A stretch of DNA of 39,868 bases from an uncultured Aquiluna sp. (GTDB lineage: Bacteria; Actinomycetota; Actinomycetes; Actinomycetales; Microbacteriaceae), in NCBI GenBank assembly GCA_913057795.1, contig CAJXOD010000010.1, positions 1 to 39,868 on the forward strand. The letters are read 5' to 3'. The position numbers and the translations under genes were made by a program. Below are positions 1 to 39,868 of this stretch, piece after piece (within the stretch, counting starts at the first letter, position 1; each line of letters opens with the position of its first letter). Below the pieces are notes generated by a model. The model was not told the DNA's origin. It saw nothing but the letters and a program-made list of their open reading frames with translations, and searched no databases.

Positions 1-3
1 CTT

Positions 4-756
4 TTATAAATACTGCACAGCCATGGTCGCGGCGCCGATGATGCCGGCGGCATTCTTTGTCTCAGCGGGCACTAATTGAGTTTTTACTTTTATGAAGGGA
101 AAAAACTTTTCGTGTGATTTGCTTGCTCCGCCGCCAACTATAAATAGTCCCGGGCTAATTAGCTTTTCTAGGTGAGCGAAGAACTTTTCTAGCCGCTTGC
201 CCCACTGCTCTTGAGAAATTTGGTCGCGCTGAAACGCACCGTACGACGCGTAGCTTTCAATGTCGATGTATTCACCAATATCTAGATGCCCGAATTCGGT
301 GTTTGGGACCAGCGTCTTCTGGATAAAAAGTGCTGAACCAATGCCGGTTCCGAGAGTTGCCATAATTGTGACTCCGCTTGCATTCCGTCCGGCACCGTAG
401 GTCATTTCGGCGACTCCGGCTGCGTCGGCATCGTTGAGTACGTGGACCCTCCGATCGAGTGCAGCTGTGAGTAGGCCTTCGGCACCCAAATCGATCCAAC
501 TATCGCTTATGTTGGCGGCTGATCGTGTAATGCCATGGGTGACAACTGCCGGAAGGCACACACCGACCAAGGCACTTGAAGGAGCCTCGAGTTGGCTTAT
601 AAGTTCCTTGCAAATTTGAGCAACCGCATCGGGCTCTGCGCCATCGGGTGTTGGAATCCGAATTCTTGAGGAGGCAAGCTCTCCAGTTGAGGTGTCAACT
701 AGCGCAGCCTTAATCCCGGTGCCACCTACGTCGATACCGATTGAAATGCTTGTCAT
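4..756 (-). CDS. ppgK: Polyphosphate glucokinase (ROK family)
   Basis: Phosphorylates glucose to glucose-6-phosphate using inorganic polyphosphate (and usually ATP) in the cytoplasm, feeding glycolysis. The 250-residue protein begins with the ROK phosphate-binding motif GIDVGGTGIKAA at residues 8-19. It carries the sugar and catalytic-base region LNDADAAGVAE near residue 107 and a second phosphate motif GTGIGSALF near residue 137. Length matches the polyphosphate-glucokinase branch; regulatory ROK repressors would have an N-terminal DNA-binding domain, absent here. The ATG (754-756) directly abuts the stop codon of map, so the two are probably co-transcribed and translationally coupled. In Mycobacterium tuberculosis ppgK sits beside sigA; here sigA is 17 kb away. 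Preference for polyphosphate over ATP is inferred from family resemblance. Confidence 0.9.
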   Translation of the reverse strand: MTSISIGIDVGGTGIKAALVDTSTGELASSRIRIPTPDGAEPDAVAQICKELISQLEAPSSALVGVCLPAVVTHGITRSAANISDSWIDLGAEGLLTAALDRRVHVLNDADAAGVAEMTYGAGRNASGVTIMATLGTGIGSALFIQKTLVPNTEFGHLDIGEYIDIESYASYGAFQRDQISQEQWGKRLEKFFAHLEKLISPGLFIVGGGASKSHEKFFPFIKVKTQLVPAETKNAAGIIGAATMAVQYL

Positions 757-1620
757 CTAGAGCTCCGTAAGTATTTCCGGGCCAGTTTCGGTTATCAAAA
801 TAGTGTGCTCAAATTGCGCGGAGAATTTTTTGTCTTTGGTCGTGATGGTCCAGCCATCGTCCCACATGTCCCAATCTTGAGATCCGAGCGTAAGCATAGG
901 CTCAATCGTGAATACCATTCCGGGTTCGATTAGATCCCGGTAAGCCGGTTCGTCGTAGTGCGGAATTATTAGACCGGTGTGGAAGCTGGTCCCAACTCCA
1001 TGACCGGTGAAGTCACGAACAACTCCGTAGTTGAAGCGCTTCGCATAGCTCTCGATAGCTCGCCCGATAATGTTGACTTCTCTACCGGGAATCGCGGCTT
1101 TTATGCCTCGCATCATAGCTTCGTGAGTGCGCTCCACTAGTAATTTGACTTCCTCTGACGCTTCTCCTGCAATCACAGTTCCGTTGTTATCACCGTGGAC
1201 TCCGTCAAGGAATGCGGTTATGTCAATGTTTACGAGGTCACCCTCTTCGATGACCGTGTCATCAGGTATGCCATGGCAAATCACCTCATTCAATGAGCTA
1301 CACAGAGATTTTGGAAACCCCCGATAGCCAAGTGTTGAAGGATAGGCTCCGCGGTCTATTAGGAATTCATGCCCTATCTGGTCCAGCTGATCCGTGGTCA
1401 CGCCTGGTTTTACCGATGCAAGAACAGCTTCGAGGGCTTGTGCGGCGAGCTTGCTAGCTGCGCGGATTCTTTGAATGGTTTCTTCCTCGTACTTGTCGCC
1501 ACCCTTGTGCTTGGCGGGTCCGCTCTTTCCAACATACTCTGGTCTAGCTATGTTTGAAGGTACGATTCGCGGTGTGGATATTTTCCCGGGGATAAGGCTG
1601 GAATTGTGAGCTTTTGGCAT
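757..1620 (-). CDS. map: Methionine aminopeptidase, type I with N-terminal extension
   Basis: Removes the initiator methionine from nascent proteins; a dinuclear-metal hydrolase of peptidase family M24. The metal ligands are visible: Asp in the [11 protein letters not shown] segment, Asp in GVHGDNNGT, His in [11 protein letters not shown], Glu in FTIEPML and Glu in QFEHTIL. An N-terminal extension of about 40 residues, with a proline-containing [13 protein letters not shown] stretch, is typical of the actinobacterial type 1c enzyme (M. tuberculosis MapB). The start is the ATG at 1618-1620; no clear Shine-Dalgarno sequence precedes it, and a leaderless transcript is possible. Its stop codon touches the start of ppgK. 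The 40-base gap to the next plus-strand gene must hold divergent promoters. Confidence 0.95.
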
Positions 1621-1660
1621 GCGATTAGTCTATTTTTGATTTAGCAATATAGGAGGCACA

Positions 1661-1846
1661 TTGTCCGATAAGCCCGAATTCTGGTTTAACATCAAGACTC
1701 AACTTGTTGAGAGCGGACCGCAGTCTCTCTCGCTTGATCGAATCGGGCCATTTCCGGATATTGAGAGTGCGAAGGCTGGGCCCGACACCGTAATCGCAAG
1801 AGCAAAAGCGCTTCGAGAAGAAGATGAAAAAAAGTGGGAAGACTAA
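1661..1846 (+). CDS. Small conserved actinobacterial protein, SPOR-like
   Basis: A 61-residue acidic protein of unknown function. It has an aromatic N-terminal segment (EFWFNIKTQLVESG), then RIGPFPDIESAKAG and a charged C-terminal helix ending EEDEKKWED. It resembles short actinobacterial proteins often named 'SPOR domain-containing', with a W-[FY]-N-x-K-T strand and a G-P-[FY]-x-[ST/D]-x-x-x-A motif, found near map, panB and glnA. The start is TTG at 1661, chosen because a strong AGGAGG lies at 1651-1656, four bases upstream. Its stop overlaps the panB stop by four bases on the opposite strand. No signal peptide or membrane segment is seen, so extracellular peptidoglycan binding, the usual SPOR role, is unlikely for this copy. 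Confidence 0.72.
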   Translation: MSDKPEFWFNIKTQLVESGPQSLSLDRIGPFPDIESAKAGPDTVIARAKALREEDEKKWED

Positions 1847-2628
1847 AACTGCTGATCAATGGCAGGAAAGCTGCCATTTTGCACTTCGGATCGATACTCC
1901 ACTGCCGCAGCCTGGAGTGATTCTCGAAGGCTGAGATATTTCTTCGCAAACTTTGGCGATCTTTCCCCTAATCCTGCAAAGTCTTGCCAGACCAGTATCT
2001 GGCCGTCGCAATCTGATCCAGCGCCGATGCCGATCGTCGGTATCTCCAGGGCGATAGAGATCTCCTTCGCCAAAGCTGCGGGTATCATTTCCAAGACGAT
2101 TGCGAAGGCTCCGGCTTTTTGAATCGCTAGGCACTCGCTCATAAGGCGATCTGCATTTTCCTGATCCCTGCCTTGAACCTTATAGCCAGCCAGTCCGTGC
2201 AAGGTCTGAGGGGTGAAACCGACGTGACCCATTACGGGAATACCGTTGTCTACAATTCTTGAAATCTGATCTATCTTGGCCCCCTCGAGCTTTACAGCTG
2301 CCGCGCCAGTTTCCTTCATGGCTCGGATAGAGGTTATTAGAGCCTGTTCGGCACTGACTTCGTAACTACCGAAGGGCAAATCGAAGACCACAAGCGAGTT
2401 TTGAGCGCTTCTTGCAACTGCCTTTCCAAATGGGATCATCTCGTCAAGAGTGATTGGAGCTGTGCCTTGATTGGCTAGGACGTTGTCGCTTGCTGAATCT
2501 CCAACCAATAAAACTTCTATCCCAGCGGCATCGAAGATGCTGGCTGTATGCATGTCGTAGCTGGTTAGTGCCGCAAAACGAATCCCTTTGTTCTTAAGCT
2601 CCCTCAGAGTGCTGGTCCTGATCTTCAT
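1843..2628 (-). CDS. panB: 3-methyl-2-oxobutanoate hydroxymethyltransferase
   Basis: Transfers a hydroxymethyl group from methylene-tetrahydrofolate to 2-oxoisovalerate to make ketopantoate, the first step of pantothenate and coenzyme A synthesis. The 261-residue product has the family signatures LTSYDMHTASIFDAAGIEVLLVGDSASDNVL (metal-binding Asp in GDS), KLEGA, MGHVGFTPQ, and GIGAGSDCDGQILVWQD near the C-terminus. The ATG at 2626-2628 is preferred over an upstream in-frame start because it overlaps the nadE stop in an ATGA arrangement (2625-2628) and gives the usual family N-terminus (MKIRTSTLRELK). Translation is probably coupled to nadE. The 3' end overlaps the convergent small gene by four bases. 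Confidence 0.95.
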   Translation of the reverse strand: MKIRTSTLRELKNKGIRFAALTSYDMHTASIFDAAGIEVLLVGDSASDNVLANQGTAPITLDEMIPFGKAVARSAQNSLVVFDLPFGSYEVSAEQALITSIRAMKETGAAAVKLEGAKIDQISRIVDNGIPVMGHVGFTPQTLHGLAGYKVQGRDQENADRLMSECLAIQKAGAFAIVLEMIPAALAKEISIALEIPTIGIGAGSDCDGQILVWQDFAGLGERSPKFAKKYLSLRESLQAAAVEYRSEVQNGSFPAIDQQF

Positions 2629-4244
2629 AGTTCGGTAAACCTCGTTGTGATAGGAACCCTGCGGCCGAAGCCGAATGCAATCGCCGTAGTTTTTGTTCCG
2701 ATGGCGCCTTGTGAACGCTTCCATTCTGAGGCCCTGACCATACCCTCAATCTTTTCAGCCAGTTGTCTTGAATGACCGCTGGCAATCACCTGCTCAATCG
2801 TCGCGGATTGTTCTATGAGGAGCGCTAGAACTTGATCGAGAATCTTGTAATTAGGAAGTGAGTCGGTGTCAATCTGGTCAGGTCGTAGTTCCGCACTCGG
2901 CTCCTTGGTTATTGAGTTTTCGGGGATCAGCTCTCCATTGCCTCGATTATTTAGCCAGGAAGAAACCCTCCAAACATCTGATTTGAAAAGGTCCTTTATA
3001 GGCGCAAATCCGCCCGCGCTGTCGCCGTACATGGTCGAATACCCAACCGCGATCTCCGACTTGTTGCCGGTCGATAGAAGAAGAGCATTATCAGTGTTGG
3101 AGATACCCATTAGGAGTACTGCCCGGATTCTTGCCTGTAGGTTCTCTCCCGCCAGGTCGCTGAAGTGAAGAGAAGACTCAAAAGCCTTGTGCACTGTGTC
3201 AATCGGAATCTCACGAAGTTCAATTGAGAGGTTCGCCGCTAACTTTTTGGCATCTGTTACCGAGTGGTCCGAGGAGTAACGGGACGGCATAGCAACACCT
3301 ATCACGTTGACCGCACCGACGGCTTCGACAGCAATCGCCGCTGATAGAGCCGAGTCAATACCACCACTTAGACCTAGGACCAATTTTGTTTGGTTGGTCT
3401 TTCTGCAGTAGTCGCGTAACCCGGTAACTAAGGCCTTCCATAGTGTGGACAGATCGTCGCTTGTCACCGGCTGTAGGTCATTGGTGGTTTCATAAAAGCA
3501 GCCCTCTTCGAAGGGAGCTCTCTGCACTTCGGTCCCGCTTGAGTCAAGTAAAAAGCTCCCGCCGTCAAAAACTAGTTCGTCCTGCCCACCGGACAGGTTG
3601 GCGTAGGCAACGGCGAAGTTATCTTGAAACTTCCGTGCCGCAACGCGTCTCTCGGACGCCTTTTCGCGAGTATAAGGAGAACCGTTTGGAACAATTAGCA
3701 GTTCGACGCCCGCTTTTCTGAGTTCTGCTGGTCGGGTTGAGCTCAGATCCCATATGTCCTCGCAAATAGCTATTGCGCATGTGGTTCCACGCACCTCAAA
3801 AATGAGTTCTTGGTTACCAGGAACAAAGTTTCGCCAATCGTCGAACACGTCATAGTTAGGCAGCACTTGCTTGTGATAAGTGCCTATCAGCTTGCCCCCG
3901 TGAATTACGCTGGCTGAGTTGTGGGCTATCGCCTTGGAGGACTGAATGTGTGTGAACTTGGAAGCGGCTAGCGTGGCATGACCGACGACAAAGTACAGTT
4001 CCGAAAACATAGGCGCGTTAGAGGCTTCGACCAGCTTGTGCAGGGCTTTTTCTGAACGATGAATCACGTCTTCGCGGTAACTCAGGTCTCCCAGCGGATA
4101 TCCCGACATCGCAAGCTCTCCTGAGACCAGCACATCGGCCTTACCTGCAGCTTCTTCGGCATATCTCAGGAGTTGTTCGAGGTTATGGGCAACATCGCCC
4201 ACCACTGGGTTTGTCTGGGCAAATGCTACTTTTATTGACGTCAC
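2625..4244 (-). CDS. nadE: Glutamine-dependent NAD+ synthetase
   Basis: Final step of NAD synthesis: amidates deamido-NAD using glutamine-derived ammonia and ATP. The 539-residue protein has two domains. The N-terminal nitrilase-type glutaminase (about 1-260) carries the Glu-Lys-Cys triad at E43 (GELAMSGYP), K125 (YHKQVLP) and C161 (AICEDIWD). The C-terminal synthetase carries the pyrophosphate loop SGGIDS at 293-298. The frame is open upstream to 4640, but that part is antisense to glnA2 and resembles nothing in the family; GTG at 4242-4244 gives the expected start VTSIKVAFAQTNPVVGDV. The 3' end overlaps panB by four bases. At about 540 residues it is the shorter glutaminase-fused form rather than the roughly 680-residue mycobacterial type. 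Confidence 0.94.
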   Translation of the reverse strand: MTSIKVAFAQTNPVVGDVAHNLEQLLRYAEEAAGKADVLVSGELAMSGYPLGDLSYREDVIHRSEKALHKLVEASNAPMFSELYFVVGHATLAASKFTHIQSSKAIAHNSASVIHGGKLIGTYHKQVLPNYDVFDDWRNFVPGNQELIFEVRGTTCAIAICEDIWDLSSTRPAELRKAGVELLIVPNGSPYTREKASERRVAARKFQDNFAVAYANLSGGQDELVFDGGSFLLDSSGTEVQRAPFEEGCFYETTNDLQPVTSDDLSTLWKALVTGLRDYCRKTNQTKLVLGLSGGIDSALSAAIAVEAVGAVNVIGVAMPSRYSSDHSVTDAKKLAANLSIELREIPIDTVHKAFESSLHFSDLAGENLQARIRAVLLMGISNTDNALLLSTGNKSEIAVGYSTMYGDSAGGFAPIKDLFKSDVWRVSSWLNNRGNGELIPENSITKEPSAELRPDQIDTDSLPNYKILDQVLALLIEQSATIEQVIASGHSRQLAEKIEGMVRASEWKRSQGAIGTKTTAIAFGFGRRVPITTRFTEL

Positions 4245-4278
4245 ACCCGATAGCCTATTACCAGTGTCAGGAGGAAAT

Positions 4279-5619
4279 ATGGACAAGCAGCAAGAGTTTG
4301 TGTTAAGAACCATTGAAGAGCGCGGTGTTAAGTTCATCCGCCTCTGGTTTACGGACGTTGCCGGGTCTCTGAAATCGGTGGCTGTTGCCCCTGCAGAGAT
4401 AGAGGGCGCCTTCGCAGAGGGCATAGGTTTTGATGGTTCCTCCATAGAGGGGCTCGCCAGAAACTCTGAAGCGGACATGCTGGCCATCCCGGATCCTGCC
4501 ACTTTCCAGATTCTTCCATGGAGGGGGACAGTTGATCCTGCGGCAAGGATGTTCTGCGACATTGCAACCCCCGATGGACAGCCTGCAGCTGCCGATCCAC
4601 GAAATGTTTTGCGCAGGACGCTGGCAAAGGCCGCATCCATGGGCTTTAGTTTTTACGTTCACCCTGAAATTGAGTTTTATCTTTTGAAGTCGAGCAGTGT
4701 TGACGCCTCTGGGGAACCCGTTCCAGTTGATAACGCCGGCTATTTCGACAACGTGCCTGGAGGCACGGCTCATGACTTTAGAAGAAGAGCCGTAACCATG
4801 CTTGAGCAGCTGGGTATCTCGGTTGAGTTCTCCCACCACGAGGGCGGTCCGGGACAAAACGAAATCGACTTGAGATATGCTGACGCGCTAACAATGGCCG
4901 ACAACATAATGACTTTCCGGACTGTAATCAAAGAGGTGGCCATAGAGCAGGGTGTCTATGCAACCTTCATGCCAAAACCTTTCACTAACCACCCCGGTTC
5001 CGGAATGCACACTCATTTCTCGCTTTTTGAGGGAGACAAGAATGCATTCTTTGACCCCGCCGCCAAGTACCACCTGTCAAACACCGCTAGGCAGTTCATG
5101 GCCGGAATTCTTCGTCACGCCCCTGAGATAACTCTGGTCACGAATCAGTATGTGAACAGCTATAAGAGGCTCTGGGGCGGTGGTGAGGCTCCAAGCTACG
5201 TCAGCTGGGGCCACAACAATAGAAGTGCCCTAGTTCGCGTTCCACTTCACAAGCCGGAAAAGTCCCAAAGCACGAGAATTGAATATCGCGCAATGGATTC
5301 TGCCGCGAACCCATATCTTGCTTATTCTCTGCTGTTGGCTGCAGGGCTGAAGGGCATTGAGAATGAATATCAGCTTGAGGATGAGACTGAGCAGGACGTT
5401 TGGACTTTGTCCTACCAGGAGCGTCGTGCAATGGGCATAGAGGCTCTTCCTCAGTCACTGGACCACGCCATCAAAAAGCTTGAGGGCTCCGAGCTTGCCG
5501 CCGAGGTCTTGGGGGAGTCGGTATTCAACTTCGTGCTTGCTAACAAGCGCAACGAATGGGCCGATTATCGTGCCCAGGTGACTCCGTATGAGATTGATCA
5601 AAACCTAAAAACTCTCTAA
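4279..5619 (+). CDS. glnA2: Glutamine synthetase family protein, GlnA2-like
   Basis: A type I glutamine-synthetase fold enzyme of 446 residues. Visible motifs are FDGSSIEG (51-58), metal ligands in HPEIEFYL (E130, E132), the ATP loop KPFTNHPGSGMHTHFSL (233-249), and the glutamate-binding region NRSALVRVP followed by RIEYRAMDSAANPYLA. The adenylylation tyrosine is absent: the equivalent segment reads DVWTLSYQ, with W375 where GlnA1 has Y402. GlnE therefore should not modify this enzyme. ATG at 4279 is chosen because AGGAGG lies at 4269-4274; a GTG at 4264 would put that site inside the gene. It abuts glnE with no gap. In other Actinobacteria GlnA2-type enzymes have been linked to gamma-glutamylation of polyamines as well as minor glutamine synthesis, so the true substrate is uncertain. 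Confidence 0.9.
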   Translation: MDKQQEFVLRTIEERGVKFIRLWFTDVAGSLKSVAVAPAEIEGAFAEGIGFDGSSIEGLARNSEADMLAIPDPATFQILPWRGTVDPAARMFCDIATPDGQPAAADPRNVLRRTLAKAASMGFSFYVHPEIEFYLLKSSSVDASGEPVPVDNAGYFDNVPGGTAHDFRRRAVTMLEQLGISVEFSHHEGGPGQNEIDLRYADALTMADNIMTFRTVIKEVAIEQGVYATFMPKPFTNHPGSGMHTHFSLFEGDKNAFFDPAAKYHLSNTARQFMAGILRHAPEITLVTNQYVNSYKRLWGGGEAPSYVSWGHNNRSALVRVPLHKPEKSQSTRIEYRAMDSAANPYLAYSLLLAAGLKGIENEYQLEDETEQDVWTLSYQERRAMGIEALPQSLDHAIKKLEGSELAAEVLGESVFNFVLANKRNEWADYRAQVTPYEIDQNLKTL

Positions 5620-8505
5620 ATGGTTATCGGTAGAGTCACTTCACTAAGTGACATAGTTCGACTGGGTTTTGAGTCGCTGAGCGTTGCCAGGGAAAACTTG
5701 GTTGAACTAGAGAGTGTTCTTGGCTCAAGCTACCAGCGGTGCGAATCTGCTTTTGAAACGTCTGCGTCTCCGGATAGGGCTCTGACGCAACTCCTGGAGC
5801 TTTCAAGGAACCACCCGAAACTTATTCAGAAGGCGCTTGCTGAGTCGTCAGGCCCGAAGCGGTTAATAGCAATTCTCGGTGCATCTGACGGTTTGGCAGA
5901 ATATCTCACGCGTCATCCTTCTGAACTGTCACTTTTTAGCAAGGCTCAATCACTTCCATCAACTTTTTCTCTCAATCGTGAATCAAGACTCGATCTTCGT
6001 GTGTCATATCGCAGCATGCTTCTAGCAATAGCCGATTGGGACTTGGGGCAGTCAAATCCCTCTGACGGTGTCGTTGCGGTGACTCAGGCCTTGAGTAGGC
6101 TCGCCGATGCAGCCTTGGATGCAGCGTTGTCGGTGGCAAGGTCGGAATTACTGGCAGACGGAAGAATTTCCCAAGAAAAATCTGAGAATACTAAATTATC
6201 GATTATCGCGATGGGCAAAACAGGTGCGGATGAACTGAACTACGTGAGCGACGTTGATGTCATTTATGTTGCTGGGGGTCCAGAGGAATATGCGATTGCA
6301 ACGGCGACTCAATTGGCGCAGAGGTTGGGTTTGGTTATCAACGAGGCAGCTATGGAACCTGGACTTTGGGAGGTTGATCCGAACCTTAGGCCCGAGGGTA
6401 AAAATGGGGCGCTTGTCAGAACGGTTGCCGCTCATGCGGCCCACTACAACAAATGGGCTGAACCTTGGGAGTTCCAGGCGCTACTAAAGGCCAGGTTCGC
6501 AGCTGGTGACCAAGAGCTTGGAGAGCAATACCTTCTGGAGGTGAAGTCCCAAATTTGGGGTGACAGAGAGCGCTCAAATCTGGTTCAGCACGCCAGGCAA
6601 ATGCGTAAGCGTGTCATTGAACAAATCCCCTCGGAGGAGAAAGAGCTCAACATAAAGCTAGGCCGCGGAGGACTTCGCGATGTCGAATTCACCATTCAGC
6701 TTCTTCAGCTGGTTCATGGCGTTGTCGACGAGACCCTTCGAGACTCGGGCACATTTCCTGCAATTCACGCTCTAGCCGAGGCCGGGCTTTTGGGCCGAGA
6801 TGACGCGTTGGAGCTGCAGAGCCAATATCGCTTGCTTCGGGTTATCGAGCACCGGCTTCAATTGGTAAAGCTTCGAAGGGCTCATTTGGTGCCAACCGAT
6901 TCTTCAGATCTCAGAAGAATTGCGCGTGGTGTCAATCCTCGTCTTAGCGCCGAAGATCTTCGCGTGATTTGGGCGAACAGTCGCCAGGAGATTGCAAGTC
7001 TCCACGATACGATTTTTTTCCGACCCTTATTGGCGGCAACGGCCGCGCTTTCGCCCGGTGAAATTTCGCTAACCGCCAGCGAGACTGAGAGCCGTCTAGT
7101 TTCTCTTGGATTCACAGATCCCAAGGGCGCCATGCGCCACCTAAAGGCCTTGAGTCTAGGGATGTCACGCGGTGCTACTATTCAACGCTCTCTTCTTCCG
7201 GTCCTGCTGCGCTGGATGGCCGAAGGTATGAATCCGGATGGAGCTTTATTGAGCTTCAGAAGGCTCAGCGAATTGTTGGGTGATAAGCACTGGTTCCTAA
7301 AGATGCTTCGTGACTCTTCGGGTGCCGCAGAGCGGCTTATGCAAGCACTGTCGAACTCCGTCTACATTTCGCGACTGCTTGAGTACACGCCGGAATCAAC
7401 TGCCTGGTTTGCGGACGAATCCAAGCTTCAACCCACTAACAGGACCTCTTTAGAGGCTGAGGTGGCATCATTTTTGGCCAGGAACTTAGGGTTTGAAAAA
7501 GCCGCCGAAGGACTGAAGTTTATCCGCCGTAGGGAGTTCCTAAGGATTGCTATTGGGTCGACTCTCGGCAATCTAAAGGTGCGTCAAGTTGCGATGGCGC
7601 TCAGTGAAGTCACGGAGATTTATCTAGGGTCAATGCTTATCATTGCTGGGCGCAAGTCCAACATTGACCTAGACGTGAGCATCGTGGCAATGGGTCGCCT
7701 TGGAGGTCAAGAACTTGGCTTTGGTTCAGACGCTGATGTGATGCTTGTCTACAGCGACGATGGTCCGAATGCTCAGAGCATGGCCGAAGTTCTTACCGGG
7801 GAATTTATAGGGCTAGTCAAGGACCCAATTTTAGAGTTTGAGTTAGATCTCGACTTACGCCCCGAAGGTAAAAATGGCCCGCGCATCAAATCACTCAACG
7901 CATACGAGGGTTACTACCAAAAGTGGGCGGAGACCTGGGAGTTTCAAGCTCTTCTTCGCGCACGTCCTATGTTCGGATCTCAAGGCCTAAGAGATGCATT
8001 CACAAACCTCATCGACAAGTATCGCTATCCTGAAGAGCTCTCAAATAAGCAGCTTGTGTCTGTGCGTGTGGTCAAGGCGAGAGTTGAAAACGAAAGGCTT
8101 CCGAAAGGTATCGTCGCAAATAGACACCTGAAGCTTGGACCTGGCGCAATTAGTGATGTGGAATGGCTTATCCAGTTGATGCAGTTGAGATACGCCGGGA
8201 ACAATCCCGAGCTGCGAAGCCTCACGACACTTGACACTTTGGCATCTCTAGTCAAGCTGGGACACATTGACGACGCTGATTCGCACGTGTTGGAGGATGC
8301 ATGGATTATGGCGAGTCGAGTGCGCAGTGCCCAAGTTCTTGCCTTGGATAAGGCATCCGACGAGCTTCCGATTGACAGGAATAAGCTTGAGGCGCTCGCA
8401 CGAATTTTAGAGTTCGAGCCTGGCTCAGCTACCGAGCTTGAAGAGCGATATCTCGCTGTGACGAGGCGCTCAAGAGCAGTTTTTCAGAAGTTATTTTTGG
8501 AATAG
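5620..8505 (+). CDS. glnE: Bifunctional glutamine synthetase adenylyltransferase/deadenylase
   Basis: Attaches and removes AMP on glutamine synthetase in response to nitrogen status. The 961-residue protein contains the expected two nucleotidyltransferase halves. The N-terminal deadenylylase has GKTGADELNYVSDVDVIYV near residues 197-215, and the C-terminal adenylylase has GRLGGQELGFGSDADVMLVY near 690-710; both keep the paired aspartates. The segments LDPNLRPEGKNG (N half) and LDLRPEGKNGPR (C half) are the matching substrate motifs of each half. ATG at 5620 follows the glnA2 TAA directly with no independent ribosome site, indicating coupling. Its only likely target in the window is the convergent glnA1, which carries the tyrosine acceptor. 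Confidence 0.95.
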   Translation: MVIGRVTSLSDIVRLGFESLSVARENLVELESVLGSSYQRCESAFETSASPDRALTQLLELSRNHPKLIQKALAESSGPKRLIAILGASDGLAEYLTRHPSELSLFSKAQSLPSTFSLNRESRLDLRVSYRSMLLAIADWDLGQSNPSDGVVAVTQALSRLADAALDAALSVARSELLADGRISQEKSENTKLSIIAMGKTGADELNYVSDVDVIYVAGGPEEYAIATATQLAQRLGLVINEAAMEPGLWEVDPNLRPEGKNGALVRTVAAHAAHYNKWAEPWEFQALLKARFAAGDQELGEQYLLEVKSQIWGDRERSNLVQHARQMRKRVIEQIPSEEKELNIKLGRGGLRDVEFTIQLLQLVHGVVDETLRDSGTFPAIHALAEAGLLGRDDALELQSQYRLLRVIEHRLQLVKLRRAHLVPTDSSDLRRIARGVNPRLSAEDLRVIWANSRQEIASLHDTIFFRPLLAATAALSPGEISLTASETESRLVSLGFTDPKGAMRHLKALSLGMSRGATIQRSLLPVLLRWMAEGMNPDGALLSFRRLSELLGDKHWFLKMLRDSSGAAERLMQALSNSVYISRLLEYTPESTAWFADESKLQPTNRTSLEAEVASFLARNLGFEKAAEGLKFIRRREFLRIAIGSTLGNLKVRQVAMALSEVTEIYLGSMLIIAGRKSNIDLDVSIVAMGRLGGQELGFGSDADVMLVYSDDGPNAQSMAEVLTGEFIGLVKDPILEFELDLDLRPEGKNGPRIKSLNAYEGYYQKWAETWEFQALLRARPMFGSQGLRDAFTNLIDKYRYPEELSNKQLVSVRVVKARVENERLPKGIVANRHLKLGPGAISDVEWLIQLMQLRYAGNNPELRSLTTLDTLASLVKLGHIDDADSHVLEDAWIMASRVRSAQVLALDKASDELPIDRNKLEALARILEFEPGSATELEERYLAVTRRSRAVFQKLFLE

Positions 8506-8540
8506 AAAAAGCCGGGTGGAAAATCCACCCGGCTTTTTCT
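8504..8540. terminator. Bidirectional rho-independent terminator between glnE and glnA1
   Basis: A perfect 17-bp inverted repeat (8504-8520 and 8524-8540) with a three-base AAA loop. The core is GCCGGGTGGA against TCCACCCGGC, flanked by an A-run on the left and a T-run on the right, so RNA read from either strand has a GC-rich stem followed by uridines. The left arm begins inside the glnE stop codon and the right arm ends 14 bases before the glnA1 stop, so it serves both convergent genes. Confidence 0.96.
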
Positions 8541-8554
8541 GATGCAGATAAGTC

Positions 8555-9979
8555 TTACACTCCGTAGTAAAGCTCGAACTCGTAAGGATGAGGTCGCTGC
8601 GCCATTGGCTTTATCTCTTTCTCGCGCTTGTAGTCGATCCAGTTCTCAATAAGGTCCTTTGTGAAGACGTTGCCTTCCATGAGGTAGTCGTGATCCGCCT
8701 CTAGCGCCTTCAAGACAGACTCTAGATCCGCAGGAACTTGAGGGATCATCTTGGCTTCCTCTGGAGGTAGCTCGTAAAGATCCTTATCAACTGGCTCATG
8801 CGGTTCGATACGGTTTTTAATTCCATCCAGGCCAGCCATTAGCTGCGCGGCGAAAGCCAAGTAAGGGTTTCCAGAACTATCTGGAGCCCTGAACTCGATT
8901 CGCTTAGCCTTTGGGTTCGAACCAGTCATAGGGATACGAATGGCGGCAGATCGGTTTCCGGCGGAGTACACAAGGTTTACTGGAGCCTCAAAGCCGGGTA
9001 CCAAGCGATGGTATGAGTTGATAGAAGGGTTGGTGAAGGCAAGCAAGCTTGGTGCGTGCTTCAAGATTCCACCGATGTACCAACGGGCTAGATCGGAGAG
9101 GGAACCGTAGCCAGCCTCGTCATAAAACAGCGGCTTGCCGTCTTTCCAGAGCGACTGGTGAACGTGCATGCCAGACCCGTTGTCGTTGAACAATGGCTTG
9201 GGCATGAAGGTTGCTGTCTTGCCGTACTGATGAGCAACATTTTTCACGATGTACTTGAACTTTAGAAGATCGTCCGCGGACTTCACTAAAGTGTCAAAGC
9301 GATAGTTGATTTCACATTGTCCAGCAGTTCCGACTTCGTGGTGGCTTCGCTCAACACTCAATCCTGCGTCTTCTAGCTCCAACACGATTGCGTCGCGGAT
9401 GTCGGCCAAGTGGTCCACGGGGGAAACTGGGAAATAGCCACCCTTATAAGGAGTCTTGTTTCCTAGGTTTCCACCTTCTTCTTCCCTAGCGGAGTTCCAA
9501 GCGCCTTCGATCGAGTCAACGATGTGGAAAGCGGTGTTTGACTTCACTTCATAGCGAACGTCGTCAAAAATGAAAAACTCAGCCTCAGGGGCGAAAAACG
9601 CGGTGTCGGCGATTCCGGTCGACTGCAGATAGCGCTCGGCCTTGTGAGCTACCTGGCGTGGGTCGCGGTGGTACAGCTCACCATTCCGCGGGTTGTAGAT
9701 GTCAAAGTTCATGATCAGAGTCTTTTCGACTCGGAATGGGTCTTCCCACGCTGTTGTGACATCCGGAATCAGCTGCATGTCACTCTCGTGAATGGAAGCG
9801 AATCCGCGAATTGAGGAGGCGTCAAACAGCTGTCCAATTGCAAAAAATTCTTCATCAATTTGAGAAACTGGCAGGTTGAAGTGCTGTTGCACTCCGGGCA
9901 TATCAGTAAACCGAACGTCCACAAACTTGATGTTGTGTTCCTTGATGTACTGCAGCGCCTCTGAGGCTGTTTTGAACAT
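8555..9979 (-). CDS. glnA: Glutamine synthetase, type I (main ammonia-assimilating enzyme)
   Basis: Makes glutamine from glutamate, ammonia and ATP; a cytoplasmic dodecamer. The 474-residue protein has FDASSIRGF (52-60), metal ligands in PEAEFFIFD (131-139), the ATP loop [17 protein letters not shown] (261-277), NRSAAIRIP (342-350) and [17 protein letters not shown] (360-376). The adenylylation loop [10 protein letters not shown] is intact with the acceptor tyrosine Y402, so this is the regulated GlnA1-type (I-beta) enzyme. ATG at 9979 is preceded by GAGAGG seven bases upstream. The 78-base gap from the DUF4191 gene suggests its own promoter, and a GlnR-like half-box lies there. It ends convergently against glnE with a shared terminator. 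The adjacent RDD-family membrane gene seen in many Actinobacteria is absent here. Confidence 0.97.
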
Positions 9980-10045
9980 TGAGGTACCTCTCTTGGGTAA
10001 TTACGGGTATTTCTACTTACTCAGCTGTAAAGATAACGAATCTAT

Positions 10046-10061
10046 GTTTCGGAAATGTTAA
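10046..10061 (-). promoter_or_regulatory. Possible GlnR-type nitrogen-control half-site upstream of glnA1
   Basis: Read on the minus strand this is TTAAC, six bases, GAAAC, which fits the actinobacterial GlnR half-box pattern gTnAc-N6-GaAAc. It lies about 67 bases upstream of the glnA1 ATG and overlaps the last codons of the DUF4191 gene. A second full box is not evident; only a lone GTTAT follows. No clear -35/-10 pair could be fixed. Treat as a candidate. Confidence 0.35.
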
Positions 10062-10756
10062 CCTTTGCGCTTTGGAGCTCTAACTCGATTGGGATCAATT
10101 CCTTTTGGAATCGGAACAGAGGCGTGTGCGCCTAGAGCAGCAAGTCTGTTTGATACTGCATTTACTTCGCCACGACTTAGAGACTTGGGAAGCTTGTAAA
10201 CATGCTTTAGCAGTCGATAGATTCTCACTCCGGAGTCGTCTACAGTCACCTTGACTTTGTGAACCGCCGCGCCGGGTGCTGACCTCAGAACTTTTCTTGC
10301 TTCATCATCAAGCATTTGCTGAACTCGGGCTGATGAACCCTCTGAAATAAGGACCACCCCGGGGCGTCCTATCATTCGGTAAATAGCTTCTCGTGTCTTG
10401 GCGTTGACGGCTACTGGCATCGAGGAAGTCCTCCAGCCGCGCTTTATTTGTGAGTCCAACACTGCACCAACGGCCCCTGCTTGACCTTCGATTTGCATGT
10501 AGGCGTTCTTTTCGGCCTTCTTGCTCATGACGATCATTGCCAAAAGTACTCCGGTTATGAATCCGGATAGGCCCCACAACACCAACGTGAAGACGTTTCC
10601 ATCTCCGGTCAATACCCCAACACCTAGACCGACTGCGATGGACACCAGCAATGTCAGGGCTGCAAGCCATGCCGAAGTCGGGTCAGATTTAGCCGTCGTC
10701 TTATACACACGCCAAAGCTGTCGGAAGCGTCCTGGGGTTTTCTTGTCTTTAGCCAC
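10058..10756 (-). CDS. DUF4191 family membrane protein (Rv2219-like)
   Basis: A 232-residue protein of unknown function. Its N-terminus (KDKKTPGRFRQLWRVYKTTAKSDP) is basic and cytoplasmic-looking. Two hydrophobic segments follow at about residues 28-52 and 54-76 (AALTLLVSIAVGLGVGVL and LVLWGLSGFITGVLLAMIVM). The remainder is a soluble domain containing QIEGQAGAVGAVLDSQIKRGWRTS, VLISEGSSARVQQML and a basic C-terminal tail. This architecture and its place between lipA and glnA1 match DUF4191, orthologous to M. tuberculosis Rv2219. It starts 14 bases after the lipA stop and is probably the last gene of the lipB-lipA transcript. No enzymatic motif is recognisable. Confidence 0.88.
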   Translation of the reverse strand: MAKDKKTPGRFRQLWRVYKTTAKSDPTSAWLAALTLLVSIAVGLGVGVLTGDGNVFTLVLWGLSGFITGVLLAMIVMSKKAEKNAYMQIEGQAGAVGAVLDSQIKRGWRTSSMPVAVNAKTREAIYRMIGRPGVVLISEGSSARVQQMLDDEARKVLRSAPGAAVHKVKVTVDDSGVRIYRLLKHVYKLPKSLSRGEVNAVSNRLAALGAHASVPIPKGIDPNRVRAPKRKG

Positions 10757-10770
10757 GGGGATTAGTTTAG

Positions 10771-11763
10771 TCAGGCTACTGCGCTTGCTTGCGCAAACTC
10801 GACTTTGTCCGCCAGATGCTCAAGTTCTTGAGGGATCTCGCGGCCCTTAGCCATCATCGACTTGGCCCAAAGCCTTCCGGCGCGGTAACTTGATCGAACC
10901 AATGGACCGGCTAGGACTCCTAGGTAGCCCATTTCCTCGGCGGCCTGTGAAAGCTCGACGAATTCCTGAGGCTTGACCCAGCGTTCAACCGGGTGGTGTC
11001 TTGGGGAAGGCCTTAGGTACTGAGTGATTGTAATGATGTCTGTTCCGGCATCGTGTAAGTCCTGAAGGGCTTGAAGCACCTCTGGAATTTCTTCACCCAT
11101 ACCCAAAATCAAATTGGATTTAGTTACCATTCCGGCTTCTCTGCCTTGGCTTAGAACATCTAAAGAGCGATCGTAAGTGAACGCTGGCCTAATCCTCTTG
11201 AAGATTCGGGGCACTGTCTCGACGTTGTGTGCAAATACTTGTGGTTTGGTGTCAAATACTTTTTGCAGAAGCTCTGGTCGACCTGAGAAGTCTGGAATGA
11301 GTATTTCGACTCCGGTTCCCGGTGACTGCTTTTTAATCTGTCGTATTGTTTCGGCGTAAAGCCAAGCACCCTCATCGGGAAGGTCATCTCGAGCAACTCC
11401 GGTGACCGTTGCATAGCGGAGGTTCATTTGCTTGACTGAGGAGCCAACTCGTCGAGGCTCATCCGCGTCGAAGGCGGCTGGCTTGCCTGTGTCAATTTGG
11501 CAGAAATCGCACCTTCTGGTGCACTGGCTTCCGCCAATGAGGAATGTCGCTTCTCGATCTTCCCAACATTCGAAAATATTTGGGCAACCGGCCTCTTGAC
11601 AAACAGTGTGGAGTTCTTTTTCCTTCACAAGACTTTGCAGTTTTTGATACTCAGGCCCCATTTTGGCTGTAGTTCTTATCCAATCGGGTTTTCTCTCGAT
11701 GGGAACCTCACTGTTACGAACTTCCAGTCGGAGCAGTTTTCGCTCTGGTTTAGCTTCTGACAT
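10771..11763 (-). CDS. lipA: Lipoyl synthase
   Basis: Radical SAM enzyme that inserts two sulfur atoms into the octanoyl chain on lipoyl domains. The 330-residue protein shows both Fe-S clusters: the auxiliary cluster C-x4-C-x5-C ([13 protein letters not shown]) and the radical SAM C-x3-C-x2-C (QCTRRCDFC). The downstream sequence [33 protein letters not shown] and [17 protein letters not shown] is family-typical. The conserved C-terminal serine region VRSSYRAG is present. The start overlaps the lipB stop by 14 bases, so translation is coupled. Its substrate within the window is the lipoyl domain of the upstream sucB product. Confidence 0.97.
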
Positions 11764-12400
11764 TCGGTATTTCTCCCATCTGCTGCTCTACAAGCGTAGC
11801 TGCTTGAGCTGGCGTGATATCGATTCCAGCAAGTTTGGACAAAGTTGTCGCCTTTGCGTCGTCTATACCGCAAGCAATTATGTGATCGAAGGGGTCGAGT
11901 GAGTTGTTGCAGTTGAGGGCAAAGCCGTGCATGGTTACTTTTTCGCTAACTCGAATCCCGATGGCCGCAAGCTTCTGGAAGCCCCCTTCGGTATTTACCC
12001 AGACTCCAGTTCGGCCTTCAACGCGCTCTCCTGCAACGCCAAACTCGGCTGCAACATTGATAAGAACTCCCTCCAGCCATCGGACGTATCCAACCACATC
12101 GATTGGTTGAGGAAGGTGCATAATTGGGTAGCCAATAAGCTGCCCTGGGCCGTGCCAAGTTATTTTTCCGCCCCGGTTTGTTTCGATAAATTCGGAACCA
12201 TCATTCGGAAGCTCGTGTTTCTCGGTTCGCTTACCTGCTGTGTAGACGCTTTTGTGCTCGAGAAGGAGGACTGTGTTCGGCCTCATGTTTGATGCAACTT
12301 CGGCATGGGTCTTGAGCTGCATCTCCATGCCTGAGCGGTAATCCACAAAGTTGGGGTTTAGTCCAACTCTTTCAAATTCAGGCATTACTAAGGAGTTCAC
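11750..12400 (-). CDS. lipB: Octanoyl-[ACP]:protein N-octanoyltransferase
   Basis: Transfers octanoate from acyl carrier protein to lipoyl-domain lysines through a thioester intermediate. The 216-residue protein has [18 protein letters not shown] (76-93) and a catalytic Lys-Cys pair at K143 ([10 protein letters not shown]) and C177 (FDHIIACGI). Two starts are possible: GTG at 12400, used here, and an in-frame ATG at 12385 (MPEFERVGL) that fits the usual family N-terminus. Neither has a strong ribosome site. The gene begins 10 bases after sucB and overlaps lipA, giving a co-directional unit for building and attaching lipoate. Confidence 0.95.
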
Positions 12401-12410
12401 CCATCTTCAT

Positions 12411-13907
12411 CTAGATGCCGAGATTGGCTTCAAAATTGCCAGCCTCAAGCCTTGACTTCACCTGCATTAGGTAGCGGGACGCGTCTGCGCCGTCAATAAT
12501 CCTGTGGTCGTAACTGAGAGCCAAGTAGACCATTGAGCGTATGCCAATGGTGTCATTGCCGTCAGCATCTTTCACTACCGCTGCACGCTTTGTGACGACG
12601 CCGGTGCCCAAGATAGCTGACTGTGGCAAGAAGACAACTGGAGTATCAAACAGGGCTCCACGGCTACCAGTATTCGTCAGCGTGAAGGTTCCGCCGGAAA
12701 GTTCGTCTGGTGTGAGTTTGTTGGTTCTTGTGCGCTCGGCCATATCGGCAATTACCTTCGCCATTGTGGCGATTGACATGCTCGCTGCGTCCTTTATGAC
12801 TGGTGTGAGCAACCCTCTTTCGGTGTCAACAGCAAATGCGATGTGGTCTGAACCGTGATACACAATGTTGGTATCTTCGACGGTTGCATTAATTATTGGG
12901 TTCGCCGCTAGAGCCTCTGCCGCCGCAAGAGTGAAGAACGGCATAAAGGAAAGCTTTGTTCCGGCTTTCTGGGTGAACTCGGCTTGGACGCGCTGTCTCA
13001 TCTCGGCGATTTTTGTTACGTCCACTTCAACAACGGATGTCAGCTGAGCGCTCTGTTGCATCGAAGCAACTGCACGCTCGGACAGTACTTTTCTGAGTCG
13101 TGACATAGGTACTGTGGTACCCCTAAGCGGTGATGCCTCCGCCGTCGTGTGGGAAGCGGCCGGCACGACCTTCGAAGTTGGCGCAGTTAGATCTTCTTTT
13201 CTGATTCGACCGCCGACGCCGGATCCTCTAATGGTTCCGAGGTCTATTCCTAGCTCCGATGCAAGTTTCCGGACGATTGGCGTTACGTAATTTGGGTCGC
13301 TGGCAGTCTCTTCCGTTCCAGTTCCCGCAGCCGGAGCTGTCGGTGGGGTAGGAGCAGGGGCCACTGGCGCGGCGACTACTGGCGCAGCAGGTGCAGCGGC
13401 TACTGGTGGAGTGGCTACCGGAGCAACAGGCGCAACAGGTGCAGCGGCTACTGGTGGAGTGGCTACCGGAGCAACAGGCGCAACAGGTGCAGCGGCTACT
13501 GGTGGAGCGGCTACCGGAGCAACAGGCGCAACAGGTGCAGCGGCTACTGGTGGAGTGGCTACCGGCGCAGCGGCTTCGGGTTCAACAGGAGCAGCTGGTT
13601 CAACAGGAGCAGCCGCTTCAGGCGCTGCAGCTTCAGGAGTTGAAGGGGCATCCTCGGCAGAAGCTGCGGATGCTGCCTCACCAACGATGGCAAGAACGGC
13701 GCCAACGGCAACCGTCTCGTCTTCCTGGACCATGATTTGAGTTAGGGTGCCGGCGAAGGGCGATGGGATTTCGGTGTCTACTTTGTCTGTAGAGACCTCC
13801 ACCAGAGGCTCATCGATGGCTACAGTATCTCCGACGTTCTTAAGCCATCGTGTGACTGTGCCTTCGGTAACAGATTCGCCCAATGCTGGAAGAGTTACTT
13901 CGCTCAT
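12411..13907 (-). CDS. sucB: 2-oxoacid dehydrogenase E2 (dihydrolipoamide acyltransferase), actinobacterial SucB type
   Basis: Core acyltransferase of the pyruvate and/or 2-oxoglutarate dehydrogenase complexes. The 498 residues comprise one lipoyl domain (1-75, lipoylated K42 in VSTDKVDTE), a long Ala/Pro/Val linker (about 80-200), a peripheral-subunit-binding domain (YVTPIVRKLASELGIDL, then GSGVGGRIRKEDL) and the catalytic domain (about 265-498) with SYDHRIIDGA, active-site H468. The linker contains three and a half 48-bp direct repeats. Many actinobacterial homologues have two or three lipoyl domains; this has one. It follows lpdA (E3) by 28 bases and precedes lipB by 10. Whether it serves one or both complexes cannot be told from sequence alone. 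Confidence 0.95.
   Translation of the reverse strand: MSEVTLPALGESVTEGTVTRWLKNVGDTVAIDEPLVEVSTDKVDTEIPSPFAGTLTQIMVQEDETVAVGAVLAIVGEAASAASAEDAPSTPEAAAPEAAAPVEPAAPVEPEAAAPVATPPVAAAPVAPVAPVAAPPVAAAPVAPVAPVATPPVAAAPVAPVAPVATPPVAAAPAAPVVAAPVAPAPTPPTAPAAGTGTEETASDPNYVTPIVRKLASELGIDLGTIRGSGVGGRIRKEDLTAPTSKVVPAASHTTAEASPLRGTTVPMSRLRKVLSERAVASMQQSAQLTSVVEVDVTKIAEMRQRVQAEFTQKAGTKLSFMPFFTLAAAEALAANPIINATVEDTNIVYHGSDHIAFAVDTERGLLTPVIKDAASMSIATMAKVIADMAERTRTNKLTPDELSGGTFTLTNTGSRGALFDTPVVFLPQSAILGTGVVTKRAAVVKDADGNDTIGIRSMVYLALSYDHRIIDGADASRYLMQVKSRLEAGNFEANLGI
13393..13565. repeat. 48-bp tandem repeat in the sucB linker
   Basis: Units at 13393-13440, 13441-13488 and 13489-13536, plus a partial unit 13537-13565. 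The first two are identical; the third differs by one base (T to C at its 20th position). Each encodes 16 residues of the Ala/Pro/Val linker, so copy-number change would keep frame. The near-identity suggests recent duplication by slippage or unequal recombination. Confidence 0.97.
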
Positions 13908-13935
13908 CTTGGATACCTATCTCTAGTGTTCTTGG

Positions 13936-15309
13936 CTATGCGTGGGCGTGAAGAGGCTTACCAGCTAGAGCGAGGTGCGCCTCGCCAATAGCCTCGTTCA
14001 TCGTTGGGTGTGCGTGGATCAGCGGTGCTACATCTTCCGGATATGCTTCCCAGTTGATGATTAGCTGTGCTTCACCAATCTGCTCGCCTGCTCGTGAGCC
14101 GATCATGTGGAATCCGATGACTGGACCGTCTACCTCGCGAATCAGCTTGATGACGCCCGCAGTCCCGAGGATGTTGCTCTTGCCGTTACCGGCCAAGTTG
14201 TACTCGTAGATGGAAATCTTATCCGCGCCGAACTTCTCTTTGGCTTGGGCCTCGGTTAGTCCCACTGAGGCGATTTCAGGCTCGCAGTAAGTTACACGCG
14301 GGATTCCCATTTGGTCCACAACCACTGGCTTCAGACCGGCAATTTCCTCGGCCACGAAAATTCCTTGCATAAAGCCACGGTGCGCAAGCTGCAGCCCAGG
14401 CGTCATGTCTCCGACAGCAAAAACGCCCGGCAGGTTTGTCTGGAGGCGTTCATCGGTGAGAACGAATCCACGATCCATCTGGATTCCTTGCTCCTCGAAT
14501 CCAAAGCCTGTGGCGTTAGGACCGCGACCGACAGCTACTAGAAGAAGGTCAGCGGCAACGCTGTCGCCGTTTTCCAGCGTGACTACAACGCCATTTTCAT
14601 CCTGGGTTACTTCGCTGAACTTGTTTCCAAGCTTCAGCTCCATACCGCGCTTCTTGAAGGCTCGCTCGAGACCCTTACTCATTGCGGGGTCTTCGTTGGG
14701 CACAAGTCGGTCAAAGCCTTCAATGATGGTGACTTCAGCTCCGAACGACCTCCAAATGGAAGCGAATTCGACGCCAATGACGCCGCCTCCAAGGATCGCA
14801 ACCTTGGCCGGAACCCAGTCCATTTGTAGGACCTGGTTGCTAGTTATTACTCGTCCCTTGATTTCGACGCCCAGGGTTTTTGCGACCGAACCCGTAGCAA
14901 GAAGAACATTTGTTCCGGTGTAAACCTCGGTGCCTACCGTGATTGATTTTGGTCCAGTTAGGTGACCTTCTCCCTGGACTGAGGTTATGTTCTTTGAGGC
15001 CACAAGCCCAGTCAAGCCCTTGTAGAGCTTGTCAACGATGGAATCCCGGTACTTATTCACCTGAACCATGTCGATGTTCTGGAAGGTTGCATTTACTCCG
15101 AAGTGAGCCGATTCCTTCGTGGTATCTGCTACTTCGGCCGAGTGAAGGAGCGCCTTTGTTGGGATACAGCCATAGTGAAGGCAGGTACCACCAAGTTTGT
15201 CTCGTTCGATGAGGGCGACTGATAGTCCTAGTTGGGCTGCACGCAGGGCGGCCGCATAGCCACCGCTTCCGCTGCCAAGGATTACAAGGTCAAAATTATG
15301 CTCTGTCAA
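13936..15309 (-). CDS. lpdA: Dihydrolipoyl dehydrogenase (E3)
   Basis: Flavoprotein that reoxidises dihydrolipoamide with NAD+, the E3 subunit of 2-oxoacid dehydrogenases. The 457-residue protein has an N-terminal FAD site (LGSGSGGYAAALRA, 11-24), the redox disulfide GGTCLHYGCIPTK (C43, C48), an NAD-binding GGGVIGVEFAS, a second FAD motif (VFAVGDMTP) and the C-terminal His-Glu pair (HAHPTMNEAIGEA). Translation probably starts at TTG 15309, with GGAG shortly upstream; no ATG gives the right N-terminus. It lies 43 bases after pepA and 28 before sucB, so E3, E2 and lipoylation genes form one run. Confidence 0.97.
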   Translation of the reverse strand: MTEHNFDLVILGSGSGGYAAALRAAQLGLSVALIERDKLGGTCLHYGCIPTKALLHSAEVADTTKESAHFGVNATFQNIDMVQVNKYRDSIVDKLYKGLTGLVASKNITSVQGEGHLTGPKSITVGTEVYTGTNVLLATGSVAKTLGVEIKGRVITSNQVLQMDWVPAKVAILGGGVIGVEFASIWRSFGAEVTIIEGFDRLVPNEDPAMSKGLERAFKKRGMELKLGNKFSEVTQDENGVVVTLENGDSVAADLLLVAVGRGPNATGFGFEEQGIQMDRGFVLTDERLQTNLPGVFAVGDMTPGLQLAHRGFMQGIFVAEEIAGLKPVVVDQMGIPRVTYCEPEIASVGLTEAQAKEKFGADKISIYEYNLAGNGKSNILGTAGVIKLIREVDGPVIGFHMIGSRAGEQIGEAQLIINWEAYPEDVAPLIHAHPTMNEAIGEAHLALAGKPLHAHA

Positions 15310-15352
15310 TATTCACTCCAAAAAACGCGGCTTATTAGCCCAAGTCTACTAC

Positions 15353-16756
15353 TTAGCTAGAACTCAAGTTCTTGGCCATTTGCACAAGCGTGCGAATAGC
15401 CACCCCTGATGCACCCTTCGGGGTGGAAGCGAAAGGGCCACCGTCATTATTCGCTGGACCGGCAATGTCTAAGTGCGCCCAAGATGCTTCGGGTTTCACA
15501 AACTCGCTCAGAAACCAGCCAGCAATAAGCATTCCACCGGCCCGGTTTCCAATCTTTACGTTCGTCAGGTCTGCAAGGTCCGAATCTAGAAGGGGCCTCA
15601 GTTCGGCTGGTAAGGGCATCTCCCACATCAGCTCGTCTGATTCGACAGCCGCCGTTCGAATAAGGCTGACTGCTTCGCCGTGCCCCATTACGCCGGCATA
15701 CCGGTTCCCGAGGGCGATCGTGGCGGCTCCGGTCAAAGTAGCGACATCGACGATGTGGTCGACGTTCATCTCGGTAAGTAATGACAGACCATCTGCCATG
15801 ACTAATCTGCCTTCGGCGTCGGTGTTTAGTACTTCAACAGTCTTGCCATTTCTCATGGTCAACACGTCGCCAGGTCTTGTTGCTTGCCCGGAAGGCATGT
15901 TTTCAGCAACGCAGAGTATCGCCGTCACGTCCAGCGCCAATTTTTGCTCAGCAATTGCAAGAACCGCCGCCATTACTGTTGCAGCTCCCGCCATGTCGTA
16001 TTTCATTCCCACCATGGATTCGGCTGGCTTCAAGGAGAGACCGCCAGTGTCAAAGGTGATCCCCTTGCCAACTAGTCCTAGGTGCTTTCCGCCGCCTCGA
16101 TAGGTCATCTTTATGAGTCTCGGCGGACGCTCTGATCCTTGTCCGACGCCTAGGATTCCGCCGCAGTTTTCCTTGGCTAATCTTTCCTCGTCCCAGACTT
16201 CTATCTCCAGCGGGAGTCCAGAACTGGCGGTAATGCAAATCTCCGCCAGTTTTTCGGGCCATAAGTCATTGGCCGGCGTATTGATTATCTGCCTTGCCTG
16301 CACTATGCGGCTGGCGAGGTTCAGGGATTCGGAGATGTCTGTTCCGAGGAGCTTCTCATCGACTACAAGCTCAATTGCCAAGAGGTCTGAGGAGGATTTT
16401 TTATACTTAGACGGTGTGTCCATACCCAGAAGGCATCCTTCCGCAGCCAGCAATAATTCTTCCGCGCTTGCTTGGGACAAATCAATACTTAGGTGGGCAA
16501 TCCCTTTTGAGGCCCTAACCGCTGCGGCCGCGTAATTTCTGTAATTGATTGCGTCGCCACACCCTATTACTAGCAAAACCACATCTGCTCCAGGTACCCG
16601 GGTAGCGCTCTCCAGCTTTGCTGATGAGCCGTATTTGAGAAGAGCGTCAGTTTCAGAGGACTCGAACCAGTCGGCTTCTGAATTACCCGCAGTCTTGGGA
16701 ACTGCCAGATGAGTAAATGTGTTTGTTCGGGTTGAGGTCAATGTGATGTTTTGCAT
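15353..16756 (-). CDS. pepA: Leucyl aminopeptidase (M17 family)
   Basis: Cytosolic dinuclear-metal aminopeptidase that removes N-terminal residues from peptides. The 467-residue protein has the metal-site lysine and aspartate in GLVGKGITFDTGGLSLKP (227-244) and the family signature NTDAEGRL at 311-318. The catalytic domain occupies roughly 150-467; the N-terminal domain is diverged, as usual. ATG at 16756 is preceded by TTAGGAAC, and a TAAACT -10-like element seven bases upstream leaves room for only a very short leader. It heads the minus-strand run pepA-lpdA-sucB-lipB-lipA, matching M. tuberculosis pepB (Rv2213) next to dlaT (Rv2215). Confidence 0.95.
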   Translation of the reverse strand: MQNITLTSTRTNTFTHLAVPKTAGNSEADWFESSETDALLKYGSSAKLESATRVPGADVVLLVIGCGDAINYRNYAAAAVRASKGIAHLSIDLSQASAEELLLAAEGCLLGMDTPSKYKKSSSDLLAIELVVDEKLLGTDISESLNLASRIVQARQIINTPANDLWPEKLAEICITASSGLPLEIEVWDEERLAKENCGGILGVGQGSERPPRLIKMTYRGGGKHLGLVGKGITFDTGGLSLKPAESMVGMKYDMAGAATVMAAVLAIAEQKLALDVTAILCVAENMPSGQATRPGDVLTMRNGKTVEVLNTDAEGRLVMADGLSLLTEMNVDHIVDVATLTGAATIALGNRYAGVMGHGEAVSLIRTAAVESDELMWEMPLPAELRPLLDSDLADLTNVKIGNRAGGMLIAGWFLSEFVKPEASWAHLDIAGPANNDGGPFASTPKGASGVAIRTLVQMAKNLSSS

Positions 16757-16788
16757 GTTCCTAAGTTTAGGTCGGTTACTCTTTAAGG

Positions 16789-17694
16789 GTGAACCCGCTA
16801 TACGAAGAATTTACACATGCCGAGATTCCATCTGGACTGCCGATGGTTGCGTTGATATCTGGGTTTAGCGATTCGGGGTCGACCATTTCTCAGCTGTCTG
16901 ATCACTTTTTTTCGGAACTGAATCACGAATTGGTGCTGAGCTTTGACAACGATGAGTTTTTAGATTATCGATCTAGGCGACCGGCTCTCTTTTTTGAAAA
17001 AGATCACATTGAGTCTTACGAGCCACCGTCGCTATCAGTCCATCTCGTGTTCGACGAAGCACAACAACCCTTTTTGCTTTTGGAGGGCTACGAGCCAGAT
17101 TTGAAGTGGGAGGCATTCGCTGCCAGCCTCCTTGAAATTATTCAACGCCTCCAGGTGTCAAATTTCACGTGGGTTCATTCCATTCCATTCCCGATTCCTC
17201 ATACAAGACCCGTTGGTGTGACCGTTTCTGGGAACCGTAAGGACATGATCGAGAGATTTTCAGAGTGGAAACCGCAGACTCAGGTTCCAGGTAATGTGAC
17301 ACACCTTCTTGAATTTCGGTTGAGCGCTCAGAATGTGAACACTGCTGGGTTTGTGCTTTTGGTTCCTCACTATTTAGCTGACAACGAGGTGCCAAATGCT
17401 GCGATTACCGGACTTGAGCTAATTAGCGCCGCGACCGGGCTGGTATTCCCATCGGATCAGCTAAGGGACGATGCGGGAAAGTTTGAAGCCAAGGTCAAGG
17501 GCCAGATTGAGGACAACCCGGAATTAAGTAAATTGGTGCAAACTCTTGAAGCTGGTTACGCAAGCGGTGGCTCTGGTCCGTCGAGGGCTCCAATTAGTAA
17601 ACCTTCGGGGGAGCCTCGCAGTGTTGACGAGCTCACGGAAGAGCTAGAGAATTACCTTTCGACTATGAGAAAAAATACTGACACCGAGGAATAA
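16789..17694 (+). CDS. PAC2 (proteasome assembly chaperone-like) family protein
   Basis: A 301-residue soluble protein with the PAC2 fold signatures MVALISGFSDSGSTISQLSDHFF (20-42), then an acidic LVLSFDNDEFLDYRSRRP and LEGYEPDLKWEAF (96-108). The C-terminal part carries an acidic helix ending SVDELTEELENYLSTMRK. In Actinobacteria this family is widespread and often lies just upstream of sigA, as here, but its molecular role is unknown; the name comes from a distant eukaryotic proteasome-assembly chaperone. Translation likely begins at GTG 16789; a TACTCT element six bases upstream suggests a leaderless or nearly leaderless transcript. It diverges from pepA across 32 bases. Confidence 0.85.
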   Translation: MNPLYEEFTHAEIPSGLPMVALISGFSDSGSTISQLSDHFFSELNHELVLSFDNDEFLDYRSRRPALFFEKDHIESYEPPSLSVHLVFDEAQQPFLLLEGYEPDLKWEAFAASLLEIIQRLQVSNFTWVHSIPFPIPHTRPVGVTVSGNRKDMIERFSEWKPQTQVPGNVTHLLEFRLSAQNVNTAGFVLLVPHYLADNEVPNAAITGLELISAATGLVFPSDQLRDDAGKFEAKVKGQIEDNPELSKLVQTLEAGYASGGSGPSRAPISKPSGEPRSVDELTEELENYLSTMRKNTDTEE

Positions 17695-17757
17695 AATCCC
17701 TAGAAATTGTCTTATCTTGATACACACAGCAACAATAAGTGGCATACTTGCTGTTCG

Positions 17758-17792
17758 AAACCCTTTCAGGTCGCAAGACTTGACAAGGGTTT
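17758..17792 (+). promoter_or_regulatory. Strong hairpin with GCAA tetraloop upstream of sigA
   Basis: Left arm 17758-17772 pairs with right arm 17777-17792 to give 15 base pairs, one of them G-U in RNA, with a single bulged C at 17784 and a GCAA (GNRA-class) loop at 17773-17776. The outer eight pairs (AAACCCTT with AAGGGTTT) are perfect. No T-run follows, so it does not look like an intrinsic terminator. It lies 63 bases after the PAC2 gene and 36 bases before the sigA GTG. A possible extended -10 (TGGCATACT, 17740-17748) just upstream would place it in the sigA 5' leader. Confidence 0.7.
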
Positions 17793-17828
17793 AAAGTCTG
17801 CCCAAGAGCGAGGTCTATCATCGCAACA

Positions 17829-19067
17829 GTGTCAAAGGCGAAAGCCAAGGAAATCACACCAGAAGGTGTCGCTAAGGCTGAGCCTAAGAAGGCAACGGTC
17901 AAGCCAGCTAAGGCTGCTGCAAAGACGCCTACCACCGCACCAGCTAAGGCTGCTGTGAAGAAGACGGCTGCGAAGCCAAGGGCTAAGAAGGATGACTCCG
18001 TGGAGGATATTGTCTCGGAGGCGACTTCAGCTGTTGATCTGAGCCTGGATGCCGACTTAGATCCAATAACTGCAGCCATTGAGCTACCTAAGGGTGCTCT
18101 GGTCATCAACGATGACGAAGACGACATTCCAGTTCAAAATCTTGCAATCACCGGAGCTACGGCCGATCCTGTCAAGGATTACCTGAAGCAGATCGGTAAA
18201 GTCGCTCTGCTAAACGCGGAGTTGGAAGTTGAACTCGCGAAGCGTATCGAGGCCGGCTTGTTCGCCGAGGATAAACTTGCGACCGAAAGCAAGCTCGCGC
18301 CTGCTGATCGCAGAGACTTGAACTGGGTCGTTAAGGACGGAAAGCGCTCAAAGTCTCACCTTTTGGAGGCCAACCTTCGTCTGGTCGTCTCACTGGCGAA
18401 GCGCTATACCGGACGAGGCATGCAGTTCCTGGATCTAATTCAAGAGGGAAACCTCGGCTTGATTCGTGCAGTAGAGAAATTCGACTACACCAAGGGCTTT
18501 AAGTTCTCCACCTACGCGACTTGGTGGATCAGGCAAGCAATTACTCGCGCGATGGCAGATCAGGCGCGCACTATTCGTATCCCAGTTCACATGGTTGAGG
18601 TAATCAACAAGCTGGCACGAGTTCAGCGTCAGTTGCTTCAAGACCTTGGTAGAGAACCGACTCCAGATGAATTGGCCGCTGAATTAGACATGACGCCTGA
18701 AAAGGTTGTAGAGGTCCAAAAGTACGGCAGGGAGCCAATCTCACTTTCTACTCCTTTGGGAGAGGATGGCGACAGCGAATTCGGTGACCTGATTGAGGAC
18801 ACCGAGGCAGTTGTGCCAGCCGACGCTGTTGGTTTCACAATGCTTCAACAGGAACTAGAGCGGGTATTGGACAGCTTGCATCCCCGTGAGGCTGGGGTTA
18901 TTCGCTCTCGATTCGGTCTGGGTGATGGAGTGCAGATGACTCTTGACCAGATCGGTGAAAAATTTGGCGTGACTAGAGAGCGCATCAGGCAAATCGAATC
19001 CAAGACGATGTCGAAGCTTCGACACCCTTCTAGATCACAACTTCTTCGCGACTACCTGGACGGTTAA
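17829..19067 (+). CDS. sigA: Primary (housekeeping) RNA polymerase sigma factor
   Basis: Group 1 sigma-70 factor directing RNA polymerase to most promoters. The 412 residues contain a Lys/Ala-rich N-terminal tail (1-55), an acidic stretch (56-100), region 1.2 ([16 protein letters not shown], 113-128), region 2 ([16 protein letters not shown] through [26 protein letters not shown], 178-255), region 3 (258-325) and region 4 with the -35-recognition helix ([20 protein letters not shown], 381-400). GTG at 17829 is taken as the start; the ribosome site is weak (GAGG about 15 bases away), which with the hairpin upstream suggests regulated translation. The stop is immediately followed by the murT-like ATG. 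Confidence 0.97.
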
Positions 19068-20270
19068 ATGCGTGCCATCCTGGCGGTCTTGATCGGGAAG
19101 TTTTTGCGTTTTCTCGTTCGTTTAGTCCGGCCAGGTGGAGGCTCAGCACTTCCAGGAGTAGTAGCAAATAAATTAGACCCAAATCTTCTCTCGAATGCTC
19201 TTCGCGCTCTGGATCATGGCCTGGTTGTCGTATCCGGTTCAGCGGGAAAGTCCTCGACAACTAGCTACTTAGTCACCTTGCTGGAAACACACGGTCTTCG
19301 CGTCTTTACTAATAGCAGCACAGCAAACATTAGGCAGGGCCTTGTTGCGTCGGTGTTGAAGCAGAGTAATTGGCGTGGACAGTTGGACTGTGACATAGCG
19401 GTGTTGGAATTAGACGAGGGTCACGGCGCAGTCCTAGCTAGGGAACTCGAGGTTCGATTAGCGGTACTGACCAACGTGCTTTCGGATCAACTAGATAGAT
19501 TCAGTGACCCTGATGATGTCATTGCAATGCTGAAACAAATAGGTTCGGCAGCAAAGGCAGTTGTCCTAAACGTGGATGATAAGAATCTGGCTCAGTTGGA
19601 ATTCGAAATCCCTGTCTTTGGGTTCGGGGTGTCGAGGGGGACAGTCAACACTCCAAAGGCGGTTTACGCCTTGAATTTCGGTTCTCACCCGACTATTCCG
19701 GTTTTCGCCGAAGTCGGGCATGGCGGCATTGTCTTGCACTCAGAGGCTGAGACTAGATTTGAAACAACGAGTTTGCCAGAGCATCAGGCGCTGAACCTGT
19801 CGGCCGCTGTGGCCGCCTTGTATCAATTGATTGAGCCGTCCGAGAGCATTATTCGTGCTGTACTCATGGAACTAAAACCAGTCTTTGCTCGAAACGAAAG
19901 AGTTGAAGTTGCCGGCGTCGACGTGACTATCCGCTTGGTTCAGAATCCGACTAGTTTCCAGTTGAACCTCGATGAGCTGTTGCCGGACCAGACTCCACTC
20001 ATGTTTATGGCCGGGCGAGACATTCATGATCCGAGTTGGCTGTGGACAGTCGATTTTTCAAGAGTGAAAAGGGTAGACATCGTTGGAGGTTTCAACGCGC
20101 ATGAACTGTCTCTGCGATTGGCCTTTGCCGGCGTTGAGGTTGGCGCTGTGATTCAAGATGCTAGCGCTGCGGCAGACAGTTTCCTAGCGCTATCAGGGAC
20201 GGGGCATACTGTCTTGTTTAGCGCAGATGCAATGCGTCGCGTGAGAAGACATTGGGGGCTAGCCAAGTGA
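19068..20270 (+). CDS. murT: MurT-like Mur ligase, divergent, lacking the zinc ribbon
   Basis: Related to MurT, the ATP-dependent subunit that activates the D-Glu alpha-carboxyl of lipid II for amidation. The 400 residues show an N-terminal hydrophobic stretch, a P-loop (SGSAGKSSTT, 56-65, altered from the usual GTNGKTTT), TNSSTANIRQGL (81-92), AVLELDEGHGAVL (111-123), VVLNVDDKNLA (165-175) and a C-terminal DUF1727-like domain (NPTSF, then AGRDIHDPSWLW 315-326). Known MurT proteins carry two CxxC pairs forming a zinc ribbon after the VLNxDD segment. Here residues 170-235 contain no cysteine, and the whole protein has one (C108). ATG at 19068 abuts the sigA stop; the 3' end overlaps gatD by four bases (GTGA). 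Family assignment is firm; lipid II amidation is doubtful. Confidence 0.85.
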   Translation: MRAILAVLIGKFLRFLVRLVRPGGGSALPGVVANKLDPNLLSNALRALDHGLVVVSGSAGKSSTTSYLVTLLETHGLRVFTNSSTANIRQGLVASVLKQSNWRGQLDCDIAVLELDEGHGAVLARELEVRLAVLTNVLSDQLDRFSDPDDVIAMLKQIGSAAKAVVLNVDDKNLAQLEFEIPVFGFGVSRGTVNTPKAVYALNFGSHPTIPVFAEVGHGGIVLHSEAETRFETTSLPEHQALNLSAAVAALYQLIEPSESIIRAVLMELKPVFARNERVEVAGVDVTIRLVQNPTSFQLNLDELLPDQTPLMFMAGRDIHDPSWLWTVDFSRVKRVDIVGGFNAHELSLRLAFAGVEVGAVIQDASAAADSFLALSGTGHTVLFSADAMRRVRRHWGLAK

Positions 20271-20839
20271 CTCGTTTTTTTAGTTTTCATAAAGAATATT
20301 TTGACAACAACGGTGATCAGGGGAACTTATCGGTCCTGAAGTTCTTTCTAGGCCAGCAATCCGTCTCATTTGATGAGGTTAGTGAATTGGCATCGGCTGA
20401 CTTTGTCCTAGTGGGCGATGCAAGTCGCGCGGCACTTCGAGAATACGGAAAAGAGCTTTTAGATTTAGCCCCAGCCCTTCAGGCCAGACACGCAAATGGA
20501 CTGCCAACTCTGGTTATTGGTTCAAGCTATGAGCTTCTTGCCTCTGAGGTGGATTGGCTTGAAACTCCAAAACGGGGATCTGTCGTCAGCGAGTTCAGAA
20601 CTCTAGTTACAGATGAGGCCGGACCGGTTCTCGGTTATCGAAATAGCTCGATACTGGACCTAGATTTCGTTCGGAGCGGCGACTTTATTGCGACAACGCT
20701 GTTCGGGCCTATTCTGGCTAAGAACCCAACTCTGCTGGACCAGATGCTTCTTGCCTGCGGTGGCACCTCGGCCGATTGGGAACCGAAGATGAAGAACTGG
20801 GTCGAAAGCATTAGAGAACTGGCGCCGACTCATCACTAA
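20267..20839 (+). CDS. gatD: GatD-like glutamine amidotransferase without catalytic residues
   Basis: Homologous to GatD, the glutaminase partner of MurT. Shared features are NNGDQGNLSVL (14-24), the ADFVLVGDASR strand, GLPTLVIGSSYELL (78-91), VLGYRNSS (121-128) and LFGPILAKNP (145-154). In Staphylococcus aureus GatD the matching segments read LTICGGYQFLG with nucleophile C94 and LHGPILPKN with H189. Here the cysteine is G85 and the histidine is F146; the protein's only cysteine is C164, far from the site. At 190 residues it is about 50 shorter than S. aureus GatD. GTG at 20267 is preferred over TTG 20252 because it makes a GTGA overlap with the murT stop behind a GGGGG ribosome site. It is unlikely to hydrolyse glutamine; the reading frame is intact, so it is not a decayed gene. 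Confidence 0.85.
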   Translation: MTRFFSFHKEYFDNNGDQGNLSVLKFFLGQQSVSFDEVSELASADFVLVGDASRAALREYGKELLDLAPALQARHANGLPTLVIGSSYELLASEVDWLETPKRGSVVSEFRTLVTDEAGPVLGYRNSSILDLDFVRSGDFIATTLFGPILAKNPTLLDQMLLACGGTSADWEPKMKNWVESIRELAPTHH

Positions 20840-20901
20840 ATAAAGTGCCTGAACAATGCTGCTCAAGATTCTTGTAGCTGGCAGCTTTTCTAAGGCTTGG
20901 T

Positions 20902-21090
20902 CTAGGCCTGGTTTAGGTCAGCGCTTTGGTCGTGCCATCCTAGGGTGATTGGCTCTAGTTTTGCCTTGTTGGCATTTCCGTGGTGTGCACAAAACAGCAA
21001 CTCTCCGCCTGCTAGCTGAACTCGCATGTATGCCTGAGCTCCGCAAACGTCGCAGCGGTCACTAACCAATAGCTTCGAAGTTTCTGTCAT
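20902..21090 (-). CDS. Small zinc-ribbon-like DUF7455 protein
   Basis: A 62-residue protein typical of Actinobacteria and commonly found near sigA. It has SDRCDVCGAQAYMRVQLAGGELLFCAHHG, with a C-x2-C pair and a C-x2-H pair that could bind zinc, followed by a short tail. No function is established. The frame is open to 21189, but the upstream residues do not resemble the family. ATG at 21090 is chosen because AAAGGA lies nine bases upstream; an in-frame ATG at 21099 would sit directly on that site. It converges on gatD across 62 bases and diverges from parE. Confidence 0.8.
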   Translation of the reverse strand: MTETSKLLVSDRCDVCGAQAYMRVQLAGGELLFCAHHGNANKAKLEPITLGWHDQSADLNQA

Positions 21091-21155
21091 GTTTTCCATT
21101 CCTTTATTAAAGCATGGTTGGCCGTAATACACGTGACATCTGCTGCCAGTTTCTC

Positions 21156-21183
21156 TTACGGCGAAGTGGCGTAGTGCTACTAA
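21156..21183 (+). promoter_or_regulatory. Candidate promoter for parE
   Basis: TTACGG (21156-21161), a 16-base spacer and TACTAA (21178-21183) lie 26 bases before the parE GTG, in the 118-base divergent region shared with the DUF7455 gene. The match is moderate and chosen by eye. Confidence 0.3.
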
Positions 21184-21208
21184 TGTCAAGCGGGGTTATT
21201 GTTTCGGG

Positions 21209-23263
21209 GTGGATGATTACTCAGCGAGACACCTTTCAGTCCTTGAGGGACTTGAGGCAGTTAGAAAAAGACCAGGCATGTATATCGGTTCGACCGACGG
21301 CCGCGGGCTCATGCACTGTCTATGGGAAATAATTGACAACTCTGTCGACGAAGCTCTTGCTGGACACGGCAAGTCAATCGGTGTTGTTATTCATACCGAC
21401 GGTTCTATCACTGTTCAAGATGACGGCCGGGGAGTGCCGGTCGACATAGAACCTAGAACTGGACTAACGGGAGTAGAGGTCGTCTTTACCAAGCTGCACG
21501 CCGGAGGTAAATTTGGTGGCGGTTCTTATGGGGCCTCTGGTGGATTGCACGGGGTTGGCGCATCCGTAGTTAATGCTTTGAGCTCCCGTCTTGACGTTGA
21601 GGTGGACCGCGCCGGTCAAACTTGGGCCATGTCCTTCCACAGGGGCGAACCGGGATTGTTCGCGGGTGACGGGCCAGAGGCGGACTTTGCACCTTTTGTT
21701 GAACAGAGCGAGCTTCAGGTGATTGGCAAGGTTTCCAAGTCGAAGACCGGCACCAGGGTCCGGTATTGGCCAGACGTCCAAATCTTTGAGCCGGGTGCGG
21801 ATTTTCAGATGCAGGATCTAGAGGGCCGTCTAAGACAGACCGCTTTTCTGGTTCCTGGATTAGTCCTCAGCGTTCACGATGAACTCTCGAATATCAGCCA
21901 AGAGTTTGTGTTCGAGGGCGGCATTACCGAATACGTTGAGTATCTAGCGGCCGATGGACCAGTCTTGGCCACTCGCCGCATCCAGGAAACGACAAGTTTT
22001 CGCGAGACGGTTCCGGTATTAGACGAAAACTCCGGCTCGATGAAGAGCAAAGAGGTCGAGCGACAATGTGTTGTGGACATCGCCTTACGATGGGGAAGTG
22101 GTTTTGATACGAGGGTCAAGTCTTTTGTAAACATAATCTCGACGCCCAAGGGCGGATCTCACTTGACCGGTTTCGAACAAGCCTTACTTAAGTCATTTAG
22201 GACTGCGATCGAGGCAAATGCGAGACGACTAAAGGCAACCTCTCTAAAGATTGAGCGCGACGATGTCATGGCGGGCCTGACTGCGGTTGTGTCAGTCAGT
22301 TTTCCGGAGCCACAGTTCGAAGGTCAGACAAAGGAGACGCTGGGTACTCCTGCCATAAAGGCCATCGTGGCTAACTCGGTCGCTAAATGGGCCGATGAGC
22401 TTCTTGCCGGCAAGATCCGTGGCACAAAAGCCGAAGTTGATGCTCTCCTAGACAAAGTAGTCAGCGAGGCCAAGACGCGGATTAGTGCGCGGAGCTTGAA
22501 GGACACACAGCGCAGAAAAAACGCCCTTGAATCGTCATCGCTTCCTAGCAAGCTTGTGGATTGTCGCGGCAGCGCCACCGTTGGTTCCGAGCTTTTCATC
22601 GTTGAGGGTGACAGTGCCTTGGGAACAGCTAAACTTGCGCGCGACTCGGCCTTTCAGGCATTACTTCCTATTCGTGGGAAAATCCTAAACGTCCAGAAGG
22701 CGTCTCTGTCCGACATGCTGTCGAATGCCGAATGTGCAGCAATCATTCAGGTTCTCGGTGCGGGATCTGGTCGAACTTTCGATCTAGAGCAGGTTCGATA
22801 CGAAAAAATTATTCTTATGAGCGATGCTGATGTGGATGGTGCACACATTCGCACATTGCTTCTAACGCTATTTTTCCGCTACATGCGACCACTGGTCGAA
22901 GCCGGCAGGGTTTACGCTGCTGTTCCTCCATTGCATCGGGTGGAAACTGCGGGCCGTAATAAAGAGGTCATCTACACATACTCACAGCAAGAGTTGACTG
23001 ACCTTCTAAAAAGTCTGGAGAAGGCCGGCAAGACGTATAAGCAGCCTATTCAGCGATATAAGGGCCTCGGCGAGATGGATGCTGATCAGCTTGCTGAGAC
23101 GACGATGCAACCCTCGAACCGCATGCTACGACGCATCACTGCCGTCGACGCAGCAGCCGGAGAGCGAACCTTTGAGTTGCTCATGGGTAATGAAGTGGCT
23201 CCTAGGCGCGACTTTATCGTTGACTCGGCGGACGATTTTGACAGAGAGAAAATCGACGCTTAG
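21209..23263 (+). CDS. parE: DNA topoisomerase IV subunit B (ParE/GyrB-type ATPase)
   Basis: ATPase subunit of a type IIA topoisomerase. The 684 residues have the GHKL ATP site (EIIDNSVDEALAG, 40-52; VQDDGRGVPV; GGLHGVGASVVNAL), a transducer domain and the TOPRIM domain with IVEGDSALGTAK near 462 and MSDADVDGAHIRTL near 540, ending in YKGLGEMDADQL. The EGDSALG variant (GyrB normally has EGDSAGG), the separation of the A and B genes into convergent units, and the position near sigA all match the ParE of Streptomyces and relatives rather than GyrB. Start is GTG 21209. The last four bases overlap parC on the opposite strand. Assignment to topoisomerase IV rather than gyrase is inference; a separate gyrBA near the replication origin would confirm it. 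Confidence 0.88.
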   Translation: MDDYSARHLSVLEGLEAVRKRPGMYIGSTDGRGLMHCLWEIIDNSVDEALAGHGKSIGVVIHTDGSITVQDDGRGVPVDIEPRTGLTGVEVVFTKLHAGGKFGGGSYGASGGLHGVGASVVNALSSRLDVEVDRAGQTWAMSFHRGEPGLFAGDGPEADFAPFVEQSELQVIGKVSKSKTGTRVRYWPDVQIFEPGADFQMQDLEGRLRQTAFLVPGLVLSVHDELSNISQEFVFEGGITEYVEYLAADGPVLATRRIQETTSFRETVPVLDENSGSMKSKEVERQCVVDIALRWGSGFDTRVKSFVNIISTPKGGSHLTGFEQALLKSFRTAIEANARRLKATSLKIERDDVMAGLTAVVSVSFPEPQFEGQTKETLGTPAIKAIVANSVAKWADELLAGKIRGTKAEVDALLDKVVSEAKTRISARSLKDTQRRKNALESSSLPSKLVDCRGSATVGSELFIVEGDSALGTAKLARDSAFQALLPIRGKILNVQKASLSDMLSNAECAAIIQVLGAGSGRTFDLEQVRYEKIILMSDADVDGAHIRTLLLTLFFRYMRPLVEAGRVYAAVPPLHRVETAGRNKEVIYTYSQQELTDLLKSLEKAGKTYKQPIQRYKGLGEMDADQLAETTMQPSNRMLRRITAVDAAAGERTFELLMGNEVAPRRDFIVDSADDFDREKIDA

Positions 23264-25608
23264 AAGGCTGCAGCTAGGTAGTCATCGGCAGCTACTCCGC
23301 TGCCGTCCCTGCGTTGGTCTATCTCTACCGCCGCCATTTCTGAACCATCCAGGTTTAGCAGCACTGGGCTCTTCGAGCAAAGGCCTGCAAAATACAGCTG
23401 GTCCTGATTTTTCAGGAAGCGCTGGCATCTAACACCTTGGGTTCCTCTACCTTTTCTCGGGTAGTTGGCAACTGGGGTAACTTTTATGGCGCCTGGATCC
23501 GTGGAACCTAGGGCCAACGACGAGTTCGCAGCTGTTACAAGATGAGAGTCCGAATCGACTACGCCGAAACTGATCACCCGTGATTCAGTCGAAGTAATTC
23601 CCGACATGCCGCCAGCGCTCAGCCCTTGAGGTCGCACCGATGATGCTGGGAAGATCAGCAGATTCGCGTTGCTTGTCACGAAGCAAAGCTCCGAGTCATT
23701 CTCGGCGACCGTGAAGGCGACAATCTTGTCACCATCTTTTAGCCCAATCACTTCGGTCTCTTCTTTGTCAGGGAATGGTCCGGTTAGTCTCTTCACAACA
23801 CCGTTAGTTGTTCCAATCGCGTAGGTTGCGTCACTCAACCAGTCCGCTAAGCCGACGACTGATTCACTGGACAGCCCAAGAAATTTGTCGGCACTAGAAG
23901 CATTTGTCGAAACACCAGCTGACAGGGCAGGTAAATCGGAAACGTGCACTCTTATTATTCGCCCCTTGGAAGTAACTAGGCCAACGTCTTTCCTAAGTGA
24001 AGTAGTGAGGGACCTTCCCGATCCTGAATGAGATGCAGGCTCGGTGCGGAAAAGATTGCCCATTGTGTCTAGGGTTACCGTTGCGGGGGAGTCCTCGAGT
24101 TGAGTTACCTGAACTGGCTTTCGAGAAATAGTGATTCCCTCTGAATCGATCAATTGAGTTCGCCTAGCATCTCCAAATTCCTCTGCTACCTCGTCAAGCT
24201 CTTTGGACACCAGTCGTTTTACAAGTTCATCGCTACTTAGGAGTTGCTGGAGGTTTGCGATTTCTTTTCGCAAGGTGTCGGCCTCTGTCTCTAGCTCAAT
24301 AAGGCTGAATCTGGTCAGCCTTCGAAGCCGGAGTTCCAGAATATAGTCCGATTGCAGCTCTGATAGATCAAATACTGTTCTTAGTCGATCGCGAGCAGCA
24401 TCGGCCGTGTCAGAAGTTCTAATGACTTCTATAATTTCGTCGATGTTCAGTACCGCAATCGCCAGGCCGTCAAGCAGGTGGAGCCTGCCCATTCTGCGGT
24501 CTAATCGGTTTTTACTCCGTCTAGTAGTAACGCTAATTCGGTGCTTGAGGTAAACCTCGAGAAGAGCTTTTAGTGGCATTTGCTGTGGCCGGCCTTCGAC
24601 TAGCGCAACGTTATTTATGCCGAAGCTTTCCTCGATGGGCGTCAATCGGTAGAGAGCATCGATGACGGAGGCAGGATCGAATCCGGTTTTCAGTTCAATG
24701 ATTAGACGCAGTCCGTTTTCACGATCGGTTAGGTCGACAACGTTGTGGATTCCCTCAAGTTTCTTTGAGGTAACAGCGTCCCGTATTTTCTCTATGACTC
24801 TTTCTGGGCCAACCAGGTAGGGAAGCTCAGTCAGCACTAGTCCTGTGCGCCGTGGGCCAACCATCTCGACCGAGATTTTCGCTCGAGTGCGAAACGTACC
24901 TCTTCCGGTCTGATACGCCTCTCTAAGGCCCTCTCCGACGAGGGCCACGGCGCCGGTGGGCAGATCCGGACCGGGGAGAACTTCCATGATTTGGTCTAGA
25001 GATGCCTCGGGGTTGTTAATCAGCAAGTGCAGTGCCGCAACGACCTCTCTCAAGTTGTGTGGCGGCATGTTGGTGGCCATACCTACGGCAATGCCGCTGG
25101 CGCCGTTAACTAGGAGGTTTGGGAAGGCGGCGGGTAGCACTGAGGGCTCAGTTAGCTGGGCATCGTAGTTTGGTGTGAAGTCGACTACGTCCTCATCGAG
25201 GCTCTGATTTAGCGCCTCGGCAGCTTTTGCAAGGCGGGCCTCGGTGTATCTCGCGGCGGCGGGACCGTCGTCAAGGCTTCCAAAGTTTCCGTGACCGTCA
25301 ATCAGGGGCAGGCGCAGTGAAAACGTCTGAGACATCCTCACTAGAGCGTCGTAGATTGCCTGGTCACCGTGAGGGTGTAATTTACCCATCACTTCACCGG
25401 TGACTCTGGCCGACTTCACATGACCGCGGTCAGATTTGAGTCCCATTTCGCCCATTTGGTAAATAATTCGTCGCTGCACGGGCTTTAGGCCGTCCCTAGC
25501 ATCCGGGAGCGCTCTTGAATAAATAACCGAGTAGGAGTACTCCAGGAAACTCTCTTGCATTTCTGCAGAGACATCAATGTCTACAATTCGTTCTGATGTA
25601 TCGGTCAT
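23260..25608 (-). CDS. parC: DNA topoisomerase IV subunit A (ParC/GyrA-type)
   Basis: DNA-cleaving subunit that partners ParE to unlink daughter chromosomes. The 782-residue protein has the breakage-reunion domain with catalytic Y121 (AARYTEARLAKA), SRALPDARDGLKPVQRR (31-47), KLHPHGDQAIYDALVRMSQ (76-94), the coiled-coil tower and a C-terminal beta-pinwheel from about 500. The residue equivalent to E. coli GyrA Ser83 is Gln (Q83), while Asp87 is kept. GyrA-box type sequences (QRRGGKG) are not obvious; the nearest is YPRKGRGTQG near 730. ATG at 25608 diverges from the next gene across 27 bases. Convergent with parE and overlapping by four bases. Confidence 0.88.
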   Translation of the reverse strand: MTDTSERIVDIDVSAEMQESFLEYSYSVIYSRALPDARDGLKPVQRRIIYQMGEMGLKSDRGHVKSARVTGEVMGKLHPHGDQAIYDALVRMSQTFSLRLPLIDGHGNFGSLDDGPAAARYTEARLAKAAEALNQSLDEDVVDFTPNYDAQLTEPSVLPAAFPNLLVNGASGIAVGMATNMPPHNLREVVAALHLLINNPEASLDQIMEVLPGPDLPTGAVALVGEGLREAYQTGRGTFRTRAKISVEMVGPRRTGLVLTELPYLVGPERVIEKIRDAVTSKKLEGIHNVVDLTDRENGLRLIIELKTGFDPASVIDALYRLTPIEESFGINNVALVEGRPQQMPLKALLEVYLKHRISVTTRRSKNRLDRRMGRLHLLDGLAIAVLNIDEIIEVIRTSDTADAARDRLRTVFDLSELQSDYILELRLRRLTRFSLIELETEADTLRKEIANLQQLLSSDELVKRLVSKELDEVAEEFGDARRTQLIDSEGITISRKPVQVTQLEDSPATVTLDTMGNLFRTEPASHSGSGRSLTTSLRKDVGLVTSKGRIIRVHVSDLPALSAGVSTNASSADKFLGLSSESVVGLADWLSDATYAIGTTNGVVKRLTGPFPDKEETEVIGLKDGDKIVAFTVAENDSELCFVTSNANLLIFPASSVRPQGLSAGGMSGITSTESRVISFGVVDSDSHLVTAANSSLALGSTDPGAIKVTPVANYPRKGRGTQGVRCQRFLKNQDQLYFAGLCSKSPVLLNLDGSEMAAVEIDQRRDGSGVAADDYLAAAF

Positions 25609-25635
25609 GAGTCCTAGCTGTGCGAAACTTGTGGG

Positions 25636-26760
25636 GTGCCTTTGACTTTACCCGCTGTCCCCAACGCTTTAGGGAACATTCGCAACGTGTTCACATCTGG
25701 GCTTCTATCGTTGCAGGGTCTTACTAATCCCTTGAACTTGAGTCATAAGCAAAAGGTGATTGTCATCTTGATTGACGGTCTTGGTGCTGAGCAGATAATG
25801 CAGCGAAGTGGACACGCCCCCTGGCTCAATAGCTTGCTTAATAAAAAGAGCATCTCGGTATGCGGTTTTCCAGCAACCACCAGTGCAAACATTGCCTCCT
25901 TCGCGACTGGCGATTCTCCGGGCCAGCACGGATTAGTCGGGCACCGGGTTTGGGATAGAAAACACGACGAGCAAATAAATCTTTTGGTCGGATGGAACGA
26001 GCGCACGGATCCAAGAGTTTGGCAACCACGCCAGACTGTTTCCGAGCGAGCATTGGCTCTGGGATTGCAGTGCAACGTTGTTGCGGCTTCTGAATACCGC
26101 GACACTGGCTACACAGAGGCAACAATGCGAGACGCAAACTTCGTAGCCGCCAACACTTGGCAGGAAAAGTTCGAAGCCGCAAGGGCGATTGTAAATTCAA
26201 AGCAACAATCGCTCACTTATCTTTACATTCCCGAACTCGACAAATTCGGCCATCAGAATGGTTGGTCTAGTTCCGGATGGGCGGCGATGCTGGAAGAGCT
26301 GGATGCAATGCTTAGGTCTTTCTGCGAGCAGGTACCAAAGGACACGGGTGTTGTGATAACGGCGGATCACGGAATGATCGAAACTTCAAAGCCCAGGCAA
26401 TTGGTACTCGATGATTCTTATGACAAGAGCGGTTCTGTGCAATTTGTCGGGGGAGACACGAGGGTGAATTATGTCTACCTTGACGACATTGGAGCTGTCG
26501 ACCAAGTTGTTGCTGACCTCGAGCCTTTCAGCTACGCATTCGATGCCGTAAGGACCGAAGAAGCAATTGTCGCTAACTGGTTTGGTGAAGTCTTGCAGCC
26601 GGCCAGAGATCGATTACCAGAGCTAATGCTTCTTGCCAAGTCTGATTTCACGCTCTATCACTCTAAGTATTTTAAGAGCAGAAGTTTTGACATGATTGCG
26701 CATCACGGCTCGCTGTCACCGGCTGAAATTAGGGTGCCACTAATCCGAATTGGGTTCTGA
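25636..26760 (+). CDS. Alkaline phosphatase superfamily phosphodiesterase/nucleotide pyrophosphatase-like protein
   Basis: A 374-residue member of the type I phosphodiesterase/nucleotide pyrophosphatase family. Metal-site features are ILIDGLG (D47), the nucleophile threonine in FPATTSANI (T81 or T82), a central YLYIPELDKFGHQNG (Asp and His ligands) and VVITADHGM (Asp-His). A final His appears in MIAHHGSLSP. No signal peptide is evident, so a cytoplasmic location is likely. Actinobacterial genomes often carry this gene beside parC and sepH, as here. The substrate is unknown; nucleotide pyrophosphates or phosphodiesters are the family norm. Start is GTG 25636. The 3' end overlaps sepH by 21 bases tail to tail. 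Confidence 0.85.
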   Translation: MPLTLPAVPNALGNIRNVFTSGLLSLQGLTNPLNLSHKQKVIVILIDGLGAEQIMQRSGHAPWLNSLLNKKSISVCGFPATTSANIASFATGDSPGQHGLVGHRVWDRKHDEQINLLVGWNERTDPRVWQPRQTVSERALALGLQCNVVAASEYRDTGYTEATMRDANFVAANTWQEKFEAARAIVNSKQQSLTYLYIPELDKFGHQNGWSSSGWAAMLEELDAMLRSFCEQVPKDTGVVITADHGMIETSKPRQLVLDDSYDKSGSVQFVGGDTRVNYVYLDDIGAVDQVVADLEPFSYAFDAVRTEEAIVANWFGEVLQPARDRLPELMLLAKSDFTLYHSKYFKSRSFDMIAHHGSLSPAEIRVPLIRIGF

Positions 26761-27495
26761 GTTAGTAGTACCCAGAACAATCTCATCCCAGCTTGGAAGA
26801 GATGCCCTACCTTTCGCCGTTGCTGGTTTCAGGTCCGCCTGCTTGCGCCGGGTCCTTAGTTCTTCGACAAGGCTGTGGACGGATGCGGTTCGTTCAAAAT
26901 CCTCTGGGTTCTCGATTACCTCTGGGGTTGACATGTCTTTCATCGCCGAATCCTCGACCGGGATTGCTTGATGGATCGCTGGCGAGACGACGTCTCTTCG
27001 CGATTGTTGTCTTGACGCGTTTTGAGCTTCTAGATTGGTGGGCTCGATGCTTCTGGTACGAGGGTCGAATTTCCAAGTCATCAGCGATTCGCCTGCCGCG
27101 TGAACGTGCCACATTCCATCAGTTTTTAAAACCCTGAAGGTTGCCGAGGAGTCGGTGCGTGCGACCAGGTCTTGAAAACGCATCATGCTTACGCCGTCAC
27201 TCACCTCGGTTTCGAGAGCCGCATCTAAGACATATCGAAGCTCATCCAGTATCGGGGCGGCGAATGGGCTAATTGCATTCACTTCCTGACCAACCTCAGC
27301 GGCGACTTCCTCGATGCCGAGGCCGGCCCTGATTAGATCTTGGACCAATTTAGGGCTGAAGTCTGCTCCGGACACTCGCGGGTTGTTCTTGAGCGCGTCC
27401 CTCATCGATTCGTCGATGAGGACCTGAAAGCGTTCTCCCTGGTCTGACTCGAGAATGATGGCGTCGCCGTCTCTGGCTACGAATCTTAGGTTCAT
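26740..27495 (-). CDS. sepH: Septation protein SepH (DUF3071)
   Basis: Actinobacterial cell-division factor known in Streptomyces and mycobacteria to bind FtsZ and promote filament assembly. The 251-residue protein begins with the DUF3071 N-terminus NLRFVARDGDAIILESDQGERF, followed by a helix-turn-helix-like segment (FSPKLVQDLIRAGLGIEEVAAEVG, about 46-69). A variable middle precedes a conserved C-terminal helix (VHSLVEELRTRRKQ) and PSWDEIVLG, as in other SepH proteins. A strong AGGAGG (27501-27506 on this strand) precedes the ATG at 27495. A short perfect dyad lies just upstream of it. Single-gene transcript, convergent with the phosphodiesterase-like gene. Confidence 0.92.
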   Translation of the reverse strand: MNLRFVARDGDAIILESDQGERFQVLIDESMRDALKNNPRVSGADFSPKLVQDLIRAGLGIEEVAAEVGQEVNAISPFAAPILDELRYVLDAALETEVSDGVSMMRFQDLVARTDSSATFRVLKTDGMWHVHAAGESLMTWKFDPRTRSIEPTNLEAQNASRQQSRRDVVSPAIHQAIPVEDSAMKDMSTPEVIENPEDFERTASVHSLVEELRTRRKQADLKPATAKGRASLPSWDEIVLGTTNSEPNSD

Positions 27496-27512
27496 GAATG
27501 CCTCCTAGCTAA

Positions 27513-27527
27513 GAAGTGTTGCACTTC
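27513..27527. repeat. Perfect short dyad just upstream of the sepH ribosome site
   Basis: GAAGTG-TTG-CACTTC, a six-base perfect inverted repeat with a three-base loop, six bases from the sepH Shine-Dalgarno sequence. It could be a repressor operator or an RNA hairpin, or chance. Confidence 0.4.
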
Positions 27528-27594
27528 GGGCGTGTTGTTGGTTTATTTGCCTCGGTGAGTTTCGTAACGGATTTTGTGTTGCGGCGAGCCTAGT

Positions 27595-27623
27595 TTGCGT
27601 AATATCAATTCCTAGGGCATAGT
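27595..27623 (+). promoter_or_regulatory. Candidate promoter for the DUF4193 gene
   Basis: TTGCGT (27595-27600), a 17-base spacer and CATAGT (27618-27623) lie 32 bases upstream of the DUF4193 start, in the 160-base divergent region shared with sepH. An alternative -10, TAATAT (27600-27605), overlaps it. Confidence 0.4.
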
Positions 27624-27655
27624 TCACGCGCAGAGGCACGGAGAGGCTGGACAGA

Positions 27656-27937
27656 ATGGCAACGGATTACGATGCAACTCGAAAGACGGATGATGACACT
27701 GAGTCCCTTGACGCCATAAAGGAACGCGGCCCTTCTCAGGGTTCAGGCGGTGAAGATGATGTTGACAACATCGACGGCTTCACGATGCCGGATGTGGTTA
27801 ACGAGGAACTTGAAGTCGTTGTGTTACCACTTCAGGAAAACGAATTCACTTGTACGACATGTTTTCTAGTTAAACCGCATCAGCAGCGTGCTTCAAAGCC
27901 GCGCTCAGCTGCCGTTTGCATTGATTGCGCTGGCTAG
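27656..27937 (+). CDS. DUF4193 family zinc-ribbon protein (Rv2699c-like)
   Basis: A 93-residue acidic protein conserved across Actinobacteria, function unknown. It starts MATDYDATRKTDDD, has an acidic middle (GGEDDVDNIDGF) and ends in a probable zinc ribbon: C-x2-C in FTCTTCFLVKPHQQRA and C-x2-C in AVCIDCAG. ATG at 27656 follows GGAGAGG by 10 bases. Its last 33 bases overlap the convergent DUF3093 gene. In M. tuberculosis the same set (Rv2699c, Rv2698, dut) occurs near sigA, supporting the identification. Confidence 0.92.
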   Translation: MATDYDATRKTDDDTESLDAIKERGPSQGSGGEDDVDNIDGFTMPDVVNEELEVVVLPLQENEFTCTTCFLVKPHQQRASKPRSAAVCIDCAG

Positions 27938-28348
27938 CTCCGCGGGATTTCTAGTGCTTATTAGTAGGTAGGCCGTAGGGTCGTTGGGATCTGTAACGGC
28001 AACTTTTACCATGAATTTTATATCCCCTCTTATGACAAATTGAGCCGCGGGGCTGAGGCCCGGGCCGCGCTCCGTCTTCATTCTTTCTCCTTCTAAACCG
28101 ATTGCTTCACCTAAAGCATTCAAAGGAACGTTTATCCTGCCAACGCGGATACTTTCCGAGACTTGAATAATGGGGGCCGTGAAGATGGATAGAAGTGCGA
28201 GGCCAATGGGAACCAGGACGGCCATGACTATGGCCACAGGCTGTGACACAGGTAGCAGTGACAACAGGACCAGCGGAGCAGACAGGCTCATGGCAACTAA
28301 AAATCCCACTGAGGGGTACAGGCGTTCGAAATAAGAATTGGTAGGCAC
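27905..28348 (-). CDS. DUF3093 family membrane protein
   Basis: A 147-residue protein with the family N-terminus SYFERLYPSVGFL and two membrane segments at about 13-34 and 38-58, joined by a tight turn. A small soluble domain follows (ISESIRVGRINVP-like strand, then DPNDPTAYLLISTRNPAELASAI), resembling a bacterial PH-type domain. Function is unknown. Translation begins at GTG 28348; a TAATGT element six bases upstream suggests a leaderless transcript. Divergent from dut by 22 bases, as in other Actinobacteria, and overlapping DUF4193 tail to tail. Confidence 0.88.
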   Translation of the reverse strand: MPTNSYFERLYPSVGFLVAMSLSAPLVLLSLLPVSQPVAIVMAVLVPIGLALLSIFTAPIIQVSESIRVGRINVPLNALGEAIGLEGERMKTERGPGLSPAAQFVIRGDIKFMVKVAVTDPNDPTAYLLISTRNPAELASAINANGS

Positions 28349-28370
28349 AGGAATACATTACGCTCTAGGC

Positions 28371-28802
28371 ATGGATTTGGAAGTGCTAATAATTGCTCAG
28401 GACGGCTTCGAGCCGATTTACGCAAAGCCGGGAGACGCCGGCTGCGATCTTCGTTCGACTCATCAACTCGTGATTAGTGCGGGCGAGCGCATGCTTGTAC
28501 CTACTGGCGTAAAGATCGCGATGCCCGATGGTTATGTGGGCCTTGTTCACCCCAGAAGTGGGCTGGCGGCAAAGCACGGAATTACCGTATTAAACTCACC
28601 GGGAACGGTGGATGCGGGTTATCGCGGAGAGATTATGGTGACGCTGCTGAACACCTCCTCCGAGGATTTCGCGATTGAAATTGGCGATCGCATCGCACAG
28701 TTGTTGTTCCAGAAGGTCGAAAGAGCGCGTTTTGTCGCGGTTGGTGAATTGCCTGAATCAAGTCGCGGTGAAAGCGGATTTGGTTCCAGCGGGAGGTCAT
28801 AA
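28371..28802 (+). CDS. dut: dUTP diphosphatase
   Basis: Hydrolyses dUTP to dUMP, preventing uracil incorporation and supplying thymidylate synthesis. The 143-residue protein has all five trimeric dUTPase motifs: PGDAGCDLRS, PRSGLAAKHGI, GTVDAGYRGE, GDRIAQLLFQKV and the C-terminal arm RGESGFGSSG. The ATG at 28371 fits the family N-terminus better than an in-frame GTG at 28338. It heads a plus-strand operon; its stop overlaps the next ATG by one base (TAATG). Confidence 0.97.
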   Translation: MDLEVLIIAQDGFEPIYAKPGDAGCDLRSTHQLVISAGERMLVPTGVKIAMPDGYVGLVHPRSGLAAKHGITVLNSPGTVDAGYRGEIMVTLLNTSSEDFAIEIGDRIAQLLFQKVERARFVAVGELPESSRGESGFGSSGRS

Positions 28803-29365
28803 TGTCAAAATCAAGCCCTGTGGACAGAGATACAGCTGGTCCATTCGATATCTCCGAAATCGGGGTTCTCACACCGTATCTAGATTTTGGTTCCATCAGA
28901 TTAGCGCCTCGTCAGGACATGCAAATCCGCGCTGACATAGACGATACAAGCAAGAAGGTAGTAGCTCTAACCGTCGAAATCGAGGGACACCGGCTGCAAC
29001 TCCAAGCTTTTGCGTCAACAAAATCTGATGGGCTTTGGGAGGCGACCATGTCAGCGCTGATTCAGGGCATTGCATCGCAAGGCGGATCGGTGGAGCCTGT
29101 CGAAGGAATTTTGGGTCAAGAGCTCAGGGGCAGCGTTCCCGCTAAGAGCGGAGACAAAACTATCTCTCGTCCCACCAGGTTCATTGGTGTAGATGGTCCG
29201 AGGTGGTTCCTTCGAGGAGTCATTTCTTCCTCCACAATTAGCGAGGACGTTTATGCTCGCCTCGTGTCGACATTTCGCTCGGCTGCGGTCAGTCGTGGAG
29301 ACATTGCAATGCCTCCGGGCGAACTCTTGCCGCTGAGGTTGCCAGTGAGTGATAAAGATGAGTGA
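28802..29365 (+). CDS. DUF3710 family protein (Rv2696c-like)
   Basis: A 187-residue soluble protein conserved in Actinobacteria downstream of dut; function unknown. Family-typical segments are GPFDISEI, YLDFGSIRLAPRQDMQIRADID, LQLQAFASTKSDGLWEATMSAL, GVDGPRWFLRGVI and a C-terminal PPGELLPLRLP. No catalytic or membrane motif is visible. Start ATG overlaps the dut stop by one base, and its own stop lies inside the next gene, so all three are translationally coupled. Confidence 0.9.
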   Translation: MSKSSPVDRDTAGPFDISEIGVLTPYLDFGSIRLAPRQDMQIRADIDDTSKKVVALTVEIEGHRLQLQAFASTKSDGLWEATMSALIQGIASQGGSVEPVEGILGQELRGSVPAKSGDKTISRPTRFIGVDGPRWFLRGVISSSTISEDVYARLVSTFRSAAVSRGDIAMPPGELLPLRLPVSDKDE

Positions 29366-30032
29366 TCCGGATGCGGTTGCTAGACGGCTTGGCATAGAAA
29401 AAGGCGAAAACGGTTTTGATCTAAATCGCCAGTCATTACTGGCAGGAATCGGAGGGCCACTAGGGATTGCCGAAGCGATACTTCCGGCAACGCTTTTCTC
29501 TATCGTTTTTGCTGTAACCGGCGAAGCCATAGCAGCCGTGGGTGTAGCTGCCACAAGCTCGGCTTTATTCATTGCCATTCGCCTTGGGCAGCGCAAATCC
29601 ATAGTGCAGGCGGCAGTAGGCGCCGCGGCGATTGCTTTTGCAGCCTTCTTAGCACTTCGCGATGGCGGACAAGCGGCGGACTACTTTGTTCCTGGCTTCT
29701 TTACTAACGGAGCATATGCCTTGGTGTTTTTAGTCTCGGTTTTGATTCGAAGACCTGTCATGGGTTACGGGGCCCAGTTGTTGTTTGGCTTGGCAAATTG
29801 GCGAAGCAACAAGGCGGTTTTTTCTAGGCTTAGAACGGTGACTTTAGTTTGGGTTGGGTTTTTCTTAGCTCGGCTCGCAGTTCAGTTGCCGTTGTATTTC
29901 TCTGGTCAGGTTGAGCTCCTGGCCGCATCTCGGGTCGTTATGGGTGCTCCGGCCTACGCCGGCTTGTTGGCTCTCACCTGGATTCTACTGAGGCGCATTG
30001 CCAACCCAATTGAGGGTAGATTAGAGGGGTAA
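29358..30032 (+). CDS. DUF3159 family integral membrane protein
   Basis: A 224-residue polytopic membrane protein of unknown function. After a soluble N-terminus with [18 protein letters not shown] it has roughly six hydrophobic segments, with basic loops ([15 protein letters not shown]) consistent with cytoplasmic turns. A late amphipathic stretch contains [24 protein letters not shown]. Start is uncertain: ATG 29358 (used here) or GTG 29349, which has a TGAGG site ten bases upstream; either overlaps the DUF3710 gene. The OB-fold gene often found between these two families is absent. It precedes acnA by 19 bases. Confidence 0.86.
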
Positions 30033-30051
30033 CCTTCTAGGAGTTGAGTTG

Positions 30052-32721
30052 ATGTCCCATTTTTCAAGCGCTAGCAATCTAACTGTCGGCAACAAGACTT
30101 ATAAGTACTTCAGCATGGCTGACTTAGAGGTTCAAAAACTTCCGTACAGCCTGAAGATTCTCCTTGAAAACATGCTTCGCACCAAAGATGGTTTGAACGT
30201 CACCCAGGCTCACGTCGACGCCCTAGTGTCATGGGATCCAAGCAAGGAACCAGACACTGAAATTCAATTCAGCCCTGCCAGAGTGATCATGCAGGATTTC
30301 ACGGGTGTTCCTTGCATTGTCGACCTAGCAACCATGCGCGAGGCAGTTCAGGAACTTGGTGGTGACCCACAAAGCATCAACCCATTGACTCCAGCCGAGA
30401 TGGTAATCGATCACAGTGTTGTGGCGGATGTGTCTGGATCTCCGGACGCGGCTGAGCGAAATGTTGAGTTTGAATATCAGCGCAACAGTGAGCGCTACCA
30501 GTTTTTACGTTGGGGTCAGACCGCGTTCGACAACTTTAAAGTTGTCCCGCCGGGGACAGGTATCGTCCATCAGGTGAACATTGAGTTCCTGGCTAGGACA
30601 GTGATGACACGTGAGGTTGACGGTGAGTTAGTTGCATATCCCGATAGCTGCGTGGGAACAGATTCACACACGACGATGGTCAACGGACTGGGTGTTCTCG
30701 GTTGGGGTGTTGGCGGAATCGAAGCCGAGGCCGCAATGTTGGGGCAGCCAGTTTCCATGCTTATTCCAAAGGTTGTTGGTTTCAAGCTAACCGGGGAAAT
30801 CCCGACTGGGGCGACGGCTACGGATGTCGTGCTGACAATTACTCAGCAGCTTCGTAACCATGGAGTCGTTGGCAAGTTTGTCGAATTTTACGGCGATGGC
30901 GTTGCCAGCGTGCCTTTGGCTAATCGCGCAACCATCGGAAACATGTCTCCAGAATTTGGTTCGACTGTCGCAATTTTTCCAATCGATGATGTGACTCTCG
31001 ATTATTTGCGCATCACAGGCCGTGATGCAGACGAAATAGCCCTAGTGGAGACTTACGCCAAAGCGCAGGGAATGTGGCATGACCCAAGTCAAGAGCCTGA
31101 GTTCAGCGAATATCTAGAGCTGGACCTGTCGACGGTTGTACCTTCAATCGCCGGGCCCAAGCGCCCTCAAGACCGGGTTGAACTTTCCACAAGCAAGGCT
31201 TCTTTTGAGCGTGATTTGAAGAGCTATGCGCCATCGTTCAGTGCTCCAGTGCCAGTGAAGGGCAAGGACTATCAGCTTGACCACGGCGCCGTGACTATCG
31301 CATCAATTACCTCTTGTACCAACACCTCAAACCCGTCGGTGATGATAGCCGCCGGGCTGCTGGCGAAGAAAGCTGTTGAAAAGGGCCTGTCAGCAAAACC
31401 ATGGGTAAAGACATCCTTGGCACCGGGCTCCAAAGTCGTGACTGAGTACTACAAAAAGGCGGGCCTAACGGAGTCTTTGGACCAGCTGGGTTTCCAGCTA
31501 GTTGGTTATGGCTGCACCACGTGTATTGGAAACTCCGGTCCACTCGCTGACGAAATCTCAGCGGCGGTCAATGAGGGTGACCTAGCTGTAACGGCTGTCC
31601 TAAGCGGAAACCGAAACTTTGAGGGACGAATAAATCCCGATGTCAAGATGAATTATTTGGCGTCTCCTCCTTTGGTCATCGCCTATTCATTGGCCGGAAC
31701 CATGGACTTTGACTTCGAAACTGAATCACTCGGTTTGGATCACGATGGGCATGATGTTTTCCTGAAGGATATCTGGCCAACACCTGGCGAGGTGCAGGAC
31801 ACGATTGATAGCTCAATCAACTCCGACATGTTTACCACTCAGTACGCGTCCGTCTTCGATGGGGACAGCAGATGGCAGTCACTGCCAACACCTGAGGGAG
31901 CGTTATTTGATTGGGTCAGCGATTCTACGTACGTGAGGAAGCCCCCGTACTTCGACGGGATGAGCCTTACGCCGTCGCCCGTTACTGATGTGCACGCGGC
32001 TAGGGCACTTGTATTGCTTGGCGACTCGGTCACCACCGATCACATCTCGCCTGCCGGTTCGATTAAAGCCGATTCGCCCGCTGGTATCTACTTGATGGAA
32101 AAAGGCGTTGGACGAGTGGACTTTAATTCCTACGGTTCCCGTCGCGGGAATCACGAAGTTATGATTCGTGGAACCTTTGCAAACATCAGACTGCGTAATC
32201 AGCTGCTCGACGATGTTGAGGGAAGCTATACCCGAGACTTCACGACCGACGAAGGTGCTCAAAGTTTCATATATGATGCGGCTGAAAATTACCGTGCAGC
32301 CGGCACGCCACTGGTGGCAATTGCTGGAAAAGAGTACGGCTCTGGATCTTCCAGGGACTGGGCCGCAAAGGGAACTAGTCTTTTAGGCATCAAGGTAGTG
32401 ATTGCAGAGAGTTTTGAGCGTATCCACCGAAGTAACCTCATCGGTATGGGCGTTCTTCCGCTGCAGTTCCCGACAGGACAGCACGCAGCCAGTCTTGGTC
32501 TTGATGGAACTGAAGAGTTTGACTTCACGGGAATTGAAGAGCTCAACAATGGCAAGACACCCAAAACTGTCCACGTGGTGGCCAAGCCGACATCTCACTC
32601 CGCTGAAGATAAGCCAGTTATCGAATTTGATGCGGTGGTTCGCATCGACACTCCGGGTGAAGCTGACTACTTCCGCAATGGGGGCATTTTGCAGTATGTT
32701 CTTCGCTCTTTGGTCGCCTAG
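30052..32721 (+). CDS. acnA: Aconitate hydratase
   Basis: TCA-cycle [4Fe-4S] enzyme interconverting citrate and isocitrate. The 889-residue product has cluster cysteines at C422 (SCTNTSNP) and C488/C491 ([11 protein letters not shown]). It also carries the substrate motifs [27 protein letters not shown] and, in the C-terminal swivel domain, [14 protein letters not shown] (near 760) and [18 protein letters not shown]. Its length and domain order match the AcnA/IRP branch. ATG at 30052 is chosen over the adjacent TTG because TAGGAG lies eight bases upstream. It probably shares a transcript with dut-DUF3710-DUF3159 upstream and dxs downstream. Confidence 0.97.
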
Positions 32722-32754
32722 GAATACTTCAAGTTGGCAGATGTTGGGAAACGC

Positions 32755-34698
32755 ATGAGTCTTTTAGCAGGAATCGAATCTCCGAGTGACCTCCAGGCTC
32801 TTTCATCGACGCAGTTGGTGGAATTGTGCCAGGAAATAAGGGAACACCTAGTCGATTCAGTTTCAAAAACTGGTGGTCACTTGGGTCCTAACTTGGGCGT
32901 CGTTGAAATAACAGTCGCACTTCATAGGATTTTTGAATCGCCCAAGGATTCGATAGTTTACGACACCGGTCATCAGAGTTATGTCCACAAGCTACTCACC
33001 GGCCGCAGGGACCTTTCCACTCTTCGCCAAAAGGACGGCATCGCCGGCTACCCACAGCGTTCTGAGAGCGAACACGACATCGTAGAGTCATCACATGCTT
33101 CCTCCTCTCTCAGCTGGGCAGATGGCATTTCAAGGGCTTATAAGGCAACCAACCAGCACGACAGGCATGTCGTAGCAGTAATTGGCGACGGCGCTCTGAC
33201 CGGAGGCATGTCTTGGGAGGCACTGAATAACATAACCGACGACAATGACCGCAACTTGGTGATTGTCGTGAATGACAATGGTCGATCGTATGCACCGACC
33301 ATGGGTGGCTTGGCTCATCGTCTTGAGTCGATTCGAACTAACAATCTTTATAACGCCAGTTATTCGCTATCCAGAAAGATTTTTTACCGTCTCGGCCCGC
33401 TGGGTAGGGCCGTTTTTGATTCAACTCGTGCCGGACTTCACTCCTTGTTTGGTCCTGGTAATTTCGGCGGAATCTTTCCAAACTTAGACATAAAGTATTT
33501 TGGCCCAGTAGATGGGCATGACCTGCTAGCTCTTGAAAAGACGCTCGCCAGAGCCAAGGCGCACCAGGGACCGGCCGTTGTCCATGCCATTACCCAAAAG
33601 GGCAAGGGTTACGATCCTGCTATTAAGGATGAGGCCGACCAATTCCATGCGGTTGGCAAGATTAATCCAGAGACTGGGATGCCGATGCCGAGCAATGGCT
33701 CGACCCCATGGACCGAAGTTTTCGCGGATGAAATTCTCGAAATAGCAAAAGCCGATTCAAGAGTCGTAGGGATCACTGGAGCGATGATGATTCCGGTTGG
33801 TTTGGATAAATTTGCCGGTCACTTTCCGGACCGCGTTTTTGACGTTGGAATTGCGGAACAGCACGGAGTGGCAGCGGCGGCAGGAATGGCCTTCGGGGGA
33901 CTCCATCCAGTCGTTGCAATATATTCGACTTTCATAAACCGTGCCTTTGATCAAGTCCTCATGGACGTCGCTCTTCACAAAGCCGGAGTCACGTTCGTGC
34001 TTGACAGGTCCGGCATAACTGGCCCGGATGGCGCCAGCCACCACGGCGTTTGGGACATTCCGCTTCTGCAGATGGTCCCCGGAATCCACATATCGGCGCC
34101 GAGGGATAAAGAACGGCTTCAAGAAGGCCTCAGAGAGGCAATCGCGATCGATGATGCTCCGAGCGTTATCCGTTTTCCAAAGGGTGCCGTTCCAAAGTCG
34201 ATAGATGCCATTCTGCGGACAGCAAATGGCGTTGACGTTCTAAAGCAGGCCGCAAGCAAGGACGTACTCATCGTTGGAGTGGGTAGTTTTGCCCAGGTTG
34301 CAATCGATGTGGCCGATCTCTTGGCAAGTCAAGGGATTGGTGCCACGGTTGTGGACCCAAGATGGATCTTGCCCATAAACATGGACCTTGTCGAGATGGC
34401 TAAGGATCACCGGTTGGTCGTGACAATCGAGGATGGACTAAAGACCGGGGGCTTTGGTTCTAGAGTTCGACAGGAGCTAAGAGCGAATGAAGTTGATACT
34501 GCTCTTAGCGAGGTTGGTGTTCCGGCCGAGTTCTTAGAGCACGCTGAGCGTTCAGAGATACTGGAGCGATTGGGGCTTACGGCCAAGTCGATAGCGAGAG
34601 ATATTGTCGCGCAGGTTCTTGGGTCAAAGGTTCCGTACGCTAAGGCGTTTGAGGATGAGAGTTCTCAGCCTCAGCTGACGCAAGACCCTCTTCAATAA
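32755..34698 (+). CDS. dxs: 1-deoxy-D-xylulose-5-phosphate synthase
   Basis: Thiamine-diphosphate enzyme condensing pyruvate and glyceraldehyde-3-phosphate, the entry step of MEP isoprenoid synthesis (menaquinone, carotenoid and undecaprenyl precursors). The 647-residue protein has the first-domain signature YDTGHQSYVHKLLTGR, GDGALTGGMSWEALNNI (G144-D-G) and the catalytic-domain DVGIAEQHGVAAAAGMA with the conserved Glu. A transketolase C-terminal domain follows. ATG at 32755 gives the family start (MSLLAGIESPSDLQAL); an in-frame TTG at 32734 is possible. The final 59 bases overlap rnd on the opposite strand. Confidence 0.96.
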   Translation: MSLLAGIESPSDLQALSSTQLVELCQEIREHLVDSVSKTGGHLGPNLGVVEITVALHRIFESPKDSIVYDTGHQSYVHKLLTGRRDLSTLRQKDGIAGYPQRSESEHDIVESSHASSSLSWADGISRAYKATNQHDRHVVAVIGDGALTGGMSWEALNNITDDNDRNLVIVVNDNGRSYAPTMGGLAHRLESIRTNNLYNASYSLSRKIFYRLGPLGRAVFDSTRAGLHSLFGPGNFGGIFPNLDIKYFGPVDGHDLLALEKTLARAKAHQGPAVVHAITQKGKGYDPAIKDEADQFHAVGKINPETGMPMPSNGSTPWTEVFADEILEIAKADSRVVGITGAMMIPVGLDKFAGHFPDRVFDVGIAEQHGVAAAAGMAFGGLHPVVAIYSTFINRAFDQVLMDVALHKAGVTFVLDRSGITGPDGASHHGVWDIPLLQMVPGIHISAPRDKERLQEGLREAIAIDDAPSVIRFPKGAVPKSIDAILRTANGVDVLKQAASKDVLIVGVGSFAQVAIDVADLLASQGIGATVVDPRWILPINMDLVEMAKDHRLVVTIEDGLKTGGFGSRVRQELRANEVDTALSEVGVPAEFLEHAERSEILERLGLTAKSIARDIVAQVLGSKVPYAKAFEDESSQPQLTQDPLQ

Positions 34699-35845
34699 GC
34701 TCAGCCACAATCTCAACCTGCCACGGCCGTGCTCCTAGTTTCTCGAGTTGCGCAGCTATTTCACTTTCGGGCTCGAAGCAAACTCTTCTCAAAAATTCAG
34801 GCGTCAAAAGATTTTCTACTGGAACGACCAGTTCGGTTGCCTTGGCCATTATGAGCTCTCTTACGAGCTTTAGTCTGACGTGTGCCTCTGGAAATCTTTT
34901 TTCCCAGCTCTTGTGGTTCGGAAGTGCGCCGGTGTGCTCTGGCGCCGGCAGGATCTCAAGATTCTTTGATCCTTCTATTGCCTCCCACCACACTGACAGC
35001 ATGGACCTAGAGGCTCGTCCCTGAAACAACTTGTTCTGGGACAGTTCGTGCTTGGACCTGGGTACTTTGTCGATCGCCGCCATTATGGAGCGGTCTGGGA
35101 TCAGACGCCCAGGAGCAAGGTCTGATTCAATCGCTATCTCGTTGCGGGCCAGCCATAGCGCAGCGGCAGCCTTAAGTTTCACTTGGTCTTTGACTCGGCT
35201 TAGTCCCGGGAGGTTCCTCCACGGCTCTTGGGCAATTGGCTTGGGTCGAAAGTTCTGGAGGGCTGCGAATTCCTCTTTCGCCCACTGGCTCTTGGACTGG
35301 GACTCGAGACTCTTTTCAATTTCGGCCCAAAGATCGTGCAATACGTCTACGTCGAGCGCCGCATAATTTAGCAGCGAAGCTTGCAGAGGCCGTATTGACC
35401 AGTCCGAAGCAGAGTGTTCTTTTGCAAGCTCAAGGTCAAGTAGTTCCGTGACCATAGATCCGAGTCCAACTTTTTCATAACCTGCCAGCCGCGCTGCCAG
35501 TTCGGTGTCGATTATTGTTTCGCTTGCAAAGCCGAGCTCTGTCAGGCAGGGAATGTCCTGCGTCGCAGCGTGCAGTAGCCAACTCCTGCTGTTTATCTCT
35601 TTAGCCACGAGTTCGTTCCAGCCGGGGGAGGTGTCATCTAGGGCTACTGGGTCAATCAGGTAAATCGAACCGGCAGCCAAACCAATCTGGACCAGGTATG
35701 CGCGCTGGGAATATCGAAAACCACTAGCTCTTTCGGTGTCAATGGCAAGTGTGTCCGTGTTTTGCTTTAAAGCTTCTAGCATTTCTTCAAGTGATTCTTG
35801 ATCGACGACTTGAACAACTGGACGTCTTGGGGTGTCTAAATTCAA
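34640..35845 (-). CDS. rnd: Ribonuclease D-like 3'-5' exonuclease with HRDC domain
   Basis: DEDD-family exoribonuclease. The 401-residue protein shows Exo I at D36/E38 (LAIDTERASGF), Exo II in LLHAATQDIPCL and Exo III in YAALDVDVL (the tyrosine form, DEDDy). An HRDC nucleic-acid-binding domain follows (LKAAAALWLARNEIAIESDLAPGRLIPDRSI, about 215-290). It is the normal actinobacterial partner of the DUF3000 gene. Start is TTG 35845, overlapping the DUF3000 stop by four bases (TTGA). The unusual feature is the 59-base tail-to-tail overlap with dxs. Confidence 0.9.
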   Translation of the reverse strand: MNLDTPRRPVVQVVDQESLEEMLEALKQNTDTLAIDTERASGFRYSQRAYLVQIGLAAGSIYLIDPVALDDTSPGWNELVAKEINSRSWLLHAATQDIPCLTELGFASETIIDTELAARLAGYEKVGLGSMVTELLDLELAKEHSASDWSIRPLQASLLNYAALDVDVLHDLWAEIEKSLESQSKSQWAKEEFAALQNFRPKPIAQEPWRNLPGLSRVKDQVKLKAAAALWLARNEIAIESDLAPGRLIPDRSIMAAIDKVPRSKHELSQNKLFQGRASRSMLSVWWEAIEGSKNLEILPAPEHTGALPNHKSWEKRFPEAHVRLKLVRELIMAKATELVVPVENLLTPEFLRRVCFEPESEIAAQLEKLGARPWQVEIVAELIEEGLASAEAENSHPQTP

Positions 35846-36402
35846 CTAATTCTCATAACTTTGCTGTCTTTCGGTGGCAGGCCTGAAATGAGCGCTAAAA
35901 GCTCTATCCAGCCCATTAGGTGTGACGCCAAATCGAACGACGTCGGGGCCCAGCTGGCTCGAATTTCAAGCTCAGCGTGCTGCGGTTGCGCGATTAGCGC
36001 TCCGTGCCCTGTGGAGATAACTGTAGTCGTGGTTCCAGCCTCGTGGGCAAAGCCGGCCTTCTCGGCTGCTAGAGAGTCCTTCAGCCACTCCCAAGGCAAG
36101 GCCGCCGTGTAGTCATCCTTTGCCATCTCAAGCTCAATGGGCGACTTTGCGTATCCAATAATTCGAAACTCAGAGTTCCAACCCTCGGGGATTTCAGGGT
36201 TACGACAAAAAACCAAACGAGAAACCCCATGATCGGAGGCTGTTTCGTGCACAATTTCAGCAGAAATAGCGATCGACTCGGGTGCAATACCGGCAGGAGA
36301 GGGAATTTGAGTAAGTTCGATTTCATCCCTAACCGACAAGCTCGAGAGTTCTCGGAGCATTGAGGCAAAGGGTTCTGAGATGTTGGTTAGGTCAAGTTCC
36401 AC
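35842..36402 (-). CDS. DUF3000 family protein
   Basis: A 186-residue soluble actinobacterial protein of unknown function, almost always found directly before the RNase D gene, as here. It has SVRDEIELTQIPSPAGIAPESIAISAEIV, then RLVFCRNPEIPEGWNSEFRIIGYAKSPIELEMA, an HEAGTTTTVISTGHG segment and a terminal ELEIRASW strand, giving an all-soluble alpha/beta layout. GTG 36402 is the only plausible start. Its stop overlaps the rnd TTG. It begins 35 bases after the upstream RibD_C-like gene, so it likely belongs to the sulfurtransferase-sufE transcript. Confidence 0.87.
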   Translation of the reverse strand: MELDLTNISEPFASMLRELSSLSVRDEIELTQIPSPAGIAPESIAISAEIVHETASDHGVSRLVFCRNPEIPEGWNSEFRIIGYAKSPIELEMAKDDYTAALPWEWLKDSLAAEKAGFAHEAGTTTTVISTGHGALIAQPQHAELEIRASWAPTSFDLASHLMGWIELLALISGLPPKDSKVMRIS

Positions 36403-36437
36403 AACATCAAGCTACAGAGGTATTCACGGGGCCTCCT

Positions 36438-36980
36438 CTAGACTCGCCCAGTTACCTCAGTTACGTAGAGATTTTTGAATCTAAAAGTTCCCACTTGAAA
36501 AAGGTTCCACCTCGAAATAAAGGCCGCGCCCCCTGACTCATATTCGCTGCTGATAAACGCACGGACATCATTCCTTGATCGAAGAGTCTCTATAAGTGCA
36601 GTTGGACCGAACTCAATGTGAATGGGTGTCGGGCTTGATGTCATGAGTTGTTGCACGGATTCGGCTGGCGTGAGTACTGTTTCGCCGCCGATTAGGCGCA
36701 CTTGTTCAGCCTGAAGTTCCATAGGGAGTGTTTCCGCGGTCGATCTAGTGAGAATCGCTAATGCTGAAGATGACGGCAGTCGATAGCTCTCAGAACGTGC
36801 AGTTAGACCGGTTGTCAGAACCGTACCGGCTCTTTTTCGGAAGAGCATCAAGAGCTCGAAGTCTGATTCGCCACCTAGAGATTTTGAGGTGCCGTCTGGT
36901 CCTAGGTGTGATCCGGCCTGATCAACCACCATTGATGCCGTAATGGTGGTCTTACCAATCGAACTCAGAAAATCAGGCAT
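36438..36980 (-). CDS. RibD C-terminal/dihydrofolate-reductase-like (pyrimidine reductase family) protein
   Basis: A 180-residue protein resembling the RibD_C reductase fold. It has ITASMVVDQAGSHLGPDGTSKSLGGESDFELLMLFR (the nucleotide-binding first strand and helix), AGTVLTTGLTARSESYRLP (family pattern ADAVLxGxGTxRxExY) and a C-terminal strand GTFRFKNLYVTEV. Family members reduce pyrimidine or pteridine rings with NADPH; the substrate here is unknown. A standalone deaminase domain is not present. ATG at 36980 is preferred, overlapping the sufE stop by eight bases; an upstream extension to 37046 would be antisense-like and has no homology. It sits in an Fe-S/sulfur operon, an unexpected setting. 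Confidence 0.72.
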   Translation of the reverse strand: MPDFLSSIGKTTITASMVVDQAGSHLGPDGTSKSLGGESDFELLMLFRKRAGTVLTTGLTARSESYRLPSSSALAILTRSTAETLPMELQAEQVRLIGGETVLTPAESVQQLMTSSPTPIHIEFGPTALIETLRSRNDVRAFISSEYESGGAAFISRWNLFQVGTFRFKNLYVTEVTGRV

Positions 36981-37401
36981 CCTTCGCGACGAGCTCTGCT
37001 GTTTTGCGCTTGATCCTGGCCAGCATGCCACGCATGCCACGAACACGAAGCGGGGTGATTATGTGATCCAGCCCAAGTTTCGTTGGGAAGTCATCTGAGA
37101 GCTCAAGGATTTCATCGGCCGAGTGCGAGCTCAAAGCGCTGAACAAAATGCTTGCGAAACCCCTTGTGGTTGGAGACTCTCTAGGTGCCGAAAAATGAAG
37201 CTTAATCTCCGCGGCGGTCCCGTCTACGGCAATAAAGACCGGCGACTGGCACTCCTCAACTCGCTCGAGCAATTCCGGGTGGTCGCCGTAGCGTGAATCT
37301 AATTCCGGTAGGGCTTCGCTGAATTCTAAAAGAAGCTGCAACCGGTCACTGCCCTCCAAGAATTGGAAGTCAGCAATTATGTCTTCGGAGGCACGTGTCA
37401 A
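36973..37401 (-). CDS. sufE: SufE family sulfur-acceptor protein
   Basis: Accepts persulfide sulfur from cysteine desulfurase for iron-sulfur cluster assembly. The 142-residue protein has the family core LEFSEALPELD, the active-site cysteine C51 in VEECQSPVFIAV, FSAPRESPTTRGFASIL and a C-terminal RVRGMRGMLARIKRKT. Start is TTG 37401, overlapping the sulfurtransferase stop (TTGA). In M. tuberculosis the same pair (Rv3284 beside sseA, Rv3283) occurs, supporting a shared sulfur-transfer role. Confidence 0.92.
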   Translation of the reverse strand: MTRASEDIIADFQFLEGSDRLQLLLEFSEALPELDSRYGDHPELLERVEECQSPVFIAVDGTAAEIKLHFSAPRESPTTRGFASILFSALSSHSADEILELSDDFPTKLGLDHIITPLRVRGMRGMLARIKRKTAELVAKDA

Positions 37402-38273
37402 GTTGCGAGCCCAGGCTCAGAACCGGTAGCAATTGGAGCGCCAACCAGGTTGCCCCACTCTGTCCAGCTACCGTCGTAGTTTCGAACACTTTCTACCCCA
37501 AGCAGATACTTCAGCACAAACCAGCTGTGTGAGGATCGCTCTCCAATTCGGCAATACGCGATGAAATCGGAACTGCGGTCGTAACCCGTGTTTTCAAAGT
37601 AGAGCTTTTCAAGCTCGGCAACTGGTCGGAAGGTTTCGTCTTCCTGAATCGACTTGGACCAGGGGATCGATGCGGCGGTTGGGATGTGACCACCACGTGT
37701 TGCGCCCTCATTTGGGAAATCTGGCATGTGCATGCGCTCTCCGGAGTATTCCTCAGGGGAGCGAACATCGACCATTGGTTGACCTATGTGCTGAAGAACT
37801 TCGTCTCTAAAGGCGCGAATTTCAGAATCGTGCCTTTCTACTACTGGGTAGCTCTTGCTGGAAACTGTTGGCTTTTCCTTTGTTATTTCTCCGCCGTCAG
37901 CGATCCACTTGTTTCTTCCTCCATCAAGCAGGAGCACGTTTTCGTGACCGAAAAGCTTGAACACCCAGAATGCGTAGGTAGCCCACCAGTTTGAACGGTC
38001 GCCGTAGAGCACGATAGTGTCTTGTCTGCCGATACCTTTGATGTTCATAAGGGCTGAAAATTCTTCGCTCTCGAGGTAGTCGCGTCGAAGCGGGTGATTC
38101 AATTCGGTGTGCCAGTCAAGTTTGACGGCTCCAGGAATGTGGCCGGTCTCATACAAAAGGATGTCCTCGTCGGACTCAACAACTATCACGTTATCCAAGT
38201 TGCTCTTTAGCCACTCTGTTGTGACTAGCACATCGGGGTTCGCATACTCTGCTATTTTGCTCAGCTGGTTCAT
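37398..38273 (-). CDS. sseA: Thiosulfate/3-mercaptopyruvate sulfurtransferase (tandem rhodanese)
   Basis: Transfers sulfane sulfur through a cysteine persulfide. The 291 residues form two rhodanese domains. The inactive N-terminal domain (about 10-135) has the GHIPGAVKLDW motif. The catalytic C-terminal domain (about 150-291) has MVDVRSPEEYSGE, GHIPTAASIPW and active-site C241 in AYCRIGERSSHSW. The active loop CRIGERS fits thiosulfate-type enzymes. A good AGAGGAGA precedes ATG 38273. First gene of the minus-strand run to rnd; divergent from zapE across 48 bases. Confidence 0.92.
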   Translation of the reverse strand: MNQLSKIAEYANPDVLVTTEWLKSNLDNVIVVESDEDILLYETGHIPGAVKLDWHTELNHPLRRDYLESEEFSALMNIKGIGRQDTIVLYGDRSNWWATYAFWVFKLFGHENVLLLDGGRNKWIADGGEITKEKPTVSSKSYPVVERHDSEIRAFRDEVLQHIGQPMVDVRSPEEYSGERMHMPDFPNEGATRGGHIPTAASIPWSKSIQEDETFRPVAELEKLYFENTGYDRSSDFIAYCRIGERSSHSWFVLKYLLGVESVRNYDGSWTEWGNLVGAPIATGSEPGLAT

Positions 38274-38321
38274 GGGTCTCCTCTTGATTATCTACACTTA
38301 TGGTGACGAAGGGTACTTACA

Positions 38322-39323
38322 TTGACAGAACAAGATTTGGTGAGACCAAATTCCTTGCTGACGCGGCATCCCGAGGTTTCTAAGGCAGAGCTTATTAGTC
38401 AGCTTATGCCACCTCCAGAGTTTGACCATGCCAGATTCGAGAGTTACCGCCCTGATAAGAATTACGAAAGCCAGTCAATTGCTCTTGGGCTGTGCAAGGA
38501 ATTTGTGCATGGACCAAAGAAAAAGTTCTTCTCAAAGACAGAAAAGTTTCCTGGCATATATCTTGATGGCGGTTTTGGAGTGGGTAAGACCCACCTTCTC
38601 GCGTCTATCTGGCATTCATACTCTGGAGTGAAGGCCTACGGCAGTTTTCTCGAGTACACCAGCTTGGTCGGTTACCTGGGGTTTGCACAGACAATTCTGG
38701 AGCTGAAAAAGTATGGGTTGATCTGCATTGACGAGTTTGAGCTTGATGACCCGGGGGACACCATGATTATGTCCAGGCTGCTAAAAGAGCTAGAGGCAAG
38801 TGGAACCCGGTTTGCTGCCACCAGCAACACCCCTCCCAACGCTCTTGGGGATGGAAGGTTCGCTGCGAGTGATTTCCAGCGAGAGATTAAGGGTCTTGGA
38901 GACAGGTTCCGGATTGTGTCTGTGGACGGTGAGGATTTTCGGCATCGCGACATAGACGCTGAGTCTGAAACCCTTGACGAAGTCACTCTTGGTGGCTGGC
39001 TCAAAGAGCACAAAAATAGCTTCAGAGACGACTTCGGCGATCTCCTAGGACACCTTGGAACTCTGCATCCAACGAAATATCGCGCGTTGGTGGCAGACGT
39101 TGGAGCTCTTGGAATCACCGATGTGTCAAAACTGGATGATCAAGTACATGCTCTTAGACTCGTGGCCTTTATAGACAGAATGTACGAGTTTCAGGTGCCA
39201 CTAAGAACATCGGGCAGCACACCAATTACTGCGGTCTTTTCTAAGACCATGCTCTCTGGCGGTTACCGGAAAAAGTATTTGAGAACAATCTCTCGCATGG
39301 GAGCTCTTACGAGCCTTTCTTAG
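38322..39323 (+). CDS. zapE: Cell division protein ZapE (AFG1-like AAA ATPase)
   Basis: AFG1-family P-loop ATPase; E. coli ZapE associates with the division ring. The 333-residue protein has Walker A GGFGVGKT (83-90), Walker B LICIDEFELDD (D137, E138) and sensor-1-type TSNTPPNALGDGRF. The region YRPDKNYESQ upstream of Walker A is family-typical. Start is taken as TTG 38322 with AAGGG at 38309-38313, eight bases upstream; no ATG is available near the expected N-terminus. The last 17 bases overlap nhaA tail to tail. Confidence 0.9.
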   Translation: MTEQDLVRPNSLLTRHPEVSKAELISQLMPPPEFDHARFESYRPDKNYESQSIALGLCKEFVHGPKKKFFSKTEKFPGIYLDGGFGVGKTHLLASIWHSYSGVKAYGSFLEYTSLVGYLGFAQTILELKKYGLICIDEFELDDPGDTMIMSRLLKELEASGTRFAATSNTPPNALGDGRFAASDFQREIKGLGDRFRIVSVDGEDFRHRDIDAESETLDEVTLGGWLKEHKNSFRDDFGDLLGHLGTLHPTKYRALVADVGALGITDVSKLDDQVHALRLVAFIDRMYEFQVPLRTSGSTPITAVFSKTMLSGGYRKKYLRTISRMGALTSLS

Positions 39324-39868
39324 CCTTTGCTTTTTCTTCTCGGTGCTTGCGCATGTGATATCGCCCTCTGACTTGAGATAACCAGCCACCAAAGGCCATC
39401 GACACTAGTGAACCCAGGATCACGGCAAGCGTTGCCTCAGCAACTATGTACTGAGTGTCGGCGAAAGCCAAGTTGGTCATCAGAAGTGAAACAGTAAAGC
39501 CAATTCCAGCCAGTCCGCTTATTGCCAAGAAATCCAGTGGCTCTAAGTCCAAGCGGGCATGCTTAGCCGCGATCTTGTTAGCCAAGATGGCTAACGCCGT
39601 TATCCCCAGCACCTTTCCGACTGGCAGCGCTACTGCGATGCCAACGAACACACTTGAAAATGCTCCGTCGAAGACGGGAAGTGCGATTGCCACTGCAAAG
39701 AAGGCATAAATAGGTAATGACACAGTGTTAGTCCATGGCTGGATTTTTGCAACGAGGGAGTGAGTCTTCTTGCTTGGGATTATGAGGCCCAGAACAACAC
39801 CCGCCACTGTGGCGTGAACTCCGGACTGATAGACGGTGTACCAAAGCAGGATGAAGGTCAAAACTCTT
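39307..39868 (-). CDS. nhaA: Na+/H+ antiporter NhaA, C-terminal part (cut by window edge)
   Basis: Membrane antiporter exchanging sodium for protons. The frame stays open to the right edge of the window, so only about the last 187 residues are present. They include LLWYTVYQSGVHATVAGVVLGL, PWTNTVSLPIYAFFAVAI, VGKVLGITALAILANK and the conserved GLAGIGFTVSLLMTNLAF. Several hydrophobic helices are followed by a lysine-rich cytoplasmic tail. These match the C-terminal half of NhaA (full length usually 390-450). The 3' end overlaps zapE by 17 bases. Confidence 0.93.
   Translation of the reverse strand, partial: RVLTFILLWYTVYQSGVHATVAGVVLGLIIPSKKTHSLVAKIQPWTNTVSLPIYAFFAVAIALPVFDGAFSSVFVGIAVALPVGKVLGITALAILANKIAAKHARLDLEPLDFLAISGLAGIGFTVSLLMTNLAFADTQYIVAEATLAVILGSLVSMAFGGWLSQVRGRYHMRKHREEKAKAKKGS

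Follow-up and report, generated by a model that had tools for sequence, protein, structure and literature searches.

A sigA-adjacent MurT–GatD-like pair without glutaminase residues as a candidate ligase for the group B cross-bridge of Microbacteriaceae

The window, a stretch of 39,868 nucleotides from an uncultured Aquiluna sp. (contig CAJXOD010000010.1), carries directly behind sigA a gene for a MurT-type Mur ligase and a gene for a GatD homologue in which both glutaminase residues are replaced. In Microbacteriaceae such a pair probably attaches the cross-bridge amino acid of the group B cell wall, because the half that should make ammonia looks dead and, in relatives, its place is taken by an unrelated pair of amide-forming enzymes. 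For the window pair, we moderately favor a ligase that modifies lipid II by loading an amino acid, most likely a D-diamino acid, on the alpha-carboxyl of D-Glu.

The pair behind sigA

The ATG codon of murT abuts the stop codon of sigA with zero gap, and the GTG start of gatD, at position 20267, overlaps the murT stop (Table 1). The PAC2 family, found upstream of sigA, served as the probe for named relatives, and the GyrB/ParE-type gene is a common downstream neighbor.

Table 1. Features of the sigA region in the window.
Feature	Position	Strand	Evidence or remark
PAC2-family gene upstream of sigA	16789..17694	+	PF09754, 167 bits
sigA, primary sigma factor	17829..19067	+	Sigma70 regions 1.2 and 2-4; directly upstream of murT
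murT, MurT-type Mur ligase, proposed amino-acid ligase	19068..20270	+	Mur_ligase_M, MurT_C; class 2 clade
P-loop GSAGKS in murT	19236..19253	+	motif
ELDEGH, acidic Mg2+-binding pair in murT	19407..19424	+	cf. S. pneumoniae MurT Asp112/Glu113 (PMC6085368, accessible part)
DIHDPSW in murT	20019..20039	+	Asp before PSW is the S. aureus MurT D349 equivalent (PMC6113224, accessible part)
gatD, GatD homologue without glutaminase residues	20267..20839	+	profiles, alignment, gene order
Gly85 codon, catalytic Cys position in gatD	20519..20521	+	alignment
Phe146 codon, catalytic His position in gatD	20702..20704	+	alignment
GyrB/ParE-type gene downstream of the pair	21209..23263	+	DNA_gyraseB match

The murT product (400 aa) exceeds the cut-offs of the Pfam models Mur_ligase_M (49.8 bits) and MurT_C (31.2 bits). 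Its top NCBIfam match is MurT, with a score of 110.9 bits, which is far below the equivalog cut-off of 800 bits. The nearest solved structures are MurT-type chains (6fqb, followed by 7q8e/6gs2), and in a tree obtained with a quick method and midpoint rooting the protein falls in the class 2 clade (defined below) beside the canonical MurTs. It keeps the P-loop GSAGKS, the DE pair for Mg2+, and the Asp equivalent to D349, a residue of the proposed triad (in D-P-S-W). The intact ligase fold claimed in an earlier note on this DNA is supported by these motifs and appears to hold as far as sequence goes, with the reservation that the zinc ribbon is absent and the KNP motif is replaced by QNP. The CxxC pairs of the ribbon are likewise missing from the other sigA-adjacent class 2 MurTs compared; in the accessible part of PMC6113224 the Cys4 ribbon is reported for only a subset of MurTs. 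According to the same part of that paper, the D349N substitution severely impairs amidation by S. aureus MurT. The equivalent Asp is present at all 56 sigA-adjacent class 2 MurT loci, while the class 3 MurTs have Asn (9) or Met (1) at this position (10/10), and class 3 pairs may work differently.

The search for a second canonical pair, proposed in the earlier note, yielded no further canonical-type MurT: the only Pfam MurT_C match in the genome is the window murT. The model is strong on canonical MurTs, but 25 divergent ones in other genomes escaped it, and this genome may therefore hold another copy of divergent sequence.

The gatD product (190 aa) has no Pfam family at E<=1, scores 22 bits with the NCBIfam GatD model (below its 450-bit equivalog cut-off) and matches a PDB GatD at E about 0.05. 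It is assigned as a GatD homologue because iterated profiles recovered both proteins at 91/91 loci in Microbacteriaceae and because of the gene order. In the alignment Gly85 occupies the place of the catalytic Cys (S. aureus C94) and Phe146 that of the catalytic His (H189), in agreement with the earlier description of a partner unable to make ammonia; the His is retained in many class 2 relatives. The C94G and C94S variants of S. aureus GatD lost their activity (PMC6113224, accessible part). GATase_3 matches are present elsewhere in the genome.

In 12 Cryobacterium genomes the median pairwise dN/dS is 0.16 for GatD and 0.15 for MurT, and in 30 Microbacterium genomes (inferred genus g85) the values are 0.45 and 0.21, all calculated with our own Nei-Gojobori script at high synonymous divergence. 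These ratios suggest purifying selection on GatD, and the protein seems to be in use by the cell.

Distribution of the pair and of an alternating module

The Pfam MurT model gave 137 matches in 199 Microbacteriaceae genomes drawn from a larger group, and a second search of 80 of them (62 without a match and 18 with the catalytic type only) with a family alignment gave 46 matches. GatD could be read at 91 loci. Cys and His are both kept in class 1 (22 loci), Cys is replaced by G, A, S, T or N in class 2 (59 loci), and in class 3 (10 loci) His stands in place of Cys, and Ile or Leu in place of His. The labels of classes 2 and 3 were initially given by the GatD residue, which makes the lack of Cys in class 2 a matter of definition, and the weight therefore lies with the counts by sigA position and with the MurT tree.

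The pair follows sigA on the same strand at 56/59 class 2 loci (the others are L038, L068 and L069) and at 10/10 class 3 loci, with gaps of up to 0.7 kb, exceeding 0.1 kb in three cases. No sigA was found in the visible 0.2–0.6 kb upstream of the 22 class 1 pairs. Cys is absent from the sigA-adjacent GatD at 66/66 inspected family loci and at 66/66 named loci, and in genus g85 30/30 GatDs have Gly at this position; these three sets overlap, with some genomes in two of them. The tight linkage to sigA pointed out in the earlier note recurs across the family and is not peculiar to the window. Both Cys and His are kept in 40/40 GatDs inspected from nine further families within the order, chosen from 92 outgroup matches (the 30 best-scoring and 10 from mostly lower-scoring ones; an eleventh of the latter, L306, was cut and gave no GatD). 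Outside the order, 14 control genomes were covered.

In the MurT tree, class 2 forms one clade (78 rows, SH-aLRT 100) and class 3 a separate one (12 rows, SH-aLRT 98), by a quick method and with some long branches; L038, L069 and L290 were assigned to a class 4 of their own. Loss of the catalytic Cys is common to these two separate lineages of sigA-locus MurTs. A species tree from sigA was dropped, its resolution being too poor.

Class 2 or 3 MurTs are present in 141/199 family genomes (the GatD was read in 66 of them, and 75 were assigned from the model score alone). Neither these MurTs nor a CofE-like gene occur in 27 genomes, of which 18 have only the catalytic-type (class 1) pair and nine have neither module. 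Among the nine, seven are without any match and two (G049, G119) have a weak partial match only; G022 and G146 are 87% complete. Three of the remaining genomes are odd (G005, G053, G123) and one has fragments (G099).

The sigA regions of genomes with no MurT or with class 1 only contain a CofE-like gene after sigA in 16/20 cases, and such a gene was not seen in the regions of G019, G051, G049 and G014. Its product matches PF01996 (F420_ligase, 47.9 bits), and a protein encoded nearby, usually on the opposite strand, matches PF14397 (ATPgrasp_ST, 94.8 bits). In 26/26 regions (10 of them named) the CofE-like gene starts 2–185 bp after sigA, once 1,444 bp. At E<=1e-20, CofE-like genes are found in 30/199 family genomes. 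The 27 genomes with a strong CofE are all without a MurT match, and none of the 141 genomes with a class 2 or 3 MurT belongs to them. In G053 and G123 the CofE-like gene precedes an odd MurT with a pseudo-GatD, away from sigA, and G147 has a weak match. The ATP-grasp protein (E<1e-80) is encoded in 34/199 genomes, namely 25/27 with CofE, 7/12 with class 3, and both genomes of g18. An apparent CofE-MurT fusion at L069 was rejected, as these are separate overlapping genes in other frames.

The same alternation is seen within a single genus. Among 247 genomes of g85 (inferred Microbacterium), 206 carry CofE, 39 MurT with the pseudo-GatD, none both, and two (G651, G733) neither; the overlap is zero against 32.5 expected, with a P value that is only indicative on account of shared ancestry. 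The ATP-grasp gene is present in 205 of these genomes (the CofE set minus G567) and in 0/39 of those with the pseudo-GatD pair. sigA lies within 1.5 kb at 30/30 CofE and 30/30 MurT loci. Nine GTDB genera among the 199 family genomes (g7, g9, g13, g57, g74, g76, g79, g84, g85) contain species of both kinds, and the exchange is therefore recurrent.

Named genera and wall chemistry

The named loci are the best 80 of 471 confirmed candidates from one scan with the PAC2 family. In this set, sigA is followed by MurT and a GatD without Cys at 66 loci (64 class 2, two class 3) and by CofE with ATP-grasp at 10, and four are cut or unresolved. Still among the best 80, the class 2 genera include Clavibacter, Rathayibacter, Leifsonia, Subtercola, Agreia, Herbiconiux, Frigoribacterium, Cryobacterium, Agromyces, Glaciihabitans, Homoserinimonas and Amnibacterium. 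The CofE type there includes five Salinibacterium (one a MAG), Lacisediminihabitans, a Rhodoglobus MAG and Cryobacterium sp. BB307; class 2 pairs are carried by Salinibacterium soli and by another Rhodoglobus MAG. A whole-genome search of 40 named genomes found MurT in 31, and the nine without it are exactly those with CofE after sigA (in the 31, CofE was judged at the sigA locus). Three of the five Leifsonia genomes searched carry a catalytic pair as well as the pseudo pair.

The wall types compared here come mostly from genus descriptions rather than from the genomes examined, and from the accessible parts of the sources. On the correlation between genotype and wall that the earlier note had called for, one pseudo-GatD species has a published bridge: the wall of Rhodoluna lacicola gives the peptides Mur-Gly, Gly-D-Glu and D-Ala-D-Dab and is of type B10, with D-Dab as the bridge (PMC4156110), and the genome inferred to be of this species (G010) is class 2 with Ala at the Cys position. 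In the other class 2 genera the reported walls are D-Lys, B2beta for Frigoribacterium, D-Orn, B2beta for Homoserinimonas, DAB, B2gamma for Cryobacterium and DAB, B10 for Glaciihabitans (all PMC7033078), L-DAB with D-Orn, B2gamma for Agreia and DAB, B2gamma for Subtercola (PMC5945732), D- and L-DAB, B2gamma for Herbiconiux (PMC10011130), and B2gamma for Clavibacter and for Agromyces aureus, in the latter written D-Glu-L-Dab. At the level of genera, the class 2 pair goes together with a wall labelled B2 or B10 and with a diamino acid, which has the D form wherever the bridge residue is specified. A glycine-only nucleophile was rejected, as class 2 genera report D-diamino acid bridges; of the earlier suggestion of "glycine or a diamino acid" the second part fits better. 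M. caowuchunii, by inferred assignment class 2, has ornithine (PMC10978784, accessible part), which does not discriminate. For the CofE type, the walls are given as "Lys, Orn, B" in Salinibacterium and "DAB, B1alpha" in Lacisediminihabitans (PMC7033078), and they neither prove nor exclude a role of Gly. A split of class 2 into subclasses 2a and 2b by diamino acid was also rejected, both including DAB and ornithine types.

Proposed function and its alternatives

The studied MurTs act on the alpha-carboxyl of D-Glu, and it is to this carboxyl that the bridge is attached in group B walls. An amino-acid bridge ligase is the simplest account of the pair, since the residues for ATP are kept, the partner provides no ammonia, the MurT acceptor coincides with the group B attachment site, and the pair alternates with amide-forming folds. 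The ligase would use ATP to convert the D-Glu alpha-carboxyl to an acyl phosphate, as in MurT. The pseudo-GatD, supplying no ammonia, would be a subunit with a structural part or one that positions the substrate. The nucleophile attacking the acyl phosphate would be an amino acid, with a D-diamino acid (D-Dab, D-Orn or D-Lys, depending on the lineage) as the likeliest choice. This would yield the group B bridge, a branch that is cross-linked to D-Ala4 at a later stage. In relatives, the CofE-like ligase and the ATP-grasp protein would probably do the equivalent job at the same site; on the basis of Microbacterium chemistry and the count of ligases, they perhaps build a two-residue bridge, e.g. 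Gly first and then a diamino acid.

The conserved P-loop, Mg2+ site and D349 equivalent of the sigA-adjacent class 2 MurTs, together with the apparent purifying selection on GatD, would also be expected of a pair that still amidates with free ammonia, yielding plain isoglutamine without a glutaminase. We consider this improbable, as the bridge of Rhodoluna lacicola is D-Dab (PMC4156110, accessible part), placed on the D-Glu alpha-carboxyl in a B-type wall, and as the pair alternates with CofE-like and ATP-grasp proteins, whose folds are known for amino acid addition; Gly or Ser in place of Cys also kills the S. aureus activity (PMC6113224, accessible part), although that experiment is not a test of free ammonia. 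Somewhat less unlikely is the ligation of an amino acid elsewhere in wall synthesis, be it Gly as the first bridge residue, another stem carboxyl, or the decoration of a wall polymer. The failure of the reported diamino acids to separate subclasses 2a and 2b (PMC7033078, PMC5945732, accessible parts) would suit such a role, but the wall descriptions of several class 2 genera state or imply a bridge of one D-diamino acid, and the ATP-grasp protein, the candidate second ligase, is absent from 39/39 class 2 genomes of g85. The carboxyl used by the studied MurTs speaks against it as well.

The shortened, motif-poor GatD of the window could suggest a decaying MurT-GatD relic that has no enzymatic role and is retained by its linkage to sigA. 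The dN/dS of both proteins (GatD 0.16 and 0.45, MurT 0.15 and 0.21), the maintenance of one clade across the family, and the presence of either this pair or the CofE module in 245/247 g85 genomes leave hardly any room for this idea. It is almost as implausible that the CofE-like gene is an F420 ligase, as its Pfam match (F420_ligase, 47.9 bits) would have it, and that its alternation with the pseudo-GatD MurT is coincidental: it follows sigA in 26/26 regions and lies at <=1.5 kb from it at 30/30 g85 loci, it does not overlap with that MurT in any of 247 genomes against 32.5 expected, and the ATP-grasp partner is near-constant.

The bridge-ligase reading can be extended, tentatively and at slightly less than even chances, to the sigA locus as an exchangeable cassette site that sets group B cross-bridge chemistry, with the pseudo-GatD MurT (two lineages, D-diamino acid) on one side and a two-step CofE and ATP-grasp system on the other. 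Several observations stand against a universal role. The catalytic-type pair is the only one in 18/199 family genomes, a finding that, by one of the refuting cases named in the earlier note, probably tells against a universal enzyme, and nine genomes have neither module; other solutions thus exist in the family, and should these 27 genomes have group B walls, the pseudo pair would be one solution among several. Class 3 is without the D349 Asp, and 7/12 class 3 genomes as well as both from g18 also carry ATP-grasp. To these are added the three Leifsonia genomes with both pairs, and G094 (g13), where the CofE gene is not beside sigA. The repurposing for group B walls put forward in the earlier note is partly supported. 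It agrees with the contrast between the family, whose sigA-adjacent GatDs are without Cys, and the outgroup, with Cys in 40/40 whatever the wall types there, and also with the single MurT_C match in this genome, the alternation with another amide-ligase module, and the D-Dab bridge of one pseudo-GatD species, but it is not universal.

To date we know of no enzyme assigned to the step that places the bridge residue on D-Glu in walls of group B. Among the non-subscription papers searched, none has MurT, GatD and "Microbacteri-" together, and no such enzyme is named in the titles or abstracts listed. If the proposal is true, this missing step would be assigned, an amidating enzyme would have become an amino-acid ligase through loss of its source of ammonia, and closely related species within single genera would differ by the replacement of a core wall enzyme with an unrelated one. 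Wall type would then be predictable from genes, and the enzyme is directly testable.

The window pair resembles MurT-GatD of S. aureus and S. pneumoniae in gene order, in the Mur-ligase middle and C-terminal domains, in the P-loop, Mg2+ pair and D349 equivalent, and in having a GatD-like partner. It differs in a GatD without the catalytic Cys and His, in a MurT with no zinc ribbon and with QNP for KNP, in its place beside sigA, and in its alternation with another ligase module. MurC-MurF and the pseudomurein pMur ligases belong to the same superfamily as the window murT and combine acyl-phosphate chemistry with an amino acid nucleophile, but their N-terminal substrate domain is complete and a GatD partner is lacking. 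The group A bridge ligases FemXAB and the D-Asp ligase Aslfm add a cross-bridge residue, as proposed here for murT, but their target is the residue 3 amino group and not the D-Glu alpha-carboxyl. The F420-0:gamma-glutamyl ligase CofE/FbiB shares its Pfam family with the alternative occupant of the sigA site, which is unrelated to MurT-GatD and stands here after sigA with an ATPgrasp_ST partner. What is new is the alternation itself, of a pseudo-GatD pair with an unrelated CofE-like ligase and ATP-grasp protein.

The window GatD and its surroundings

The window GatD (20267-20839) and its closest relatives are shorter by ~30-60 residues than most class 2 GatDs (G, A, S, T or N for the catalytic Cys), and the region with the conserved Arg and GNG is missing from them. 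The small open frame downstream belongs to a family of 33 members in the neighbourhood comparison.

Ligase pairs and modules in the family

Leifsonia virtsii, L. aquatica and L. shinshuensis (loci L287, L288 and L289) have a catalytic MurT-GatD pair in addition to the pseudo pair, the one with a GatD lacking the Cys. The class 3 pairs, with His at the Cys position (L029-L036, L042, L056), occupy the same sigA site; their MurT, from a separate lineage, mostly shows a zinc ribbon and Asn at the position of S. aureus D349, and their GatD carries HNA-EVLG. A class 2 pair with Ser in the Cys position is found 3' of sigA in locus L047 (genome G015, which we take to be Tropheryma whipplei Twist). A CofE-like gene and a facing ATPgrasp_ST gene, as in L163, form the alternative module, which occurs in genomes lacking the murT*-gatD* genes of the window type. 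In genus g53, CofE, MurT and pseudo-GatD are closely packed in one row, distant from sigA; this MurT has a zinc ribbon and forms its own lineage.

Among the records, L221 is a Microbacteriaceae-type locus in an entry titled Acidobacteria, and one locus of Lacisediminihabitans changchengi appears on two scaffolds (L252, L253).

Alanine-racemase-like frames

Alanine-racemase-like open frames, candidates for D-amino acid production, lie close to the ligase module in 51 of the 160 loci searched, frequently in twos, and accompany both the MurT and the CofE modules.

Coordinates of the features in the window and in loci of relatives
Feature	Location	Strand	Remark
Small conserved open frame	window, from about 20904	-	between gatD and parE, facing gatD
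CofE-like (F420_ligase) gene	L163:7267-7953	+	immediately 3' of sigA
ATPgrasp_ST gene	L163:8028-8927	-	faces CofE-like gene
CofE-MurT-pseudo-GatD row	L069:4214-7166	-	genus g53, not at sigA
CofE-MurT-pseudo-GatD row	L290:3816-6755	-	genus g53, not at sigA
Alanine-racemase-like frames, example	L053:6150-7933	-	near ligase module
Alanine-racemase-like frames, example	L192:15805-17669	+	near ligase module
Alanine-racemase-like frames, example	L157:4272-6304	-	near ligase module
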